DNA from: Caproicibacterium argilliputei
GTDB lineage: Bacteria > Bacillota > Clostridia > Oscillospirales > Acutalibacteraceae
Length of the DNA stretch: 64,000 nucleotides
NCBI RefSeq assembly: GCF_029211325.2
Contig: NZ_CP135996.1
Coordinates: forward strand, 2,232,001 to 2,296,000
Reading direction: 5' to 3'
Under the pieces are notes generated by a model, which was not told the origin of the DNA, did no database searches, and worked only from the letters and a program-made list of their open reading frames with translations. A program made the position numbers and the translations under genes. Below are positions 1 through 64,000 of this stretch, piece by piece (positions within the stretch are counted from its first letter, which is position 1; every line of letters begins with the position of its first letter).

Positions 1-271
1 CGCCGCCCGGCACCATTGGCAGCATGGAAACCAGCAGAAAGCCGGTGACCGGACTTTTGTTGACGCGCGCCATTACTTCCGAATAAGCAGAAGATGCCAG
101 CGCGCTCATAAAGAACTGAAAAATATCCTGATGAACGAACCCAAACAGCAGATAAATCCCCCAGCCGATGGCTCCACCAAGGGAATACCAGATCATCTGT
201 CTGCCGCGCAGATTGACACACAGGCAGTACGCTACGCAGGCGACAAAGCTGTAAAAACAGGGCAGCAGCAT
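1..271 (-). CDS. ThrE-type exporter, small DUF3815 subunit (partial at window edge)
   Basis: This is the N-terminal 90 codons of the small half of a split threonine/serine exporter, a membrane protein that works with the DUF1212 protein encoded just upstream. The reading frame is strongly hydrophobic and carries the family landmark MLPMVPGG near residues 82-89. The chosen ATG at 271 lies 9 bp after the neighbour's stop; an in-frame GTG at 277 is also possible. The gene runs off the left edge, so its C-terminus is not visible. The two-gene arrangement (ThrE N-half and C-half as separate proteins) is common in Bacillota. Export of serine or threonine is known for the family; the actual substrate here is inferred. 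Confidence 0.8.
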   Translation of the reverse strand, partial: MLLPCFYSFVACVAYCLCVNLRGRQMIWYSLGGAIGWGIYLLFGFVHQDIFQFFMSALASSAYSEVMARVNKSPVTGFLLVSMLPMVPGG

Positions 272-280
272 CTGCACGCG

Positions 281-1051
281 TCACACCCCCCACAAAAGTC
301 TGGAAAGCACCATGATGGTACCGACACCCAGTGCAATGGCCGTGGCCACCAGCAAACTTTCCACAAAACGCAGCAAACCGGAAAGATAGTCTGCCGAAAG
401 AATGTCCCGCATAAAGCTGGTAATAGCAATGCCCGGTACCAGGTTCATCACGCTGCCGATAATCATGCGGTCCACATTCAGGTATGGGTCAAAGTGCGCC
501 GCACCCAGACAAACCAGACCAATCACAACGCTTTCAAGCAGTGTGGCAAAAAACGAATTGGCACGGTACTTTAAGAAAAAGTTCTGCAGCCAATACACCA
601 GCAGACCGGTCACCGCCCCCACACAGGCATCCGCCGCGTTGCCGCCGTAAAAGAGGGTAAAGGCAAAGGCAACTCCCGCAAAGCCCAAGGCTCGCAGTGC
701 TTTGGAATTTCCCTTATCCTGTTCAATCTGCTCAACCTCCCACCGCAGACGCAAAAGCGCGGGGCGCCTGCTGCAGGCGCGGCGGCAAAGGTCGTTGAGC
801 CGGTCAATTTTTCCAAGGTCAATGCACCGGTCTTCCACCCGACAAATGCGCGAAATCGGCATACCGTCCGGCTGGCATACCGTCACGTTAATGCAGGTGG
901 TCAGCGCAAAAATATGGCTGTCCGGCGCACCGTAAGCAACAAAAATGCGCTTCATGGATTCTTCCGCACGGTAAATTTCAGCCCCGTACTGTACCAGCAG
1001 CCTGCCGATTTCTGTTCCCACAGACACCAGTTCCTTGTAGTCCATTTCCAC
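281..1051 (-). CDS. ThrE-type threonine/serine exporter, large DUF1212 subunit
   Basis: A 256-residue protein of the DUF1212 family, the large half of the split ThrE amino-acid exporter. The N-terminal soluble part has the typical pattern LLVQYGAEIYRAEESMKRI (residues about 18-36), followed by about five hydrophobic segments from residue 120 onward, with NLVPGIAITSFMRDILS near residue 207 as the second family landmark. It is followed after 9 bp by the small DUF3815 subunit, so the pair is co-transcribed and presumably forms one complex in the cytoplasmic membrane. The start has two alternative ATG codons two codons apart. Function is from family knowledge. Confidence 0.85.
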   Translation of the reverse strand: MEMDYKELVSVGTEIGRLLVQYGAEIYRAEESMKRIFVAYGAPDSHIFALTTCINVTVCQPDGMPISRICRVEDRCIDLGKIDRLNDLCRRACSRRPALLRLRWEVEQIEQDKGNSKALRALGFAGVAFAFTLFYGGNAADACVGAVTGLLVYWLQNFFLKYRANSFFATLLESVVIGLVCLGAAHFDPYLNVDRMIIGSVMNLVPGIAITSFMRDILSADYLSGLLRFVESLLVATAIALGVGTIMVLSRLLWGV

Positions 1052-1069
1052 ATAACCCCTTGTGCACGC

Positions 1070-1729
1070 TCATAAATGGAGCCGCCGCCTTAATTCTTCC
1101 TGCACCTGTCTGCCGCGAAAAATCAGCATGGCCGCCAGCATGATGAGGCTCATGCCCACGCACAGCAGGCTGGGCAGCGGCACCGTGATCCATCCGGACA
1201 AAAGCAGCACCAGCTGCAAAACCCCCAAAAGAAAATCCACCAGTAAATACACAATCAAGCTTCCGGCAGAAACATGAAACAGCCGGAACGTGACCACCAG
1301 CGTCACCATGGCGCACATACAGATGATGGGAATCACAAAATTAATGCTCCAACCCTGCCGACCGGTGCCCGCGTCCCAGCAGACACAAAGCACACTACCC
1401 ACAAACACTTCCCAAATCAGTGTTTTGGGAATATTGCGCTGCTTGCGAAGGGCAACGCCCAGCATAATCCACAGACACGCCACCCCGCCCAAAACGAACA
1501 GGCTCCACAGGCCATTTTCCCGAAACATAAAGTTCAGCAGCATACACACCACACAGGCGGCCACACTGACAAGCGCCAAAATGGAGGTCCAGATACGCCG
1601 CTTCCGGCAGCTGTCCGGCAAAACCGGAAAGCCGCCCGGCTCCGCCTCTCCCTCCAAAACCGCGTTGCACAGGGGGCAGCGCTCCCGCGCGCCGCGCACG
1701 CTTACTCTGCATTTCTCACAGTATTTCAT
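1070..1729 (-). CDS. DUF6320-type zinc-ribbon six-TM membrane protein
   Basis: A 219-residue protein with an N-terminal zinc ribbon (Cys4, Cys7, Cys18, Cys21 in the pattern CxxC...CPLC) joined to about six transmembrane segments (roughly 46-66, 74-94, 104-119, 130-149, 152-178 and 182-205) and a short basic tail. I recognise the layout as DUF6320, a family of unknown function often found beside a condensation-like acyltransferase and an alpha/beta hydrolase, which is the order here. The gene lies 22 bp downstream of the acyltransferase and 18 bp before thrE. No catalytic residues can be named. It could be a membrane anchor or transporter for the product of its two neighbours, but that is inference. 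Confidence 0.7.
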   Translation of the reverse strand: MKYCEKCRVSVRGARERCPLCNAVLEGEAEPGGFPVLPDSCRKRRIWTSILALVSVAACVVCMLLNFMFRENGLWSLFVLGGVACLWIMLGVALRKQRNIPKTLIWEVFVGSVLCVCWDAGTGRQGWSINFVIPIICMCAMVTLVVTFRLFHVSAGSLIVYLLVDFLLGVLQLVLLLSGWITVPLPSLLCVGMSLIMLAAMLIFRGRQVQEELRRRLHL

Positions 1730-1751
1730 AAGTATGCTCCCAAAGGGTTCT

Positions 1752-3014
1752 CTATCCTTCTAAATCATTGGTATCAATCTCTACCGGAATATGCAGCGCC
1801 GTAAGGGAACGGAAAAAATGCCGCTGCAGGTCCGCGTTTAAAAACGCGGAAGAAAAGCTGAGCGTCATTTTTTCCGCATAGGTCAAAGCGCAAAGCTGCA
1901 CCTTTTCTGTGCTGACAAACACTTCCAGCTTTTCAATGTAAGCCTGCAGTTCTTCCGGCATCCGCACAATTCCCACATTGGAAACCGCGCTGGTTTCCCG
2001 CTTGCTGACCAGATGGTTGCCCAGACGCATACCCAAATCTTTAAAAAACAACGGCGTCACCCGCGCAAACGGGTTTTCAATCAGCGCAATGTACTGGTTG
2101 ACGCGAAATTGCAGCTCCGCAGGCGAAAGCCCCGCGTGAAACCGCTCGCTCAGCTTCGCAATGAGGTCCTCCAGCGTTCCGCTGCCCTGGGAAAAGTCGT
2201 AGCTGACATCCATAACCCCGAAAAAGTTGCGGGCAGAGGCAGAATTAAAATGGTTGCGCAGGTTAATCGGCACCGCCAGCACAACCGGCTTTCGCTCGTC
2301 GCGCACCGCCATTTCCTCATGTACAGCCTGCATCACTAACGCGCAGAGCAAAATGGTCAGGCTGGTGCCATACTGACGGCTGACCTGCAGCAGCGCCCCT
2401 GCCGGCACCGTGCCAATGGTCACGCTCAGGCGATTATTCGGCGTTTTTGTGCCACGCAGACGGAACGCGGTTTTGACCTTCGATATTTTGGGGTGCTTCT
2501 GGCGGTTGGCATAATGTTCAAAGCTGTCGTCCATGCTCTGCGATTCGCTGGCGTCGTAGTCCAACTCTGGCAGATGCGCCAGTTCCGCTGCGTGTATCAG
2601 CTTCAGATAGCGAAACACCAGCACCCGCAGAAAATGCATGGCGCCGGTGCCGTCTGAAATGGCATGGAATACCTCCAGATTGATGCACCGCTGAAAGTAG
2701 GTTACCTCAAACAGAAGTGACGGAACTTCCCGGTCATACATCTGCGCACAGGGCGCGCGGTATTCCTGCCGCACCACCGGCTGCAAATCCGTATGCTCCA
2801 GATAGTACCAGAACAGACCGCGCTTCAAAAACGTCTGGAATCCCGGAAAAAAGTCCATGGTCTGATCCAGTGCCTCCTGCAGTTTCTGCGGCTGCACCGG
2901 TTCTTTCAGTTCGCAGACCATGCGGAAGACCTTGGTGTCGCGCCGCCCGCTGGTACAGGGAAAAATTTTTGCGGCTGTGTCAAGCCCTGTCCACTGAAAT
3001 TTTGGATGCCCCAA
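1752..3014 (-). CDS. condensation/alcohol-acetyltransferase-like acyltransferase
   Basis: A 420-residue member of the CoA-dependent acyltransferase / condensation superfamily. The active-site motif HxxxDG is visible as His117-Ala-Ile-Ser-Asp121-Gly122. The start is TTG at 3014, chosen because an AAGGTG ribosome site lies seven bases upstream. In this superfamily the His takes a proton from an alcohol or amine that then attacks an acyl thioester. The protein resembles stand-alone alcohol acetyltransferases, not multidomain peptide synthetases, and no carrier-protein domain is present. It sits between an alpha/beta hydrolase gene and the DUF6320 gene on one strand, suggesting acylation and deacylation of the same small or lipid molecule. 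Substrates are unknown. Confidence 0.75.
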   Translation of the reverse strand: MGHPKFQWTGLDTAAKIFPCTSGRRDTKVFRMVCELKEPVQPQKLQEALDQTMDFFPGFQTFLKRGLFWYYLEHTDLQPVVRQEYRAPCAQMYDREVPSLLFEVTYFQRCINLEVFHAISDGTGAMHFLRVLVFRYLKLIHAAELAHLPELDYDASESQSMDDSFEHYANRQKHPKISKVKTAFRLRGTKTPNNRLSVTIGTVPAGALLQVSRQYGTSLTILLCALVMQAVHEEMAVRDERKPVVLAVPINLRNHFNSASARNFFGVMDVSYDFSQGSGTLEDLIAKLSERFHAGLSPAELQFRVNQYIALIENPFARVTPLFFKDLGMRLGNHLVSKRETSAVSNVGIVRMPEELQAYIEKLEVFVSTEKVQLCALTYAEKMTLSFSSAFLNADLQRHFFRSLTALHIPVEIDTNDLEG

Positions 3015-3089
3015 AGGAATTCACCTTCTTCAAGCGGGAGAACACCGCAAACCGTTTTTGCAAAAACTCCCGTTTTGCTTTTGTATCTG

Positions 3090-4058
3090 TCAAGCCTTTT
3101 CCGGATGGAACTCCGCACATGGTTTCTGCTCCAGAAAGGCATTGATGTGCTGGTACGCCTGCCGCACCGGCAGGGGAAGCCCCGGCAGCGAAAGGAACCC
3201 GTGCAGACAGTCTGGAATCCGGTATACCGCCGCGCGAACACCGGCCCCGCCGATTTTTTTGCCGTACGCTTCCCCTTCGTCCCGCAGCGGGTCCAGTTCT
3301 GCGGTCAGCACCAACGTTTCGGGCTGTCGGGACAAATCTTCCGCAAGCAGCGGTGCAAAGTAAGGGTTCTGAAAATCCGCGTCACTGCTTTTGTACAAAT
3401 CCATATAATCTTCCACCCGCTGTGCCGTCAGCATATTGCCCTGTCCGTTGGTACATACAGAGGCAAACGGAGAAGTCGCGGGGTTGTGGTCATTGTAAGT
3501 GCTCGGGTACAAAAGGATTTGCCGCTTTGGCACCAGACCGCCGCGGTCGCGTGCCAACAGAGAAACCGCGGCCGCCAGATTGCCGCCTGCGGAGTCGCCA
3601 ATCAGCGTCACCTGCTCTGCAAAGGCGCCAAACGCATCCGCATTTTGCAGAATAGTCTGCGCGGCGGCGTAGCAGTCTTCCAGACCCGCAGGGAAGCGGT
3701 ACTCCGGCGCCAGCCGGTAGTCCACGCTGACCACCTTACAGCCGGTCATGCGCGTCATCAGTACACACGAGTCGCTGTAAGAGTCGATATCGCCGGTCAC
3801 CCAACCGCCGCCGTGAAAGAACAGCAACAGGCTGCCGGGGCGGCGCAGCGCACCGTCCGGCGTGAAAATGCGCACCGGCACTTCGTGGTCCCCACAGGAA
3901 ATCCGGTGGTCCCATGGCAGGTAAGAAGTCTTGAGCAAGGGCGGGTGCGCTGCCCGCGTAAAGCTGCGCACCAGCTTGTACTTCTGCTTAATATCCACTT
4001 TCTCTGCTCTGCGTGTCAGCGCCGCAATTGCATAGCGCATGGGTTTGGACAGTGCCAT
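3090..4058 (-). CDS. alpha/beta hydrolase, hormone-sensitive-lipase type
   Basis: A 322-residue alpha/beta hydrolase of the HSL (esterase family IV) group. The oxyanion-hole motif HGGGW is near residues 82-86, the nucleophile elbow GDSAGG near 160, the acid in LTAELDPLRDEG near 265, and the catalytic His in LHGF close to the C-terminus. I start at the ATG at 4058, because the AAGGAGG ribosome site lies just before it; a GTG at 4073 would put that site inside the gene. The enzyme likely hydrolyses a short-chain ester or amide in the cytoplasm. It is the first gene of the acyltransferase/DUF6320 set, 75 bp upstream of the acyltransferase. Confidence 0.85.
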   Translation of the reverse strand: MALSKPMRYAIAALTRRAEKVDIKQKYKLVRSFTRAAHPPLLKTSYLPWDHRISCGDHEVPVRIFTPDGALRRPGSLLLFFHGGGWVTGDIDSYSDSCVLMTRMTGCKVVSVDYRLAPEYRFPAGLEDCYAAAQTILQNADAFGAFAEQVTLIGDSAGGNLAAAVSLLARDRGGLVPKRQILLYPSTYNDHNPATSPFASVCTNGQGNMLTAQRVEDYMDLYKSSDADFQNPYFAPLLAEDLSRQPETLVLTAELDPLRDEGEAYGKKIGGAGVRAAVYRIPDCLHGFLSLPGLPLPVRQAYQHINAFLEQKPCAEFHPEKA

Positions 4059-4083
4059 CGGCTCCTCCTTCACAAAAAGGCGA

Positions 4084-5616
4084 TTACAGATGATGTTTCA
4101 GCGGCTGATCCGTCGGGCGCTTGCGCAGCGGCTTGGGCAGGTATTTTTCCAAATCCGGCCGAGGCTCGCGGTGCTGCTGAGTGCGCTTCTGCACCGGCGC
4201 CTTCCCGGTCTTTCCGGTTTTCACGCGCGGTGCTTTCGGCTTTTGCTTCACCGGCGGCTGTGCCGTTTCCTGCGGGCGGGGGGGCTGCTGAACCTTTGAC
4301 GCCGTGTGTTGCTTTTTCGGCGGGCGCTGCTGCGCACCGGCTGCTTTGGCAGCAGGCGCAGGGTTCCGCTTCTTTTCCGGACGGCGGTTTTGCTCCTGCT
4401 GGCGGCGGCGTTCCCTGGCAGCGCGCGCGGCCTGCTGGCGTTCCGCCTGCTTCCGGCGCAGTTCCTCTTTGCTCATGGGAACCAACTCCTGCATAGGATA
4501 CGGATGCTCCGTGATCTCCGGCACTTCCTTTTTTATCAGCTTGAGGATACCGAGGAAGTCCGCCTTTTCGTTAATGCTGCAGAACGAAACCGCGGTGCCG
4601 CTGTGCCCTGCGCGCGCGGTGCGCCCAATGCGGTGCACATAGGTTTCCGGCACTTCGGGGATGTCATAATTGATCACGTGCGAAAGCTCGTCAATATCAA
4701 TGCCGCGCGCGGCAATGTCTGTTGCAACCAGCACACGCACCTGGTGACTTTTAAACTTGGTCAGCGCCGCCTGCCGGGCATTCTGTGTTTTGTCACCGTG
4801 AATTGCCGCGGAAGCAATCCCCGCGCGGCTCAGGTCGCGCACCACGCGGTCCGCGCCGTGCTTGGTACGAGTGAACACCAGCGCGGAGGAAATGCGCGGG
4901 TCTTTCAGCAGCCAAATGAGTAGCCGACACTTATTGCCTTTGTCCACATAGTACACACTCTGGTCAATCGCCTCCACGGTGGTAGCCGGAGGTGTCACGC
5001 TGATTTTGACCGGGTCCTGCAGGATGCTGTCCACCAGTGCGCGGATTTCTTTGGGCAGCGTTGCGCTGAACATCAGGTTCTGGCGCTGCGCCGGCAGCTG
5101 GGCAATCACGCGCTTCACATCGTGAATGAAGCCCATGTCAAGCATCCGGTCGGCTTCATCCAGTACAAAAATTTCCAAATGGGAAAGGTCAATATAGCCC
5201 TGCCCAATCAGGTCATTGAGCCGACCCGGCGTGGCAACCAGAATGTCAACCCCGCGCTGCAGGTTTTGCACCTGGCCGTTTTGGCTGACACCGCCAAAAA
5301 TCACGCAGCAGTTCTGGTGCAGGCTTTTGCCGTACGCGCGAAAGTTGTCAAAAATCTGGATGGCAAGCTCGCGGGTCGGTGTCAAAATCAGTGCGCGGAT
5401 GGGCCGACCGCTGACGCGGTTTTCCTCCAGCTTCTGCAGAATCGGCACTGCAAATGCCGCTGTCTTGCCGGTTCCGGTTTGGGCGCAGCCAAAAAGGTCG
5501 CGCCCCTGCAGCACCTGCGGAATCGCCTGCTGCTGAATCGGCGTCGGCGTTTGGTACCCCGCCCGCTCCAGGTTTTTAAGAATCGGCTGCATGATCTGTA
5601 ATGATTGAAAATCCAT
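4084..5616 (-). CDS. DEAD-box ATP-dependent RNA helicase (RhlE/CshA type)
   Basis: A 510-residue RNA helicase. It has the Q motif (TPTPIQQQAIP), motif I AQTGTGKT, motif Ia PTRELA, motif II DEAD in VLDEADRML, motif III SAT and motif VI HRIGRTARAG, followed by about 130 residues rich in Arg, Lys, Gln, Pro and Ala that probably bind RNA. The enzyme unwinds short RNA duplexes with ATP and usually serves ribosome assembly, mRNA decay or cold growth. I place the start at the ATG at 5616 (MDFQSLQ...) after an AAGAGAG site; an upstream in-frame ATG would add 60 residues with no helicase character. It has its own promoter and is not clearly linked to the hydrolase gene 25 bp downstream. Confidence 0.92.
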   Translation of the reverse strand: MDFQSLQIMQPILKNLERAGYQTPTPIQQQAIPQVLQGRDLFGCAQTGTGKTAAFAVPILQKLEENRVSGRPIRALILTPTRELAIQIFDNFRAYGKSLHQNCCVIFGGVSQNGQVQNLQRGVDILVATPGRLNDLIGQGYIDLSHLEIFVLDEADRMLDMGFIHDVKRVIAQLPAQRQNLMFSATLPKEIRALVDSILQDPVKISVTPPATTVEAIDQSVYYVDKGNKCRLLIWLLKDPRISSALVFTRTKHGADRVVRDLSRAGIASAAIHGDKTQNARQAALTKFKSHQVRVLVATDIAARGIDIDELSHVINYDIPEVPETYVHRIGRTARAGHSGTAVSFCSINEKADFLGILKLIKKEVPEITEHPYPMQELVPMSKEELRRKQAERQQAARAARERRRQQEQNRRPEKKRNPAPAAKAAGAQQRPPKKQHTASKVQQPPRPQETAQPPVKQKPKAPRVKTGKTGKAPVQKRTQQHREPRPDLEKYLPKPLRKRPTDQPLKHHL

Positions 5617-5763
5617 AAAACTCTCTTTTCTTCTCGTCCAATATACTTCCCGGCCCGCACCGTGCGGTACAGTCCCTGCTCTTCCGTGGAAAATTCCGGC
5701 ACTCTGAACCCTGTCAGACCGCACAGTGCCTTTCCGTACCGCGGCAGAGCGATGGTTAAATTG

Positions 5764-5792
5764 ATTATACCATGCTTTCCTGCACATGACAA
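5764..5792 (-). promoter_or_regulatory. promoter of the DEAD-box helicase gene
   Basis: On the minus strand TTGTCA (5792-5787) and TATAAT (5769-5764) are separated by 17 bp, a near-consensus vegetative promoter. Transcription should begin near 5757, leaving a leader of about 140 nt before the ATG at 5616. Long leaders are common in front of DEAD-box helicase genes. Confidence 0.75.
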
Positions 5793-5845
5793 ACACATTC
5801 TTTTGCGCTGTCCGCCGTATACGGTCAGTTTATGACGCTTCGCAC

Positions 5846-5882
5846 CCAAAAATGCGGAAGCAGGGCGCCCCGCTTCCGCATT
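5846..5882 (-). terminator. terminator of the nucleoside operon
   Basis: Just after the deoA stop, the minus strand reads AATGCGGAAGC, a 10-base loop, GCTTCCGCATT and then TTTTGGG. This is an 11-bp perfect stem followed by a short T run. Confidence 0.8.
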
Positions 5883-5896
5883 CCGAAAATTTTCGT

Positions 5897-7231
5897 TTAG
5901 TTTCGCGCTTCGTACCGTTCCACGCCCTTAGCAGACACCCGCGCATACACGAGCTGCTCTGGTTTGGGCGCTGTCGGGCCAATGGTCACCGCGCCTGCAA
6001 AGCAGGCTTCGGCTGCCGCGCATTTTTTACGGCTGGCAGCGAAAAAACGCGCGACCGGTTCGCCTTTGTGCACGCGGTCGCCGGTCTTTTTCAGCAGCTC
6101 AATGCCCGCGCTGTAGTCGATTGTGTCCTCTTTCTTTTCGCGGCCCGCGCCGAGTTCCACAGAGGCAATGCCGCACTTTTCGGTATCCATCGCGGTAATC
6201 CAGCCGTCCTGCTGCGCCGGCACTTCATAAACAGTGTCCGCCTGCGCAAACAGCACCGGATTGTCCAGAACCGCTGTGCTGCCGCCCTGTGCCGCCGCCA
6301 TCTCCCGAAACTTTGCAAAGCCCTGCCCGTTTGCAATCTGGGCACGCGCCAGTTCCCGACAAACATCCGGCTCGCCCTTTCCCGCCAGATGCAGCATATT
6401 GGCGGCAAGGTCAAGACACACTTCTGTCAAGTCCTGCGGGCCTTTGCCGTGCAGGGTATCGCAGACCTCCTGCACCTCCAGCGCATTGCCGATTTTTCTG
6501 CCGAGCGGGCGGTCCATGTCGGTAATCAGCGCCACGGTACGGCGGCCGACGTGCTCGCCGATTTCCACCATCGCCTGCGCCAGACGGATGGAATCCTCCA
6601 CTGTTTTCATAAACGCGCCGCTGCCGGTTTTGACATCCAGCAGGATACAGTCCGAACCGGCTGCAATTTTTTTGCTCATGATGCTGGAAGCAATCAGCGG
6701 CAGGCAATTGACCGTTGCCGTCACATCCCGCAGCGCGTACAGTTTTTTATCGGCAGGCACCAAGTTGCCCGTCTGCCCCACGACACAGCAGCCCACCTGC
6801 CGCACAATCTCAAAGAAGCGTTCGCGGTTCAAGTCGGTGCGCAGACCGGGAATTGACTCCATCTTGTCAATGGTGCCGCCGGTGTGACCCAGCCCGCGGC
6901 CACTCATTTTGGCAACCTTAACGCCAAGCGAAGCGACAATCGGCGCCACCACCAGTGTGGTTTTGTCCCCTACGCCGCCGGTCGAGTGCTTATCGACCTT
7001 CACGCCTTCGATTGCAGACAAATCTACAGTATCGCCCGACTTCGCCATGCACAGCGTCAGCTGCGCGGTTTCCTGCGGGGTCATTCCCTTTAAGAAAATT
7101 GCCATGAGCAGAGCACTCGCTTGATAGTCCGGAATTTCTCCTGCAACGTAGCCGCCGACAAAGAACTGGATTTCCTCCTCTGTCAGAGTGCCGCCGTCCC
7201 GCTTTTTGGCGATGATGTCATACATCCGCAC
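5897..7231 (-). CDS. deoA: pyrimidine-nucleoside (thymidine/uridine) phosphorylase
   Basis: A 444-residue nucleoside phosphorylase that splits thymidine, deoxyuridine or uridine with phosphate to the base and (deoxy)ribose 1-phosphate. The family signature SGRGLGHTGGTIDKMES is near residues 109-125, and KHSTGGVGDKT, a phosphate-binding loop, is near residue 80. Length matches the Pdp/DeoA family (430-440). It is the last gene of the operon deoB-bmpA-nupOPQ-tfoX-like-deoC-deoA and is followed by a strong terminator. The products feed DeoB and DeoC encoded upstream. The start MRMYDI could equally be the second Met. Confidence 0.95.
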   Translation of the reverse strand: MRMYDIIAKKRDGGTLTEEEIQFFVGGYVAGEIPDYQASALLMAIFLKGMTPQETAQLTLCMAKSGDTVDLSAIEGVKVDKHSTGGVGDKTTLVVAPIVASLGVKVAKMSGRGLGHTGGTIDKMESIPGLRTDLNRERFFEIVRQVGCCVVGQTGNLVPADKKLYALRDVTATVNCLPLIASSIMSKKIAAGSDCILLDVKTGSGAFMKTVEDSIRLAQAMVEIGEHVGRRTVALITDMDRPLGRKIGNALEVQEVCDTLHGKGPQDLTEVCLDLAANMLHLAGKGEPDVCRELARAQIANGQGFAKFREMAAAQGGSTAVLDNPVLFAQADTVYEVPAQQDGWITAMDTEKCGIASVELGAGREKKEDTIDYSAGIELLKKTGDRVHKGEPVARFFAASRKKCAAAEACFAGAVTIGPTAPKPEQLVYARVSAKGVERYEARN

Positions 7232-7256
7232 TGCAAACTCCCCCTTTGTTCCGCTT

Positions 7257-7922
7257 TCAGCGGTTCTGTGCTTCTTCCTGTTTCACAATTTTCACAATAC
7301 GGCTGGTTCCCAAGCGGCTCGCGCCAAGCTCTACGAACTTTTCGGCATCTTCCAGCGAGGAAATGCCGCCCGCCGCTTTGATGCGCACGTTTGCACCGAT
7401 GTGTTTGCGGAAAAGCTCCACATCCGCAAGGGTCGCGCCCGCTGTGGAAAAGCCGGTGGAGGTTTTGATAAAGTCCGCGCCGGATTCCGTCACCACTTCG
7501 CACATCCGGATTTTCTCCTCCTCTGTCAGCAGGCAGGTTTCAATGATGACTTTCAGGATGTGGCTGCCGCAGGCTTCCCTCAGCGCGCGGATTTCCGCCA
7601 GCACCCGGTCGTACAGACCGTCTTTGACCCAGCCGAGGTTAATCACCATATCGATTTCATCCGCGCCGTTTGCCAGCGCATCTTTGGCTTCGAAAACTTT
7701 CGCCGCCGTGGTGGTGTAGCCGTTCGGAAAGCCGATGACCGTACAAACCGCCATACGTTCGCCAACATATTCTTTCGCCTGCTTCACATAGCTTGCCGGA
7801 ATGCAGACAGAGGCGGTTTTATAGTGCATCGCATCGTCACAAATCTGCTTAATTTCCGCCCAGGTTGCGGTCTGCGCCAGCAGCGTGTGGTCGACCATGC
7901 TGAGAATTTTTTGTTTTTCCAT
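7257..7922 (-). CDS. deoC: deoxyribose-phosphate aldolase
   Basis: A 221-residue class I aldolase that cleaves 2-deoxyribose 5-phosphate to glyceraldehyde 3-phosphate and acetaldehyde through a Schiff base. The Schiff-base lysine is in DFIKTSTGF (about residue 152), and the second active-site lysine is in the VRIKAAGGI motif near residue 182. [14 protein letters not shown] is also typical. It lies 25 bp upstream of deoA and about 30 bp downstream of the TfoX-like gene on the same strand. It takes the product of DeoB, so the operon covers the whole deoxyribose branch. Confidence 0.95.
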
Positions 7923-7951
7923 TTAGAAAGCCCCTTTTCGGTTAGAATTTC

Positions 7952-8209
7952 TTATAATTTATGACACTGATAAAATTCTTTTAGCTCTGCCTTGCGTTCC
8001 GCAGGCAACAGTTTTTTAGGAATCCCCTGCAGTGCGCCCTCCAGCGCCAAAAGCCGATGGATACAGGCAGATGGGTCAATCACTTGTATGTGCAGCCACG
8101 CTTGCTGCGCGCCCTGCCTTTTCAGTTCATCATATGTTGTGATACCAACCTGATTCAGCTGCGCTTCGACTTTTTCGCCAATATTCGGCAGCTGTGCTAA
8201 TTCGCCCAT
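7952..8209 (-). CDS. stand-alone TfoX/Sxy C-terminal domain protein
   Basis: An 85-residue protein consisting of only the TfoX C-terminal domain, recognisable from LPNIGEKVEAQLNQVGI (a helix-hairpin-helix-like start) and the later pattern IHRLLALEGALQGIPKK. I start at the ATG at 8209, preceded by GGGGATG; an open frame extends 19 codons further upstream without a ribosome site. In gamma-proteobacteria TfoX controls competence, but the isolated C-terminal domain is widespread and its role is unknown. Here it is embedded in a nucleoside uptake and degradation operon, between nupQ and deoC, which makes a link to nucleoside metabolism or nucleic-acid sensing possible but unproven. Confidence 0.8.
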   Translation of the reverse strand: MGELAQLPNIGEKVEAQLNQVGITTYDELKRQGAQQAWLHIQVIDPSACIHRLLALEGALQGIPKKLLPAERKAELKEFYQCHKL

Positions 8210-8275
8210 GAAACATCCCCCTGTCTGTGCAAGTAAAAAGCGGAACGGCTTTCGCAGCCGCCCCACTCCTTTTTT

Positions 8276-9199
8276 TCAGCGTGTTCCCTTTTCGTAGGGC
8301 AGGCCGTCTGCCTTCGGTGCAACGGAACGCCCAACAAATAGAATCAGCACCACAATCGTCAGGATATACGGCAGCATTGCCAGCACTTCCGAGCGAATCG
8401 GTACTTTGACCAAGCCCATAAAAACAGACAGTGCCTGTGCAAAACCGAACAGCAGGCACGCGCCATACGCGCCCTGCGGCGTCCACTTGCCAAAAATCAC
8501 CGCCGCCAGCGCAATAAAGCCCTGACCGCTGATGGCAGTCGGTGTGAACTGCTGAATCACGGCAAGCGTCATGGCCGCGCCGCCAAAGCCTGCCAACACG
8601 CCGGAAAGCAGCACGCAGATATACCGCGTGCGCGTAACGCTGATACCCAGGGTGTCCGCTGCCGCGGGATGTTCGCCCACGGAGCGAATGCGCAGCCCCC
8701 ACTTGGTGCGGTACAGCACAAACCACATCACCAGCATGGTCAGAAACGCCAGAATGACGGTGCTGTCAAAGTTCAAATTCTGCGCAACCGTATTGCTCTG
8801 CGCGCCGCCCAGAATCTTTGGCAGCTTGTTTGGCACCGGCTGCGACATGGTGGCGCCGTTAAAGAACATCCGACACAGGAACAAAGTCAGCCCCGGCCCA
8901 ATAAGGTTCAATGCAATGCCGGAGATGGTCTGGTCTGCTTTAAAGGTAATGGACGCCACCGCGTGCAGCAGGGCAAACACGCCGCCCGCCAGACCGGCTG
9001 CCAGAAAGCCAACCCATGGGTTGCCGCTGAAGTAGCCGACTGCGGTACCCACAAACGCGCCAACCGTCATCATGCCCTCGATGCCGAGGTTCACAACGCC
9101 GGAGCGTTCGGAAATCACGCCGCCCAGCGCACCAAAAATCAATGGTGCAGAGTACATGAACGTGTTGCCTATCAGCAGAGATATATCATTGATCAGCAT
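8276..9199 (-). CDS. nupQ: nucleoside ABC transporter permease (NupQ/YufQ type)
   Basis: A 307-residue inner-membrane permease of the branched-chain/ribose (BPD_transp_2) type with about eight hydrophobic segments and the family motif GVVNLGIEGMMTVGAF near residues 33-48. With NupP it forms the channel of the BmpA-dependent nucleoside importer. Its start overlaps the end of nupP by 14 bp, so the two are translationally coupled. Homologues in Bacillus and Lactococcus take up guanosine or a broad range of nucleosides; the broad-range version suits this operon best because deoA, deoB and deoC are present. Confidence 0.88.
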   Translation of the reverse strand: MLINDISLLIGNTFMYSAPLIFGALGGVISERSGVVNLGIEGMMTVGAFVGTAVGYFSGNPWVGFLAAGLAGGVFALLHAVASITFKADQTISGIALNLIGPGLTLFLCRMFFNGATMSQPVPNKLPKILGGAQSNTVAQNLNFDSTVILAFLTMLVMWFVLYRTKWGLRIRSVGEHPAAADTLGISVTRTRYICVLLSGVLAGFGGAAMTLAVIQQFTPTAISGQGFIALAAVIFGKWTPQGAYGACLLFGFAQALSVFMGLVKVPIRSEVLAMLPYILTIVVLILFVGRSVAPKADGLPYEKGTR

Positions 9200-10316
9200 T
9201 GCGCATCCCCCTCTTTTCCAGCCGGACCGCCAGCGCGGGAACCACCTTTGTCAGCGCAACAAAGAACACGATGGTGCCGGTCATGATGTTGATGATTTCA
9301 CTGGGCGCGCCGATATTTGCCTGAATGGACTGCCCGCCGTACAGAAGACCGCCGAACAGCAGACCGGCAAAAATACATCCAATCGGAGAGCCTCCCGCAA
9401 TAAATGCTACAGACAGGCCGTTGAAGCCGTTGTTTTCAAAAGCGGAAAGGGTGGAAATCCGGTGCGGATTGGTGCCCGTAATCACCAGTGCCGCTGCCAA
9501 ACCCGAAAGCGCGCCGGCAATCAGCATGGTGAGTACGACGTTTTTCGCCACCGGAATGCCCGCAAACTCCGCCGCATCGCGGTTCAGACCGACCGCACGC
9601 AGTTCGTAACCCTTGGTGGAACGGTACAGCAGCATAGAAACCAGAATTGCCGCCGCAACCGCAACCAGAAAGCCGAAGTTGACATCGGTTTTCAGCAGAA
9701 TTTCCTTGAGCCATTTGTTTTTGCCCAGCACCGCCAAACCGGCGTCGCTGACCTTCCAGTTGGGCAGCAGCATCGTGTAGCTGCTGGGGTTGACCGGATA
9801 GGCGGCTGTGGAGTTCGGCTGATGAAAGGCGTTGGAATTTACGACCAGATTGGAAAGGTAAAACGCAATCCAGTTGAGCATAATGCTTGTAAGTACCTCA
9901 TGAATGCCGAACTTTGCTTTGAGAAACCCCACGATGCCACCCCAGGCAGCACCGGCAGCAACACCGGCCAGCACCACCAGCGGAATCTGCACCACCGCCG
10001 GAAAATTGCACAGATAGCCAACAATGTTTGCCGCGGCTGCACCGACAATATACTGCCCCTCGGAACCAATATTAAACAAACCGACTTTGTAAGCGAACGC
10101 CACGCTCAGCGCGGTGAGGATAATCGGCGTTGCTTTGATGATGACATTGGAAACGTACTTCGGCCTGCCAAAGATGCCCTCAAACAGCGAGCCAAATGCC
10201 GCGCCCGGATTGTAGCCCGCAACAGCCAGAATGACGGCCGCCACCGCGAAGCCGCAGACGATGGCGATAATCGTCGAAGTAATCGGCTTCTTCAGAATCT
10301 TAACTGTCTTTTCCAT
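9186..10316 (-). CDS. nupP: nucleoside ABC transporter permease (NupP/YufP type)
   Basis: A 376-residue permease, longer than NupQ as usual for this pair, with an N-terminal hydrophobic segment and the landmark GLFNIGSEGQYIVGA near residues 83-97. It is the second transmembrane subunit of the nucleoside importer. It overlaps nupO at its 5' end (17 bp) and nupQ at its 3' end, so the three genes are a tightly coupled block. Assignment rests on family order (ATPase, long permease, short permease) and on the BMP lipoprotein gene directly upstream. Confidence 0.88.
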   Translation of the reverse strand: MEKTVKILKKPITSTIIAIVCGFAVAAVILAVAGYNPGAAFGSLFEGIFGRPKYVSNVIIKATPIILTALSVAFAYKVGLFNIGSEGQYIVGAAAANIVGYLCNFPAVVQIPLVVLAGVAAGAAWGGIVGFLKAKFGIHEVLTSIMLNWIAFYLSNLVVNSNAFHQPNSTAAYPVNPSSYTMLLPNWKVSDAGLAVLGKNKWLKEILLKTDVNFGFLVAVAAAILVSMLLYRSTKGYELRAVGLNRDAAEFAGIPVAKNVVLTMLIAGALSGLAAALVITGTNPHRISTLSAFENNGFNGLSVAFIAGGSPIGCIFAGLLFGGLLYGGQSIQANIGAPSEIINIMTGTIVFFVALTKVVPALAVRLEKRGMRNADQ

Positions 10317-11871
10317 TCTGTTTTCCTCCTGCCATGAGCAGACCGATGGTCTTTTCGTCTACCTCGCCCTGCCGGAAACTGCCCGCGATCTGCCCTTTGT
10401 ACAGCACAGCGATGGTGTCCGAAACACTCATGATTTCGTCCAGCTCCAGGGAAATCAGCAAAATGGCGCGGCCGCGGTCTCGTTCGCGAATCAGTGTTTG
10501 ATGTACATACTCAATGGCACCAACATCCAGCCCGCGAGTCGGCTGCACAGCAATCAGCAGATCCGGCTCATTTGCCACTTCCCGCCCGATAATCACCTTC
10601 TGCTGGTTGCCGCCGGAAAGACCGCGGGCCGGCTGCTCGGCACAATCTTCCGGCCGGACATCGTAGTCCTGAATCAGGCTGTTTGTAAAGTCCAGAATTG
10701 CTTCGCGGTTCAGCAGACCTTTTTTACTGAACCGACCGGTGCGGTAGGTTTCCAGAATCGCATTTTCCGCTACGGTAAAGTCCATGACCAACCCGCGGCG
10801 TTGACGGTCCTCATGAATGGTTGCAATCTTGTGTTCAATCACATTGTGGGGCGATGTGTTCTGAATCTCCTCGCCTTTCATCTTAATGGTGCCGCTTTCC
10901 GTTCGAGCCAGGTTGGTGATTGCCTCGACCAGTTCCTTCTGGCCGTTGCCGTCAATCCCGGCAAGCCCGACAATTTCGCCGGCGTGCACCTGCAGCGAAA
11001 GATCCTGCACAGCAGGCAGCCCGCGATCATCCTTCACGTTTAGATGGTCAACCGCAAACACGGTTTCGCCGGGCTGCGCCGGTGTTTTCTCCACAACCAG
11101 CTTCACCGCGTGCCCGACCATTTTTTCCGCCAGTTCTTCCTCATTGACGTCTGCAACACTGACCGTATCAATATACCTGCCGCGGCGGATGATGGTGCAA
11201 GTGTCGGAGCTTGCTTTAATCTCCTTTAGCTTATGGGTAATAATGATAATGGTTTTGCCGTCCGCAACCAGGTTGTGCATGATGCCGATTAAATCCTCGA
11301 TTTCCTGCGGCGTAAGCACTGCCGTCGGTTCGTCCAAAATCAGCAGGTCGGCGCCGCGGTAAAGCGCCTTTAAAATTTCCACACGCTGCTGCATTCCGAC
11401 GGAAATATCCTCTACCTTGGCGTCGGGGTCTACTTCCAGTCCGTACTTCTGAACCAGCTGCTCCACGTTTTCGCGCGCTTTTTTCATATTTAGCACGCCG
11501 GCGCGGCTGGTTGTTTCATGACCCAGAATCATGTTCTGCGTCACCGTAAAGTTTTCCACCAGCATGAAGTGCTGGTGCACCATGCCGATGCCGTGGGCAA
11601 TGGCGACGTTGGGATTGGTTATATCCACCTTTTCACCGTTCAGGTAAATTTCCCCTGCGTCCGCCTGATAAAGCCCGTACAGCACATTCATCAGGGTGCT
11701 TTTTCCCGCACCGTTTTCACCGAGCAAAGAGTGAATCGTTCCTTTTTTGACATCAAGGTTCACTCCGTTCAGCGCGCAGAAAGTGCCAAAAGTTTTGGTA
11801 ATACCGTGCATCTGCACTGCATACTCACTGCTGACCTCCATAATGCCTTTTACCTCCGCGTCGTTTGACAT
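10300..11871 (-). CDS. nupO: nucleoside ABC transporter ATP-binding protein (NupO/YufO type)
   Basis: A 523-residue ATPase with two fused nucleotide-binding domains, as in RbsA/MglA. Domain 1 has a full Walker A (LLGENGAGKSTLM), signature SVGMQQR and Walker B LLILDEPTAVL. Domain 2 has the usual degenerate Walker A (GIDGNGQKEL), the signature LSGGNQQKV and a Walker B ending in QPTRGLD. It powers nucleoside import through NupP/NupQ with BmpA as binding protein. It is separated from bmpA by a hairpin that probably lowers its expression relative to the binding protein. Start: ATG at 11871, although a downstream ATG (MEVSSEY) is possible. Confidence 0.92.
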   Translation of the reverse strand: MSNDAEVKGIMEVSSEYAVQMHGITKTFGTFCALNGVNLDVKKGTIHSLLGENGAGKSTLMNVLYGLYQADAGEIYLNGEKVDITNPNVAIAHGIGMVHQHFMLVENFTVTQNMILGHETTSRAGVLNMKKARENVEQLVQKYGLEVDPDAKVEDISVGMQQRVEILKALYRGADLLILDEPTAVLTPQEIEDLIGIMHNLVADGKTIIIITHKLKEIKASSDTCTIIRRGRYIDTVSVADVNEEELAEKMVGHAVKLVVEKTPAQPGETVFAVDHLNVKDDRGLPAVQDLSLQVHAGEIVGLAGIDGNGQKELVEAITNLARTESGTIKMKGEEIQNTSPHNVIEHKIATIHEDRQRRGLVMDFTVAENAILETYRTGRFSKKGLLNREAILDFTNSLIQDYDVRPEDCAEQPARGLSGGNQQKVIIGREVANEPDLLIAVQPTRGLDVGAIEYVHQTLIRERDRGRAILLISLELDEIMSVSDTIAVLYKGQIAGSFRQGEVDEKTIGLLMAGGKQNGKDS

Positions 11872-11884
11872 CTGCTTTCTTTAT

Positions 11885-11924
11885 AAAAAGCGGAGCGCCC
11901 CGTTTAAGAGAACGCCCCGCTTTT
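11885..11924 (-). terminator. hairpin/attenuator between bmpA and nupO
   Basis: The minus strand forms a stem of AAGCGG.GCG against CGC.CCGCTT, followed by TTTTTAT. Its place between binding-protein and ATPase genes suggests a partial terminator that gives more binding protein than transporter. Confidence 0.65.
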
Positions 11925-11960
11925 CAGGAAACCCGGATTGAGGAGTTTCCCGGCAGTTCT

Positions 11961-13100
11961 TTACTTCAGGGAAGCGGTGTACTTTGTGAACTCGTCTTTG
12001 GTGGCCGGCGGTGTAATCTTGCCGCTCTTAATGTCCTGCTCCACCTTCAGCGCCGCCTGGTACGTGTCGTCTCCCATCAAGTCATGCTTTTCCGGAATGC
12101 CGACTGCATCTTCTGTCAAGCCATAGGTGTAGGTTTTGCCACCGATTTTTTCGCCGCTCATGGCTTTCTTGGAAACATCCTCAACCGCCGCGTGCACCAG
12201 CTTCAGTGCAGAGGTCAGAACGTTTTTCGGCGCAAGGTATGCCTGGTCGCGGTCAACGCCGATGGCGTACTTACCTGCGTCCTTGGCTGCCGCGATGACA
12301 CCGACGCCGACACCGCCCGCCGCGTGGAAGACAATGTCACATCCGCTGGAGAACATACTGTTTGCAATCGCCTTGCCCTTGGAGGAGTCCGAGAAGCTTT
12401 CCGCGTACTGTGCGTCCACGGTAATCTTCTTGTTCAGCTCTTTAGCAGCATAAGCGACACCGGCCTTGTAGCCATACTCAAACTGGTCGATGATGTTGCT
12501 GGTAATGCCGCCGACAAAGCCAACTTTGTTGGTTTTTGTGGTTTTGCCCGCAATATAGCCGACAACAAAGGACGGCTCCTGTGCGCGGAACATCACGCCT
12601 GCCACATTGCTGGGCATGGTTTTGGCGTCATAGGCATTGTCCACAATAGCGTAATTGATGTCGGGATTCTGCTTGGCGGCGTTGCCGATGGATTCCGCCA
12701 TGGCGAAGCCAATGCCCCAGATGAGCTTGGCATCGTCATCAGCGGCTTTGTCAAGGTTGGTTGCGTAGTCGGATTCCTGCTTAGACTCAATGTAGTTGAC
12801 GTCCGCGCCGGTCGCCTTCTGCAGGTTCTGCAGGCCTTCCCAGGAAGACTGGTTGAAAGACTGGTCGTTCACACCGCCGGTGTCGGTGACCATGCGGATT
12901 TTGTAACCTTTTCCGTCAACAGATGTGGTGTTGCTGGCAGTGCCGGCCGCGTCGGCCTGTGACGAAGCGGTGCTGTCCGCAGCGGCGCTGCCGGAGCCTG
13001 CCGCTGTGCTGGAAGTGGTTCCGGCCCCGCCGCAGGCACCCATTGTAACCGCCATGGTGCCGGCCAGAACAGCTGCCAGTAGTTTTTTCATCTTTTTCAT
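11961..13100 (-). CDS. bmpA: BMP-family nucleoside-binding lipoprotein
   Basis: A 379-residue periplasmic-binding-protein-like lipoprotein of the BMP/PnrA/Med family. A Lys-rich signal peptide ends in the lipobox MGAC (Cys near residue 23), followed by a Ser/Thr/Ala-rich linker to about residue 60, then the binding domain beginning KIRMVTDTGGVNDQSFNQSS, typical of the family. It binds nucleosides outside the membrane and passes them to NupPQ. It is the second gene of the operon, 111 bp after deoB, with a hairpin after it. Confidence 0.92.
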   Translation of the reverse strand: MKKMKKLLAAVLAGTMAVTMGACGGAGTTSSTAAGSGSAAADSTASSQADAAGTASNTTSVDGKGYKIRMVTDTGGVNDQSFNQSSWEGLQNLQKATGADVNYIESKQESDYATNLDKAADDDAKLIWGIGFAMAESIGNAAKQNPDINYAIVDNAYDAKTMPSNVAGVMFRAQEPSFVVGYIAGKTTKTNKVGFVGGITSNIIDQFEYGYKAGVAYAAKELNKKITVDAQYAESFSDSSKGKAIANSMFSSGCDIVFHAAGGVGVGVIAAAKDAGKYAIGVDRDQAYLAPKNVLTSALKLVHAAVEDVSKKAMSGEKIGGKTYTYGLTEDAVGIPEKHDLMGDDTYQAALKVEQDIKSGKITPPATKDEFTKYTASLK

Positions 13101-13211
13101 TTGCTGCTTTCCTCCTGTTAGTAGAAGTAAATATTGAAATCCGCATCCCGCCGGCTGCCCGTACAGGCGCGGAAATCCGTCTTAGTGCCAGCCTCTCTTT
13201 TTTCCGCTGAA

Positions 13212-14378
13212 TCAGCGCACAATGCTGCTCAGGCGGGAAGTCCCTGTAACCTTTGACGGAACGCCGAATGCGTCCAGTATGGTTGCGCCGATGTCCGCGA
13301 AAGTCGGCAGTGTGCCCAGGTTTGCCCCTGCCTTTACACCCGGGCCGGCAATGACCCATGGCGTGTACTCGCGGGAGTGGTCGGTGCTGGGGGTGCTGGG
13401 GTCACAGCCGTGGTCCGCTGTGAACATCAAAAGGTCGTCCTCTTCCAAATGCTCCAGCAGGGCGGGCACCGCCTTGTCCACCGCGGTCAAACCCTTTGCG
13501 TAGCCTTCCACATCGTTACGGTGACCGTACAGCATATCAAAATCCACCAGATTGACAAAACAAAGGCCGTGAAAATCCCGCTCGGTCAGCTCGATGGTCT
13601 TTGCAAGCCCGTCGTCGTTTCCAGTGGTGCGGGTAAACTCAGTAATGCCCCTGCCCGCGAAGATATCATTGATTTTTCCCACAGCAATCACGTCATTGCC
13701 CGCCTCGGAAAGCTGATCCAGCATGGTGACTGCCGGCGGCAGCACTGAAAAATCATGGCGGCGGGTCGTGCGCGTATAGTCGGGATATTTCCCGACAAAC
13801 GGGCGCGCAATCACCCGCCCAACGTTGTGCTCGCCAACCAGCATCTTGCGCGCAATCTCGCAATCGCGGTACAATTCGTCAACCGGAACAACATCCTCAT
13901 GCGCCGCAACCTGAAACACGCTGTCAGCCGATGTGTAAACAATCAATGCGCCGGTGCGCTCATGCTCCTGCCCATAGTCGCGGATGACTTCCGTACCGGA
14001 ATATGGCTTGTTGCACAGCACGCCACGGCCGGTTTTGCGGCTGAACTCCTGCAGCAGCTCCTGCGGAAAGCCGTTCGGGTATGTGGGCAGCGGCTTTTGC
14101 GAATTGATGCCGGCAATCTCCCAGTGCCCGATGGTGGTATCTTTTCCTTTAGACACCTCTGTCATGCGGGCGAAAGCGCCGGTCGGGTGCTCTGCCGCCG
14201 GACGGCAGGAAACACCGTCAATGTTAAAAAGACCAATCTTCTGCAAATTGGGCATAGAAAAAGCCGCACTGGAAGCCGCGGCTGCCAGGGTATTGCTGCC
14301 CTCGTCCCCATAAGTGCCGGCATCCGGCATTTCACCGATGCCAACACTGTCCAGCACAATCAAAAAAATGCGTTTCAT
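13212..14378 (-). CDS. deoB: phosphopentomutase
   Basis: A 388-residue Mn-dependent mutase of the alkaline-phosphatase superfamily that interconverts (deoxy)ribose 1-phosphate and 5-phosphate. Metal ligands are visible in IVLDSVGIGEMPDAG at the N-terminus and in TADHGCDPS...STDHSREY near residues 320-345. The ATG at 14378 is chosen (MKRIFLIVLD) because of the AAAGAGGTG site before it; an open frame extends 27 codons upstream into the promoter. It is the first gene of the nucleoside operon and bridges DeoA to DeoC and, for ribose, to the pentose-phosphate/phosphoketolase route. Confidence 0.95.
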   Translation of the reverse strand: MKRIFLIVLDSVGIGEMPDAGTYGDEGSNTLAAAASSAAFSMPNLQKIGLFNIDGVSCRPAAEHPTGAFARMTEVSKGKDTTIGHWEIAGINSQKPLPTYPNGFPQELLQEFSRKTGRGVLCNKPYSGTEVIRDYGQEHERTGALIVYTSADSVFQVAAHEDVVPVDELYRDCEIARKMLVGEHNVGRVIARPFVGKYPDYTRTTRRHDFSVLPPAVTMLDQLSEAGNDVIAVGKINDIFAGRGITEFTRTTGNDDGLAKTIELTERDFHGLCFVNLVDFDMLYGHRNDVEGYAKGLTAVDKAVPALLEHLEEDDLLMFTADHGCDPSTPSTDHSREYTPWVIAGPGVKAGANLGTLPTFADIGATILDAFGVPSKVTGTSRLSSIVR

Positions 14379-14438
14379 GGCACACCTCTTTTTCTTTTTG
14401 CCTGCAGCCGAGCCGCGGGTCGGTAAAGCGTTATCTTT

Positions 14439-14444
14439 ATTATA
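14439..14444 (-). promoter_or_regulatory. -10 element of the nucleoside operon promoter
   Basis: TATAAT on the minus strand, about 60 bp upstream of the deoB start. No good -35 hexamer lies 16-18 bp away, so the promoter may need an activator. I saw no clear operator palindrome beside it. Confidence 0.5.
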
Positions 14445-14459
14445 ATACAAGACAGGCAA

Positions 14460-14793
14460 ATTCGCTATCTTTTTTCAAAAAAAATGAGAAAATAAAGAAG
14501 GATGCGGCGAACACCGTTACACCCCCGTGCGAAGGCGCCGAAACGGTACTATATATAGGTAGAGCGTTTTATTGCTTTGCTGTTTTACTACTTTTGTGTA
14601 ATAAATCATAACACCTTTTTATGAAAACTTTTTTGATTTCAAGTGTTTATTTTGTAAAGTGCTATTCCTTTAGTTTGTTAATATGCAACAACATGCCGTT
14701 TGAATTATCTGTGTCTATTGGGCAATTCTAATAAAGAATGTCCGCGTTTTTGCAAGTTATGCGTTTCCTGTTTTCACTTTACGGAAAAAGTAC
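14460..14793. other. intergenic region between deoB and oppA, no gene seen
   Basis: This AT-rich stretch separates the divergent deo and opp transcripts. It contains no reading frame with a ribosome site. A weak ACCGTT/AACGGT inverted pair surrounds 14512-14547, with TATATATAGG just after it, but I cannot assign a role. Confidence 0.5.
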
Positions 14794-14822
14794 TTGCAAT
14801 TTCCGAAGTGAAACGGTATAAT
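14794..14822 (+). promoter_or_regulatory. promoter of the first oppA
   Basis: TTGCAA (14794-14799) and TATAAT (14817-14822) with exactly 17 bp between. Transcription should start near 14829, giving a leader of about 50 nt to the oppA ATG at 14880. Confidence 0.85.
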
Positions 14823-14879
14823 GTGCAAGTAGTTCAATTTAATAATTCAAATGTGTTATTTGAATGGAGGGAAAGAGTT

Positions 14880-16676
14880 ATGAACAATGCAAAAAAATTT
14901 CTGGCGGTACTCCTGGCCGGTACCATGGCAGTTTCCATGGCAGCCTGCGGCGGGACAACCACCAGCAGCACTTCCGCCAGCGGTACTGATTCCTCTGCGG
15001 CAGACAGCACCGCTTCCGGTACGGCTTCCACAACAGATACTTCCACTTCCAATCCTTTCGCAAACAGCCAGTATCCCGGCACCAGCGACAGTGACTCGGT
15101 CACTTTGAACCTTGGTGCTGAGCCGCCGGAGCTGAACTCTTCGCAGACCACCGATGCGGTTTCCGCCGATATTCTGCGTATGACCATCGACACCCTGACG
15201 CAGCTTGATGCCAAGGATCAGCCAATTGCCGGCGCGGCAAAGAGCTGGGACATCAGTGCAGACAAAAAGACCTACACTTTCCACCTGCGTGACGGCATGA
15301 AGTGGAGCAACGGCGAAACAGTCACCGCAAAAGATTATCTTTACGGTTGGGAACTGGCGATGGATCAGTCCAACGGCTCAGGCTACGGCTTCATTATTTA
15401 TGATAACGTCAAAGGCGGCGAAGATTACTTCAACGCCACCAAGACACCGGCTGCAAAGCGCACCGCTGCCGAAAAGGCAAAGGTCGCAGCAGCCGAAAAG
15501 AACCTCGGCTGCAAAGTCATTGACGACAAAACCATCCAGATTGAGTTTGTCAACCCGATTCCTTATGCCCTGCAGCTGATGTCTTTCCAGACCTACTGCC
15601 CGGTCAACCAGAAGGCATATGAATCCATCGGCGCCGACAAATACGCCAAGGAAGCAAACCAGATTGTCACCAACGGCGCTTACAAGATTTCCGAGTGGGT
15701 ACACGATGACCACATTACCCTTGTCAAGAACAATGACTACTGGAATGCAAAGAACATCAACATTCCGAAAGTCAAGTTTGTTATGATTAAGGATACCAAC
15801 ACCGCAATGAACGCCCTGAAGGGCGGCCAGGTGGACTGCATTGGTCTGACCGGCGACCAGATTACCCAGTTGAAAAATGAGGGACAGCCGCTCGTTCCTT
15901 ACGAAGAGGGCACCAACTGCTACCTGCAGTACAACACTAAAGACAAAATCCTTGCCAACACAAAGATTCGCCAAGCACTCGGCATGGCCATCAACACTAA
16001 GAGTTTCTGTGATGATGTTTTGAAAGACGGCTCCACGGTTGCGCCCGGTCTGGTTCCCGGCACCATCGGCGGCGCGAACGGTGAAACATACGCCAAGGGC
16101 CGTACCGAATCTTACGCAACGTATGACGCAGCAAAAGCAAAGACATTGTTTGAAGAGGGTCTGAAGGAACTCGGCATGACCAAAGACCAGCTGAAGCTTA
16201 CGTTCACCTGCGACGATACTTCCAATTCCCAGCAGGATGCTGCATTCCTGCAGGAGCAGTGGAAATCCACGCTTGGCATTACAATTGATCTGAAAGCAAT
16301 GCCCTTTAAGTCCCGTATCAAAGCCATGGACGACGGCGACTTCCAGATTGTCATGGCGCTGTGGGCTCCGGACTACAACGATGCCCTGACCTATCTGGAT
16401 ATGTGGATGACCGATAACGGCAACAACTACGGCAAATATTCCAACCCGGAATATGACAAACTGGTGAAAGCCGCCATCGCAGAGTCCGACTCCGTAAAGC
16501 GTCAGGATGACCTGCTGAAAGCAGAAAAACTGGTTGTAGAAACCGACTGCGCAGCCTTCCCGCTGTACTTCCGCGTGAAAACGTACACCTGCAGCAAGAA
16601 GCTTTCCGGCCTGACCCGTACGCCGTTCCAGGAATTTGATGTCTGTGACGGTGCAAAAATCAACACTGCCGGCTAA
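14880..16676 (+). CDS. oppA: oligopeptide ABC transporter substrate-binding lipoprotein (copy 1)
   Basis: A 598-residue SBP_bac_5 family lipoprotein. The signal peptide ends in the lipobox MAAC, followed by a long Ser/Thr/Ala-rich linker to about residue 60 and then the binding domain with LNLGAEPPELNSSQTTDAVS and the DKKTYTFHLRDGMKWSNGE block typical of OppA. The ATG at 14880 follows a GGAGGG site; the upstream extension of the frame lies before the promoter and is not coding. It binds peptides outside the cell for OppBCDF encoded downstream. It is closely related to the next gene, so the two are a tandem duplication, and it has its own terminator. Confidence 0.92.
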   Translation: MNNAKKFLAVLLAGTMAVSMAACGGTTTSSTSASGTDSSAADSTASGTASTTDTSTSNPFANSQYPGTSDSDSVTLNLGAEPPELNSSQTTDAVSADILRMTIDTLTQLDAKDQPIAGAAKSWDISADKKTYTFHLRDGMKWSNGETVTAKDYLYGWELAMDQSNGSGYGFIIYDNVKGGEDYFNATKTPAAKRTAAEKAKVAAAEKNLGCKVIDDKTIQIEFVNPIPYALQLMSFQTYCPVNQKAYESIGADKYAKEANQIVTNGAYKISEWVHDDHITLVKNNDYWNAKNINIPKVKFVMIKDTNTAMNALKGGQVDCIGLTGDQITQLKNEGQPLVPYEEGTNCYLQYNTKDKILANTKIRQALGMAINTKSFCDDVLKDGSTVAPGLVPGTIGGANGETYAKGRTESYATYDAAKAKTLFEEGLKELGMTKDQLKLTFTCDDTSNSQQDAAFLQEQWKSTLGITIDLKAMPFKSRIKAMDDGDFQIVMALWAPDYNDALTYLDMWMTDNGNNYGKYSNPEYDKLVKAAIAESDSVKRQDDLLKAEKLVVETDCAAFPLYFRVKTYTCSKKLSGLTRTPFQEFDVCDGAKINTAG

Positions 16677-16723
16677 GCGGGAATCTTCTTTCAGCTACAC
16701 TTGAAACCGCAGAATAAATCTTA

Positions 16724-16767
16724 AAAAGCAGGCAAAGAAGCAGTTCCATGCATCTTTGCCTGCTTTT
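16724..16767 (+). terminator. terminator after oppA copy 1
   Basis: AAAAGCAGGCAAAGA pairs with TCTTTGCCTGCTTTT around a 14-base loop, giving a 15-bp perfect stem ending in a T run. Confidence 0.88.
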
Positions 16768-17441
16768 CTGCCGCAGATGCCCACTCCCAGCCGACCGGCT
16801 GCCGCCTTTCTGCTGGCCGTCTGTAAAATGAAAAAGCCGTTTTTTTACCGGCGCGGGTTGCTTTTTCTCCGGCTCTTTCCTCCCTGTTTTCGCATATTTA
16901 TAATTTTCTAAAAAATTTCAGTCCGGATTCCACTCTGTAGCTTTGACGGTGCCGATTTGGCAGGCGTTCATTTTCTCCGGCTGGCCGGATTCGGTACAAG
17001 AAACATTTTCCGCCGGCTGGCAGTAGAAGCGTTCCTGTATATTTTTTCACAGCTTCTGAAAAGCAGACGGTGCACAGCTGCCGCCTGTTTGTACATCGCT
17101 CCCCACTTTTCAGGCATTTACAGCCTGCTCGGCGGAAGCACACACGGTTTCACTGGCTCCTGTTTTTCTCTCGCCCCATAGAAAAGAGGTGCTTTTTCCT
17201 GCTAAAACAGCAGCACGCATATGTAAATTTGTGCTGTCGCGTTGGTTCGCTGATACTTTAAAAGAGTACTGAATTATTCATTCAATGCATAAAAGCGTGT
17301 TTTTCAACAGCTTCTTTCTAATGTGCATAAAGTATGCATCTATTCTGATTAAATTTTCATAGTTGTGTGAATCTGACAAAAAAGCGCCCCTGCAGCGCTG
17401 CTTTGCCCCTGAAAGCAAATCCTGCTAATGCGCATTTTTCC
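16768..17441. other. gene-free spacer between the two oppA genes
   Basis: About 670 bp without a convincing gene. Short open frames exist on both strands, but none has a ribosome site or protein-like composition. The right half is AT-rich and leads into the second oppA promoter. Confidence 0.5.
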
Positions 17442-17470
17442 TTGCATTACAACAATTTTTGCAGTATTAT
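17442..17470 (+). promoter_or_regulatory. promoter of the second oppA
   Basis: TTGCAT (17442-17447) and TATTAT (17465-17470) with 17 bp between. The transcript would start near 17477, about 44 nt before the ATG. Confidence 0.75.
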
Positions 17471-17520
17471 ATGCAAGTGGCGCTTCGCCAAAATTCATAT
17501 GGAGGAATGATTCTACACTC

Positions 17521-19245
17521 ATGAAATTTATGAAAAAATCCATCGCGCTTCTGCTCGCCGGTGCCATGGCGGTTTCCGTCACGGCCTGCGGCGGAAGCAC
17601 CACCACTGCGTCCGGTTCCACCGGATCTGCCGCAAGTACCAACCTTTACGCCGGTACCACCGACCCAAATACGGTCACGGTTGATATGCGCACAGAGCCG
17701 CCGGAGCTGAACACTACCCAGACGCAGGACACCGCTTCCGCGGATATTCTGCGCATGGTGATGTCCGGTCTGGTTCGTCTGGACAAAGACGATAATGCGC
17801 AACCCGATATGGCGGAAAAGTGGGACATCAGCGCAGACAAAAAGACCTACACCTTCCACCTGCGCAAGGATGCCAAGTGGAGCAACGGAGATCCGGTAAC
17901 CGCAAAAGACTTTCTTTATGCCTGGAAGCAGGGCATGGATCAGTCCAATGGTGCAACTTATGCTTTTATCCTTTATACGAACATCAAAAACGGTCAGGCA
18001 TACTTTGACGCAACCAAAACACCGGCCGCAAAACGCACCGCTGCCGAAAAGGCAAAAGTGGACGCGGCAGAAAAGAACCTCGGCTGTAAAGCTGCGGACG
18101 ATTACACCCTGACTCTGACTCTGGAAAACCCACTGCCGTATGCGCTGCCTCTGATGGCATTTACCGCTTATATGCCGCTTGACCAGAAGGCATACGAATC
18201 CATCGGCGCTGACAAGTACGCCAAGGAAGCAAGCCAGATTGTCACCAACGGCGCATACAAGATTTCCGAATGGGTACACGACGACCACATCACCCTGGCG
18301 AAAAACGACAGTTACTGGAATGCCGCCAACAATCAGATTTCGAATGTCAAGTATCTGATGATGAAAGATACTAACGCCCGCATGAACGCATTCAAGGGTG
18401 CGCAGGTGGACTGCATCAATCTGACCGGCGACCAGATTACACAGATGAAGGCCGAGGGACAGCCGATTGAAAGCTACGTTGCCGGCTCTAACTGGTACTT
18501 CCAGTACAATACCAAGAAAAAAGGTCTGGACAACGCCAACATCCGCAAGGCACTCGGCGAAGCAATTAATGTCAACAGCTTCATCAAAGATGTCTTGAAG
18601 GACGACTCGGTTGTAGCGGACGGTCTGGTTCCCACAAACATCAAGGGCGCCGACAGCAAACCCTATGCGGAAGGCCGCGAAAAGCTCGTTTCCTATAACG
18701 TGGATGAGGCGAAAACCCTACTCGAAAAGGGACTCAAGGAGACTGGTTTGACCAAAGACTCTCTGAAGCTCACCTTTATTACCGATGACACCTCTGCCGC
18801 ACAGCAGCAGGCAGCTTTCTTCCAGGAGCAGTGGAAATCCACCCTCGGAATCAGCGTGGAACTGAAACCAATGTCCTTTAAGGCACGGATTGCCGCCATG
18901 AACCAAGGTGACTTCGATATCGTTATGGCAGGCTGGTCGCCGGATTATAACGACGCCATGACGTTCCTGGATATGTGGACCACCGGCAACGGCAACAACA
19001 ACGGCAAGTACTCCAATCCGGAATATGACAAGCTGATTGCCGCAGCCACAAAAGAATCGGATGCCGCAAAGCGCCAGGATGACCTGCGCAAAGCAGAAAA
19101 ACTGGTTGCTTCCACAGACTGCGCCGTATACCCGCTGTACTTCCAGGTGGTTCCTTATGTAACCTCCGCGAAGATTTCCGGCATGACCCGCTCCGGCTTC
19201 CAGGAGTATGACTTTACTGACGGAGCGAAGATTACAACGAAGTAA
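17521..19245 (+). CDS. oppA: oligopeptide ABC transporter substrate-binding lipoprotein (copy 2)
   Basis: A 574-residue SBP_bac_5 lipoprotein with signal peptide MKFMKKSIALLLAGAMAVSV and lipobox VTAC. It parallels copy 1 nearly throughout (DKKTYTFHLR, KTPAAKRTAAEKAKV, DKYAKEASQIVTNGAYKIS) but has a linker about 20 residues shorter and differs in the stretch that would line the pocket. The GGAGGA site is rather far (14 bases) from the ATG at 17521. It has its own promoter, and a tandem hairpin separates it from oppB, so it is probably produced in excess of the permease. Different peptide preference from copy 1 is likely but inferred. Confidence 0.92.
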   Translation: MKFMKKSIALLLAGAMAVSVTACGGSTTTASGSTGSAASTNLYAGTTDPNTVTVDMRTEPPELNTTQTQDTASADILRMVMSGLVRLDKDDNAQPDMAEKWDISADKKTYTFHLRKDAKWSNGDPVTAKDFLYAWKQGMDQSNGATYAFILYTNIKNGQAYFDATKTPAAKRTAAEKAKVDAAEKNLGCKAADDYTLTLTLENPLPYALPLMAFTAYMPLDQKAYESIGADKYAKEASQIVTNGAYKISEWVHDDHITLAKNDSYWNAANNQISNVKYLMMKDTNARMNAFKGAQVDCINLTGDQITQMKAEGQPIESYVAGSNWYFQYNTKKKGLDNANIRKALGEAINVNSFIKDVLKDDSVVADGLVPTNIKGADSKPYAEGREKLVSYNVDEAKTLLEKGLKETGLTKDSLKLTFITDDTSAAQQQAAFFQEQWKSTLGISVELKPMSFKARIAAMNQGDFDIVMAGWSPDYNDAMTFLDMWTTGNGNNNGKYSNPEYDKLIAAATKESDAAKRQDDLRKAEKLVASTDCAVYPLYFQVVPYVTSAKISGMTRSGFQEYDFTDGAKITTK

Positions 19246-19278
19246 TCCTTTCAGCATCATCTCTATTTTGTTTCACCT

Positions 19279-19313
19279 GCAAATAGAGCCATGGCTACCG
19301 TGGCTCTATTTGC
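19279..19313 (+). terminator. hairpin 1 after oppA copy 2 (attenuator)
   Basis: GCAAATAGAGCCA and TGGCTCTATTTGC form a perfect 13-bp stem around a nine-base loop. There is no T run, so it more likely protects the upstream mRNA or weakly terminates. Confidence 0.65.
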
Positions 19314-19358
19314 TTATGAAAGCTGCAAACCCTTCCTTGGTTTGCAGCCTTCATAAGC
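19312..19358 (+). terminator. hairpin 2 after oppA copy 2
   Basis: GCTTATGAA/TTCATAAGC enclose GCTGCAAACC/GGTTTGCAGC with one unpaired base on each side, a 19-bp stem directly adjoining hairpin 1. Tandem stems between a binding-protein gene and its permease genes fit differential expression. Confidence 0.65.
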
Positions 19359-19578
19359 AAGGGAATGCTCCCCTGCAGTTCATAAATCCCCGCTCGGTTT
19401 TTCCGAAAACCGACAAGGCCGCAGAAGCCTCCTGCTCTTTCTCATGGAAATCTGCAAAAAATTTATTCACAGCACAGTACCGCCGAAACAGTCGACTGCC
19501 ACGGGGTTCGGGACGGCCCGTCGCCGCTGCGCTGACCCGCGGAAGCTGCCGCTGCAAAATTAAAGGAGTTGATTTTGC

Positions 19579-20532
19579 TTGCCAAAACAGGTTTCGTACA
19601 TTTTGAAACGTTTGCTTTACTCGCTGATCACGATTTTCGTGCTCATCGCAGTAACTTTTGGGCTCATGCACATGGTCCCCGGTGACCCGTTTGTCGGTGC
19701 GAAAGCCATTCCGCAGGCAACCAAAGACGCCCTGTACGCAAAGTACGGGCTTGACAAGCCGCTTTTTGTCCAGTTTATTGTTTATATTGCCAACATCCTT
19801 CACGGCGACTTAGGCGTTTCACTGGCTGACAAGCGCGCGGTTACAGACATCATCGGCCAGGCTTTTCCGGTTTCTCTGGATCTCGGCATCCGGTCGTTGA
19901 TTTTTGCGTTTTTCATTGGTTTGCTGCTGGGTGTGGTTGCCTCCATACACCGCGGAAAAGCCGGCGACACCGCAGCCATGTTTGTTGCACTGATTGGTGT
20001 TTCCGTCCCGTCCTTCATCATTGGCGCATTGATTCAGTATTTCCTTGGCCTGAAGCTGTACCAGGCAACCGGTGTGCACGTTTTTGCACTCATCGGCTGG
20101 GACAGCCCCAACAGTAAGATTCTGCCCGCATTCGCGCTGGCGTTCGGTTCCATGGCGACCATCAGCCGATTGATGCGAACGAGTATGCTGGATGTTTTAA
20201 GTCAGGATTATATAAAAACCGCTAAGGCAAAGGGGCTTTCGCGCAACCAGATTATTTGGAAGCACGCCGTGCGCAACGCCATTATGCCGGTGGTCACTGT
20301 CATGGGGCCGCTGGTAGCTGCCGTACTGACCGGTGCTTTCGTGGTCGAAAACATTTTCACCATTCCCGGCATGGGCAAATACTTCGTGCAGTGTGTACAG
20401 TCAAATGACTACACGGTTATTTCCGGCACGACTTTGTTCTACGGCGCGTTCCTTGTTTTTGCAAACTTTGTGGTCGATATTGTTTACGGTCTGATTGATC
20501 CGCGTGTCAAGCTGACCGGCGGAAGGGAGTGA
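19579..20532 (+). CDS. oppB: oligopeptide ABC transporter permease OppB
   Basis: A 317-residue permease with six hydrophobic segments, the N-terminal signature HMVPGDPF (about residues 31-38) and the EAA loop region KTAKAKGLSRNQIIWKHAVR near residue 212. The start is TTG at 19579, supported by AAGGAG ten bases upstream. With OppC it forms the translocation pore. It is nine bases upstream of oppC and about 330 bp downstream of oppA copy 2. Confidence 0.93.
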   Translation: MPKQVSYILKRLLYSLITIFVLIAVTFGLMHMVPGDPFVGAKAIPQATKDALYAKYGLDKPLFVQFIVYIANILHGDLGVSLADKRAVTDIIGQAFPVSLDLGIRSLIFAFFIGLLLGVVASIHRGKAGDTAAMFVALIGVSVPSFIIGALIQYFLGLKLYQATGVHVFALIGWDSPNSKILPAFALAFGSMATISRLMRTSMLDVLSQDYIKTAKAKGLSRNQIIWKHAVRNAIMPVVTVMGPLVAAVLTGAFVVENIFTIPGMGKYFVQCVQSNDYTVISGTTLFYGAFLVFANFVVDIVYGLIDPRVKLTGGRE

Positions 20533-20541
20533 GGAAGACCT

Positions 20542-21534
20542 ATGGCAAAAAAAATGCAGCCTGCAGCGCAAACAGAGGCGCTGCTGTATGATCCGAACGG
20601 TCACATTGATACCGAAGCGTTTGAGCGCGTCGGCACCGACGCCGCCGATATGGAAGCCATTGCACGGCCTTCCATCAGTTTCTGGAAAGATGCCTTTAAC
20701 CGTGTGCGCCGCAGCCCCACCGCAATGGTCTGCCTTGTACTTTTGATTTTACTGATTCTCGGCGCTGTTTTCATTCCGTTTTTCAGTGCATTTTCAATTT
20801 CCGAGCAGCACGTGGCGTTTTCCAACAAACCGCCGATGTTTGTTGACCCCACCAGCGGCAATGTCCACATTTTCGGCACCGATGCACTGGGGCGCGACAT
20901 CTGGGTACGCACCTGGGCAGGCGCGCGTGTTTCGCTGACCGTTGCCTTTGCTGTTGCGCTGATTGACTGTGTGGTCGGCGTGGTTTACGGCGGCATCTCC
21001 GGTTACTTCGGCGGTGCAGTCGACAACGTCATGATGCGTATTCTGGAAATCATCAGTGGTATCCCCTACCTCATCATCGTAATGCTGCTGATGATTGTCA
21101 TGGACCGCGGTCTGGGCAGTATCATAATCGCCTACTCCATTACCGGCTGGACCGGCATGGCACGACTGGTGCGCGGCCAGGTTATGGCACTCAAAGAGCA
21201 GGAATTCCTGATTGCCGCAGAAGCCATGGGCGCCAAACCACGGCGGATTATCGCACGCCATCTGGTGCCGAATATTCTGAGCGTTATTATCGTCAATGTC
21301 ACATTGGACATTCCAAACATCATCTTTACCGAAGCATTTCTGTCCATGCTGGGTCTGGGCATTGCCCCGCCGAATTCTTCTTGGGGTATTCTGGCCAACG
21401 ACGGCATCGCTGTGTTCCAGCAGTATCCGTTTGAGCTGGTCGTGCCGGCTCTCTTCATTTGTGTTACAATGCTGTCCTTCAACCTGTTGGGCGACCAGCT
21501 GCGCGATGCATTCGATCCGAAACTGAGGAGGTAA
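20542..21534 (+). CDS. oppC: oligopeptide ABC transporter permease OppC
   Basis: A 330-residue permease with a cytoplasmic N-terminus of about 55 residues, a first membrane segment near 60-82, an extracellular loop with HIFGTDALGRDIWVRTW (the OppC/DppC signature) and the EAA loop AAEAMGAKPRRIIARHLVPN near residue 228. It pairs with OppB. Oligopeptide specificity over dipeptide follows only from the large binding proteins encoded upstream. Confidence 0.93.
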   Translation: MAKKMQPAAQTEALLYDPNGHIDTEAFERVGTDAADMEAIARPSISFWKDAFNRVRRSPTAMVCLVLLILLILGAVFIPFFSAFSISEQHVAFSNKPPMFVDPTSGNVHIFGTDALGRDIWVRTWAGARVSLTVAFAVALIDCVVGVVYGGISGYFGGAVDNVMMRILEIISGIPYLIIVMLLMIVMDRGLGSIIIAYSITGWTGMARLVRGQVMALKEQEFLIAAEAMGAKPRRIIARHLVPNILSVIIVNVTLDIPNIIFTEAFLSMLGLGIAPPNSSWGILANDGIAVFQQYPFELVVPALFICVTMLSFNLLGDQLRDAFDPKLRR

Positions 21535-21540
21535 CTTACA

Positions 21541-22563
21541 ATGGAACAGGTACTGAAAGTTGACAATCTCCATGTTTCGTTCGACAGCTATGCAGGCGAA
21601 GTTCACGCTGTGCGCGGCGTTTCCCTGCATGTGGACGCGGGCGAAGTCCTGGCAATTGTCGGTGAGTCCGGCTGCGGTAAAAGTGTGACCGCACAGACCA
21701 TCATGAAGCTCAACCCCATGCCCCCCGCCCGCATTAAGGAGGGCAGCATCACCCTTTGCGGCAAAGACATTGTCGCCGCAACTGAAAAAGAAATGCAGGA
21801 CATCCGCGGTCAGTTGGTCAGCATGATTTTCCAGGACCCGATGACCTGCATGAACCCGACCATGCGCGTCGGCAAGCAGCTGACAGAAACCCTGCGCAAG
21901 CACAAGCACCTGCCTACTGCTGAATGTAAAAAAGAAGCGATACGGCTGCTGAAGATGGTGCAGATTCCAAATGCGGAACAGCGCGCCATGCAGTATCCCC
22001 ACGAATTTTCCGGCGGTATGCGGCAGCGCGCCATGATTGCCATGGCGCTCTCTTGCGACCCGAAGCTTCTGATTGCTGACGAGCCCACTACGGCACTGGA
22101 TGTGACCATTCAGGCGCAGATTATGGAACTGATGAGTGAGATCCGCGAAAAAACGGGCACCGCCATCATTTTGATTACCCACGACCTCGGCGTTGTGGCA
22201 AATCTTGCAGACCGTGTGGCGGTTATGTACGCCGGCAAGGTAGTGGAGCACGGCAGTGTACAAGACATCTTTTACCGCCATGCACATCCTTACACCTCCG
22301 CACTGCTGCGCAGCCTGCCAACCATTGAAACAAACCGTGACGAGCAGTTGGTCAGCATTCCCGGCACCCCGCCGGATCTGTATGCGCCGCCGCAGGGCTG
22401 TGCGTTTGCAAGCCGCTGCACGCACTGCATGAAAATCTGCCGGCAGCAGCAGCCGCCGGAATTTACCGTCGGTGAAAACCACACCGCGTCCTGCTGGCGT
22501 CTGCATTCCGACTTCCCCGGCAGCGCTGAAAAATCCAGTGAAAGCAAGGAGGCCGACGCATAA
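21541..22563 (+). CDS. oppD: oligopeptide ABC transporter ATPase OppD
   Basis: A 340-residue ATPase with Walker A GESGCGKS, signature FSGGMRQRAMIA, Walker B LLIADEPTTALD and the C-terminal oligopeptide domain including the cysteine cluster CAFASRCTHCMKIC near residue 290. It energises peptide uptake together with OppF; the TAATG overlap with oppF shows coupled translation. Confidence 0.93.
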   Translation: MEQVLKVDNLHVSFDSYAGEVHAVRGVSLHVDAGEVLAIVGESGCGKSVTAQTIMKLNPMPPARIKEGSITLCGKDIVAATEKEMQDIRGQLVSMIFQDPMTCMNPTMRVGKQLTETLRKHKHLPTAECKKEAIRLLKMVQIPNAEQRAMQYPHEFSGGMRQRAMIAMALSCDPKLLIADEPTTALDVTIQAQIMELMSEIREKTGTAIILITHDLGVVANLADRVAVMYAGKVVEHGSVQDIFYRHAHPYTSALLRSLPTIETNRDEQLVSIPGTPPDLYAPPQGCAFASRCTHCMKICRQQQPPEFTVGENHTASCWRLHSDFPGSAEKSSESKEADA

Positions 22564-23534
22564 TGGAAAAAGAAAAGCTGATTACGCTGGAGCATATCTC
22601 CAAACACTTTCATGTTGGCAAAAAGCAGACGCTGGTTGCCGTGAACGACATTACCATGGATATTTACAAAGGCGAAACGCTGGGCATCGTCGGCGAGTCC
22701 GGTTGCGGCAAGTCCACGCTGGGCCGTGTGGTCATGGGTATTTACCACCCAACCAAAGGTACCATCAAGTACCGCGGCAAGCCGGTGAACCTGCAGCACA
22801 CGCGCGACCGTTTCGCTTACTCTGAAAAAGCGCAGATTATCTTCCAGGACCCTTACGCTTCACTGGACCCCCGTATGACGGTCGGTACGATTATTGCGGA
22901 GAGCATGGAAATTCACAATATGTATGACGCTCAAAAGCGTCAGGAGCGTGTTTATGAACTGCTGGAAACCGTCGGACTGAACCGCGAGCACGCAAACCGC
23001 TTCCCGCATGAGTTCAGCGGCGGTCAGCGCCAGCGCATCGGCATTGCCCGCGCACTGGCGATTGAGCCGGAATTCATCGTCTGCGACGAACCGATTTCCG
23101 CTCTGGACGTTTCCATTCAAAGCCAGATTATTAACCTGCTCAAAGATCTGCAGCAGAAACTGGGCCTGACCTATATGTTCATTGCCCATGACCTGAACAT
23201 CGTCAAGTACATTTCAGACCGCATCGCGGTCATGTACCTTGGCAATCTGCTGGAACTGGCAGACAGCGATGAAATTTACGCACACACCATGCACCCCTAC
23301 AGCCAGGCGCTGCTGGCCGCTGTGCCGATTCCGGACCCGGACAAAGAGGCGCAAAAGCAGATTCAGGTGCTTTCCGGCGATGTGCCCAGCCCTATTAACC
23401 CGAAGCCGGGCTGCCCCTTCGCAGGCCGCTGCCCCTATGCGGATGAAACCTGCCTTACCCAGACCCAGGTACTGCGAGAGGTTCGCCCGAATCACTTTGT
23501 TGCCTGCCACAAAGTCGAGGCAGAAAAAGCCTAA
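22563..23534 (+). CDS. oppF: oligopeptide ABC transporter ATPase OppF
   Basis: A 323-residue ATPase with Walker A GESGCGKSTLG, signature FSGGQRQRIGIA, Walker B FIVCDEPISALD and the cysteine-bearing C-terminal domain CPFAGRCPYADETC. It is the last gene of the oppBCDF run and is followed by a strong terminator. Confidence 0.93.
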   Translation: MEKEKLITLEHISKHFHVGKKQTLVAVNDITMDIYKGETLGIVGESGCGKSTLGRVVMGIYHPTKGTIKYRGKPVNLQHTRDRFAYSEKAQIIFQDPYASLDPRMTVGTIIAESMEIHNMYDAQKRQERVYELLETVGLNREHANRFPHEFSGGQRQRIGIARALAIEPEFIVCDEPISALDVSIQSQIINLLKDLQQKLGLTYMFIAHDLNIVKYISDRIAVMYLGNLLELADSDEIYAHTMHPYSQALLAAVPIPDPDKEAQKQIQVLSGDVPSPINPKPGCPFAGRCPYADETCLTQTQVLREVRPNHFVACHKVEAEKA

Positions 23535-23570
23535 CACAAAATACAATTTCCTTTTATAACCGAGCCAAGC

Positions 23571-23619
23571 AAAGAGAGCAGCAAAACCGGAAATACTTTC
23601 GATTTTGCTGCTCTCTTTT
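23571..23619 (+). terminator. terminator of the opp operon
   Basis: AAAGAGAGCAGCAAAA pairs with TTTTGCTGCTCTCTTT around a 16-base loop and ends in TTTTATTTT, an almost ideal intrinsic terminator. Confidence 0.9.
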
Positions 23620-23697
23620 ATTTTGAATCTGCGGGATTTTCACAGAACACGCAGCTGTACCACCCCATGCTTCACGAAACGAGTCAGGAGGCATAAA

Positions 23698-24399
23698 TTG
23701 CATACACAAAACCTTACGATTTCCCAAATTCCCGCTGTGCTGTGGGGAGAGCCGTCCCAGCGCGTTTATCTCTTCGTACACGGAAAGCAAGGCAGCAAAG
23801 CGGACGCAGCCGACTTTGCTGCGGAAGCCACAGCCCGCGGCTTTCAAGTATTAAGCTTTGACCTGCCGCAACACGGTGACCGTAAAAATCTGCCTACCCC
23901 CTGTGACATTCCTAACAGCACCCAAGACCTGCACAGCATCTGGGAATACGCCCGGAAGCACTGGCAGGCAATTTCCCTGTACGCCTGCAGCATCGGGGCA
24001 TACTTCAGTTTGCTTGCTTATCAGGACTGCCCGATACAGCACTGTCTGTTTCACTCTCCAATTCTGAACATGGAACAGCTGATTCAAAACATGATGCAGT
24101 GGAGCGGCGTAACGGAAGCGCAGCTGCAAACACAAAAACAGATTCCAACCGCTTTCGGAGAAACCTTGGACTGGGCATATCTCTGTTACGTCCGAGCACA
24201 TCCGGTGGAATGCTGGGATGTACCGACTGCCATTCTGTACGGCTCGACCGATTCCATGACAGAGCGCTCGGTTTTAGATGCTTTTGTAAAAGCGCACCAC
24301 TGCCGTCTGACCGTCATGGAAAACGGTGAGCATTGGTTTCACACCAAAGAGCAGCTCGCGTTTGCCAGTAGTTGGATGCATACCGAACTAGCGACCTAA
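23698..24399 (+). CDS. small alpha/beta hydrolase
   Basis: A 233-residue alpha/beta hydrolase-fold protein. The start is TTG at 23698, seven bases after AGGAGG. An oxyanion-type HGKQG motif is near residue 26, the nucleophile elbow reads ACSIGA (an AxSxG form of GxSxG) near residue 99, and the catalytic His is probably in GEHWFH near residue 217. The region YGSTDSM near residue 180 would carry the acid. It lies between two terminators, so it is probably a single-gene unit, transcribed from readthrough or from a promoter I did not identify. Substrate unknown. Confidence 0.75.
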   Translation: MHTQNLTISQIPAVLWGEPSQRVYLFVHGKQGSKADAADFAAEATARGFQVLSFDLPQHGDRKNLPTPCDIPNSTQDLHSIWEYARKHWQAISLYACSIGAYFSLLAYQDCPIQHCLFHSPILNMEQLIQNMMQWSGVTEAQLQTQKQIPTAFGETLDWAYLCYVRAHPVECWDVPTAILYGSTDSMTERSVLDAFVKAHHCRLTVMENGEHWFHTKEQLAFASSWMHTELAT

Positions 24400-24400
24400 C

Positions 24401-24442
24401 AAAAGACCGAAAGCAGGATAGAAAAACTGCTTTCGGTCTTTT
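24401..24442. terminator. bidirectional terminator between hydrolase and proC
   Basis: AAAAGACCGAAAGCAG pairs perfectly with CTGCTTTCGGTCTTTT around a 10-base loop, with T runs on both strands. It serves the two convergent genes. Confidence 0.9.
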
Positions 24443-24470
24443 GTTGTACTCATTTTTTTATGAGATTCAT

Positions 24471-25265
24471 TTATACGGACTTGGCTTTTTCGGTACAAGC
24501 CTTCATGGCATCCATAATGCTGGCGCGAAAGCCCTTTTCCTCCAGCACACGCACAGCGGCAATCGTTGTGCCTGCCGGAGAACACACCATATCCTTCAGC
24601 TCACCGGGGTGCCTGCCAGTTTCCAACACCATCTTCGCACTGCCGTACACCGCCTGAGCCGCGAAAGTATACGCCTGCTGGCGCGGCATTCCATCCGCAA
24701 CAGCGGCGTCCGCCATGGCCTCAATCAGCAGAAACACATAGGCGGGTGAACTGCCGCTGACAGAAACCACCGCATCCATCAATCGCTCCGGAATGATCTC
24801 CGCCTTGCCGAAGCTTTTCAGGATACGCATTGCGCAGTCCAGAGAAGCCTCTGAGACGTTTTCGTTCGGGCAGGCAGCCGTAATTCCCTCTCCCACTAAA
24901 GCCGGCGTATTGGGCATTGTGCGCACAATCTGCACCGGCTTACCGAACTGCTCGGCAAGCCACGCAAGCGTTTTGCCGGGTGCAATGGTAACCACCAGCT
25001 GCTCAGGGCGCACTGCATTCCGAATCTCGGCAATAACTTCCTCATAAAACTGCGGTTTGACAGACAGCACCACCACATCACAGGTCTTCGCCACTTCGGT
25101 GTTGTCAGCTGTTGTAGAAATCCCCAGATTCTTTTTCGCCTTTTCCAAAGCGGGAGCAGACGGATTGGCAGCTAAAACTTCCTCCGGCTTGCAAAGGCCG
25201 TTACGGATAATGCCGCCCATCATGGCGTTTGCCATATTTCCGCAGCCGATAAATCCAAGTTTCAT
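24471..25265 (-). CDS. proC: pyrroline-5-carboxylate reductase
   Basis: A 264-residue NAD(P)H-dependent reductase completing proline synthesis. The Rossmann start KLGFIGCGNMANAMMGG is at the N-terminus, and the conserved dimer/active-site helix SVSGSSPAYVFLLIEAM is near residue 160, followed by a TVxGSAKM-like segment (YGSAKMVLETG). Length matches the family. It is monocistronic, convergent with the hydrolase gene. No proA or proB is nearby. Confidence 0.95.
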   Translation of the reverse strand: MKLGFIGCGNMANAMMGGIIRNGLCKPEEVLAANPSAPALEKAKKNLGISTTADNTEVAKTCDVVVLSVKPQFYEEVIAEIRNAVRPEQLVVTIAPGKTLAWLAEQFGKPVQIVRTMPNTPALVGEGITAACPNENVSEASLDCAMRILKSFGKAEIIPERLMDAVVSVSGSSPAYVFLLIEAMADAAVADGMPRQQAYTFAAQAVYGSAKMVLETGRHPGELKDMVCSPAGTTIAAVRVLEEKGFRASIMDAMKACTEKAKSV

Positions 25266-25374
25266 ATGATTCAGGCTCCTTTTCCTTCATTTCCGGCACA
25301 AGTGAAAGCTGTACAGGTTAATTTTATTTTAGACTTTTTTACGCAAAAGCGCAAGCACAGCTTTGCCGCCAAAC

Positions 25375-25422
25375 AGAACCGCACCCCGCCTTGCCAAAGT
25401 TCACAAAGTGGGGTGCGGTTCT
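25375..25422 (-). terminator. hairpin downstream of xfp
   Basis: AGAACCGCACCCC and GGGGTGCGGTTCT form a perfect 13-bp stem with a 22-base loop about 75 bp after the xfp stop. No clear T run follows on the minus strand, so termination is likely but not certain. Confidence 0.5.
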
Positions 25423-25498
25423 ACATGTTTTCTATCGGAGTGCAAGATTCAGCGGCTGCCAAGGAATACCAGCCACAGTCCTTTTTTCGGAGCAGCGC

Positions 25499-27898
25499 TT
25501 ACTTCTGTTCCGGCGTGTGCCACTTCCAGTCGCGAACCTCAGGGAGATCCTGACCGTAAGTGCTGATATATTGCTTATGCGCAACGAGGGTATCGTTCAT
25601 CTTCTGGATGAGGTATGCCCCACGATTGCCAAGCTGCGGCAAGCGGTTGATGACATCCTTGACCAAATGGAAACGGTCGATCTCGTTTTGTACACGCATA
25701 TCAAACGGAGTTGTAATGGTGCCCTCTTCGCGGTAGCCGCAGACGTGCAGGTTGCGGTTATGGCGATGGTAAGTCAGCTCATGAATGAGCGTCGGGTAGC
25801 CGTGGAACGCAAAGATAATCGGCTTATCGGTGGTGAAGAGTGCGTCGTAGTCCACGTCGGTAAGGCCGTGCGGATGCTTGGTGCTCGGCTCCAGCTTCAT
25901 CAGGTCAACCACGTTGATTACGCGGATTTTCAGCTCCGGCAGGCTGTCACGCAGAATGGTGACTGCCGCCAGTGTTTCCAGCGTCGGGGTGTCGCCGCAG
26001 CACGCCATGACCACGTCAGGCTCTGCGTTCTGGTCGCTGCTTGCCCACTCCCAGATGCCGATGCCCTGGGTGCAGTGCTTGACAGCCTGCTCCATGGTCA
26101 GCCACTGGGGGCGCGGATGTTTGGAAGTAACCATAACGTTCACATAGTTCTTGCTGCGCACGCAGTGGTCAAACACAGACAGCAGGCAGTTCGTATCCGG
26201 CGGCAGGTACAGGCGCACAACATCCGCTTTCTTATTGGCAATATGGTCAAGGAAGCCGGGATCCTGATGGGTAAAGCCGTTGTGATCCTGCTGCCACACG
26301 TTGGAAGTCAGAATCAGGTTCAGGGAAGAAATCGGCTGGCGCCACGGCAATTGGTTGCAAACCTTGAGCCACTTCGCGTGCTGGGCAGCCATGCTGTCCA
26401 CAATGCGGATAAACGCCTCATAGCTTGCAAAGAAACCATGACGGCCGGTCAGCAGGTAACCTTCCAGCCAGCCCTCGCACATATGCTCGCTGAGCATGGA
26501 ATCCATCACGCGGCCGTCTGTTGCCAGGAATTCATCGTTGTCCAGATGTTTTGCGTTCCAGTCACGGTTCGTTTCCTCAAAGACCTTGTTCAAACGGTTC
26601 GACATCGTTTCGTCAGGCCCGAAGATACGGAAATTGCGGCTGGCTTTGTTGAGCTTGAAAATATCGCGGACAAAACCGCCCAGCTCAATCATATCCTGCT
26701 TTTCAACAGCGCCGGGTGCCGGCACATCCACCGCATAATCGCGGAAGTCGGGCAGGCGCAGGTCGTGCAGCAGCTTGCCGCCGTTGGCGTGCGGGTTGGA
26801 ACCAATGCGATGCTCCCCAGTCGGCGCCAGTGCCTGCAGTTCCGGAACCAAGTGGCCGTTTTCGTCAAACAGCTCTTCCGGATGGTAGCTGTGCAGCCAG
26901 TCGCTCAGCTGCTGCAGATGCTCCGGAGCCTCCATGGTCATGGGCACCTGATGGGCACGGAATGTACCCTCAATCTGCTTGCCGTCCACCACTTTCGGGC
27001 CAGTCCAGCCCTTCGGGGTGCGCAGAACAATCATCGGCCACTGCGGGCGGGTTGCATCGCCGGTTTCACGGGCGTGCTTCTGAATCGCCTTGATCTCCTC
27101 AACAACCGTATCCAGTGTCTCCGCCATCTTGCGGTGCATGGTCATCGGGTCGTCGCCCTCGACAAAGTACGGCTTCCAGCCGCAGCCCTTGAAGAAGTTT
27201 TCCACTTCCTCGTGGGACATCCGGGAGAAGATGGTCGGGTTGCTGATTTTGTAGCCATTCAGGTGCAGAATCGGCAGCACAGCACCGTCGGAAACCGGAT
27301 TGAGGAACTTGTTGGAGTGCCAGCTGGTGGCCAGCGGGCCTGTTTCCGCCTCGCCGTCGCCCACGATGCAGGCGGTAATCAAATCCGGGTTGTCAAACAC
27401 AGAGCCGAACGCATGGGCAATGGAGTAGCCCAACTCGCCGCCCTCGTTGATGGAGCCGGGGGTTTCCGGCGCAACGTGGCTGGAAATTCCGCCGGGGAAA
27501 GAGAACTGCTTGAAGAGCTTTTTCATGCCTTCCTCATCCCGGCTGATGTTCGGGTAAACTTCGCTGTAAGTGCCCTCCAGGTACGTATTGGCTACGAAGA
27601 AGTTGCCTCCGTGGCCCGGACCGGAAATCAGGATCATGTCAAGGTCATACTTCTTAATGGCACGATTCAGGTGCACATAAACGAAGTTCTGCCCGGGCAC
27701 AGTGCCCCAGTGGCCGACAATCTTTTTCTTGACGTCGTCCATGGTCAGCGGGCGCTTGAGCAGCGGATTGTCCAGCAGATACAGCTGACCTGCGCCAAGA
27801 TAATTGGCAGCACGCCAGTATGCATCCATCTTTTTCAGATAGTCATCGGTCAGGGGCTGCTTTTCCACACACCCCTGGTCTTGCATGGCTTTTGTCAT
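25499..27898 (-). CDS. xfp: xylulose-5-phosphate/fructose-6-phosphate phosphoketolase
   Basis: A 799-residue thiamine-diphosphate enzyme that cleaves xylulose 5-phosphate (and possibly fructose 6-phosphate) with phosphate to acetyl phosphate and glyceraldehyde 3-phosphate (or erythrose 4-phosphate). Family signatures [14 protein letters not shown] and [19 protein letters not shown] lie near residues 152-190, and ISGPGHGGN near 85. Full length for the family. It is a single gene with a consensus promoter and a leader of about 170 nt. It offers an outlet for the pentose phosphates produced from nucleosides by the operon at 5897-14378. Confidence 0.97.
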
Positions 27899-27960
27899 TT
27901 AGAATCAGTCTCTTTCTGTTAGAGTTGACCGATTGTCTGCATGGTCAGCAGGCAGCCTGC

Positions 27961-28015
27961 ACTGACAAATTTTACAGTGTTTTGATGTGCTTTGCAACAT
28001 TGGTACTGACAAATT
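27961..28015 (-). repeat. 11-bp direct repeats in the xfp leader
   Basis: AATTTGTCAGT occurs twice on the minus strand (27971-27961 and 28015-28005), 44 bp apart, that is about four helical turns, downstream of the xfp promoter. This could be a regulator binding pair or coincidence. No gene lies in 27899-28259. Confidence 0.45.
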
Positions 28016-28077
28016 CGCAAGTTTCAACAATACAAGTAGGTTGCTTGTTAATGATCAGGCATTGGTCATTTGTAATA

Positions 28078-28106
28078 AGCATATTCTGTTGTGAATTATT
28101 TGTCAA
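28078..28106 (-). promoter_or_regulatory. xfp promoter
   Basis: Minus-strand TTGACA (28106-28101) and TATGCT (28083-28078) with 17 bp between. The predicted start is near 28071, leaving a leader of about 170 nt before the xfp ATG. Confidence 0.8.
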
Positions 28107-28259
28107 TACTTTTCTGTGTTTTTTGCAAAATTGTATAGACATGTTTTTACTCCTGTACAAATTCTACTGCAAAATGCTGATAGAAAAGCGCCGACTGCTT
28201 TTCCGCAACAAATATGTTATAATCAATGTGGAAAAGAAAACAGAGAAAGGAGCCGGCAA

Positions 28260-28934
28260 ATGTACAAAATTTTGATTGTTGAGGACGATGCCATTATTGC
28301 GTCTGCTGTGGCCAAGCACCTGAGCGGCTGGGGAATGCAGCCAAAGGCAGTGCGGGACTTTCACGCGGTTGATTTAGAATTTGCCGCCTTTGACCCGCAG
28401 CTGGTGCTGCTGGATCTTTCGCTTCCGTTTTACAATGGATTTCACTGGTGTGAACAAATCCGGCAAATCTCCAAGGTGCCCATCCTGTTTCTTTCCTCTG
28501 CGGCAGACAACATGAACATGGTCATGGCAATGAATCTGGGCGCGGATGATTTTATTGCGAAACCGTTTGACCTGAACGTTCTGACCGCAAAAATTCAGGC
28601 GGTGCTGCGGCGAACCTATGCTTTCGGCACGCCGGAGGATTTGCTGGCGTGCGGCGGCGCCATCCTGAACCTTTCGGAGGCAACCGTTACTTTTAACGAA
28701 CAGAAAACCGCGCTTTCCAAAAACGAACTGAAAATTCTGCAGTCCCTGTTTGAAAGCGCCGGCAAAGTGGTGCGGCGTGAAGATTTAATGGCACGGCTGT
28801 GGGAAACGGACTGCTACATTGATGAAAACACGCTGACGGTCAACATCAATCGCCTGCGCCGCAAACTTGCTAAAATTGGCCTAAACGATTTAATCCTTAC
28901 TAAAAAAGGTCTAGGATATCTGGTGAAATCATGA
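28260..28934 (+). CDS. OmpR-family response regulator (BceR-like)
   Basis: A 224-residue two-domain regulator. The receiver domain has the acidic pair EDD, the phosphorylatable Asp in LVLLDLSLPF (about residue 52) and Lys in AKPFD (about 102). The C-terminal winged helix is recognisable from LSKNELKILQSLFESAGKVV and NTLTVNINRLRRKL. The ATG at 28260 follows AAAGGAGCCGGCAA. It overlaps the kinase gene by four bases (ATGA). With the kinase and the BceAB-like transporter it forms a peptide-antibiotic response module; its probable operator is at 30462-30477. Confidence 0.9.
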   Translation: MYKILIVEDDAIIASAVAKHLSGWGMQPKAVRDFHAVDLEFAAFDPQLVLLDLSLPFYNGFHWCEQIRQISKVPILFLSSAADNMNMVMAMNLGADDFIAKPFDLNVLTAKIQAVLRRTYAFGTPEDLLACGGAILNLSEATVTFNEQKTALSKNELKILQSLFESAGKVVRREDLMARLWETDCYIDENTLTVNINRLRRKLAKIGLNDLILTKKGLGYLVKS

Positions 28935-29923
28935 AACTTTTTCTCTCGTATCTGCGGATGCACAGCAAAACCATCGTTTATTTCACCGTGGTTCTACTGA
29001 TTTTCTGCACCATTTTTGCACTATACAGTCTGCCGCTTGATGCGGTCGGTTACGCCGCGTTGCTGTGCGGCTTTATCGGTCTGCTGTTTCTGCTCCTTGA
29101 TTTTCTGCACTTTCGGAAAAAGCACTTCGCCCTGCAGGACCTTACCGAACGGGTAAAGTACGGTTTGGATTGCCTGCCTGCGCCGAAATCGCCAGTTGAG
29201 AAGGACTATCAGACTCTGCTGCAAGCGCTGTACCGTACCGCCGCAGAAATGGCCGCCGAGCAGGACTGTTCCCGCCGGGAGATGGTGGAGTACTACACGC
29301 TGTGGGCGCATCAGATTAAGACGCCGATTGCCGCCATGCACATCCTGCTGCAGGATGATGAAAGCAGGGAACGCTCCGCGCTGACAGACTCGCTTTTTAA
29401 AATTGAGGAATATGTGGGCATGGTTCTGTCATATCTGCGTCTGGACAGTGAAACCAGCGACTTTGTGTTTAAACGGTATTCTCTGGACAGCATTCTGAAA
29501 CAAGCGATTCACAAATACGCGCCGCTGTTCATCCGGCAAAAAATCGCCCTGCGGTATCAGCCGGTTGCCTATACGGTGCTTACCGATGAAAAGTGGCTTC
29601 TGTTTGTCGTGGAGCAGTTGCTTTCAAACGCGCTGAAATACACCAAATCCGGCGGCGTGGTAGAAATCCGCCTGCAGTCCCCCGACACTCTGGTCATCGC
29701 AGACACCGGCATCGGCATTGCGGCGGAGGATCTGCCGCGCATCGGACAAAAGGGGTTTACCGGCTACAACGGGCGCACGGATAAAAAGTCGACCGGTATC
29801 GGGCTGTATTTATGCAGGCGGGTTCTGGGCAAACTGTCGCACACCTTTTCTATTGAATCGGAAGTCGGCAAAGGTACAATCGTAAAAATTGGTCTGGAAA
29901 GCAACCATCTTCCCTTCGAATAG
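28931..29923 (+). CDS. intramembrane-sensing histidine kinase (BceS-like)
   Basis: A 330-residue kinase with two closely spaced membrane helices (about residues 13-31 and 38-57) and almost no extracellular loop, as in BceS kinases that read the state of their ABC transporter and do not bind the drug directly. The H-box is HQIKTPIAAM (His near residue 127), the N box EQLLSNALKYTK near 236, and ADTGIGI and GIGLYL form the ATP lid. It phosphorylates the regulator encoded just upstream. The 74-bp repeat array begins right after its stop. Confidence 0.9.
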   Translation: MKLFLSYLRMHSKTIVYFTVVLLIFCTIFALYSLPLDAVGYAALLCGFIGLLFLLLDFLHFRKKHFALQDLTERVKYGLDCLPAPKSPVEKDYQTLLQALYRTAAEMAAEQDCSRREMVEYYTLWAHQIKTPIAAMHILLQDDESRERSALTDSLFKIEEYVGMVLSYLRLDSETSDFVFKRYSLDSILKQAIHKYAPLFIRQKIALRYQPVAYTVLTDEKWLLFVVEQLLSNALKYTKSGGVVEIRLQSPDTLVIADTGIGIAAEDLPRIGQKGFTGYNGRTDKKSTGIGLYLCRRVLGKLSHTFSIESEVGKGTIVKIGLESNHLPFE

Positions 29924-29924
29924 C

Positions 29925-30365
29925 GTGCGCGGGGAAGCCCCCGCTGGCGGTGTGCGCGGGGAAGCCCCCGCTGGCGATGTGCTGAAGTTCACGGAGCGTG
30001 CTTTCCTTTCTTTTACAGTCTGCGTCAACGTAAAGGCGGTGCTTCGAACAGGCTGCTTTCCGCCGCTCTTTCAGAAAGGAACGGAGTGTGGACAAAGCCT
30101 GCCGCGGGCGGTGTGCGCGGGGAAGCCCCCGCGGGCGGTGTGCTGAAGTTCACGGAGCGTGCTTTCCTTTCTTTTACAGTCTGCGTCAACGTAAAGGCGG
30201 TGCTTCGAACAGGTTATTTTCCGCCGTTCTTTGCGAAAGCGGCGGGGAAGTCCCCGCGGGCGGTGTGCGCGGGGAAGCCCCCGCTGGCGGTGTGCTGAAG
30301 TTCACGGAGCGTGCTTTCCTTTCTTTTACAGTCTGCGTCAACGTAAAGGCGGTGCTTCGAACAGG
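29925..30365 (+). repeat. tandem array: three identical 74-bp repeats with 25-bp GC-rich palindromic units
   Basis: Three perfect 74-bp copies start at 29979, 30140 and 30292 (each GTGCTGAAGTTCACGGAGCG ... TTCGAACAGG). They are preceded by copies of a 25-bp unit containing GCGGGGAAGCCCCCGC, a hairpin-forming core, at 29925, 29952, 30113 and 30265; a diverged copy is near 30239. The sequence after each 74-mer (TTTCCGCCG.TCTTT) is also conserved. Open frames through the array are repeats of the same peptide in several frames, and I do not consider them genes. Periods are 161 and 152 bp. The array separates the kinase gene from the transporter promoter. Confidence 0.92.
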
Positions 30366-30461
30366 TTATTTTCCGCCGCTCTTTCAGGAAGTGGCGGGGT
30401 ATGGTGGTGAAACCCGCCGCGACCTTTAATAAGAAGCAGGTTCCGGCTGCAAGCCTCCAAC

Positions 30462-30477
30462 CTTACACAACTGTAAG
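30462..30477 (+). promoter_or_regulatory. BceR-type operator upstream of bceA
   Basis: CTTACACAACTGTAAG contains TTACA-N4-TGTAA, an exact match to the inverted repeat known for BceR-like regulators (TNACA-N4-TGTAA). It lies about 60 bp upstream of the -10 element at 30530, with a half-site-like GTAAG following near 30493. Confidence 0.8.
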
Positions 30478-30529
30478 ATTGACCTGCAAAACGTAAGTTG
30501 ATTCGATGGCAGGGCGCTTCTGCACTTGC

Positions 30530-30535
30530 TATACT
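30530..30535 (+). promoter_or_regulatory. -10 element of bceAB promoter
   Basis: TATACT with no recognisable -35 (TGGCAG at the 17-bp position), consistent with a promoter that needs the activated response regulator. Confidence 0.6.
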
Positions 30536-30568
30536 GGAATCATCAACGAACGGGAGGTCATTCGCTAC

Positions 30569-31336
30569 ATGGCAATTTTAGAGGTCAGTAACCTGAAAAA
30601 AATTTATACCACCCGCCTGGGTGGAACACACGTAGAAGCGCTGCGCAATGTCACGTTTTCTGCAGAGCAGGGCGAGTACGTTGCCATCATGGGAGAAAGC
30701 GGCAGCGGCAAAACCACCCTGCTGAACATCCTTGCGGCACTGGATACCCCTACTTCCGGTCAGGTCATTCTGGACGGAAAGCGCCTGTCCGACTTAAAAG
30801 AAAAGGATTTATCCGCTTTCCGGCGGAACAACCTTGGCTTTGTTTTTCAGGACTTTAACCTGCTGGACACTTTCTCCCTGCAAGACAACATTTTTCTACC
30901 GCTGGTGCTGTCCGGAAAGGCATACCCCGAAATGAAAGAAAAGCTGGACCCCATCGCCGCCAAGCTGGGCCTGACAGAGCTTCTGCAAAAATATCCTTAC
31001 GAAGTTTCCGGCGGACAGAAGCAGCGTGCCGCTGTGGCACGCGCCATCATCACCGAGCCCAAGCTGCTGCTGGCAGACGAACCCACCGGCGCACTGGATT
31101 CCCGCTCCGCCGACGGACTGCTGAAAGTCTTTGACAGCCTGAATGCCGCCGGGCAAACCGTCATCATGGTTACACACAGTGTCATGGCCGCCAGCCACGC
31201 ACGCCGGGTACTGTTTATCCGCGACGGGGAAATCTTTCATCAAATTTACCGCAGCCGGAATACCGAGGAGGAAATGTTCGCGAAAATTTCCGATACCCTG
31301 ACTCTGATTGCAACAGGCGGTGAAAAGAATGGGTAA
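30569..31336 (+). CDS. BceA-like ABC transporter ATPase
   Basis: A 255-residue ATPase of the MacB/BceA group, with Walker A GESGSGKTT, signature VSGGQKQRAAVA, Walker B LLLADEPTGALD and the H-loop in VTHS. I start at the ATG at 30569 after GGGAGGT. It pairs with the large permease encoded downstream (8-bp overlap) to shield or remove lipid II-binding peptide antibiotics and to signal to the kinase. Confidence 0.9.
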   Translation: MAILEVSNLKKIYTTRLGGTHVEALRNVTFSAEQGEYVAIMGESGSGKTTLLNILAALDTPTSGQVILDGKRLSDLKEKDLSAFRRNNLGFVFQDFNLLDTFSLQDNIFLPLVLSGKAYPEMKEKLDPIAAKLGLTELLQKYPYEVSGGQKQRAAVARAIITEPKLLLADEPTGALDSRSADGLLKVFDSLNAAGQTVIMVTHSVMAASHARRVLFIRDGEIFHQIYRSRNTEEEMFAKISDTLTLIATGGEKNG

Positions 31337-33350
31337 GACCTTTTACGCAAAGCTCGCCGCACAGAATCTCAAGAAAAACAGCAAATTTTACATTCCGTAC
31401 TTTACTGCAAGCTCCATCACCGCTGCAATGTTTTACATCATTTCGTTTCTGACGCACAACCCGGCTTTAGAGGACCACCAAACCCAAACCGTCTTTCTGC
31501 AAATGGGCACTTACATCATCGGTATTTTCGCCGTGATTATCTTGCTGTACATCAACAGCTTTCTCATGAAGCGGCGGCAAAAGGAAATTGGGCTTTACAA
31601 CGTGCTCGGCATGGAAAAGCGGCACATCGGCCGCATTTTCGGTTGGGAAACGGTTTACTCCTACGGAATCACCATGCTCTGCGGTTTTGCTGTGGGTATT
31701 TTGCTGAGCAAGCTGTTTTTGCTGCTGCTTTACAAGCTGACCAATGTGACAGACGCATTCACCTTCTTTATCGACAGCACGGGAATTGCAGAGACGTTGA
31801 TTCTGTTTGCGGGTATTTTCCTGCTGTTGCTGGTACTGAACCGCATTAAAATCCACCTTTCCAATCCGGTGGAACTGCTGCGCGGCGGCAATGTCGGTGA
31901 AAAAGAGCCGAAGGCAAACTGGTTTCTCGCGGTGCTGGGGCTTGTCCTGACCGGCATCGGCTACTACATTGCCCTGACCACCAACGAACCGATTGCCGCC
32001 ATTCGGAATTTCTTTCTCGCTGTGGTTCTAGTGATTATCGGCACCTATTTTCTCTTTATTGCCGGCACAGTCGCCCTACTCAAGCTGCTGAAAAAGCACA
32101 AAAAATTCTATTACAAAACGAATCATTTTACGGCTGTTTCCGGCCTTTTATACCGGATGAAGCAAAACGCTGCCGGTCTGGCGAGCATCTGCATTCTGGC
32201 AACTATGGTCATTGTGATGATTTCTGCGACGGTTTCACTCAACATCGGCGCAAATGACGTACTGGACACCCAGTACCCATATGACTATACGGTCACCATG
32301 TACAACACCCCGAAAGTAGATGGGAAATCCTTTCAAAAAAAATTTAACAATGCCATCGCGTTTGATTCCCTTAGCAAAACCATCCGGGACGAACACGGAA
32401 CCAGCTACCTATGCGTAGAAGCTTTTCCAACTGCAAACGGCAATTATCGGCTGCCGACCAGCACCGACGAATATTACAGCAGCAACTCCACCCATTTTTA
32501 TTTTTTGACTGCGAAATCCTATCAGGAAGCGATGGGCGTGCCGCTTTCCCTGCAGAACGGTGAAGTTGCCGTCTACGATGCAAACCGCGCTTCGCTCCCC
32601 ACCTCTTTTTCCATTTTGGGGCAGACCTTTCAGATTACCAAGCAGCTGTCCCGCACGCCTTTCAGCAAAAGCGCAGCCTTAGGCGATACATACATCATCG
32701 CTGTCAAAGACGAGCAGGTTCTGGACACGCTGCAGAAGGGGCAGGAAAAGGCCCTGCACGGTTTTGTGGATGCTTCGAGAACCGCATATGCCTACTCCCT
32801 TTCGTTTAATACCGACGGCACACCGGAACAGAAAATCAACCTGATGCACAGTGCTTTCTCCAGTATTTCGGAAATCACGCAGAGTAATAACGGCACTGTT
32901 TCCTCTTCTGTTGACTGTCGGCAAGATGCGGAAAATGCTTTTCACGAAATGTACGGCGGGATGCTGTTCCTCGGCTTGTTCCTTTCCATTCTGTTCCTAA
33001 TGGCAACCGTGCTCATCATCTACTACAAGCAGATTTCTGAAGGCTATGAGGATGCGGACCGCTACCGGATTATGCGGCAGGTTGGCATGAGCCGCGCGGA
33101 GGTCAAAAAATCCATTCACAGCCAAATTCTGATTGTCTTTTTCCTGCCGCTGCTTGTGGCAGTCATTCACATGGCGGGGGTGTTCCGCTTTATGACGCTC
33201 CTGCTCAAGGCAATGTACTTGGGCAACGTACCGCTTTTTGCGCTGTGCACGGTCTGTACCGTTGCGGTGTTCGCAATCGTTTATACCTTGGTTTACAGTG
33301 CTACAACACGCACTTACTACAAAATTGTTTCTCCAGCCAAACAGGCATAA
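31329..33350 (+). CDS. BceB-like ABC transporter permease
   Basis: A 673-residue FtsX-domain permease with about ten hydrophobic segments and one large extracellular domain (roughly residues 310-520), the architecture specific to BceB-type transporters that recognise bacitracin, nisin or similar peptides. The N-terminus FYAKLAAQNLKKNSKFYIPY and the motif QKEIGLYNVLGMEKRHI are typical. The start at 31329 overlaps bceA; an ATG seven codons earlier is possible. Neighbouring kinase and regulator genes complete the module. The drug cannot be predicted. Confidence 0.9.
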   Translation: MGKTFYAKLAAQNLKKNSKFYIPYFTASSITAAMFYIISFLTHNPALEDHQTQTVFLQMGTYIIGIFAVIILLYINSFLMKRRQKEIGLYNVLGMEKRHIGRIFGWETVYSYGITMLCGFAVGILLSKLFLLLLYKLTNVTDAFTFFIDSTGIAETLILFAGIFLLLLVLNRIKIHLSNPVELLRGGNVGEKEPKANWFLAVLGLVLTGIGYYIALTTNEPIAAIRNFFLAVVLVIIGTYFLFIAGTVALLKLLKKHKKFYYKTNHFTAVSGLLYRMKQNAAGLASICILATMVIVMISATVSLNIGANDVLDTQYPYDYTVTMYNTPKVDGKSFQKKFNNAIAFDSLSKTIRDEHGTSYLCVEAFPTANGNYRLPTSTDEYYSSNSTHFYFLTAKSYQEAMGVPLSLQNGEVAVYDANRASLPTSFSILGQTFQITKQLSRTPFSKSAALGDTYIIAVKDEQVLDTLQKGQEKALHGFVDASRTAYAYSLSFNTDGTPEQKINLMHSAFSSISEITQSNNGTVSSSVDCRQDAENAFHEMYGGMLFLGLFLSILFLMATVLIIYYKQISEGYEDADRYRIMRQVGMSRAEVKKSIHSQILIVFFLPLLVAVIHMAGVFRFMTLLLKAMYLGNVPLFALCTVCTVAVFAIVYTLVYSATTRTYYKIVSPAKQA

Positions 33351-33352
33351 GA

Positions 33353-33395
33353 AAAGCAGCCGCCCGGATAAGTTTCCGTGCGGCTGTTTCTTTTT
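33353..33395. terminator. bidirectional terminator between bceB and coaX
   Basis: AAAGCAGCCGC-CCGGA / TTCCG-GCGGCTGTTTC with a short loop, followed by TTTTT. The stop of coaX (minus strand) touches its right edge, so it serves both convergent genes. Confidence 0.8.
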
Positions 33396-34173
33396 ATGCC
33401 TTTATCGTTTTGGTATTCTTGCGGTACAGAATTAAAAGTCCTTTCAGCATGAGTGTATCGTCCAAAATGATGGAATGGCGGCACTGCGCCACGATGGTCG
33501 GCGCGACACCACCGGTTGCCACCACCGTAGCCTTTGCGCCCAATTCCTCCTCCGCGCGGTCAATCACGCCGTCAATCATGGCTGCGTGACCGTAAACCGC
33601 GCCGGAGCGCATACAGTCCTTGGTGTTCTGCCCAATCATCCGCTGCGGCGTGTCCAGATCCACATGGGAAAGCTGACTTGCGTTATTTGCCAGTGCATTT
33701 AAAGCCACCACCGGGCCGGACATGATCATGCCGCCGATGTAGCTGCCCTTTTCGTCAATAACAGAGAGCGTCGTTGCCGTGCCCATGTCAAAAATAAAAA
33801 TCGGCTTGGGGTATGCAGCCAACGCCGCGACTGCGTCCACCACCAAATCCGCCCCCAGCGTTGCCGGATTATCCATTCGGATGTTAAGCCCGGTTTTCAG
33901 CCCGGAGCTGACAATCAGCGCAATTTTTCCCGTTACCAGGCGCACCGCCTCCTGCAGCGGCACCGACAGCGCCGGTACAACAGAAGAAATGATGGCGCCC
34001 TCCACCCCGTGCCGGTCAATGCCATGCAAATGGAACAGGTTGCGAATCATCAGGGCATATTCGTCGCTGGTTTTCTGGACATCCGTGGAAAGCCGCGCTG
34101 TGAAATACGTATATTCACTGTCCAAACAGCCCAGAACAATGTTTGTGTTGCCAACATCAATCGCTATAATCAT
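33394..34173 (-). CDS. coaX: type III pantothenate kinase
   Basis: A 259-residue ASKHA-fold kinase that phosphorylates pantothenate, the first step of coenzyme A synthesis; type III enzymes are not feedback-inhibited by CoA. The phosphate motif IDVGNTNIVLG is at the N-terminus, DNPATLGADLV near residue 100, and FDMGTATT near 128. I use the ATG at 34173 with AGAAAGGCGAG upstream. The PanT-like gene lies 55 bp upstream on the same strand. Confidence 0.95.
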   Translation of the reverse strand: MIIAIDVGNTNIVLGCLDSEYTYFTARLSTDVQKTSDEYALMIRNLFHLHGIDRHGVEGAIISSVVPALSVPLQEAVRLVTGKIALIVSSGLKTGLNIRMDNPATLGADLVVDAVAALAAYPKPIFIFDMGTATTLSVIDEKGSYIGGMIMSGPVVALNALANNASQLSHVDLDTPQRMIGQNTKDCMRSGAVYGHAAMIDGVIDRAEEELGAKATVVATGGVAPTIVAQCRHSIILDDTLMLKGLLILYRKNTKTIKA

Positions 34174-34228
34174 AAAAACTCGCCTTTCTAAAAGAAACAC
34201 GCACATCCGCTGTGCGCGTAAAAATCTG

Positions 34229-34876
34229 TCAAACTGTCCTATCCCTGTCCGGCTGTACTAGGCGCTGCAGCACGATGCCAAGCGCCGCCGTCAGAACGCC
34301 GGCCGCCACAGCCTCAATGCCGCCGTTAAACCCGACAATGCCCAGCAGGATTTCGGTCACGGCATCCGGCGCGATTCCCTTTGCCGCCGCGTACGCATCC
34401 CGAAACAGAAAGCCGATGAGCCCCATGACCAAAAGGGTATTCGTCAGAGAACCGGCAACACCGCTGACTGCAAGCGCCGCAGTGGTTTTTCGGCGGCCTT
34501 TCAGGCGTTTTTGCAGCCATTGATACACAAAATAGGGAAAAACCCCAACCAGAATCCGCGGCAGAAAACAGACAAGCAGCGCCACCGGTGTGCCTTGCGT
34601 CGTGCCCGGCAGCGGCACAAACGGCGAAAATGTAAAGGAAGTCAGCGCCGGTGCCATCGTGTTGTTCAGCAGACTGGTCAGTCCAAACAGCACCCCCAGG
34701 CCGGCGCCGTACCCCGGCCCCAGCAACACCGACCCCAAAATCACCGGAATGTGCAGGATGGTCAACTTAATAAACGGAAGTGGAATGTACCCCAGTGGTG
34801 TCAGCCCCATAATCAATGTGATGGCTGCAAACAGGGCCATGAGCGTAAAACGGTAGTACTTTGCATCTTTTTTCAT
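34229..34876 (-). CDS. ECF transporter S component, probably pantothenate (PanT-like)
   Basis: A 215-residue membrane protein with about six hydrophobic segments and the ECF S-component features LTPLGYIPLPFIKLTILHIPVI-like (residues about 25-46) and a loop before FLPRILVGVFPYFVY. It would bind a vitamin and work with a shared ECF energising module encoded elsewhere. Pantothenate is proposed because it sits directly upstream of coaX and divergent to coaBC. A TATAAT -10 is at 34943-34938 on the minus strand, with a poor -35. Confidence 0.8.
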   Translation of the reverse strand: MKKDAKYYRFTLMALFAAITLIMGLTPLGYIPLPFIKLTILHIPVILGSVLLGPGYGAGLGVLFGLTSLLNNTMAPALTSFTFSPFVPLPGTTQGTPVALLVCFLPRILVGVFPYFVYQWLQKRLKGRRKTTAALAVSGVAGSLTNTLLVMGLIGFLFRDAYAAAKGIAPDAVTEILLGIVGFNGGIEAVAAGVLTAALGIVLQRLVQPDRDRTV

Positions 34877-34981
34877 CTTTCATTTCCTCCTGCTGCCGCT
34901 CTTTTGACAAGATGCAGCGCAAATTTGAACAAAACCCATTATAGCAGAAACCGCCTCAAAAGAAAATACTTTCCGATTCCT

Positions 34982-35011
34982 TTGCTGTCTTTCACCGGAT
35001 TGTGCTATACT
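34982..35011 (+). promoter_or_regulatory. coaBC promoter
   Basis: TTGCTG (34982-34987), 18-bp spacer, TATACT (35006-35011), placed about 50 bp upstream of the TTG start. Confidence 0.6.
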
Positions 35012-35064
35012 TTTAAAAAAGCACTCAAACCCGCAAGGCAGAAACATACAGGGAGGGCTGAACT

Positions 35065-36267
35065 TTGCTTCTTCAAAACAAAACCATACTTCTGGGCGTT
35101 ACTGGCAGTATCGCCGCTTACAAGGCCGCCGCGCTCGCCAGCAAACTCACGCAGCAGGGCGCCGCTGTGCACACCCTTTTAACCAAAAGCGGCGCGCAGT
35201 TTGTAACCCCCGTCACCTTTGAGGGTGTCACCGGGCACAAATGCGTAACAGATACCTTTGACCGGAACTTTTCTTACAGCGTCGAGCACGTGGCACTCGC
35301 CAAACAGGCGGATCTGGTACTGGTAGCGCCCGCCACTGCCAACAGCATCGCCAAACTGGCAAATGGTCTGGCGGACGATATGCTGACCACCACCGTGCTG
35401 GCCTGCCGCTGTCCGAAGATGATTGCCCCCGCCATGAACACGGGAATGTATGAAAATCCCGTCACGCAGGAGAATCTGGACAAGCTGCGGCATTACGGCT
35501 GGACAGTTGTGGAGCCTGCCTGCGGTCGCCTGGCCTGCGGCGACACTGGCGCCGGAAAATTCCCGGAGCCTGCGGTGCTAGTCGAGTATGTGCTGCAGCA
35601 GCTTGCCGAGGAAAAGGACATGGCGGGCCTGCGCGTTTTGGTGACTGCCGGGCCAACGCAGGAGGCACTGGACCCCGTGCGTTTTCTCACCAATCATTCC
35701 ACCGGAAAAATGGGGACTGCGCTTGCCGTAAATGCCGCCCGCCGCGGCGCGCAGGTCACTTTGGTCACCGGCCCCACCGCGCTGGAACCGCCGCCGTTTG
35801 TACACACGATTCCGGTTCGCTCCGCCGCTGAAATGTTTGACGCCGTTACAGCCGCCGCTCCGCAGCAAGATTTTTTGGCTTTTTCCGCCGCCGTTGCCGA
35901 CTATCGTCCGGCACAGACCGCCACGGAAAAAATCAAAAAAAGCGCCGGCGCGCTGCCGGCCATCCCCTTGGCTCCCACAAAGGATATCCTGCAGTATGTG
36001 GGTGACCACAAGCTTTCGCATCAGCTGCTGTGCGGTTTTTCCATGGAAACGTGCGACCTGCTCGAAAATTCGAGAAAAAAACTTCAAAAAAAGCACGCGG
36101 ATTTAATTGCCGCCAACAGCCTGAAAATAGAAGGAGCCGGATTCGGCGCCGACACCAACGTGCTAACACTGCTGACCAAAGACGGCGCCGAAGCGCTGCC
36201 AAAACTGAGCAAATATGAAGCGGCCGGCAGGATTTGGTCTGCTCTGCTGCATTTGCGCCGCACATAA
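35065..36267 (+). CDS. coaBC: bifunctional phosphopantothenoylcysteine decarboxylase/synthetase
   Basis: A 400-residue two-domain protein. The N-terminal CoaC domain (FMN flavoprotein) has GSIAAYKAA, PAMNTGMYEN and the active-site cysteine region ACGRLACGDTGAGKF (near residue 157). The CoaB domain starts near 190 with VTAGPTQE, then FLTNHSTGKMG and AAVADYRPA. It joins cysteine to 4-phosphopantothenate and decarboxylates the product. Start: TTG at 35065 after GGGAGGG. With coaX and the PanT-like gene it forms a compact divergent CoA locus. Confidence 0.96.
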   Translation: MLLQNKTILLGVTGSIAAYKAAALASKLTQQGAAVHTLLTKSGAQFVTPVTFEGVTGHKCVTDTFDRNFSYSVEHVALAKQADLVLVAPATANSIAKLANGLADDMLTTTVLACRCPKMIAPAMNTGMYENPVTQENLDKLRHYGWTVVEPACGRLACGDTGAGKFPEPAVLVEYVLQQLAEEKDMAGLRVLVTAGPTQEALDPVRFLTNHSTGKMGTALAVNAARRGAQVTLVTGPTALEPPPFVHTIPVRSAAEMFDAVTAAAPQQDFLAFSAAVADYRPAQTATEKIKKSAGALPAIPLAPTKDILQYVGDHKLSHQLLCGFSMETCDLLENSRKKLQKKHADLIAANSLKIEGAGFGADTNVLTLLTKDGAEALPKLSKYEAAGRIWSALLHLRRT

Positions 36268-36324
36268 TCCTTTCTTTTTGACGCATTCTATTGTCATATC
36301 CAAAAATAAAAGAGGTGTATGACA

Positions 36325-36657
36325 ATGACGAATCTGAAATGTTCCGTTACGGAATGCATCAACAACAGTTCCCGCAACTGCTGCCGCCCCGACATCATGG
36401 TTGGCGGCAAGTCAGCCTGCGGCTGTGAGCAAACCTGCTGTGCCGACTTTGAACAGAAAAGCGGCTCTGACAGTGCACAGAACAGTTGCGGCTGCTCCAG
36501 TCCCAATCCGCAGCTGCACATTCGCTGCGAAGCGGAAAAGTGTATTTACAACCAACAGGGCGAGTGCAGTGCAGATGATGTAGCGGTGCGCGGCTCTAAC
36601 TGCCAGAATGCAACCTGTAAGTCTGAAACAGAATGCGGCACATTTAAAATGCGGTAA
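36325..36657 (+). CDS. cysteine-rich DUF1540 protein
   Basis: A 110-residue protein with two DUF1540 modules: an N-terminal LKCSVTECINNSSRNCCRPDI and a C-terminal CEAEKCIYNQQGECSADDVAV, separated by a Ser/Cys-rich linker. It has more than 15 cysteines and probably binds metal. The ATG at 36325 gives an eight-base spacing to AGAGGTG; an ATG two codons earlier would be too close. Role unknown; the family is common in spore-forming Clostridia. Single gene with its own terminator. Confidence 0.8.
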   Translation: MTNLKCSVTECINNSSRNCCRPDIMVGGKSACGCEQTCCADFEQKSGSDSAQNSCGCSSPNPQLHIRCEAEKCIYNQQGECSADDVAVRGSNCQNATCKSETECGTFKMR

Positions 36658-36665
36658 ATCCGCTG

Positions 36666-36714
36666 AAAAAGGGCTGTTCTATGTCTTGTGAAAACGACAC
36701 AGAACAGCCTTTTT
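36666..36714 (+). terminator. terminator after the DUF1540 gene
   Basis: AAAAAGGGCTGTTCTATGTC pairs (one mismatch) with GACACAGAACAGCCTTTTT. The A run on the left also makes it usable by the convergent sirtuin gene. Confidence 0.85.
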
Positions 36715-36728
36715 GTAATGGACAGCCA

Positions 36729-37451
36729 TCAGTTCACCTGAAGCTGCCCCAGCACCTCTCCCACCGGCGCGTGCAGCACCAGGTCTGCCTCGCTGTCCGC
36801 AGAAGTGGGCGTGCGGTTAATGAGCACCAGACGCCTGCCGCTGTAGTAGCGGATTAAGCCCGCCGCCGGATACACCACCAGCGAAGTTCCCGCCACAATC
36901 AGCATATCCGCGTGCTCAATGGCCTGCACGGCGGCCTCTAAAATCTCCTGGTTCAGCCCCTCCTCATACAGCACCACGTCCGGCTTGATAATTCCGCCGC
37001 AGGGGCACCGCGGGATTCCGATACTGTTCAGGACTGCCTCCTCCGGGTACTCCTTTCCGCACGATTCACAGAAATTGCGCAGAACACTGCCGTGCAGTTC
37101 CAGAACCTGCTTGCTGCCGGCTGCCTGATGCAGACCGTCTATGTTCTGCGTAACCACGGCGGTCAGCTTTCCTGCCCGCTCCAGCTCTGCCAGCTTTTTA
37201 TGTGCGACATTCGGTTTAGCCTGCGGATAAAGCATCTTGTCCCGGTAAAAGTCAAAAAAAGCCGTTGTGTGCTGCCGGTAAAAGGTGTGGCTCAGCATGG
37301 TTTCCGGCGGATAGGGATACTTCTGGTTGTAAAGTCCGTCAGTGCTGCGAAAATCCGGAATTCCGCTTTCTGTGGAAACACCTGCCCCGCCGAAAAACAC
37401 AACCTTGCTGCTTGCATCCAGCATTCTCTGCAATTGCGCAATCTGTTCCAT
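36729..37451 (-). CDS. cobB: SIR2-family NAD-dependent protein deacylase
   Basis: A 240-residue sirtuin that removes acyl groups from lysines using NAD. GAGVSTESGIPDFRS (residues 22-36) binds NAD, TQNIDGLH contains catalytic residues, the proton-acceptor His is in LELHGS, and four zinc cysteines lie in CESCGKEY and CPCGG. FFDFYRDKM fits deacetylase-type sirtuins. It is a single gene convergent with the DUF1540 gene. Confidence 0.94.
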   Translation of the reverse strand: MEQIAQLQRMLDASSKVVFFGGAGVSTESGIPDFRSTDGLYNQKYPYPPETMLSHTFYRQHTTAFFDFYRDKMLYPQAKPNVAHKKLAELERAGKLTAVVTQNIDGLHQAAGSKQVLELHGSVLRNFCESCGKEYPEEAVLNSIGIPRCPCGGIIKPDVVLYEEGLNQEILEAAVQAIEHADMLIVAGTSLVVYPAAGLIRYYSGRRLVLINRTPTSADSEADLVLHAPVGEVLGQLQVN

Positions 37452-37512
37452 GGCATTCCCTTCTTTCTGCCTTTATCTTAGCGCGTTTTGTCCGGAACAG
37501 CAAGACCCCCGC

Positions 37513-37542
37513 TTGTTTTCCGGTACCCGCCTGTGCTATACT
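37513..37542 (+). promoter_or_regulatory. promoter of a 36-codon ORF
   Basis: TTGTTT (37513-37518), 18-bp spacer, TATACT (37537-37542), followed after about 20 nt by GGGAGG and the ATG at 37574. Confidence 0.6.
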
Positions 37543-37573
37543 GAACTCATCACAGACATAGGGAGGCGGGCGC

Positions 37574-37684
37574 ATGGCAAAATTTCCGAAGCAGGCTGAT
37601 AATATTCTGCACACCCTGCTCCTTACAATTGCACTTTTGATGACGTTCCTGGGGATTTTGTGGAAACTTCATCTCATCGGCTGA
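37574..37684 (+). CDS. putative small membrane protein, 36 residues
   Basis: A short open frame with a good promoter and a GGGAGG ribosome site eight bases upstream. The product starts MAKFPKQADNILH and then has one hydrophobic helix (about residues 14-35, LLLTIALLMTFLGILW). After the TGA, the +1 frame continues with a protein-like, amphipathic stretch SSEQERAAKDLIDRLHTDNP and a stop at 37754, so the gene may be a frameshifted form of a protein of about 60 residues. I recognise no family. It could also be a chance frame. Confidence 0.4.
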   Translation: MAKFPKQADNILHTLLLTIALLMTFLGILWKLHLIG

Positions 37685-37753
37685 CTCTTCGGAGCAAGAA
37701 CGGGCAGCAAAAGATCTGATTGACCGGCTGCATACGGACAATCCGGCGCAGTG

Positions 37754-37846
37754 ATTACCCGCCCGAATCAAGCTTGGTTCATTGACATCACTTATATCAA
37801 ATTACGCCACGGATTTGTCTATCTGACCGCAATCATTCTTGGCGGT
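37754..37846 (+). pseudogene. IS3-family transposase (OrfB, DDE domain) remnant
   Basis: The frame VITRPNQAWFIDITYIKL followed by RHGFVYLTAII matches the start of the integrase core of IS3/IS150-type OrfB, including the first catalytic Asp (FIDITYI). Similarity ends abruptly after about 31 codons, and neither the rest of the transposase nor terminal inverted repeats are visible. It is a relic marking past insertion beside the ABC exporter genes. Confidence 0.7.
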
Positions 37847-37978
37847 ACGGGTCACGTAGCAAAACAATTTGAAAATATCAAGTTCATTAAATCTTGGTCT
37901 GCTTTTTATCTTGACAATCGAGCCACTATACCGCCGCGCTCCGGCTCCCGTAAGCTGGTCTTTAAAGCAGCAAGCGCA

Positions 37979-38917
37979 TTATGCACCATGTTCCGCGTTT
38001 GCTGTGGAAACCAAATTCTCAATAACCTGTTCCAGTAAATTATCATCCGTTTTAATATTGCAGATTGTGTTAGAAGCTAAAATATCCTGTAGAATTTTCT
38101 GATATCCAATTTGCTTCGTATCGAAAAAAATCTGCTTTACGTTCTCCGCTTTGTCAGACAACTTCACCTGGCGCTGCAAACTCTCTGAGAGATGAAAGGA
38201 AGCATTTTGATAGGACACATTAATTTTTCGTTTTGAACAAAAATTTTGGGTAACTGCCTCCACGCGGCCCTGATACAAAGTTTCCCCGGAACTGATCAGC
38301 AGAAAATGGTCACACAGTTCCTCAATATCCGCAAGGTTATGCGACGTTAACAGAAAGGTGCAGGGATGGTTTCGTCGATAGACAAGCAGGGTTTCAATGA
38401 TTTTTTTGCGCGTTAAAAAATCCAGCCCAAGAAAAGGCTCATCATAGATGAGAATCTGGGGCGTATGCAACAGGGAACCAACAATCTCCGCCTTGACCCT
38501 TTGCCCCAAACTCAAAGTTCTGAGTGGCTGTTTCCAATATGCTGATACGCAAAATGCCGCATCCAATTCTTCCAACCGATGTTTAAACGTTTCCGCCGGT
38601 ATTTTATAGATGCTCTTCAGCATTTGATAGCTTTCACGGACAGGCACGTCCCACCACAAGGTCGGTTTCTGCCCCCATGTTACGCCGATTTCATACATCA
38701 GCTTTCTGCGATGTTTGTAAGTCTCCTTTCCATCTATTTCCACATGGCCTGTTTTCGGTTTGATAATCCCTAAAATGATTTTCAACAATGTCGATTTTCC
38801 GGCACCGTTAAAACCGACAAGGCCCCAAGCTTCTCCATCACACATTTTCGCAGAGAATCCACGGAACACGGGTGCTCCGCGGCTGTATCCATAGGTAATG
38901 TCATCAATTTCAATCAT
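37979..38917 (-). CDS. ABC-2 exporter ATPase (COG4586 type)
   Basis: A 312-residue ATPase. Walker A is GFNGAGKST, the signature is LSLGQRVKAEI (the LSLGQRxxAE form typical of COG4586 exporters), Walker B LIYDEPFLGLD and the H-loop TSHN. About 85 C-terminal residues follow the ATPase fold and probably contact the permeases. It lies 38 bp downstream of the two permease genes and completes a three-gene exporter. The substrate is unknown. The region looks more AT-rich than its surroundings and lies next to a transposase relic, which suggests acquisition. Confidence 0.85.
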   Translation of the reverse strand: MIEIDDITYGYSRGAPVFRGFSAKMCDGEAWGLVGFNGAGKSTLLKIILGIIKPKTGHVEIDGKETYKHRRKLMYEIGVTWGQKPTLWWDVPVRESYQMLKSIYKIPAETFKHRLEELDAAFCVSAYWKQPLRTLSLGQRVKAEIVGSLLHTPQILIYDEPFLGLDFLTRKKIIETLLVYRRNHPCTFLLTSHNLADIEELCDHFLLISSGETLYQGRVEAVTQNFCSKRKINVSYQNASFHLSESLQRQVKLSDKAENVKQIFFDTKQIGYQKILQDILASNTICNIKTDDNLLEQVIENLVSTANAEHGA

Positions 38918-38955
38918 AGGCTCTGTTCCTCTTCCTCAGTTTTAAACAATGCAAG

Positions 38956-39750
38956 CTAATTATTGATACTCTGATAATGTCTTCTCCCCAGTGAGAACAG
39001 CAGCAGAGAAACCATAAACACAGAAAAGCTGACTGCCATAGAAAGAAAAAGGTACCTGCTTGTGTGCCAGCCAAGTAAAAGGTTCATCACCGGATAATAA
39101 ATGCATAAACCAACTGGCAAGAGATATGTTAAGATAAATCTGATAGGATTTTTAAGCAAATGAATTGGGAAATACCCGGTTTGCGAAACCAGGTCAAACA
39201 AATAACCGATAAAAACATTTTCTCTCAAAGTAACCAATGTCAATGAAGCACGCAGGATAAAAAAAGCCAGATACATAAAAAATGCAGAAAAAATGATGAG
39301 GATCATTTCCGCAAAGTTTAGCGGCGAAAACAGGCGGAGCTTCTCGACTCCGTACAGTACCAAAGCGCATCCCTGCAGGATACCTGCCATCCGCCGTAAA
39401 AACAAATCGCTGGCAAACACTTGGCAAAGGATTCCTAATGGCCGAATATAAAATAAATCGAAATCTCCAGAAAAGACAATTTCCGAAAAGTTGTCGAATC
39501 CTCTGCCCACCATACGGGCAAGGTCATATGAAATCTGACTGATTCCATACAACACAGCAATCTGTCCAATCGAAAGATTCCCGATTCTTCCGAATCTCTC
39601 CAGCAGCAACGATAATGCAAAAAACGGAACGCTGGAATAGAAGAACCACACCATCAGTTCTGCCGCAAAATCCTTTTTATAAGAAATCTGCGAGTGAATA
39701 CTCATTTTCCAATACTGCAAGAACAGTTTCATTCTCATGTTACCCACCAT
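38956..39750 (-). CDS. ABC-2 family permease (COG3694 type)
   Basis: A 264-residue permease with six hydrophobic segments. The segment FSGDFDLFYIRPLGILCQVF near residue 95 is typical of COG3694 permeases. It overlaps the other permease gene by 11 bp. The pair of unlike permeases with one ATPase is the standard composition of this exporter group; transport direction outward is inferred from family placement. Confidence 0.8.
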   Translation of the reverse strand: MVGNMRMKLFLQYWKMSIHSQISYKKDFAAELMVWFFYSSVPFFALSLLLERFGRIGNLSIGQIAVLYGISQISYDLARMVGRGFDNFSEIVFSGDFDLFYIRPLGILCQVFASDLFLRRMAGILQGCALVLYGVEKLRLFSPLNFAEMILIIFSAFFMYLAFFILRASLTLVTLRENVFIGYLFDLVSQTGYFPIHLLKNPIRFILTYLLPVGLCIYYPVMNLLLGWHTSRYLFLSMAVSFSVFMVSLLLFSLGRRHYQSINN

Positions 39751-40486
39751 AAATATTCATTTTCGGCTCGACTGCTTTATAAATCACCTTGCCGGCTGCA
39801 TAAGAGAAAACAATCCAGCCGCATTGCAGAATTAGGCCGTAAAGATCCGGCTTGTCATCTAGCAATACATGAATTGGAAAATCCACCATATACGAAAACG
39901 GAGTTTTATAGGCTACATCTGTAAACCATTTGGGCAAAAGGATCAGCGGGATCATCGAACCCGAAAAAATCCCGCTGACTGCTGTTAAAATGGCCTTTGA
40001 ACTTTTATAGTTCCACAAGAGAAAGGTTAAGCTGAAAACATTTAACGTAAGCAGGATTGAAACGATCTGTGACAAAAGAAACGCGGTAAAAAATAAAAAA
40101 ACCGAAGGCGCAGGCCTTCCGGCAACGATTAAAGCAAACAAAAGCAGCGGACTATTGCACAAAATAGAAAAGAACGTTTCACCAAGTTCCTCATAAAAGA
40201 ACTGCACATACAGGGAAAGTGGATATTTATAATACTTTACAACGGTTCCTTTTTTGACAGTTTTACAAAAGATGGGGATTCGAGCGGTGGCGGCTGTCTG
40301 CTCCAGCAGGACCGCAAGGATTACATACTGCAGCAGGTAACTTTGTGAGTAACCGCTGTCTGGCAGCAGGCGATACAAAGAAAACATCACATAAATTGCC
40401 AAAACTGAAAAAATAGAATTTGCAGCGACGGAAGCTTTATAAAGTTTTATCTTACAAAACTGCATCCGCATAAAATGGAGCAGCAT
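39740..40486 (-). CDS. ABC-2 family permease (COG4587 type)
   Basis: A 248-residue permease with about six hydrophobic segments. The first gene of the exporter operon, with GGGAGGGG nine bases before its ATG at 40486. It pairs with the permease encoded downstream. Nothing in the sequence points to a substrate. Confidence 0.78.
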   Translation of the reverse strand: MLLHFMRMQFCKIKLYKASVAANSIFSVLAIYVMFSLYRLLPDSGYSQSYLLQYVILAVLLEQTAATARIPIFCKTVKKGTVVKYYKYPLSLYVQFFYEELGETFFSILCNSPLLLFALIVAGRPAPSVFLFFTAFLLSQIVSILLTLNVFSLTFLLWNYKSSKAILTAVSGIFSGSMIPLILLPKWFTDVAYKTPFSYMVDFPIHVLLDDKPDLYGLILQCGWIVFSYAAGKVIYKAVEPKMNIYGG

Positions 40487-40766
40487 TGCTATCCCCCTCC
40501 CTGCACCGAAGAATTACGTTTGTATAAAAATCGCCGCGCAAAAATGACCTGCGCCAAGCTTCACATTGCCGCTTTCCAGACTGCTTCATACTTCCTGCGG
40601 CAAAGGGTGATGATTTTTCCCAATATTTTCTGGTTGTTTCAGTTTATCACATCTCTGCAGCATTAGCAAGATAAAGTCTACAATTCTCTCTGCTTTTTTC
40701 AGCGCCGAAAAGAATCCATCTTTCCCTGTGTAACGCCTCCCCAAAAAGGCATTCGCGAGCAGTCCG
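40487..40766. other. intergenic region with no assignable gene
   Basis: Between the exporter and the SGNH gene. A minus-strand open frame of 69 codons (40795-40586) overlaps the end of the SGNH gene, has no ribosome site and matches nothing I know. I see no promoter or terminator of quality. Confidence 0.4.
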
Positions 40767-41753
40767 TTACGAAAGGTCAAACAGCTGTGAAGCATGAGTC
40801 TGCAGATATTTTCCCACGTATTCCGTTACCGTGTAGGCGCCGTTATAATTGACGTGTGATGCATTGTTCATCATCGTTGCAAAATCAAACCCCATCTGTT
40901 CCATCTGCTCCGGCCGGTTCAAATCTAGGAAAAGGACGCCTGCCGCGGCGGCCTCTTTCCGAATCTGATTGAGCTTCCCGGGAGCGTCACCCGCCCATTC
41001 CGTAAGCTCATCGCTGTCCATCTCACAGGGAAAGTTAATCAGCACAAGCTGAAAGTTCTCATCCTGCGCCAACTGGAAAAACTTTTGCAGATACGCTTCC
41101 TGCTTTTCTGCCAGCGGCGTGCAAACGGAATACGACCAATCGTCATAAGTCATTGCTTTGCCATATTGCTGCGCGCCTCCGGCAAAACCCAGCGCACCTG
41201 TGTACTCTCCTATGTAATCGCTCCACTCCTGCACCAGCTCCGCCGCATCGCTCCAGCGATCATGGTACAGCAAGAACGGAAAGAAATACGCTTTTCGGCT
41301 TTTGGGTGCTACTGAAGCTTGAATTGCCTCTATTTTGTTGCTGCTGAGTTTCATGGGATCCAAAACGCGATGTGCAAAACTCTCATCCCCGTAAGGAGAG
41401 CTGTTAAGCGCATAGTAAATATCAAGCACAACAACCTGCGGGCTTTGTCGCTTTAAAACTTCTTTCAGCAAATAATACGTTTCATAAAATTCCTGCCCAC
41501 CGGTGGAAGTGTTATAAGACTTCACGCCGAACTCCTTTTCGAAATACTGGGGATTGATTGCGCCGCTCATGTGGCTGCCCCCGGCAAAAAGAAGGTCATA
41601 GCTGTTTTTCGCATCCGTATAAAGAATCCGCTTCAAGTCACGGTAATGCCCTTTATCCACCATGTACTCGTTTAAAAATGCCAGTCCAAAACAAAGGCAA
41701 AGTACCAGAGAAACAAGCCCCAGCACCCGGCGGGAAATTTTATGCTGCTTCAC
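40767..41753 (-). CDS. SGNH/DltD-AlgJ-like membrane-anchored acyl-transfer partner
   Basis: A 328-residue protein with one N-terminal membrane anchor (about residues 10-30) and an extracellular domain. The block FAGGSHMSGAINPQYF resembles the nucleophile region of SGNH/DltD-like proteins, and NASHVNYNGAYTVTEYV near the C-terminus would supply the catalytic His. The start is GTG at 41753 with AAAGGAGGA upstream; a longer frame would include that site. It follows the MBOAT gene by 16 bp, the usual partnership in which the MBOAT passes acyl groups across the membrane and the SGNH protein places them on a polymer. Confidence 0.78.
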   Translation of the reverse strand: MKQHKISRRVLGLVSLVLCLCFGLAFLNEYMVDKGHYRDLKRILYTDAKNSYDLLFAGGSHMSGAINPQYFEKEFGVKSYNTSTGGQEFYETYYLLKEVLKRQSPQVVVLDIYYALNSSPYGDESFAHRVLDPMKLSSNKIEAIQASVAPKSRKAYFFPFLLYHDRWSDAAELVQEWSDYIGEYTGALGFAGGAQQYGKAMTYDDWSYSVCTPLAEKQEAYLQKFFQLAQDENFQLVLINFPCEMDSDELTEWAGDAPGKLNQIRKEAAAAGVLFLDLNRPEQMEQMGFDFATMMNNASHVNYNGAYTVTEYVGKYLQTHASQLFDLS

Positions 41754-41769
41754 GCTTTCGGTTCCTCCT

Positions 41770-43233
41770 TTAAAACTTCGCATAAATAAATGACTGCGCA
41801 CTGTAACCCGGCCCGTAAACCCCGCAAACGAGAACCACCCACAGAAGCACAAACACGCTGAGCCACTGCAGAACGCCGTGCAGCTGAAGCCACTTGGGAT
41901 AAAGCGGTCCGCGGCTGTACTGCACCATTTCCAGCACAGCCATCAGTACAAGGCACCCGACCACCAACGCGAAACCGGCGATCCCATTGGCAAACTGGGC
42001 TGAAACAAGGCTTAAAAAGGATGTGTGCGCACTGTAAAACAGGCTTTTCACAATTCTGAGCGCTTTGCTGACGCTCTCTGCACGGAAAAATATCCAGGCA
42101 AAGTCCGCTAAGCCGAATGTAAACAGGGTACTCAAAAAAATGTGCAGCTTCCCTTTTGGGGAAAGGTGCAGTGCCGCGCATACGCGCGCTCTCAGCGGCG
42201 CCAAAATGCCGCCGAAAACCTGATAAATGCCGTGCAGCATTCCCCACAGGACAAAGTTCCAACTTGCCCCATGCCAAAAGCCGCTGACCGTAAAGGTTAC
42301 CAACACATTGCCGTACTTCCGCAGTTTGGAACAGCGGCTGCCTCCCAGCGGGATATAAATATAATCCCGCAGCCACGTGGAGAACGAAATATGCCAACGC
42401 CGCCAGAACTCGCGCATACTTCTGGAAAGGTAAGGCATATCAAAATTTTCCGGCAGACGGAACCCAAACAACTCCGCCGCACCCAGCGCAATATCCGTGT
42501 ATCCCGCAAAGTCCGTGTAAATTTCAAACGCATACAGCACGACCGCGCTCCACACAGGCAAGCCCGCGTACTTTTCCGGTGCGGCATAAAGCAGAGTCAC
42601 CCAAGGCGAAATGCGGTTGGCAATCACCAGTTTTAAAAAGTACCCCCGAAGCATACGCAGGCAGGCATGTTTCACTTGACTGTATGTCACCATATGCTTC
42701 TGCCGGAACTGCGGCAGAAGCGCACCAGCTCTGCAGATGGGGCCGGACGTAACAGAGGGAAAGAAACTCATATACAGGAAATAAAACAAAAAATTTCGTT
42801 CCGCAGAAAGTTTCTGCTTATAAACATCCACCAGATACGACACTGCCTGCAGCGTGAAGAAGGAAATGCCAACCGGCAGCAGAAAATTCGGCGATTGGAG
42901 AGAAACCGAAATGGAGAAACGCCGCAGCAGGGATTGCATCGCAGCGGTGAAGAATGCCGCATACTTACAGACCAGCAGCGCAGCAACGGTCAGAATGATG
43001 CCACCCGCAAGCACCGCGCCTCTTTTTTTCTGGCATTTCTGCAGCCAAAGGCCGCCCAAGAAAGAAACCGCTGCAACGCCCAAAAGAATTGGAAAAGCTG
43101 CCGGCGTCCATGTCAGATAATAAAAGGCACACGCCGCCAAAAGGACATAGATGCCTAAGCGTTTGGGTAGCACGCGGTAAAGAAGCGCACAAGCCGGAAC
43201 AAAGAAGAGATACTCTACAGAAAAAATAGAAAT
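41770..43233 (-). CDS. MBOAT O-acyltransferase (AlgI/DltB type)
   Basis: A roughly 487-residue multi-pass acyltransferase. Family landmarks are the active-site His in GFWHGASWNFVLWG, WRRWHISFSTWLRDYIYIPL just before it, and about ten hydrophobic segments. It probably loads acetyl (or another acyl) groups for O-acylation of an exopolysaccharide or wall polymer with its SGNH partner. The start is unusual: the predicted transcript begins near 43327, no in-frame ATG, GTG or TTG follows before the conserved N-terminus, and an AAAGGAG site lies nine bases before an ATT at 43233 (another ATT at 43227). An in-frame ATG at 43470 lies upstream of the promoter. Confidence 0.85.
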   Translation of the reverse strand: MSIFSVEYLFFVPACALLYRVLPKRLGIYVLLAACAFYYLTWTPAAFPILLGVAAVSFLGGLWLQKCQKKRGAVLAGGIILTVAALLVCKYAAFFTAAMQSLLRRFSISVSLQSPNFLLPVGISFFTLQAVSYLVDVYKQKLSAERNFLFYFLYMSFFPSVTSGPICRAGALLPQFRQKHMVTYSQVKHACLRMLRGYFLKLVIANRISPWVTLLYAAPEKYAGLPVWSAVVLYAFEIYTDFAGYTDIALGAAELFGFRLPENFDMPYLSRSMREFWRRWHISFSTWLRDYIYIPLGGSRCSKLRKYGNVLVTFTVSGFWHGASWNFVLWGMLHGIYQVFGGILAPLRARVCAALHLSPKGKLHIFLSTLFTFGLADFAWIFFRAESVSKALRIVKSLFYSAHTSFLSLVSAQFANGIAGFALVVGCLVLMAVLEMVQYSRGPLYPKWLQLHGVLQWLSVFVLLWVVLVCGVYGPGYSAQSFIYAKF

Positions 43234-43333
43234 AGCCCCGTTCTCCTTTCCCTTGTACCAAGGTACAGAACAAGTTGGGAACGTCTCCCATGTGAAATCA
43301 TTGCAGTGACAGTGAAACAATCCAATTAAAATT

Positions 43334-43362
43334 AGTATAGCATTTGTGTGAAGCGCGGTCAA
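43334..43362 (-). promoter_or_regulatory. promoter of the MBOAT/SGNH operon
   Basis: Minus-strand TTGACC (43362-43357) and TATACT (43339-43334) separated by 17 bp. Its position decides the MBOAT start, since the ATG at 43470 lies upstream of it. Confidence 0.85.
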
Positions 43363-43504
43363 TTTCAAAACAAAAAAATTCGCAAAACTTCTGATTTTTG
43401 TTTTTGATATTAGGATAATATTCCAACAGGCACTCTCCTTTACAGAATCGAAAAAAAGCAGAGGAGACATTTTTCAGCTTGCAGGTATGCATAAAATTGG
43501 ACAC

Positions 43505-43542
43505 AAAAAAATCCAGAAAAATGGCTGATTTTCTGGATTTTT
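43505..43542 (-). terminator. terminator of the apr-cys operon
   Basis: On the minus strand AAAAATCCAGAAAA pairs with TTTTCTGGATTTTT around an 8-base loop and ends in TTTTTTT, about 110 bp after the cysN stop. Confidence 0.88.
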
Positions 43543-43651
43543 CTGCGTCAAAAGATTTTTTAGCAGCAACAAACGGGCAAACTTTTCGCCGAAAACGGCC
43601 GCTGGACTGCGGCGTTTCTGCAAAATTGCCATCCGTCAATCACATTGCCGG

Positions 43652-45262
43652 TTATGGACGTTCCGGCTTTCCAACGGTGATTTTACGGTACCTGCTGAAG
43701 CTCTGCGCGCAGCCAAGCTTCGCTTCGATGCCGTTTTCGTCAAGCAGGAGAACTGCTTCGTCATGGTTTCCAAAGCCTAAAAACACCCCTTTGCGAATTC
43801 TTGCAGTCATGCCGTCCGCTGCCAAATCGAAATCCGTCGGATAAGCAAACGCTTCCTGCTGCAGGGGCAGTTTCTCTCCCTTGCCGTATACAACCGGCTT
43901 TGCACGATAACGCAAAACGGTGTGCAGTTCTGCGTGATAGAAAAAGCGGTCAAATAAGTAAACCTGTATTTGTTTGGAGCCGTCACGCAGGAATACTCCT
44001 TCCCGCTGATTCTCCCCGATTTCTTCTACCACGCCGCAGGCAGAAGTCGCACAACTGACACGGTCAATGAGAATAAATGCGCCGGCTGTTCGATGTTTGC
44101 GGAATTCATCCAGCACGACCGGCTCGGAAAGCACCAGCTTGCAACGCGCAATTCCATTTTTAACAATGGTCTGTGCGGGCAGTTTTTTCCCGGTGTTCAC
44201 ATCGATTCGATAATCAATTTCTGTCACTGCAGCCGGCAGCATTTTGCTGCCCAGCTTTATCCACCAGGCGTTTCCGGGAACAAGCTCGCGGTCATCCATC
44301 CACAAAAGGGCCGCGGTAAATTCTTTCGCTGTTTTCAAATCCGCATTCCGCTCTAAAACGCAGCCGCGCGAGGCATCCACTTCGCGGTCAAGCTGCACCG
44401 TAACTGCCTGCCCCTGCTGTGCGCACTGCAGGTTCTGCTTTCCCGTCAAAATAGATTTTACCACTGCGGATTCGCCACTGGGCAGCACCGTCAAGGATTC
44501 CCCCACGGAAAGGGTTCCGCTTTCAACCTGCCCCTGCAAGCCGCGGAAGGTGTGGTCCGGCCGGCAGACCCGCTGCACCGGCATATAGAAGCCGCGTTCC
44601 GGTGTTCCCGACGAAACGTCCACGGTTTCCAAATGCTCCAGAAGCGTTTCGCCGCTGTACCACGGCATGGTCTCAGAGCGGCGCGTCACGTTGTCTCCTT
44701 CTGTCGCGGAAACCGGAATATAAACGGTATGAACCAGTTTCAGCTCCCCGCACAGTTTGTTGAGTTCCTGCACAATTTCCGCAAAACGGTTCTGGCTGTA
44801 CTGTACAAGATCCATTTTGTTAACCGCAAATACAAAATAGGAAATTCCCATCAGCGCACAGATACGCGCATGGCGCCGGGTCTGCGCCAAAACCCCCTGC
44901 GAAGCATCCACCAGAATGACCGCCAAGTCTGCAAAGGAGGCGCCCACCGCCATATTGCGTGTATACTCCTCATGACCGGGCGTATCCGCCACGATGAAGC
45001 TGCGACGCTCTGTTGTAAAGTAGCGGTAGGCTACATCAATGGTAATCCCCTGCTCTCGTTCCGCCATTAAGCCGTCCAGCAGCAGGGAATAATCAATCGC
45101 GCCGCCGCGGCTGCCGACCTGACTGTCCAGCAAAAGCGCCTGCTCCTGATCTGCGTACAGCAGCTTTGCATCATACAGGATATGACCAATCAGTGTGGAC
45201 TTGCCGTCGTCCACACTGCCGCAGGTGATAAATTTTAAAAGTCCGTTTTCCAAGTTATTCAT
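43652..45262 (-). CDS. cysN: sulfate adenylyltransferase, GTPase subunit
   Basis: A 536-residue translation-factor-like GTPase that, with CysD, makes adenosine 5'-phosphosulfate (APS) from sulfate and ATP. G1 GSVDDGKSTLIG, G3 DTPGHEEYTRNMA and G4 NKMDL are clear. The protein is somewhat longer than CysN of E. coli (about 475), with extra residues after position 430 but no CysC kinase P-loop. The TAATGA overlap with cysD shows coupled translation. Confidence 0.94.
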   Translation of the reverse strand: MNNLENGLLKFITCGSVDDGKSTLIGHILYDAKLLYADQEQALLLDSQVGSRGGAIDYSLLLDGLMAEREQGITIDVAYRYFTTERRSFIVADTPGHEEYTRNMAVGASFADLAVILVDASQGVLAQTRRHARICALMGISYFVFAVNKMDLVQYSQNRFAEIVQELNKLCGELKLVHTVYIPVSATEGDNVTRRSETMPWYSGETLLEHLETVDVSSGTPERGFYMPVQRVCRPDHTFRGLQGQVESGTLSVGESLTVLPSGESAVVKSILTGKQNLQCAQQGQAVTVQLDREVDASRGCVLERNADLKTAKEFTAALLWMDDRELVPGNAWWIKLGSKMLPAAVTEIDYRIDVNTGKKLPAQTIVKNGIARCKLVLSEPVVLDEFRKHRTAGAFILIDRVSCATSACGVVEEIGENQREGVFLRDGSKQIQVYLFDRFFYHAELHTVLRYRAKPVVYGKGEKLPLQQEAFAYPTDFDLAADGMTARIRKGVFLGFGNHDEAVLLLDENGIEAKLGCAQSFSRYRKITVGKPERP

Positions 45263-46158
45263 TAGAAATATCCCTCCCGCTTGCGCCGTTCCATACTGCC
45301 GTTTGCTTCTTTGTCAATCATCCGGCTGGTCCGCTCAGAAGTCACCGCTGAAAGTGTTTCGGCAATCACCTTATCCAGTGTATCCGCGTCCGATTCCATT
45401 CCGCCGGTCAGCGGGTAGCAGCCCAGCGTGCGAAAGCGCACCTTTTTCATCTGCGGCTTTTCGCCGGGCAGCAGCCGCATCCGGTCGTCATCCACCATAA
45501 TGATGGCTCCGTCACGGTACACAACCGGCCGCTCTGCCGCAAAATACAGGGGGACAATTTCGATATTTTCCCGCCGGATGTACTGCCAGATATCTTTTTC
45601 CGTCCAATTGGAAATAGGAAATACCCGCATACTCTCCCCTTTATGAAGCTGGGTGTTGTACAGCTTCCACATTTCGGGTCGCTGGTTTTTCGGGTCCCAA
45701 GCCTGATGCTCGTTACGAAAGGAAAAGATGCGCTCTTTTGCACGGGATTTTTCTTCGTCACGCCGCCCTCCGCCAAAAGCAGCCGTAAAGTGGTACTGTG
45801 TCAGCGCCTCTTTCAGCGCCTGTGTTTTCATGATGTCTGTATAAGCTGCACCGTAATCAAAGGGATTGACCCCTGCGGCGATAGCCTTTTCATTGCGGTG
45901 TACCAGCATTTGAATACCAAGCTCTTTGGCACGCCGGTCCCGAAACGCAATCATCTCATGAAACTTCCATCCCGTATCAATATGCAAAAACGGGAAAGGC
46001 GGTTTTTCGGGGTAAAAGGCTTTAAGGGCCAGGTGCAGCATCACAGAGGAATCCTTACCAATGGAATAGAGCATAACGGGACGCTCACACTCCGCCGCAA
46101 CCTCGCGAAAAATATAAATTGCCTCCGCTTCTAACTGATCCAAATGAGAAAGTGGCAC
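45262..46158 (-). CDS. cysD: sulfate adenylyltransferase, catalytic subunit
   Basis: A 298-residue member of the PP-loop ATP pyrophosphatase family. The loop is [11 protein letters not shown] near residue 33; the family-typical [20 protein letters not shown] lies near 245 and the C-terminus is RKREGYF. I choose the GTG at 46158, eight bases after AGGAG; a GTG three codons earlier (46167) leaves no room for the ribosome site. It makes APS with CysN and follows the ferredoxin-type gene aprB closely. Confidence 0.94.
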
Positions 46159-46169
46159 GGAAATCACTC

Positions 46170-46484
46170 CTAATATTGATTTGCATTGCGGCTGTCCACC
46201 ACAATGGTTTTTGTACTTCCGTCAGGCATAGACACCATCCAGTGAAGCCGGGTACCCTCTCTGCGGACGGTCATCTTTCCGCCCAGGCCGCCCATGTCTT
46301 CGCCCAGATACAGCGCCGCCGCCTGCGTGGGACATTCTTTGATGCAGCACGTGCAGCCCCAGCACCGCTCCGGATGCGGAAGGAACGCTTTGCCCGCCTC
46401 ATTCAGACGCAGCAGGCTTCCGGGGCACACCCTGCAGCACCGGCCGCATCCGATACAGCGTTTCTGGTTAATGGAAATGCTCAT
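46170..46484 (-). CDS. aprB: adenylylsulfate reductase beta-like 4Fe-4S ferredoxin
   Basis: A 104-residue iron-sulfur protein with two cluster-binding motifs, [13 protein letters not shown] near residues 10-22 and [12 protein letters not shown] near 41-52. The C-terminal half resembles the tail of AprB-type subunits. It would pass electrons to the flavoprotein AprA, which reduces APS to sulfite and AMP. It overlaps aprA by 17 bp and precedes cysD. The assignment rests on motifs plus neighbours; by itself it would be only a ferredoxin. Confidence 0.85.
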
Positions 46485-48147
46485 ATCTATCCTGCTCCTT
46501 CACCAGTGGTCTGAAAACCATCTCCAGCTTTCCGTTTTTCATGCGTGAATTCACATAAAGATCCCACGCAGGGTCTTGCTGCGGATAGTCCGTATACTCG
46601 GCAAAGCTGTGCCACCGCGTTTCGCGCCGCGCCCTTAAATGCGCAATCACGGCGCGGCAGAGCGTCAGGCGGTCCAGTAGTTCCAAAATATAAACGACCT
46701 CCTGCGGTTCGGCGGCTTTCAGCCCTTTTGCCCTCTGCTGCAGCTCGCCAATCCGCTTGTCTGCGGTTTGCAGGGACGCTTCCGAAAAGCGATACTGTGT
46801 TTGAATACCGCCGGCATATTCGTCCATCACTGCCTGCATGGCTTCCTCCAGCGCATCGGTTTCCGCTGATGCGCCGCGCGAATCAAACAAGGAGGCAATC
46901 CAGTCCTTTTTCGCCTGCACCTCCTGTGCGTCCGGCAAAACTTGCGGCTCGGTCAAAGAAGCCGCCGCCGCTTTTGCGGAAATTTCCCCCTCCGCAAAAG
47001 CACCCGTTACATATTTCTGCGGACATCCGCCTGCCACATCTCCCGCCGCGAACAGACCTCTTAAAGTGGTCTGCCGGTCGGTGTCCACCCAGTAACCGCT
47101 GGCGGTATGCCCGCCAACAATGTAAGGCTCCGTACCTTCAATTTCCACATTGCGCAAACGCGGCGTCTGCCCGCTTTCCAGCCAGCGCAGGGTCTGACCG
47201 GGTGCCATGTTCAGGTATGCTTTCTGCAGATCCAAATCCTGCTGTGCGGAAATTCCCTCCGTGCGCAGGCAGCAGGGGCCTCGTCCCGCAAGGTTTTCCT
47301 GCACCGTACCGTAAACCCGCTGGGAAGTGGTAAGCCCGTAGTGCTGCTCGTAAACTTCTCCAAGTGCATTGATCTGTTTAGCGCCCACGCCCTGTGCCAG
47401 TGTGCCGGTCGGAGCGATGGTATCCTTTACGCGCAGTGCAATAAAGCGCATTTCCAGCGTTGTCATTTCCGCACCGGCACGAATGCCCATGGCATACCCC
47501 GCGCCGGTATTAAACGGCGGGTACCACATTTTGTGTCGGGAAAATCCGGGATGGTTCGGTCGGTAAAGACCGGAAGCGCCGCCCGTAGCACACAGCACTG
47601 CTTTGGCAGACAGCACATACAAAACCGGCTCTTTGACTCCCACCGCATAGGCACCCCACACCCTGCCGTCTTTCACAATATAGTCAAACACATTGACCTC
47701 ATTGAGCACCGTAACCTGTGTTTGTGCCGCCACCGCCCGCGCCAAAAGGGGTTTGATGTTTTCCCCGTTTATTTTAATGTTGCGGGTACCGCGTGCCACA
47801 TACTTCCCGTTCCGGTCTTTGAGGATGGTCAGTCCGAGGGATTCCAGTGTGCTGACGGTGCGATTCAAACCCTCTGCCATGGTGCGCAGCAAATCCCCGC
47901 GTACAATTCCCTCCGCGTCCTGCCTTGCATAGTCAACGTAATCCTGCGGTGTCTTGCCCGCAGTGATATAAGCGTTCAATGCATTGACACCTGCCGCCAA
48001 ACAGCCGCTGCGCTGGATATTCGCTTTTTCCGCAAGAAGGACACGGCCTTTTGTATGCTTACAAAAGGTTAACGCGGCGTAGCATCCTGCCGCGCCGCCG
48101 CCCACAATTAAAAAGTCCGTATCCATCCATTTCACAGCCAAATCCAT
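46468..48147 (-). CDS. aprA: adenylylsulfate reductase alpha-like flavoprotein
   Basis: A 559-residue FAD enzyme of the fumarate-reductase/AprA family. The FAD-binding loop FLIVGGGAAGCYAAL is near residue 12, the CATGGASGLYRP segment near 185, and GLFAAGDVAGG near 365. In this setting (upstream of a two-cluster ferredoxin and cysDN) it is best read as an assimilatory APS reductase. A fumarate reductase is the alternative, but no membrane anchor or heme subunit gene is present. The ATG at 48147 follows AAGGTGATGAC. It is the first gene of the operon aprA-aprB-cysD-cysN. Confidence 0.85.
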   Translation of the reverse strand: MDLAVKWMDTDFLIVGGGAAGCYAALTFCKHTKGRVLLAEKANIQRSGCLAAGVNALNAYITAGKTPQDYVDYARQDAEGIVRGDLLRTMAEGLNRTVSTLESLGLTILKDRNGKYVARGTRNIKINGENIKPLLARAVAAQTQVTVLNEVNVFDYIVKDGRVWGAYAVGVKEPVLYVLSAKAVLCATGGASGLYRPNHPGFSRHKMWYPPFNTGAGYAMGIRAGAEMTTLEMRFIALRVKDTIAPTGTLAQGVGAKQINALGEVYEQHYGLTTSQRVYGTVQENLAGRGPCCLRTEGISAQQDLDLQKAYLNMAPGQTLRWLESGQTPRLRNVEIEGTEPYIVGGHTASGYWVDTDRQTTLRGLFAAGDVAGGCPQKYVTGAFAEGEISAKAAAASLTEPQVLPDAQEVQAKKDWIASLFDSRGASAETDALEEAMQAVMDEYAGGIQTQYRFSEASLQTADKRIGELQQRAKGLKAAEPQEVVYILELLDRLTLCRAVIAHLRARRETRWHSFAEYTDYPQQDPAWDLYVNSRMKNGKLEMVFRPLVKEQDRYEHFH

Positions 48148-48189
48148 GTCATCACCTTCTTTACATAGTAATCATATATGATATAGAAT

Positions 48190-48218
48190 ATTATAGACAC
48201 CGGCAGAGAAAAACACCA
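48190..48218 (-). promoter_or_regulatory. apr-cys operon promoter
   Basis: TATAAT (48195-48190, minus strand) with a poor -35 (TGGTGT, 48218-48213) at 17-bp spacing. A 12-bp perfect palindrome ATCATATATGAT (48171-48182) spans the predicted start point. Confidence 0.65.
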
Positions 48219-48229
48219 GCGAAATTTCC

Positions 48230-48241
48230 GCAAACGTTACA
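48230..48241 (-). promoter_or_regulatory. AACGTT-centred operator upstream of apr-cys
   Basis: GCAAACGTTACA, a near-palindrome with centre at 48235.5. The centre is 17.5 bp upstream of the -35 position of the aprA promoter. Confidence 0.6.
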
Positions 48242-48271
48242 CACACCTGTGCACACCTGCCAAAAAACAAC

Positions 48272-48283
48272 GCAAACGTTTTC
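48272..48283 (+). promoter_or_regulatory. AACGTT-centred operator upstream of the lacI-type gene
   Basis: GCAAACGTTTTC, matching GnAAACGTTTnC. The centre (48277.5) is 17.5 bp upstream of the regulator's own -35 and 42 bp from the other operator. Its exact inverse occurs upstream of sbp. Confidence 0.65.
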
Positions 48284-48294
48284 TGTATTTTCAC

Positions 48295-48324
48295 TTGAAG
48301 TCCTGCATGGGAAAGGCGTATGAT
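48295..48324 (+). promoter_or_regulatory. promoter of the lacI-type regulator
   Basis: TTGAAG (48295-48300), 18-bp spacer, TATGAT (48319-48324). TATGAT also forms the left arm of TATGAT-N4-ATCATA (48319-48334). Confidence 0.6.
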
Positions 48325-48396
48325 ATAAATCATATAAAACATATAAAATATATATACTTTGTAATCGCTGCACACCCATTGACAGGAGGGAGTCAC

Positions 48397-49446
48397 TTGA
48401 CACTGAAAGAAATCGCATCTTTGGCCGGCGTATCCGTTTCCACTGTTTCGCGAATTATCAATTCTCCTGACAACAGCTTCGCCCGCAAAGAAGTGCGCGA
48501 CCAGGTTTGGAAAATCATCAAGGAAACTGGCTACACACCCAACCTGCACGCCCGCGCCCTGAAGTGCGGAAAGCTTCCCGCCGTGTCTGCCCCCGCAGGC
48601 TCCATTGCCTGCATCTTGGGCAGAAGCGAATGTTTGGAGGAAAACCCTTTTTTCGAGCAGCTTGCCCGCACCATTGAGCAGCAGGCTCTGGCATACGGCT
48701 TCCCGGTACGGCTTTCCTACTCCCTGCTAGATGTGCAGGACTCCGTTCCTGAAAAAATCCGGCATACAAAAACGGACGGCGCCATCGTGCTCGGGCGATT
48801 CAGAAGCGACTCCATCCGATTTCTGGAGCACCAGTATAAAAACTTCGTCTACGTGGGGCGCAGCGCCATTCCCGTAAAGTGCGACCAGATTCTCTGTGAC
48901 GGCTACGAAGCCGCGCAGACCGCCATTGCCTACCTGCTGCACTGCGGGCATCGAAAAATCGGTTATATCGGTGAAACACATCACGAAGTTCGCTACTGCG
49001 CGTATTTGGATATGCTGCAGGAAAGCGGGCTGGAAGTTTCTCCCCAATGGATCTGCGACTGCCCACAAAACGCAGCGGGCGGTTATTTGGGTGCCAATCA
49101 GCTTTTAAAGCACGGGCACCTGCCGACTGCAGTCTTCTGCGCGGCGGATGTAACCGCCATCGCCGCTTTGCACCGCTTTGCAGCAGCAAAGATCAAAGTG
49201 CCGGAACAGCTTTCAATCATCAGCTTAGACAACATCGACCTTTCCGGCTATGCATCTCCGATGCTGACAACCGTCAGTATGCCCGCGTCGGAAATGGGGC
49301 GTCTGGCTGTGAAAACGCTGATTGACCGCATTGAAAAGAAGCACACGCTTCCACTGCGCACGTTTCTGCCAAGCAGCTTAATGATTCGAAAAAGCGTCGT
49401 TCAGCAGTGCTGCGACCCAATTTCGCAGAAAGAGGTTGTTGTCTGA
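48397..49446 (+). CDS. LacI-family transcription regulator of sulfate assimilation (predicted)
   Basis: A 349-residue LacI/GalR regulator. The helix-turn-helix LTLKEIASLAGVSVSTVSRI is at the N-terminus and is followed by the hinge helix near residue 48-58 (HARALK). The remainder is a sugar-binding-protein-like effector domain ending before residue 345. The start is TTG at 48397, with CAGGAGGGAG upstream. The gene lies between two sulfur operons, divergent from aprA and convergent with cysA. The three matching AACGTT palindromes at the three promoters make it the likely regulator. The operator position upstream of the -35 boxes suggests activation, unusual for this family. The effector is unknown. 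Confidence 0.85.
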   Translation: MTLKEIASLAGVSVSTVSRIINSPDNSFARKEVRDQVWKIIKETGYTPNLHARALKCGKLPAVSAPAGSIACILGRSECLEENPFFEQLARTIEQQALAYGFPVRLSYSLLDVQDSVPEKIRHTKTDGAIVLGRFRSDSIRFLEHQYKNFVYVGRSAIPVKCDQILCDGYEAAQTAIAYLLHCGHRKIGYIGETHHEVRYCAYLDMLQESGLEVSPQWICDCPQNAAGGYLGANQLLKHGHLPTAVFCAADVTAIAALHRFAAAKIKVPEQLSIISLDNIDLSGYASPMLTTVSMPASEMGRLAVKTLIDRIEKKHTLPLRTFLPSSLMIRKSVVQQCCDPISQKEVVV

Positions 49447-49481
49447 GCCGCCGGAAGCGAGAGGGGTGCCGTTTCGTTTTC

Positions 49482-49513
49482 AAAAAGTGCCAACGTCTCC
49501 TTGGCACTTTTTT
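49482..49513. terminator. bidirectional terminator between lacI-type gene and cysA
   Basis: AAAAAGTGCCAA pairs with TTGGCACTTTTTT around a seven-base loop, with T runs on both strands. It touches the cysA stop codon. Confidence 0.88.
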
Positions 49514-50570
49514 AAATGACGAAAGTCTGCTCCGTTTTTAAAGAGGTGTTTTCGACCAGCTGCACCTGCTGCTCATTATAAAGGTATAAGCGGTAAATCA
49601 GCACGCTGACAGTTTCCCCGACCGCGACTGTCTCATCTTCCAGCTGGCGATAAGCCGAAAAGCGGATTTCGCCCAGCTGGAGCCGCAGTTCCAACACACT
49701 TCCGCGGAAAAGCACTTCTTCGACCACAGCGTGCTCGGCGGCATTGGGATAAAGCTCCTGCTCCAGTTTGGTCACACGCACAAATTCCGGACGCAGCACC
49801 GCGTGCGCGTACTCCGGTACAGTGGCAAACCCATGCAGCTGTCCGTACTCGCAGAGGACAATTGGCTCGCCGATAAACCGGGCGGCAAACGGCGTGGCAG
49901 GATTCTTATAAATGTCAAGCGGTGTTCCCATCTGCTCAATCCTGCCTTGATTCATAATAATGATTTCATCCGCCACCTCAACCGCTTCTTCCTGATCGTG
50001 CGTCACAAAAATACTGGTGACGCCCACGCGATGGATGGTCTGCTTCAACCAAAGGCGCAGTTCTTTACGAACCTTCGCGTCAATGGCTGCAAACGGTTCA
50101 TCCAACAGCAGCAGCTGCGGATTGGGCGCCAGCGCACGGGCAAATGCGACCCGCTGGCACTGTCCGCCTGAAAGCTGATACGGCCGCCGGTTTTCCAAAC
50201 CCTCCAGACCAATTAAATGAATCAGTTCGTCAACCCGCTTTTTGATAAACGCTTTTTCCCGCTTCTGCACTTCCAGCCCAAACGCAATATTCTGATAAAC
50301 CGTCCTATACCGGAAAAGTGCGTAACTCTGAAACACAAAGCCGATGCCTCTTCCACCGGCGGGCAAGTCATTGACTTTTTTTCCGTGAATAAAAATGCTG
50401 CCGCTGTCCGGCGTTTCCAGTCCGGCAATCATCCGCAGGATCGTTGTCTTTCCACTGCCGGAAGGGCCCAGCAGCCCAACAAGCTCTCCCTTGGGAATTG
50501 AAAAGCTGACAGCATCCGCCGCCTGATAGGAACCGAATCTTTTGTTGATGTTTTTCAGCTCGACATCCAT
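49512..50570 (-). CDS. cysA: sulfate ABC transporter ATPase
   Basis: A 352-residue ATPase. Walker A is GPSGSGKTT, signature LSGGQCQRVAFARA, Walker B LLLLDEPFAAID, followed by a C-terminal TOBE-like regulatory region from about residue 240. The ATG at 50570 (MDVELKN) lies five bases after the cysW stop, with AGAGAGG upstream; a longer frame overlapping cysW is not supported. It is the last gene of sbp-cysT-cysW-cysA and energises sulfate or thiosulfate import. Confidence 0.92.
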   Translation of the reverse strand: MDVELKNINKRFGSYQAADAVSFSIPKGELVGLLGPSGSGKTTILRMIAGLETPDSGSIFIHGKKVNDLPAGGRGIGFVFQSYALFRYRTVYQNIAFGLEVQKREKAFIKKRVDELIHLIGLEGLENRRPYQLSGGQCQRVAFARALAPNPQLLLLDEPFAAIDAKVRKELRLWLKQTIHRVGVTSIFVTHDQEEAVEVADEIIIMNQGRIEQMGTPLDIYKNPATPFAARFIGEPIVLCEYGQLHGFATVPEYAHAVLRPEFVRVTKLEQELYPNAAEHAVVEEVLFRGSVLELRLQLGEIRFSAYRQLEDETVAVGETVSVLIYRLYLYNEQQVQLVENTSLKTEQTFVI

Positions 50571-50575
50571 ACTTA

Positions 50576-51385
50576 TTACCTCTCTTCTTTCTCCAAGCGA
50601 TATTCCACCAGGCTGCGCAAAACCAAAATCACGAACGCCATGCACATTAAAATGGTGGAAACCGCAAAGGCAGCGGACAGATGAAACGCATTGAACAGGG
50701 CCTCAATGTGCAGCGGCAATGTGTCGGTCTTTCCCTGCAGATGGCCCGACACCACCGACACCGCGCCAAACTCCCCCAAGCTGCGGGCTGTGCAGAGGAT
50801 TACTCCATACAACAGTGCCCATTTGATATGCGGCAGCGTAACCTTTCGGAATATGGTGAATCCCTTGGCACCCATCAGAGCCGCCGCCTCTTCCTCTTCA
50901 TGTCCGCGTGTCTGCATCACCGGTATCAGCTCCCTTGAAACAAACGGGAACGTCACAAAAACGGTGACCAGCACAATGCCCGGAACCGCAAACACCACCT
51001 GCACATTCCAATGATCCAGCAGCGGGTGCGCCCACCCGTTTCTCCCGAAGATCAAAAGGAACATCAGCCCAACAATGACCGGAGAAATCGAAAAGGGAAT
51101 ATCCATCAGCGCCGCCAGCACCTGCCGCCCGCGAAACCGGAAGTTTCCGACCGCCCACGCCGCAAACACGCCGAAAACGGTATTAACCGCCACGGCAATG
51201 GCCGTTGCCAGCAGCGTCAGACGAAGTGCTTTTTGTGCATACACATCCGTAACCGCCGCCCAAAACACGCGCCAGCCCTGACTCAGCGCATAGGTGCACA
51301 CCGTAATGAAAGGCAGCACCAGCATGACCGTTAAAAAAGCCGCGGCCACTGCAATCATGACCCATTTCACCACTTTTTGTTTCAT
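50576..51385 (-). CDS. cysW: sulfate ABC transporter permease CysW
   Basis: A 269-residue permease with six hydrophobic segments and the EAA loop EEEAAALMGAKGFTIFRKVT near residue 165, plus CTARSLGEFGAVSVVSGH, which is typical of CysW. It lies six bases after cysT and forms the membrane channel with it. Confidence 0.92.
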   Translation of the reverse strand: MKQKVVKWVMIAVAAAFLTVMLVLPFITVCTYALSQGWRVFWAAVTDVYAQKALRLTLLATAIAVAVNTVFGVFAAWAVGNFRFRGRQVLAALMDIPFSISPVIVGLMFLLIFGRNGWAHPLLDHWNVQVVFAVPGIVLVTVFVTFPFVSRELIPVMQTRGHEEEEAAALMGAKGFTIFRKVTLPHIKWALLYGVILCTARSLGEFGAVSVVSGHLQGKTDTLPLHIEALFNAFHLSAAFAVSTILMCMAFVILVLRSLVEYRLEKEER

Positions 51386-51391
51386 GTGTTT

Positions 51392-52231
51392 TTACCCCCT
51401 CGCGATTCGGCTGACCCGGGCTTGGATGAAGTTCATGCCGAGAAGAAGCAGAAATGCAAACAGAATCATGACCAGCGCAATCGAGGTTGCCCCCGCATCG
51501 TTAAACTGCTCCAGTTGATTCATAATCAGCAGCGGTACAGTCTGCGTCTGGTAAGGAATATTGCCCGCAATAAAAACAACGCTTCCGTACTCGCCCAGAC
51601 CACGGGAAAAAGCCAGACCAAAGCCGGTTAAAATGGCAGGCAGCAGTTCGGGCAGCAGAATCTTGAAAAAAATCCGTGTCCGGCTGGCCCCCATAGTCAA
51701 AGCCGCCTCCTCATACTGCGGATTCAGCTTTTCCAAAACCGGCTGAATGGAGCGAACAACAAAGGGCATCCCAATAAAAATCATCGCCATGGTGATACCG
51801 GCCGTGGTATAAGAAATCTTGATGCCAAACTGGCTGAGCCAGCTGCCAACCCACCCTTTTTCAGAATACATAGCCGTTAAAGAAATCCCCGCAACGGAAG
51901 TGGGCAGTGCGAAAGGAAGTTCTATCATTCCATTGAGCAGGCGGCAAAACGGAAACCGGTAGCGGGTAAACGCCCATGCCAGCAGCGTTCCCATAACCGC
52001 ATTCACAGCAGCCGCAGCCGCGGAGCAAGTCAGGCTTACCCGATACGCGGCGACTGTTTTTGCATCAGTAACCGCCTGCCAAAAAGCAGAAAAAGAGCAG
52101 CCGGAAAGATACACAACGATGGAAAATAGGGGAATCAATACAACCAGACTCAGCATGGAAACGGTAATCCCCATGGAAAGGCCGAATCCCGGAATCACCC
52201 GGTTTTGAGCTGCTTTTTTGAACGCTGGCAT
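51392..52231 (-). CDS. cysT: sulfate ABC transporter permease CysT
   Basis: A 279-residue permease with six hydrophobic segments, the EAA loop EEAALTMGASRTRIFFKILL near 185, and FSRGLGEYGSVVFIAGN, the CysT counterpart of the CysW motif. AGGAGG precedes the ATG. It follows sbp by 37 bp. Confidence 0.92.
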   Translation of the reverse strand: MPAFKKAAQNRVIPGFGLSMGITVSMLSLVVLIPLFSIVVYLSGCSFSAFWQAVTDAKTVAAYRVSLTCSAAAAAVNAVMGTLLAWAFTRYRFPFCRLLNGMIELPFALPTSVAGISLTAMYSEKGWVGSWLSQFGIKISYTTAGITMAMIFIGMPFVVRSIQPVLEKLNPQYEEAALTMGASRTRIFFKILLPELLPAILTGFGLAFSRGLGEYGSVVFIAGNIPYQTQTVPLLIMNQLEQFNDAGATSIALVMILFAFLLLLGMNFIQARVSRIARG

Positions 52232-52268
52232 GATTTTTCCTCCTCAAAATGATGGTTCGGCAGTGCGG

Positions 52269-53327
52269 TTACTTCTCATAAATTTGATCGAAGACAGCGC
52301 CATCCGCAAAGAATTTTTGATCTGCCTTGCTCCAGCCTCCGAACGCATCCGCAATGGTTACCAGCTGAACCTTTAAATCAAAGTTCCGGCGAAACTCCTG
52401 CAGGATCTTTTTGTTTGTCGGCCGATAGCCGTTTTGAGCTTCCAACCGCTGTGCTTCATCCGAATACAGATATTGCAGATACGCTTTTGCCACTTTCTCG
52501 GTGCCGTGCTTCTTGGCGTATGTATGCACAACCGCCACCGACGGCTGTGCCAAAATGCTGACAGACGGCGTCACCACTTCAAACGCGCCCGGATGCTCGC
52601 GCATGGCAAGGAAAGCCTCATTTTCCCAGGTCAGCAGAACATCCCCCTGTCCGTTTTCCACAAAGGTCGCAGCCGCCCCGCGGGAGCCGGAATCCAGCAC
52701 GGAAACGTTTCTGTACAAAGCTTTCATGAACGCCAGATCCTTGGATTCCTCTCCGCCGTACAGCCGGTCCGCATATGCCCAGGCAGCCAGAAAATTCCAC
52801 TTGGCTCCTCCTGAACTTTTCGGGTTCGGCGTAATGACCTGCCTGCCGGATTTGACCACGTCATTCCAGTCTTTGATGTTTTTGGGGTTTCCCTTACGAA
52901 CCAAAAACACAATGGTGGAGGTATAAGGCGCACTGTCACTGGGCAGCTGATGAATCCACCCATCCGCCGTCAAACCGGCTTTCTGCAGTTCATCCACGTC
53001 ACTTTCCAGCGCCAGCGTTACAACGTCTGCCTCATTCCCCGCCAGAACGGAGCGCGCCTGCTTTCCTGAACCGCCGTGTGACTGGGTAACCTCCACGTTT
53101 TGCCCTGTCTTTTTCGCCCAGTAGGTTTGGAACAGCGCATTGTACTCTTCATAAAATTCTCGTGTCGCATCGTAAGAAACATTCACGATGGAAACCGCTG
53201 CGGAACCGCTTAAGGATGCCTGCTGCGCGCGGCTGCCGCAGCCGGCAAAAAGGTTCAGCAGTCCTGCCGCCAACAGCCCGCACGCAATGGTTCTGGTATG
53301 GAGCAGCTTTCGATTGCCCACGGTCAA
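52269..53327 (-). CDS. sbp: sulfate-binding lipoprotein
   Basis: A 352-residue sulfate/thiosulfate-binding protein. A signal peptide ends in the lipobox FAGC (Cys near residue 30), followed by VNVSYDATREFYEEYNALF and QSHGGSGKQARSV, the anion-binding elements of Sbp/CysP, and later NPKSSGGAKW. The frame starts at TTG 53327; the GTG at 53321 has better spacing to the GGGGGG run and may be the true start. It is the first gene of the sulfate import operon. A perfect GAAACGTTTC palindrome lies inside the gene at 52702-52711 and could be an auxiliary operator. Confidence 0.92.
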   Translation of the reverse strand: MTVGNRKLLHTRTIACGLLAAGLLNLFAGCGSRAQQASLSGSAAVSIVNVSYDATREFYEEYNALFQTYWAKKTGQNVEVTQSHGGSGKQARSVLAGNEADVVTLALESDVDELQKAGLTADGWIHQLPSDSAPYTSTIVFLVRKGNPKNIKDWNDVVKSGRQVITPNPKSSGGAKWNFLAAWAYADRLYGGEESKDLAFMKALYRNVSVLDSGSRGAAATFVENGQGDVLLTWENEAFLAMREHPGAFEVVTPSVSILAQPSVAVVHTYAKKHGTEKVAKAYLQYLYSDEAQRLEAQNGYRPTNKKILQEFRRNFDLKVQLVTIADAFGGWSKADQKFFADGAVFDQIYEK

Positions 53328-53434
53328 ATCCCCCCAGTGTCACTTTTTCTGCACAAGGCGTTTCTCCTAAACCGTTTCAGTCGGAACGCCAGCCAATTTA
53401 ATCATATATGTTATATAAGACTTATATGAAATAT

Positions 53435-53463
53435 AGTATATGTTTTCAGACAACACTTTGCAA
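53435..53463 (-). promoter_or_regulatory. promoter of the sbp-cysTWA operon
   Basis: Minus-strand TTGCAA (53463-53458) and TATACT (53440-53435) with 17 bp between. The leader to sbp is about 100 nt and very AT-rich near its start. Confidence 0.75.
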
Positions 53464-53474
53464 TTGAAAATTAG

Positions 53475-53486
53475 GAAAACGTTTGC
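53475..53486 (-). promoter_or_regulatory. AACGTT-centred operator upstream of sbp
   Basis: On the minus strand GCAAACGTTTTC, identical to the site at 48272-48283. Its centre is 17.5 bp upstream of the -35 hexamer, as at the other two promoters. Confidence 0.65.
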
Positions 53487-53541
53487 TGTCTGCAAAAGTG
53501 TGCTCCTTCCGTGCTAGGAGCATCCGGCACTCGTTTATACC

Positions 53542-53582
53542 GCAAAGCGCGTACAGGTGAAAATCTCCTGTACGCGCTTTGC
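53542..53582. terminator. orphan 16-bp perfect hairpin
   Basis: GCAAAGCGCGTACAGG pairs perfectly with CCTGTACGCGCTTTGC around a 9-base loop. A smaller stem TGCTCC/GGAGCA sits just left (53501-53522). No gene ends here on either strand and no T run follows, so its purpose is unclear; it may be the leftover terminator of a lost gene. Confidence 0.6.
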
Positions 53583-53661
53583 ATTTGCAATCTGAATTGT
53601 CCTGCAAGCAATACGGCTGTGCTATTCTGCACTCCCTTTTCCTGTTTACCGGCGGCAGCTG

Positions 53662-53703
53662 TTGACAACATACACTTTCTTATCATTACATATGTTATAT
53701 AAC
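53662..53703 (+). promoter_or_regulatory. promoter and palindrome before the tetR pseudogene
   Basis: TTGACA at 53662-53667, with weak -10 candidates around 53686-53696, and a GTTATATAAC palindrome (53694-53703) where a TetR-type repressor would act on its own gene. The signals outlive the gene. Confidence 0.5.
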
Positions 53704-53731
53704 TGTTGTAATAATAGAAAGGAGGGTCCTT

Positions 53732-54249
53732 ATGCCCAAACTAAAAATCAATGCCAGAAACATTGCTAAAAGAATGAATTGTTCGGTACAACCGATTTAC
53801 AGCTGCTTCGGCAGTATGCAAGGATTGACGCAGCAGTTGTTTTTGCATGGGAAAAGTATCTTGACCGCTATGTGGATGCCCATGCAGACCGAAGGAAATA
53901 CTTTGCGTCCATCGAGAACTGCCATATCAGCTTTGCGCGGGACGAAAAGTTTTTGTTTTGCTTCCTTTTCCAATCTCCTTACCTCAAAGCCAGCAGTATC
54001 GAAGACTTCTACCGGATGTATGCAAGAACAGACGTTACACAGGATATCTCAGCGACACTCGGCCTTTCCACATCGGATGCAGAAAAACTGTATACCCATA
54101 TGATGCTCTACACCCATGGCATTGCCTGCATAATTGCGGCAGATGCTGTATATTTTTCTCGTGAAATTGTTTCCGCGAAAATCCAATTTGCATATGCATC
54201 TTTTCTGCAAAGAATCAAGGAGGGAAACCATGCGACTACTTGTTCATGA
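53732..54249 (+). pseudogene. TetR/AcrR-family regulator, truncated and frameshifted
   Basis: The first frame (from ATG 53732, after GAAAGGAGGG) encodes NARNIAKRMNCSVQPIYSCF, the recognition part of a TetR helix-turn-helix, but the usual preceding helices are missing. Near 53840 the similarity moves to a second frame (AVVFAWEKYLDRYVDAH onward), which carries the ligand domain to the stop at 54249. A frameshift plus a shortened N-terminus indicates a decayed gene. The adjoining reductase relic suggests the pair was once a regulator with its target. Confidence 0.75.
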
Positions 54250-54542
54250 CTTAACAAAGGAACAGCTTTAAAAGATTTTGCTACCCCGTACCGAGATGCG
54301 GGTAATCGGAGATGACCGTACCATACACCATTGCACCGGTTGCTTTGGGTGCTGGATCAAAACCCCGGCGCAGTGCGTGATTCGCGACAAGTATGGCGAT
54401 ATGGGGACTTTCCCAATGTGACGAACTGATTCTCATCAGCAAGTGCTGTTATGGCGGGTTCAGCCCGTTTGTGAAAAACGTCTTAGACCGGAGCATCCCC
54501 TACATCCATCCCGTCAAAAAGAAAGGCATCTGTGCAGTCTGA
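54230..54542 (+). pseudogene. flavodoxin/NAD(P)H-dependent FMN reductase-like gene, decayed
   Basis: Starts MRLLVHDLTKEQL at 54230 after AAGGAGG, has a stop codon at 54269-54271, resumes as HHCTGCFGCWIKTPAQCVIR, and shifts frame near 54408 to continue LSQCDELILISKCCYGG and FVKNVLDRSIPYIHP before a stop at 54542. The CTGCFGCW motif identifies a flavodoxin-fold oxidoreductase. At least one nonsense change, one frameshift and a missing C-terminus make it non-functional. Confidence 0.8.
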
Positions 54543-54561
54543 CTGTACAAATGCCTTTCTT
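54519..54561 (+). terminator. hairpin at the end of the reductase relic
   Basis: AAGAAAGGCAT and ATGCCTTTCTT form an 11-bp stem with a 21-base loop. It probably terminated the original tetR-reductase transcript. Confidence 0.5.
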
Positions 54562-54665
54562 GAATCGATTGTATCGAACCAAAACCAAAAACAGAAAAGA
54601 GGAACCCTTCAGACCCTACAGGCGAATAAAGGTGCCGTACAAAACCGTTGACAGAGCAGATGCAT

Positions 54666-56687
54666 TTAGGAATTTTGCTCCGGAACGTCCTGCAAAATCC
54701 GCACATCCCAAGCCGCCAAAGGGACCGTTTCCCCACGGCAAAACACCTGATTGGTCAGCAAATCTTTTACCCGTGGGTAAGCGCAGCACCACTGTCGACT
54801 TTGCCTGCTGTAATGCAGCAAATAGTGCCAGCGCTCTCCTCCTGCTGTGCTGCCGCTGCGCAGAATAACCGGAAAAGAAGTCTGCGGAATTTCCGCTGTC
54901 AGACCTGCATCCTCTGCTGCTTGCGCAAAGACTGACTTTAAAAGTTTTTCTGTTGTATGACAGCCGATATAATAAGCTGTCCCCGTTCCGTATTTGGCCC
55001 GTGTAATGCCTGCGTAAGCACCCCACACCGGATGTGTGTACTGCGCCACTGTTTCCGCGCTGTCCGGTACCAAAAGCTCCATCCAGTCTAAAACCGGCTC
55101 CCCCTGCAGGGTCACGTTGTGCGGCAGCGTATACTGGCAGTAGTGCATTCCAAAACAGCGCGCCAAACGGTGCGGCGGTGTATCCGCCCAAACCGAAAGC
55201 TGCTCGTCCGCCACAAAGGAACGAAACGAGCTGACCAGAACTCCACCCGCATTTACAAACTGGTCTAATTTTTCAAGCGTTTCTTCACTGGCGCAATACA
55301 GCGCCGGCACCACCAGCATGTGATAGCGGCTGAAATCCAGTCCGTGTATATCCACAACATCACATTCCATGTTCTCTGTGTACAAAGCATCATACATCCA
55401 GCGAACCACATCGTTATAGGAAAGTTCCTTCCCGGTTGGAAACCAACGCAGCGCATGAAGGGAAAGCGTATCCACCACCAAAGCAATCCGATTATTTTTC
55501 TGCAGCCCATACAGTTTGTCGCCAAGATGCTCCCATTCCCGCCCAATGACACACGCTTCCCGATACGGCGGGTTTTCCGCATAGTCCTGCCCCAGCAAAC
55601 CGCGCCAGTACGTTTCAACGCCGTTATAAGTGGTTCCCCAGTGCCAGTACAGCATTCCATTTGCGCCGGTGGCCAAATGGCTGTATGCCTGCAGGCGCAG
55701 CTGCCCGGGATACGGCGTCCACGCCGGAAATGCCTGCGCCTGTGTTTCACAGACAAGATAGTTTTTCTGCTTCAGGCAACGGGTAGAATCTCCGCAAAAC
55801 GCAATTTCCGCACCAGTCAGCTTGTCTTGGGTTGGATGGTAAATATCAGCGCCGCAAACGGTCAGTGCCGCGCTTGCCTCCAAGTGGTTGATATCCGGCT
55901 GCACCCCATAAGAATACCCGTCCGGTGCGGGAGGTGTACCAAACGTCTTCCACTCAAAATCAAAGTTATGGACAATAAACTGTGCCGGGCGTTTGTACGC
56001 ATTTACCAACTCTGCCTGCCATTTTAAATAATCCGCCGCCAAACTGCGCCGAAACCGGTCAAACTCACAGGCCAGCCCCGCATTGACGCACCCGCGCATA
56101 TCTGGGAAATCATTCCAGTCTTCAATTGCATTGCTCCAATACGCCAGACCAAAGGCACGGTTCAACTGCTGCGGCGTGTGAAACTTTTGCATGAGATACG
56201 AGCGAAAAAGACGCTGCACCCACACAGAAGCCGTGTGATAATGCTTCGTTTCATTGTCCAGTTGAAACCCAATCACCGCAGGGTGCTTTGCGGCGTGTGC
56301 CAGCAAAGCGCGAATCACCCGTTCTGCATAAAAGCGGAAATCCGGATTTGCAAGGTCCATCAGCTGCCGGTGCCCGTAATGTGCCTGGCCTTTTTCGGTT
56401 ACCACCAGAAATTCCGGATGCTTTTTCGCAAGCCACGGTGGAATCGCATAAGTCGGTGTACCAAGGATCACCTGCAAACCGGCCTGCTGCGCGCGCTGCA
56501 GCGTCCGGTCCAGCAAAGAAAAGCAAAATCTACCGTCCTGCGGCTCCAGCGTGCTCCAGGTGGATTCTGCTATGCGGATGACATTCATGCCGGCGCGGCG
56601 CATCATTTGGAAGTCCTGCTCCTCTCGGTCATAGGGCAGATATTCCGGGTAATAGGCCGCTCCAAACAAAAGCTGACGGTTTTTCAA
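54666..56687 (-). CDS. beta-galactosidase-like glycoside hydrolase, family GH42
   Basis: A 673-residue GH42 enzyme. FGAAYYPEYLPYDREEQDF is the family start, the acid/base Glu is in GFQLDNETKHYH (about residue 145), and the nucleophile is probably the Glu of VCETQAQAFPAW near 310. The trimerisation-like Rossmann domain begins near 390. The start is TTG at 56687, overlapping the upstream GH5 stop (TTGA), after AGAAGAGAA; a frame extending 26 codons further lies inside GH5. It has no signal peptide, so it acts on imported oligosaccharides. Substrate may be beta-galactosides or short beta-glucosides. Confidence 0.9.
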   Translation of the reverse strand: MKNRQLLFGAAYYPEYLPYDREEQDFQMMRRAGMNVIRIAESTWSTLEPQDGRFCFSLLDRTLQRAQQAGLQVILGTPTYAIPPWLAKKHPEFLVVTEKGQAHYGHRQLMDLANPDFRFYAERVIRALLAHAAKHPAVIGFQLDNETKHYHTASVWVQRLFRSYLMQKFHTPQQLNRAFGLAYWSNAIEDWNDFPDMRGCVNAGLACEFDRFRRSLAADYLKWQAELVNAYKRPAQFIVHNFDFEWKTFGTPPAPDGYSYGVQPDINHLEASAALTVCGADIYHPTQDKLTGAEIAFCGDSTRCLKQKNYLVCETQAQAFPAWTPYPGQLRLQAYSHLATGANGMLYWHWGTTYNGVETYWRGLLGQDYAENPPYREACVIGREWEHLGDKLYGLQKNNRIALVVDTLSLHALRWFPTGKELSYNDVVRWMYDALYTENMECDVVDIHGLDFSRYHMLVVPALYCASEETLEKLDQFVNAGGVLVSSFRSFVADEQLSVWADTPPHRLARCFGMHYCQYTLPHNVTLQGEPVLDWMELLVPDSAETVAQYTHPVWGAYAGITRAKYGTGTAYYIGCHTTEKLLKSVFAQAAEDAGLTAEIPQTSFPVILRSGSTAGGERWHYLLHYSRQSRQWCCAYPRVKDLLTNQVFCRGETVPLAAWDVRILQDVPEQNS

Positions 56688-57868
56688 TGATTCTCTTCTT
56701 TCTGCCGTGGGAACCAGCCGAAATCCACGCACCTGCCGAAATCCCAGCTTTCCCAGCCAGCCCAACCGGTCGTATTTACCGTATCTGTCAAAAGCTTATA
56801 ACTCCAATAAAAATAGCCGGAACCTTTCGCCCATGCCTGCAGCTGCGCCTGCGCCAGGGCACGGTAAATTTCCTGTTTCTGTACATCGCTCAGAATGTTT
56901 TGCGGCGTGTTTTTCTGCCCGTTCAAAACGGTCTGTCCACCCTTAGTATCACAGCCGCAGGCAAGGGAATTAAACAGACACCACTCCCCGCAGATGACAG
57001 GAAAATGGTTCTGCATTTCCGCAATTCCCCTTGCAAAATGCTCGTGGATATAGGAAAGGTACCCGTCCAGGGTTTGCGGGCAGCCCATCATTTCTGCCGT
57101 CATCAGGTACTGGTGCGTGTCCAAGACAACATTTTGGTACTCCTTCTCCTGCATGAAATCCTTCCATGCAGTCAGCTGAAAGCCATCATGAAACACCACA
57201 TATTTTTCAGTAGGAAGGTAGCGGCGCATCCGGTGATATGCATCTGTATAAAACTTCCGAAGAAAGGTCTGCGGAATACTTTTACTGCCCTTCGCCAGTT
57301 CTGGATCTGCAGGCGGATAGCGCTTCTGCACTTGCATGGCTTCAAACAGAGAACCCATTGCCGGTTCATTTAAAATTTCTATTCCCCAGAGTCCCTTCCG
57401 GTGCCCGTAACGATTTGCTAAACGCTCCAGAACAGAAAGTGCAAAGAGAACGCTCTCCGGTTCCTGTGCCCATTTGCACACGCCGCTGATACCGCCATTG
57501 TCAAAGCCGTTTTGCCCGTGCGGAACCGTGTGCAGGTCAATGAGAATTTTTAAATCATATTGCTCTGCCCACGCAAACGCATGGTCAAGCTCCTGCACAC
57601 AGCCCAGAAACGGCGGGCAGTCGCCGAATATAGAATACGGAACTGGAATTCTCACAGTATTTAATCCCATTGAATGAATGGTAAGAAAATCCCGTTCCGT
57701 AATATATTCCGAACGGTGAATGGCAATGCGCGCCTCATAAACTTCCCGCGGCAGCTGCCGCGGAAGCGCATCCTCATCCGCGGCATCGGTTCCTGCAAAC
57801 AAAGCAGGATTCATCCATTTTTCAAGTACCAGCCAATTTCCTAAATTGACGCCTTTTACTTGTTCCAC
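56684..57868 (-). CDS. glycoside hydrolase family 5 (exo-beta-glucanase-like)
   Basis: A 394-residue GH5 enzyme. The N-terminus VKGVNLGNWLVLEKWMNPALF resembles exo-1,3-beta-glucanases. The acid/base Glu is in IEILNEPAMG (about residue 168) and the nucleophile Glu in VICGEWCLF (about 293). The start is GTG at 57868 after TTGGAGG. No signal peptide, so cytoplasmic. It is translationally coupled to the GH42 gene and follows the GH30 gene, pointing to step-wise degradation of a beta-glucan or gluco-oligosaccharide taken up by the ABC importer upstream. Confidence 0.88.
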   Translation of the reverse strand: MEQVKGVNLGNWLVLEKWMNPALFAGTDAADEDALPRQLPREVYEARIAIHRSEYITERDFLTIHSMGLNTVRIPVPYSIFGDCPPFLGCVQELDHAFAWAEQYDLKILIDLHTVPHGQNGFDNGGISGVCKWAQEPESVLFALSVLERLANRYGHRKGLWGIEILNEPAMGSLFEAMQVQKRYPPADPELAKGSKSIPQTFLRKFYTDAYHRMRRYLPTEKYVVFHDGFQLTAWKDFMQEKEYQNVVLDTHQYLMTAEMMGCPQTLDGYLSYIHEHFARGIAEMQNHFPVICGEWCLFNSLACGCDTKGGQTVLNGQKNTPQNILSDVQKQEIYRALAQAQLQAWAKGSGYFYWSYKLLTDTVNTTGWAGWESWDFGRCVDFGWFPRQKEENH

Positions 57869-57921
57869 GATTGATAACCTCCAATTTTTCAGTTTGATCG
57901 AACTCCCGCTGTCGACAGATT

Positions 57922-58230
57922 TTACGCAAGTAGCGGAAATCTTATAATCTTTGCTGCATCACAACAGTACCGCTTTCTGTTTTCCGGCATTTCTCCATCA
58001 CTTGGCACCCATCTCAGCGTATAGCCTATGTCGTTTTTCCCATAATTGCTCTTAAGAATTTTGGGCTTGGCATTTTCACAAAGCTGCGACAAATCATACC
58101 CATCCGATTCTGTTCATGAAACGTCCATTCCCGTAATATTTGCCATTGCTTCTGCAAAGGATATGCACGGATAACGTACCCCTTCTTTTTGCTGAATTGT
58201 AGCAGAAAGACAAATGGTATGCAATGGCAT
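57922..58230 (-). other. 103-codon reading frame interrupted by one TGA, unidentified
   Basis: Between GH30 and GH5 the minus strand has an ATG at 58230, 38 codons, a TGA at 58116-58114, then 63 more open codons to TAA at 57924-57922. The translation looks protein-like (LSQLCENAKPKILKSNYGKN and IGYTLRWVPSDGEMPENRKR in the second part), but I recognise no family and the ribosome site is weak. Possibly a pseudogene or non-coding operon spacer. The rest of 57869-58252 shows nothing. Confidence 0.3.
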
Positions 58231-58252
58231 AAACCTATAAGCTGCTTCTTAC

Positions 58253-59587
58253 CTACTCTGTTTCAACAAATGTGTGAAATGAACGTGGCTGCAGTTCCAC
58301 CGTCAACTTTCTGCCACCGTCACAAAGGGTAACCGGCTCTGCACGATCCAGTGCGTTCTGCATAACCAATACCCGACTTCCGTCCCGGTTTTCAAATGCG
58401 GTAGCAGCGCTGCTCCAATGTCCGGACAAACCAAGTACCGCTGCGCCGGGGCGCACAAACCTTGCAAAATGCTTCATAACATAAAACTCCGGCTGATATA
58501 AGACCGTTCCATCTTTCTCCACCGTAGCCATGGAATTTTGCTTCCAACCCCAAGTACTCTCCCCGCCGGCCTCCAAGATGAAGTTCCAATAAACATACGC
58601 TGTAACGCCGCAGCGAAAGTAATGGCACATCAGGCTAAACATATACTGTGCATATGCCCAGCTGTTTGTACCGTCTCCACATTCATTTTCTGTTTGAATC
58701 AGCTCTAACTCCGGAAAGCTCAGATGCGTTTTATCAATGACTGTACGCCCTGCCCACTGATAGCCAATTCCTTTGACATAGCGCAGTACTTGCGGGTCAA
58801 ACAAAATAGAATCCACATACCGGTTATAGTTTTCCAGTTGAATCCGGTTGCCGGGCAGCAGCGTCATTTCCTCCGGCCCATTGAAAGTGCCCAAAAAAAT
58901 ATCTGCTCCGTCTCGGTCTTTCTCAAAAACAGGACCCAGATACTCGCCGATAAACACGCGGAAAGCCTCTGCGCTCCAACGGCAGGAAGGAAACTTCTGG
59001 TCGGCAAACGGTTCATTTTGTACATGCACCTGCACAATCGGAATGCCCTCTTGCCGATATTCCTGCACGAACCGCTGCAGGTAGTGTGCGTATGCGGCTA
59101 ATACCTTCGGCTCCATGCGCAGCGTGCCATAGTTATAGGCTTTCGGTTTTTTCATCCAAGTAGGAGGGCTCCAAGGCGATGCAAAAAACTGCAAATTCGG
59201 ATTCACTGCCTGTGCTTCCCGGATATAAGGGATTAAATACCGACGGTCCCGAGCGATGGAAAACCGGCGAAGCGCATAGTCGTCTTCTGTTTCATCGCAG
59301 CTGTACCACTCGGCTGCATAATCACTTGCGCCAATAGGAATCCTGCAAAAACAAAGCCCCATCTCTGCAGGACTGAACAGTGTCTGCATCCACGCCTGCC
59401 GCTGTGCGGCATTTGCGTGGGCAAGTGCCAAGTACCCCAACTCATTAAAACACCCGCCAAATCCCCGCAGCGTTTGTCCCCGCGCACCGGTAAGCTGCAG
59501 GGTGTTTGGGCTTTCTTCCTGTAAAGGCAAAATATTCCTTTGAAAAAACGGCTGTGCCGTGGTTGTTTGGAACCATTGTATGTTCAT
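58253..59587 (-). CDS. glycoside hydrolase family 30 (glucosylceramidase/beta-1,6-glucanase-like)
   Basis: A 444-residue GH30 enzyme. GFGGCFNELGYLAL at the N-terminus, FASPWSPPTWMKKP near 143, acid/base Glu in VHVQNEPFADQ (about 195), and nucleophile Glu in LIQTENECGDG (about 297). The C-terminal beta domain VLVMQNALDRAEPVTL ends in the family-typical SFHTFVETE. No signal peptide. Known members cleave beta-1,6-glucans or glucosyl-ceramide-like beta-glucosides. It is downstream of the ABC sugar importer on the same strand and starts the enzyme set GH30-GH5-GH42. Confidence 0.88.
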   Translation of the reverse strand: MNIQWFQTTTAQPFFQRNILPLQEESPNTLQLTGARGQTLRGFGGCFNELGYLALAHANAAQRQAWMQTLFSPAEMGLCFCRIPIGASDYAAEWYSCDETEDDYALRRFSIARDRRYLIPYIREAQAVNPNLQFFASPWSPPTWMKKPKAYNYGTLRMEPKVLAAYAHYLQRFVQEYRQEGIPIVQVHVQNEPFADQKFPSCRWSAEAFRVFIGEYLGPVFEKDRDGADIFLGTFNGPEEMTLLPGNRIQLENYNRYVDSILFDPQVLRYVKGIGYQWAGRTVIDKTHLSFPELELIQTENECGDGTNSWAYAQYMFSLMCHYFRCGVTAYVYWNFILEAGGESTWGWKQNSMATVEKDGTVLYQPEFYVMKHFARFVRPGAAVLGLSGHWSSAATAFENRDGSRVLVMQNALDRAEPVTLCDGGRKLTVELQPRSFHTFVETE

Positions 59588-59716
59588 AAAAACCTCCTGA
59601 TCATCGCCTGCTCCAGTTCAAAAAAGCATTTCAAAAACCGGACTGGCGGCAAAAGCCGCCGGCCCGGTTATACCGTATGACGCGGCATTAACGAAAAATC
59701 TGTTTCATACGCTTCT

Positions 59717-61225
59717 TTATGACTTCATGCTGGCCACATAAGCATCCAGCTGCTTTTGCAGTTCCGCCCGTACTTTTTCAATACCGGCAGCCTGCATCTG
59801 CTGTTTATACTGCTCCAAGCCAGAAGAAGCATCGGTATAGCCTAATTCCAACGGCCACCAGTACTGCTTCTGGACATTTACGCAGGCATCATACTCTGTT
59901 TCAATTTTTGATGTGTCAATGGAAAATCCGGCGTATTTTTCCGAAGAATTATCGGAAGAAATCTGCTTCTCGAATGTCTGTTTCCACTGCGTATAGGACT
60001 CCGGTGTACCGGCAGCATCACGATTAAATTCTTTCGTGCGTGCCGCCCACATATCAGAAGCGGCATACTGGTTGCTATCTGTAATCTTATACTGCCCTTT
60101 ATCATTGAGGGTATAGGTTTTTCCTTTAATGCCGTACATAAAGGCATCAAACACTTCACGGTCACTGGTGATCAAGTCCCACAGCGCCATTGCACGCTCC
60201 GGGTTTTTCGAAGTATTGGAAATCACCATGCAGTCCTGTGTATAAGGTAAATGGAATACGTGCTTGTCAAAGTTGTTGAACTTCATGTCATATTCGGGGT
60301 GCAGCACTGCAAAGTTCGAGAGGTTGTCCAAATTATAGGTCATCATGGCTGCCTTCCCGTTTTGCAACTTTGTGGAGTCTGTATCAGAGAGTGCAGATTT
60401 CGTGAAGAAGCCCTTTTTGTTCCAGCGTGTCATCATGCTCAGAAAGTCCTTGATATTCGGTGTTTCATAATAAGTAAAGAGTTTCGGATCCTTTTGTGTC
60501 GGGTCAAGAAACAGAAAATCATTGGTCGTCCCGGTCGTAGAGCGATACCCTTTAGACTTCATCCAGGTGTCGTCCCATTCAGAACCGGCCGAATAAATAT
60601 TCAGCGGCTCCATTTCCGGATGTGTTTTCTTTACTATATCGCAGTACGCTTCCACATCTTCAAACGAATCCATTTTCCCATTCCAATTTGTACCCTTCAT
60701 AATGTCCGTACGGTACAACGGGCCATACGCGCTGTATGTCGGCAACAGCGTCGGAACACAGTAATAGTGTCCCTGAACCTTCGCTTCCTGCAGGGCCGCC
60801 TTGCTTTGCGCGGCATAGTTTTTCGGCGCATAGGTCTTCCACAAATCATCCAGATTCATAAATGCGCCCTTTTGTGCCATCGAGTAGAAATTCAGCCAGG
60901 TCGCACTGTACGCCATATCAAATGACTCGCCGGAAGAAAAAATCAGCGGATACTTATTTGCGTAGTTTGCCCAAGGAATCCAGTTGATTTTCAAAGTACA
61001 GTTTAACTTCTTTTTAATCAGCTCATTAAAATTCTTGTCAACTGCATCCTGCCCTGACGGACGGTCACCGATCACGTACATCACCAGATCAACTTCTTTT
61101 GAAGTATCCAGCTTTCCGGAGGTGCTGACAGATTTAGACGCTGTCTTCTGCTCCCCACAGCCGCCCATGCTGCCCAGCACCAATGCACCAGCCAGAACCA
61201 GAGAAATAATTCTGTTCTTCTTCAT
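59717..61225 (-). CDS. extracellular sugar-binding lipoprotein (LipO type)
   Basis: A 502-residue substrate-binding lipoprotein. Signal peptide with lipobox MGGC (Cys near residue 23), a short Ser/Thr linker, then EVDLVMYVIGDRPSGQDAVD, the start of the LplA/LipO-like family 1 binding proteins. Its size fits binding of complex oligosaccharides. It lies 57 bp after the two permease genes and about 130 bp before GH30. No ATPase gene is present; such systems use a shared MsmX-type ATPase encoded elsewhere. Confidence 0.9.
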   Translation of the reverse strand: MKKNRIISLVLAGALVLGSMGGCGEQKTASKSVSTSGKLDTSKEVDLVMYVIGDRPSGQDAVDKNFNELIKKKLNCTLKINWIPWANYANKYPLIFSSGESFDMAYSATWLNFYSMAQKGAFMNLDDLWKTYAPKNYAAQSKAALQEAKVQGHYYCVPTLLPTYSAYGPLYRTDIMKGTNWNGKMDSFEDVEAYCDIVKKTHPEMEPLNIYSAGSEWDDTWMKSKGYRSTTGTTNDFLFLDPTQKDPKLFTYYETPNIKDFLSMMTRWNKKGFFTKSALSDTDSTKLQNGKAAMMTYNLDNLSNFAVLHPEYDMKFNNFDKHVFHLPYTQDCMVISNTSKNPERAMALWDLITSDREVFDAFMYGIKGKTYTLNDKGQYKITDSNQYAASDMWAARTKEFNRDAAGTPESYTQWKQTFEKQISSDNSSEKYAGFSIDTSKIETEYDACVNVQKQYWWPLELGYTDASSGLEQYKQQMQAAGIEKVRAELQKQLDAYVASMKS

Positions 61226-61282
61226 ACCTTTTCATTCTCCTTTTTCATGTGGATTGATATACCTGCTATTCCAAAAAGGGTT

Positions 61283-62206
61283 TCAGCCTTTCACGGCGCC
61301 AATGGTAATGCCTTTCACAAAGTATTTCTGCACAAACGGATAAACAACCAGAATCGGCCCAGTCGCCACCACTGCCATGGCCATCTTCAATGTATTAGAA
61401 GGCAAATCGGCAGTCGGTATGCCTGCGCGGCTGGCGATCTGTGCCAATGCCTCGGTCTTCTGCAACAAATTGTACAGCATATATTGCAGGGGATACTTCG
61501 TTTCGGAATTGATGTAAAGCATGGCATTGTACCAGTCGTTCCAGTATCCCAGCGCAATAAAAAGTCCAATGGTGGCCATGCCTGACTTTAAAAGCGGCAG
61601 CACAATCTGTCCGAAAGTCCGCCATTCACCGGCGCCGTCAATTTTTGCGGATTCAATCAGCTCTTTGGGAATCTCCGCGGCAAAGCTACGCATGATGAGC
61701 AGATAAAACACATTGAAAAGCCCCGGCAGAATCAGCGACCATAAGTTATCTTTTAAATGGAGATACTGAATATAGAAGATATACGTGCAAACCATGCCGC
61801 CATTAAACAGAGTTGTAAAGTAAAAATAGAAAGAAAACTTATTGCGATACTTAAAATCCTTGCGGCTGATTACATAAGCTGTCATCGTCGTCAGCACCAT
61901 TCCAATGGCGGTTCCCACGGCGGTAATCAAAATGGATACCCCGTAGGCCTGCGCCACCATCAGCGGGGATTTAAAAATCAGCTGATAGGCTTTTACGGAA
62001 AAATCCGCCGGCAAAATACTGAATCCATGAAATCGAATGTACTGCTCCGACGTAAATGAAGCAGAGATCATAATGATAAACGGTATCAGACATAAAAGCG
62101 CTACAATGGTTACAACCATATAGCAAATAACATAGAATACTTTTGAAGATGCCGGCAAGCGTATGTGACTCTGCGTCTGCACAACCGCACTTTTTGTTTG
62201 CTTCAT
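61283..62206 (-). CDS. carbohydrate ABC transporter permease (LplC/YtcP type)
   Basis: A 307-residue permease with six hydrophobic segments and the EAA loop ELIESAKIDGAGEWRTFGQI near residue 187. The N-terminus is longer than in MalG. It is paired with the LplB-type permease 13 bp upstream. Confidence 0.9.
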   Translation of the reverse strand: MKQTKSAVVQTQSHIRLPASSKVFYVICYMVVTIVALLCLIPFIIMISASFTSEQYIRFHGFSILPADFSVKAYQLIFKSPLMVAQAYGVSILITAVGTAIGMVLTTMTAYVISRKDFKYRNKFSFYFYFTTLFNGGMVCTYIFYIQYLHLKDNLWSLILPGLFNVFYLLIMRSFAAEIPKELIESAKIDGAGEWRTFGQIVLPLLKSGMATIGLFIALGYWNDWYNAMLYINSETKYPLQYMLYNLLQKTEALAQIASRAGIPTADLPSNTLKMAMAVVATGPILVVYPFVQKYFVKGITIGAVKG

Positions 62207-62219
62207 TTTTACTCACCCC

Positions 62220-63146
62220 TTAAAACAATGCGTAATCTGCATCTACATGCTTGACGATGGAATTGACGACTACAATAATAATAAAGCACAAAGTGGATTG
62301 ATAAAAAGACGCGGCTGCCGTCATGCCCAGGTTTGAGTTTTGCAGCAAAGAACGGAACACATAGGTGTCAATGACATCTGTGGAATTAAAAAGCTGTCCG
62401 TTGTTGCCCACAATCTGATAGAACATTTCAAAGTCCCCGCGGAGAATCCGCCCTACCTGCAGCAGCAGCATAATGATAATCATCGGTCGGATGCAAGGCA
62501 GTGTGATATACCGAATGCGCTGAGAAATCTTGGCACCGTCAATGTAAGCCGCCTCATAGATGCCCTGATCCACGCCTACAATCGCGGCAATATAAATGAC
62601 GGAATTATAGCCGCACCACTTCCAGGAATTAAAGCAGCAAATGATAATCGGCCATACCCACGGCATGGAGTATACATTCACTTGCTTTCCGCCCAGACTG
62701 GTAATCACATGGTTCAGCAGACCGGTTTCGTAATTAAAAAGCGCATACACAAACGTTCCTACAATGACCCATGAAATAAAGTAAGGTAGAAAGATGGCGG
62801 ACTGCGTGATTTTTTTAAAGACCTTGGCGTTCATTTCCGTAATGAAAATGGCAATGATAATCGCCAGTGCCTGCGAGGTAATTAAGTTGACAATGTTATA
62901 AAGAATCGTGTTTTTGGTAATCAGCCAGCCGGTTCCGGAGGAAAATAGATACCTGAAATTTTCGATTCCGTTCCATTCGCTTCCAAACACGCCAAGGTTG
63001 AACCGGTAATTCTTAAATGCCAGCACAAGCCCCGACATCGGCAGATAAAAGAATACGAACGTAAAAATTGTGGCCGGCAGAATCATAAGAAACAATGCCC
63101 GGTTGCGGCGAACCTCACAGGCAAATCCCTGAAAATGTGCTTTCAC
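62220..63146 (-). CDS. carbohydrate ABC transporter permease (LplB type)
   Basis: A 308-residue permease with six hydrophobic segments and the EAA loop YEAAYIDGAKISQRIRYITL near 208. The N-terminus LILPATIFTFVFFYLPMSGL is typical of LplB. The start is GTG at 63146 with GGGAGAG upstream. It is the first gene of the importer-hydrolase operon and is divergent from a YesN-type regulator that probably controls it. Confidence 0.9.
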   Translation of the reverse strand: MKAHFQGFACEVRRNRALFLMILPATIFTFVFFYLPMSGLVLAFKNYRFNLGVFGSEWNGIENFRYLFSSGTGWLITKNTILYNIVNLITSQALAIIIAIFITEMNAKVFKKITQSAIFLPYFISWVIVGTFVYALFNYETGLLNHVITSLGGKQVNVYSMPWVWPIIICCFNSWKWCGYNSVIYIAAIVGVDQGIYEAAYIDGAKISQRIRYITLPCIRPMIIIMLLLQVGRILRGDFEMFYQIVGNNGQLFNSTDVIDTYVFRSLLQNSNLGMTAAASFYQSTLCFIIIVVVNSIVKHVDADYALF

Positions 63147-63345
63147 AATGTTCTCTCCCTTTCCTCAGTAATGTGATTTTTCATATACTTTCTTTTCATT
63201 TGATAAAAATAGTATACAAAGTTACCCTAAAATTTGTAAGAGAAAAATATTACGATAAAGAGGAAAAAATAATGTTTTTTATCATTTGCACATCATTCTG
63301 CTTGATAATTAAATTTTTATGTTTATTCTATATAGGGTCTTGTGC

Positions 63346-63351
63346 TATAAT
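63346..63351 (+). promoter_or_regulatory. -10 element before the YesN-type regulator
   Basis: TATAAT preceded by TGTGC; the -35 position (TTATTC) is weak. The 280-bp divergent region is very AT-rich and must also hold the importer operon promoter, which I could not pin down. Confidence 0.5.
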
Positions 63352-63426
63352 ACAGGAGAACAGCCTGTACTTTTCCCCATCTTTCATAAAAATGACCGGA
63401 AGTGTGTATGAGAGGAGCAGCAGCAC

Positions 63427-64000
63427 ATGATTCAACTCATGATTGTAGAGGACGAACCTTTAATTCGCAATGGGCTTTTGCACCATATGCCTTGGCGAAA
63501 GCTTGGCATCGACAGCATACGAACCGCCGCAAATGCAAATGACGCACTGCAGATTAGCAATACCTTTCAGCCGGACATTATCCTGTCTGACATCCGTATG
63601 CCCGGTATCAGCGGCATTGAGTTGTGTTCACAGTTTCACAGACGGTTCCCAAACAGCCAAATCATTTTTATCAGCGGTTATTCCGATAAGGAATATTTGA
63701 TGGCTGCCATTCACTTAGGCGCTGTCAGTTATATTGAAAAGCCAGTTTCCATTGCAGAGCTGTCCGACGCGGTTCGTAAGGCCACTCGCTGCCTGCACCG
63801 CCTGAACCAGCAGGAAACCAGCTGCTTACATACTTTGCTGTGTGCGGACGCCAAAGAGCGCGCAGACGCCCTGCAGGTTTTTCCGCAATGGCAGCAGCAG
63901 AAAAACCTGCGCAATGATAAAACCTTCCGTGTCGGCATTATGAAGCTGCAAGCAAAGGGATGTTCCACAGCCGGTCTTGCCGAAACCTGCCAAACTGCTC
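63427..64000 (+). CDS. YesN-type (AraC-output) response regulator, partial at window edge
   Basis: The first 191 codons of a response regulator. The receiver domain MIQLMIVEDEPLIRNGLLHH has the acidic pair EDE, the phosphorylatable Asp in IILSDIRMPGISG (about residue 55) and Lys in YIEKPVS (about 105). The sequence after residue 125 is the variable linker of YesN-like proteins; the AraC DNA-binding domain expected at the C-terminus lies beyond the window. The ATG at 63427 follows AGAGGAG. Such regulators with a YesM kinase control neighbouring LplBC-type importers, here the divergent GH operon. Confidence 0.85.
   Translation, partial: MIQLMIVEDEPLIRNGLLHHMPWRKLGIDSIRTAANANDALQISNTFQPDIILSDIRMPGISGIELCSQFHRRFPNSQIIFISGYSDKEYLMAAIHLGAVSYIEKPVSIAELSDAVRKATRCLHRLNQQETSCLHTLLCADAKERADALQVFPQWQQQKNLRNDKTFRVGIMKLQAKGCSTAGLAETCQTA

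Follow-up and report, generated by a model that had tools for sequence, protein, structure and literature searches.

A LacI-type protein as a probable regulator of sulfate acquisition, acting from operators at a fixed upstream distance

How sulfur metabolism is regulated in Clostridia was, as of 2010, little known compared with other Firmicutes (according to passages of PMC2940859), and a 64-kb stretch of the Caproicibacterium argilliputei genome, referred to here as the window, raises the question of whether a LacI-type protein can have such a role. The gene of this protein lies between the aprAB-cysDN and sbp-cysTWA operons (Table 1), and PurR-box-like operators precede both operons and the lacI-type gene itself. 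The reading favored here, which we consider likely, makes the protein a dedicated regulator of the sulfate-acquisition pathway, probably an activating one, that works through operators situated at a fixed distance upstream of its promoters. Sugar genes are the normal targets of the LacI family.

The regulator and the three operators

The regulator has the architecture of the LacI/GalR family, an N-terminal LacI HTH and a periplasmic-binding-protein-like effector domain (Pfam LacI HTH PF00356, 56 bits; PF13377, 120 bits; Peripla_BP_3 and Peripla_BP_1 also matched), and its predicted model (mean pLDDT 87.6) matches PurR, CcpA and LacI. It scores below the cut-offs of the NCBIfam equivalogs for both PurR (NF007979, 162 bits, cut-off 501) and CcpA (TIGR01481, 116 bits, cut-off 442). 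The start codon was read from the sequence, and orthologues beginning with MTLKEIA or similar support the same start. Leu55, which we take to be the hinge-helix leucine, is invariant across the 32 regulator sequences compared, while Arg155 emerged from a residue comparison as a marker of the sulfur-linked regulator clades. A preliminary description of this DNA had identified the gene as the only LacI gene of the window, and it is indeed the sole LacI-family match there; the whole genome has 13, two of which are pieces of one broken gene.

Table 1. Genes, operators and promoter elements of the sulfate locus (positions in the window)
Feature	Position	Strand	Basis or remark
cysN, sulfate adenylyltransferase large subunit	43652..45262	-	TIGR02034, 532 bits, cut-off 336
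cysD, sulfate adenylyltransferase small subunit	45262..46167	-	NF009214, 517 bits, cut-off 413
aprB-like 4Fe-4S subunit	46170..46484	-	Pfam Fer4 families; best NCBIfam match aprB, 54 bits, below cut-off 136
aprA, adenylylsulfate reductase alpha subunit	46468..48147	-	NCBIfam NF005331, 863 bits, cut-off 557
apr -10	48190..48195	-	TATAAT; sequence
apr -35	48213..48218	-	TGGTGT, weak; begins 48218; spacer to -10 17 bp
apr-cys operator	48228..48241	-	CCGCAAACGTTACA as read on +; PWM score 18.3; centre 48235.5
Regulator own-promoter operator	48270..48283	+	ACGCAAACGTTTTC; PWM score 23.2; centre 48277.5
Regulator -35	48295..48300	+	TTGAAG; sequence; begins 48295; spacer to -10 18 bp
Regulator -10	48319..48324	+	TATGAT; sequence
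LacI-family regulator gene	48397..49446	+	349 aa; TTG start after AGGAGGG
cysA, sulfate ABC ATPase	49512..50645 (listed ORF)	-	TIGR00968, 345.3 bits, cut-off 342.75; true start may be further in
cysW, sulfate permease	50576..51385	-	TIGR02140, 347 bits, cut-off 329
cysT, sulfate permease	51392..52231	-	TIGR02139, 353 bits, cut-off 246
sbp, sulfate-binding protein	52269..53327	-	NF008022, 432 bits, cut-off 288
sbp -10	53435..53440	-	TATACT; sequence
sbp -35	53458..53463	-	TTGCAA; sequence; begins 53463; spacer to -10 17 bp
sbp-cysTWA operator	53475..53488	-	CAGCAAACGTTTTC on -; PWM score 15.6; centre 53480.5

The three sites that the preliminary description had placed before apr-cys, the regulator gene and sbp-cysTWA were all found where it put them, and the distance of 17.5 bp from operator centre to -35 that it gave for each holds when remeasured on the sequence. 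Two of the sites are, as it had claimed, one identical 12-mer, GCAAACGTTTTC, located at 48272-48283 on the forward strand and at 53475-53486 on the reverse strand. Sequence similarity alone is insufficient for an operator claim, however, because matches to GCAAACGTTTTC within two mismatches occur in the window no more often than by chance (14 versus 11.6 expected); AAACGTTT occurs five times versus 2.25 expected. The weakness of the apr -35, previously regarded as the main uncertainty, is eased by its conservation, with TGG kept at the identical offset in 14 of 20 apr/cysD promoters.

Conservation of the motif and its spacing

For comparison, 80 of 221 relatives were kept, and the core set comprises 30 loci, namely the window and 29 loci fetched for the clade to which the regulator belongs; L174 is identical to L068, and L099, where the regulator is cut by a contig end and adjoins sulfate transport genes, is excluded from the core counts. 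The core regulators form one clade (SH-aLRT 100, quick tree search) and are adjoined by sulfur-acquisition genes in 29/29 fetched loci, for sulfate in 28 and for sulfonate in one. Sulfate genes were detected by tblastn in 27 of the 29; in L058 a cut aprA with an operator in front was read by eye at the locus start, and the neighbors in L066 are an SsuA-family sulfonate importer and an isethionate-lyase-like enzyme.

The motif ACGCAAWCGWTTNM recurs in the promoters of these core loci, where the best site in a position weight matrix (PWM) search lies above threshold in 63/72 promoter regions and the operator centre is CG (C in 63/63 and G in 61/63 sites). The presence of the motif is partly circular, because six 14-mers picked from loci examined beforehand served as the seed of the PWM and its training used these very promoters, but the spacing to the -10 is not part of the PWM. 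At strong sites (score above 14), the -10 begins 39-42 nt from the operator centre in 20/21 apr/cysD and 12/13 sbp regions, and less regularly, in 15/24, at the regulator's own promoter; regions lacking a strong site (lacI 6/30, apr/cysD 4/25, sbp 4/17, several of these genes lying inside longer operons) are outside these denominators. Counted by clusters of 75% identity, the values are 14/15, 9/10 and 12/16 for apr/cysD, sbp and lacI, respectively. Across the 30 core loci, a -10 hexamer (at least 5/6) stands at 39-42 nt in 47 of 70 site-and-direction rows, an operator between divergent genes being counted once per direction, versus a mean of 3.9 and a maximum of 9 in 200 shuffles. In L066 the operator is 28 and 38 nt from two good -35 boxes, TTGACG and TTGACT, that is, 17+11 and 17+21, and in helical phase as judged by eye. 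As a separate observation, searching with AACGTT only misses operators that have A/T variants at the centre.

Operator and regulator also occur together. In a set of 16 further clostridial genomes that have cysD, operators are present in 3/3 with such a regulator and 0/13 without (p = 0.0018), the 14-19.5 kb scanned around cysD in the latter containing no intergenic operator. One of the three is a core-clade genome (G208, whose regulator is that of L068) and two have a regulator of the distant clade described below. CysD identity is at most 50% in four of the 13 negatives, and with the nine closer ones only, the comparison is 3/3 versus 0/9. Both genome checks proposed in the preliminary description, motif conservation before orthologous sulfur genes and co-occurrence with the regulator, were run, and its reading of a LacI-type sulfate regulon is supported by them: the motif is present, it is at equal distance, and its occurrence goes together with that of such a regulator, albeit in small numbers. 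Within the window genome, a scan with VSGCAAWCGWTDNM, which is not exhaustive and which the sbp operator itself escapes, gave 19 matches versus 16 for a backward control, and GNAAACGTTTNC occurs in eight places, two of them beside other LacI genes. Among these matches and places, a -10 (at least 5/6) at 39-42 nt is found only at the three sites of the window; at an intergenic palindrome at genome position 746496 the -10 reaches 4/6.

More distant relatives place the spacing in a wider context. In a distant clade that is likewise linked to sulfur, 4/6 of the -35 boxes at 17 nt are TTGACA, and a second operator is often found near the start codon, which could indicate repression in that clade. 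Non-sulfur LacI relatives (32 loci, L070-L103 without L099 and L101) are 36-44% identical to the window protein, have a similar operator, and do not form a single clade in the tree. By tblastn, no apr, cysD or sbp match lies near the regulator in these loci, while phosphofructokinase does in 22/32 and an NMT1-type binding protein in 15/32. All 33 of the non-sulfur relatives compared at position 155 (L010 and L175 added, L098 left out) have Leu, Ile or Val there. Their -10 is located at 39-40 nt in 22/52 directions (39 nt in 17/52, versus 25 nt in 9/52), nearly the core spacing; a fixed spacing peculiar to the sulfur branch was therefore rejected. Hence the identical operator positioning noted in the preliminary description is kept across sulfur loci but is not unique to them, and because related non-sulfur LacI proteins have it, the fixed spacing probably predates the sulfur role. 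An apparent overlap of the non-sulfur operator with the -35, as in a repressor, was discarded as partly an artefact of operator letters being scored as -35.

Proposed mode of action

In the proposed mechanism, the regulator would bind ACGCAAWCGWTTNM before aprAB-cysDN, sbp-cysTWA and, in the window genome, its own gene, always on the same helical face and centred some 53 bp ahead of the start site. From there it would most likely contact RNA polymerase and activate promoters with a good -10 and a poor -35, a mode modelled on CcpA at ackA-type promoters, with a small and probably anionic sulfur metabolite (e.g., APS, sulfite, O-acylserine or sulfate) tuning it via the Arg155 pocket. Operator binding, start sites, activation and effector are thus predicted features, and CcpA-like activation would agree with an operator that lies near -53 and is followed by a poor -35. 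A perfect TTGACA -35 is found in 4/8 sbp promoters without the regulator and 0/17 with it. The contrast in promoter strength is modest (one-sided p = 0.018 and 0.025, not corrected for kinship), a blind promoter search picked a promoter without the operator spacing in 9/22 apr/cysD regions, and the two good -35 boxes of L066 speak against the pattern.

Most characterized LacI proteins are repressors, and contact repression of the GalR type likewise requires a fixed upstream position. The window protein might be a repressor as well, blocking RNA polymerase from its upstream operator by GalR-like contact or by looping until relieved by sulfur starvation, which we regard as unlikely. Such a mode would suit the paired operators, which are 42 bp apart in the apr-lacI gap; before sbp, 10 loci of the distant clade likewise have two AACGTT sites, at a distance of 101-113 bp. 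CcpA is itself described as a repressor of lev that works through a cre located upstream and blocks the activator LevR (passages of PMC3463425). The general CcpA rule in the same passages, however, is activation from sites upstream of the -35; moreover, six Paenibacillaceae cysD loci as well as L050, L051 and L053 have one operator only, and the core operators are clear of the -35 and -10, most of the -35 boxes being poor.

Far less probable is that the sites are cre boxes or operators of CcpA, or of a different protein among the 12 further LacI-family matches of the genome, and that the neighboring regulator is uninvolved. Although cre is also a CG-centred near-palindrome (consensus WTGNNARCGNWWWCAW; passages of PMC3463425) and candidate proteins exist among the 13 matches, the sites have a conserved ACGC arm, with C in 58/63 where cre has T, and they track the regulator: where it is missing, none is intergenic at any of the 13 cysD loci, even though other LacI proteins are encoded in 10 of the 13 genomes (E <= 1e-30). 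This explanation was set aside on the ACGC arm and the co-occurrence. That the sites are chance similarities of AT-rich promoters would agree with the lack of enrichment of GCAAACGTTTTC in the window, but it is refuted by a spacing that recurs across core loci far beyond shuffles, and its probability is negligible.

If the protein is an activator of sulfate acquisition, a broader scenario may be sketched, tentatively and with more doubt than confidence. A larger LacI-type group, of which the window protein is one branch, would consist of activators working from an operator fixed near -53; one pocket change, to Arg155, would have gone along with a switch of targets from sugar-phosphate-type genes to genes for acquiring inorganic and organic sulfur, with an anionic sulfur metabolite (such as APS or sulfite) as effector; and the regulator would then have spread with its targets between Clostridia and Paenibacillaceae. 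A LacI-family protein that regulates sulfur metabolism, probably as an activator, would, if true, widen the sensing and the mode of action of the family, and the operator and its fixed spacing would provide a simple rule by which sulfur genes of gut and soil Firmicutes could be located, perhaps also those of pathways that release sulfite from sulfonates.

Comparison with known systems

PurR of Escherichia coli is 25% identical to the regulator by structural alignment, with its Trp147 aligned to Arg155, but PurR represses purine genes whereas the neighbors of the regulator are sulfate genes. Searches of the PMC literature under open licence found no published LacI-type sulfate or sulfonate regulator; the nearest paper deals with sulfate assimilation and LsrR of E. 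coli (PMC13393413). LsrR is not known as a LacI-family protein. By word search, LacI is absent from the main text of PMC2940859, and the main text of PMC4052901, on LacI regulons, has no word beginning with 'sulf'. The sulfur and cysteine genes of Firmicutes are controlled by CymR, CysL, YtlI, CmbR, CysR and Cys T-boxes (passages of PMC2940859), which, unlike the regulator, are not of the LacI family, CymR being an Rrf2 repressor and the others LysR-type or RNA elements.

The preliminary description had suggested activation from the upstream placement of the operators and had called this unusual for LacI proteins. Activation is still what the placement suggests, now with a precedent in CcpA of Bacillus, and the second statement has to be amended: CcpA, a LacI-family protein like the regulator, activates ackA, pta and ilvB from upstream of the -35 in a manner dependent on the helix face (passages of PMC3463425). 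It differs from the regulator in being a global carbon regulator that acts with HPr-Ser-P and in having a cre consensus without the ACGC arm (same passages).

The sulfate locus and its relatives

The three PurR-box-like operators that the preliminary description placed before the aprAB-cysDN genes, the regulator gene and the sbp-cysTWA genes are all present, and the distance from the operator centre, the midpoint of the CG-centred palindrome, to the first base of the -35 is exactly 17.5 bp at each. Sulfate adenylyltransferase, the alpha subunit of adenylylsulfate reductase and the proteins of the sulfate ABC transporter all score above a curated family cut-off; aprB scores below the one for its family and is assigned from its Fe-S domains and synteny. 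Short overlapping ORFs at 53660-54249, downstream of a TTGACA promoter containing CATATGTTATATAAC, resemble by eye a broken TetR-type gene split over two frames, and Pfam gave no match for the piece searched (53779-54249).

Genes of the sulfate locus in the window
Feature	Position	Strand	Remark
aprA-aprB-cysD-cysN	43652-48147	minus	
LacI-family gene	48397-49446	plus	TTG start
cysA-cysW-cysT-sbp	49512-53327	minus	

A protein search with the regulator gave 201 relatives at E <= 1e-40, and source names among the best 120 of these include Faecalispora, Caproiciproducens, Anaerocolumna, Lacrimispora, Paenibacillus and Saccharibacillus. Of 221 loci obtained by scanning genome contigs with a profile, 80 were kept. 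The core set of 30 (the window, L042-L069 and L101), together with L174, which is equal to L068, forms a single clade in a quick tree (SH-aLRT 100), and the intermixing of Paenibacillaceae, Lachnospiraceae, Oscillospiraceae and others within it suggests transfer of the regulator between lineages. The top-scoring fetched locus, L042, is 67% identical and has the gene order of the window. Every fetched core locus (29/29) is tied to sulfur acquisition, since apr, cysDN or sbp-cysTWA genes adjoin the regulator in 27 (tblastn with window proteins as queries), L058 starts inside an aprA (translation read by eye) that is preceded by an operator, and L066 carries an SsuA-family sulfonate ABC binding protein (192 bits, cut-off 163.5), a transporter preceded by the perfect palindromic operator GCGCAAACGTTTGCGC, and a glycyl-radical enzyme with 5ymr, 7kq3 (isethionate sulfite-lyase) and 6lon as best solved relatives (each E = 0). 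This last locus (L066:2045-8648) is from a Family XIII MAG, where the orthologue adjoins the sulfonate importer, the isethionate-lyase-like enzyme and a likely activase.

Operators, promoter geometry and co-occurrence

When trained on the promoter regions, a position weight matrix settled on ACGCAAWCGWTTNM, and its top-scoring match passes the threshold in 63 of 72 regions, so the motif does recur before orthologous sulfur genes; loci that seem site-less in an AACGTT-only search mostly carry A/T centre variants such as ACGCAATCGTT and ACGCAAACGATT. In the Paenibacillaceae loci L044-L048 and L062, repeated GCAAA half-sites, e.g., TTTGCGCAAA, lie downstream of the operator toward the regulator gene.

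Regions with a strong site (motif score above 14) were taken for spacing, namely 21/25 for apr/cysD, 13/17 for sbp and 24/30 for lacI, and in 20/21, 12/13 and 15/24 of them, respectively, the first base of a -10 hexamer is 39-42 nt away from the operator centre (14/15, 9/10 and 12/16 by 75%-identity clusters). Over all core rows this -10 spacing is found in 47 of 70, whereas shuffling gives 3.9 on average and 9 at most. Nine lacI regions miss this spacing; in seven of them (six from Paenibacillaceae, plus L049) a lone operator stands at the usual distance from the divergent cysD/apr promoter instead, which indicates that the target kept there is the sulfate gene rather than autoregulation. The operator of L066 is 28 and 38 nt from the -35 boxes of two divergent promoters, which lengthens the usual distance by one and two turns of the helix. 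Among the loci of the 32 non-sulfur relatives (L070-L103, leaving aside L099 and L101), where Pfam was run on 10 neighbours, phosphofructokinase is near by in 22 and an NMT1-type (ABC) binding protein in 15; one, L096, adjoins a sulfatase. Of 52 directions scored in them, 17 have the -10 at 39 nt from the operator, five at 40 nt and nine at 25 nt and, as fixed spacing is found here also, the geometry may predate the sulfur role.

CysD matches at E <= 1e-60 occur in 17 of 391 clostridial genomes searched. Excluding this genome, a regulator of this kind adjoins sulfate genes in 3/16, with operators in all three, versus no operators between genes in the 13 regulator-less genomes (14-19.5 kb around cysD scanned; exact p = 0.0018), where CysD identity is 50% or below in four and not every stretch taken showed sbp; the lone match in these stretches is inside cysW (L163). 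The co-occurrence that the preliminary description proposed to test is thus found, with a core regulator in G208 alone, which the tree shows to be the same as the L068 one. Those of G511 and G349 belong to a distant sulfur-linked clade (L104-L121), in which sbp-cysTWA adjoins in 12 of 18 loci, and G349 has its operators at the sbp-regulator locus and none at cysD, which lies elsewhere in that genome. In its own genome, motif and spacing combine solely at the window sites among the places found by a non-exhaustive scan, so that, within these limits, the regulon looks local.

A second AT-rich element is seen downstream of the -10 at 48160-48181 and 53400-53419, and also in core loci. Its octamers CATANTAA/TTANTATG occur in 19 of 47 core promoters versus a shuffled mean of 1.0 (maximum 5), and in 1 of 15 regulator-less upstream regions examined; it may be the site of a second regulator. 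The genome has six Rrf2 matches above cut-off.

Activation or repression

The core regulator is favoured to activate rather than repress, because of a weak-promoter contrast and by analogy with CcpA, for which one paper gives activation from sites upstream of the -35 as a general, helix-face dependent rule and names the lev operon as an exception (PMC3463425). At the fixed offset the -35 is TGG in 14 of 20 apr/cysD promoters and starts TTG in all 12 sbp promoters. An operator-blind search, whose choice departed from the operator-spaced promoter in 9/22 apr/cysD regions, found perfect TTGACA in 4/8 regulator-less sbp regions, versus 0/17 core sbp and 0/22 core apr/cysD; the scores of the best promoters also differ, with one-sided p values of 0.018 for sbp and 0.025 for apr/cysD, uncorrected for kinship. 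Against activation, however, the -35 boxes of L066 are good, and 6 of 10 scanned distant-clade intergenic sites lie 17 nt before a -35, which is TTGACA in four of the six. The distant clade may act by repression; in 10 of its loci a second AACGTT site lies 101-113 bp away before sbp, near the start codon in several, a pairing that suggests looping. Overall, the finding of a LacI-type sulfate regulon with identically placed operators is real and its interpretation largely right, and it concerns a widespread LacI-type sulfate regulator that probably acts as an activator. Open-literature searches found no published LacI-type sulfate regulator.

A putative effector position and likeness to PurR

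The thresholds used flagged a single position, residue 155, which is Arg in 30/30 core and 19/19 distant-clade proteins (14 of these 19 encoded beside sbp) and in 0/33 non-sulfur relatives, and may be common to the two sulfur-linked clades by descent. It aligns with Trp147 of PurR, a residue at the effector pocket, and this suggests, but no more, that the ligand is anionic. E. coli PurR is also the closest solved relative of the window regulator, and the core motif is nearly the PurR box.
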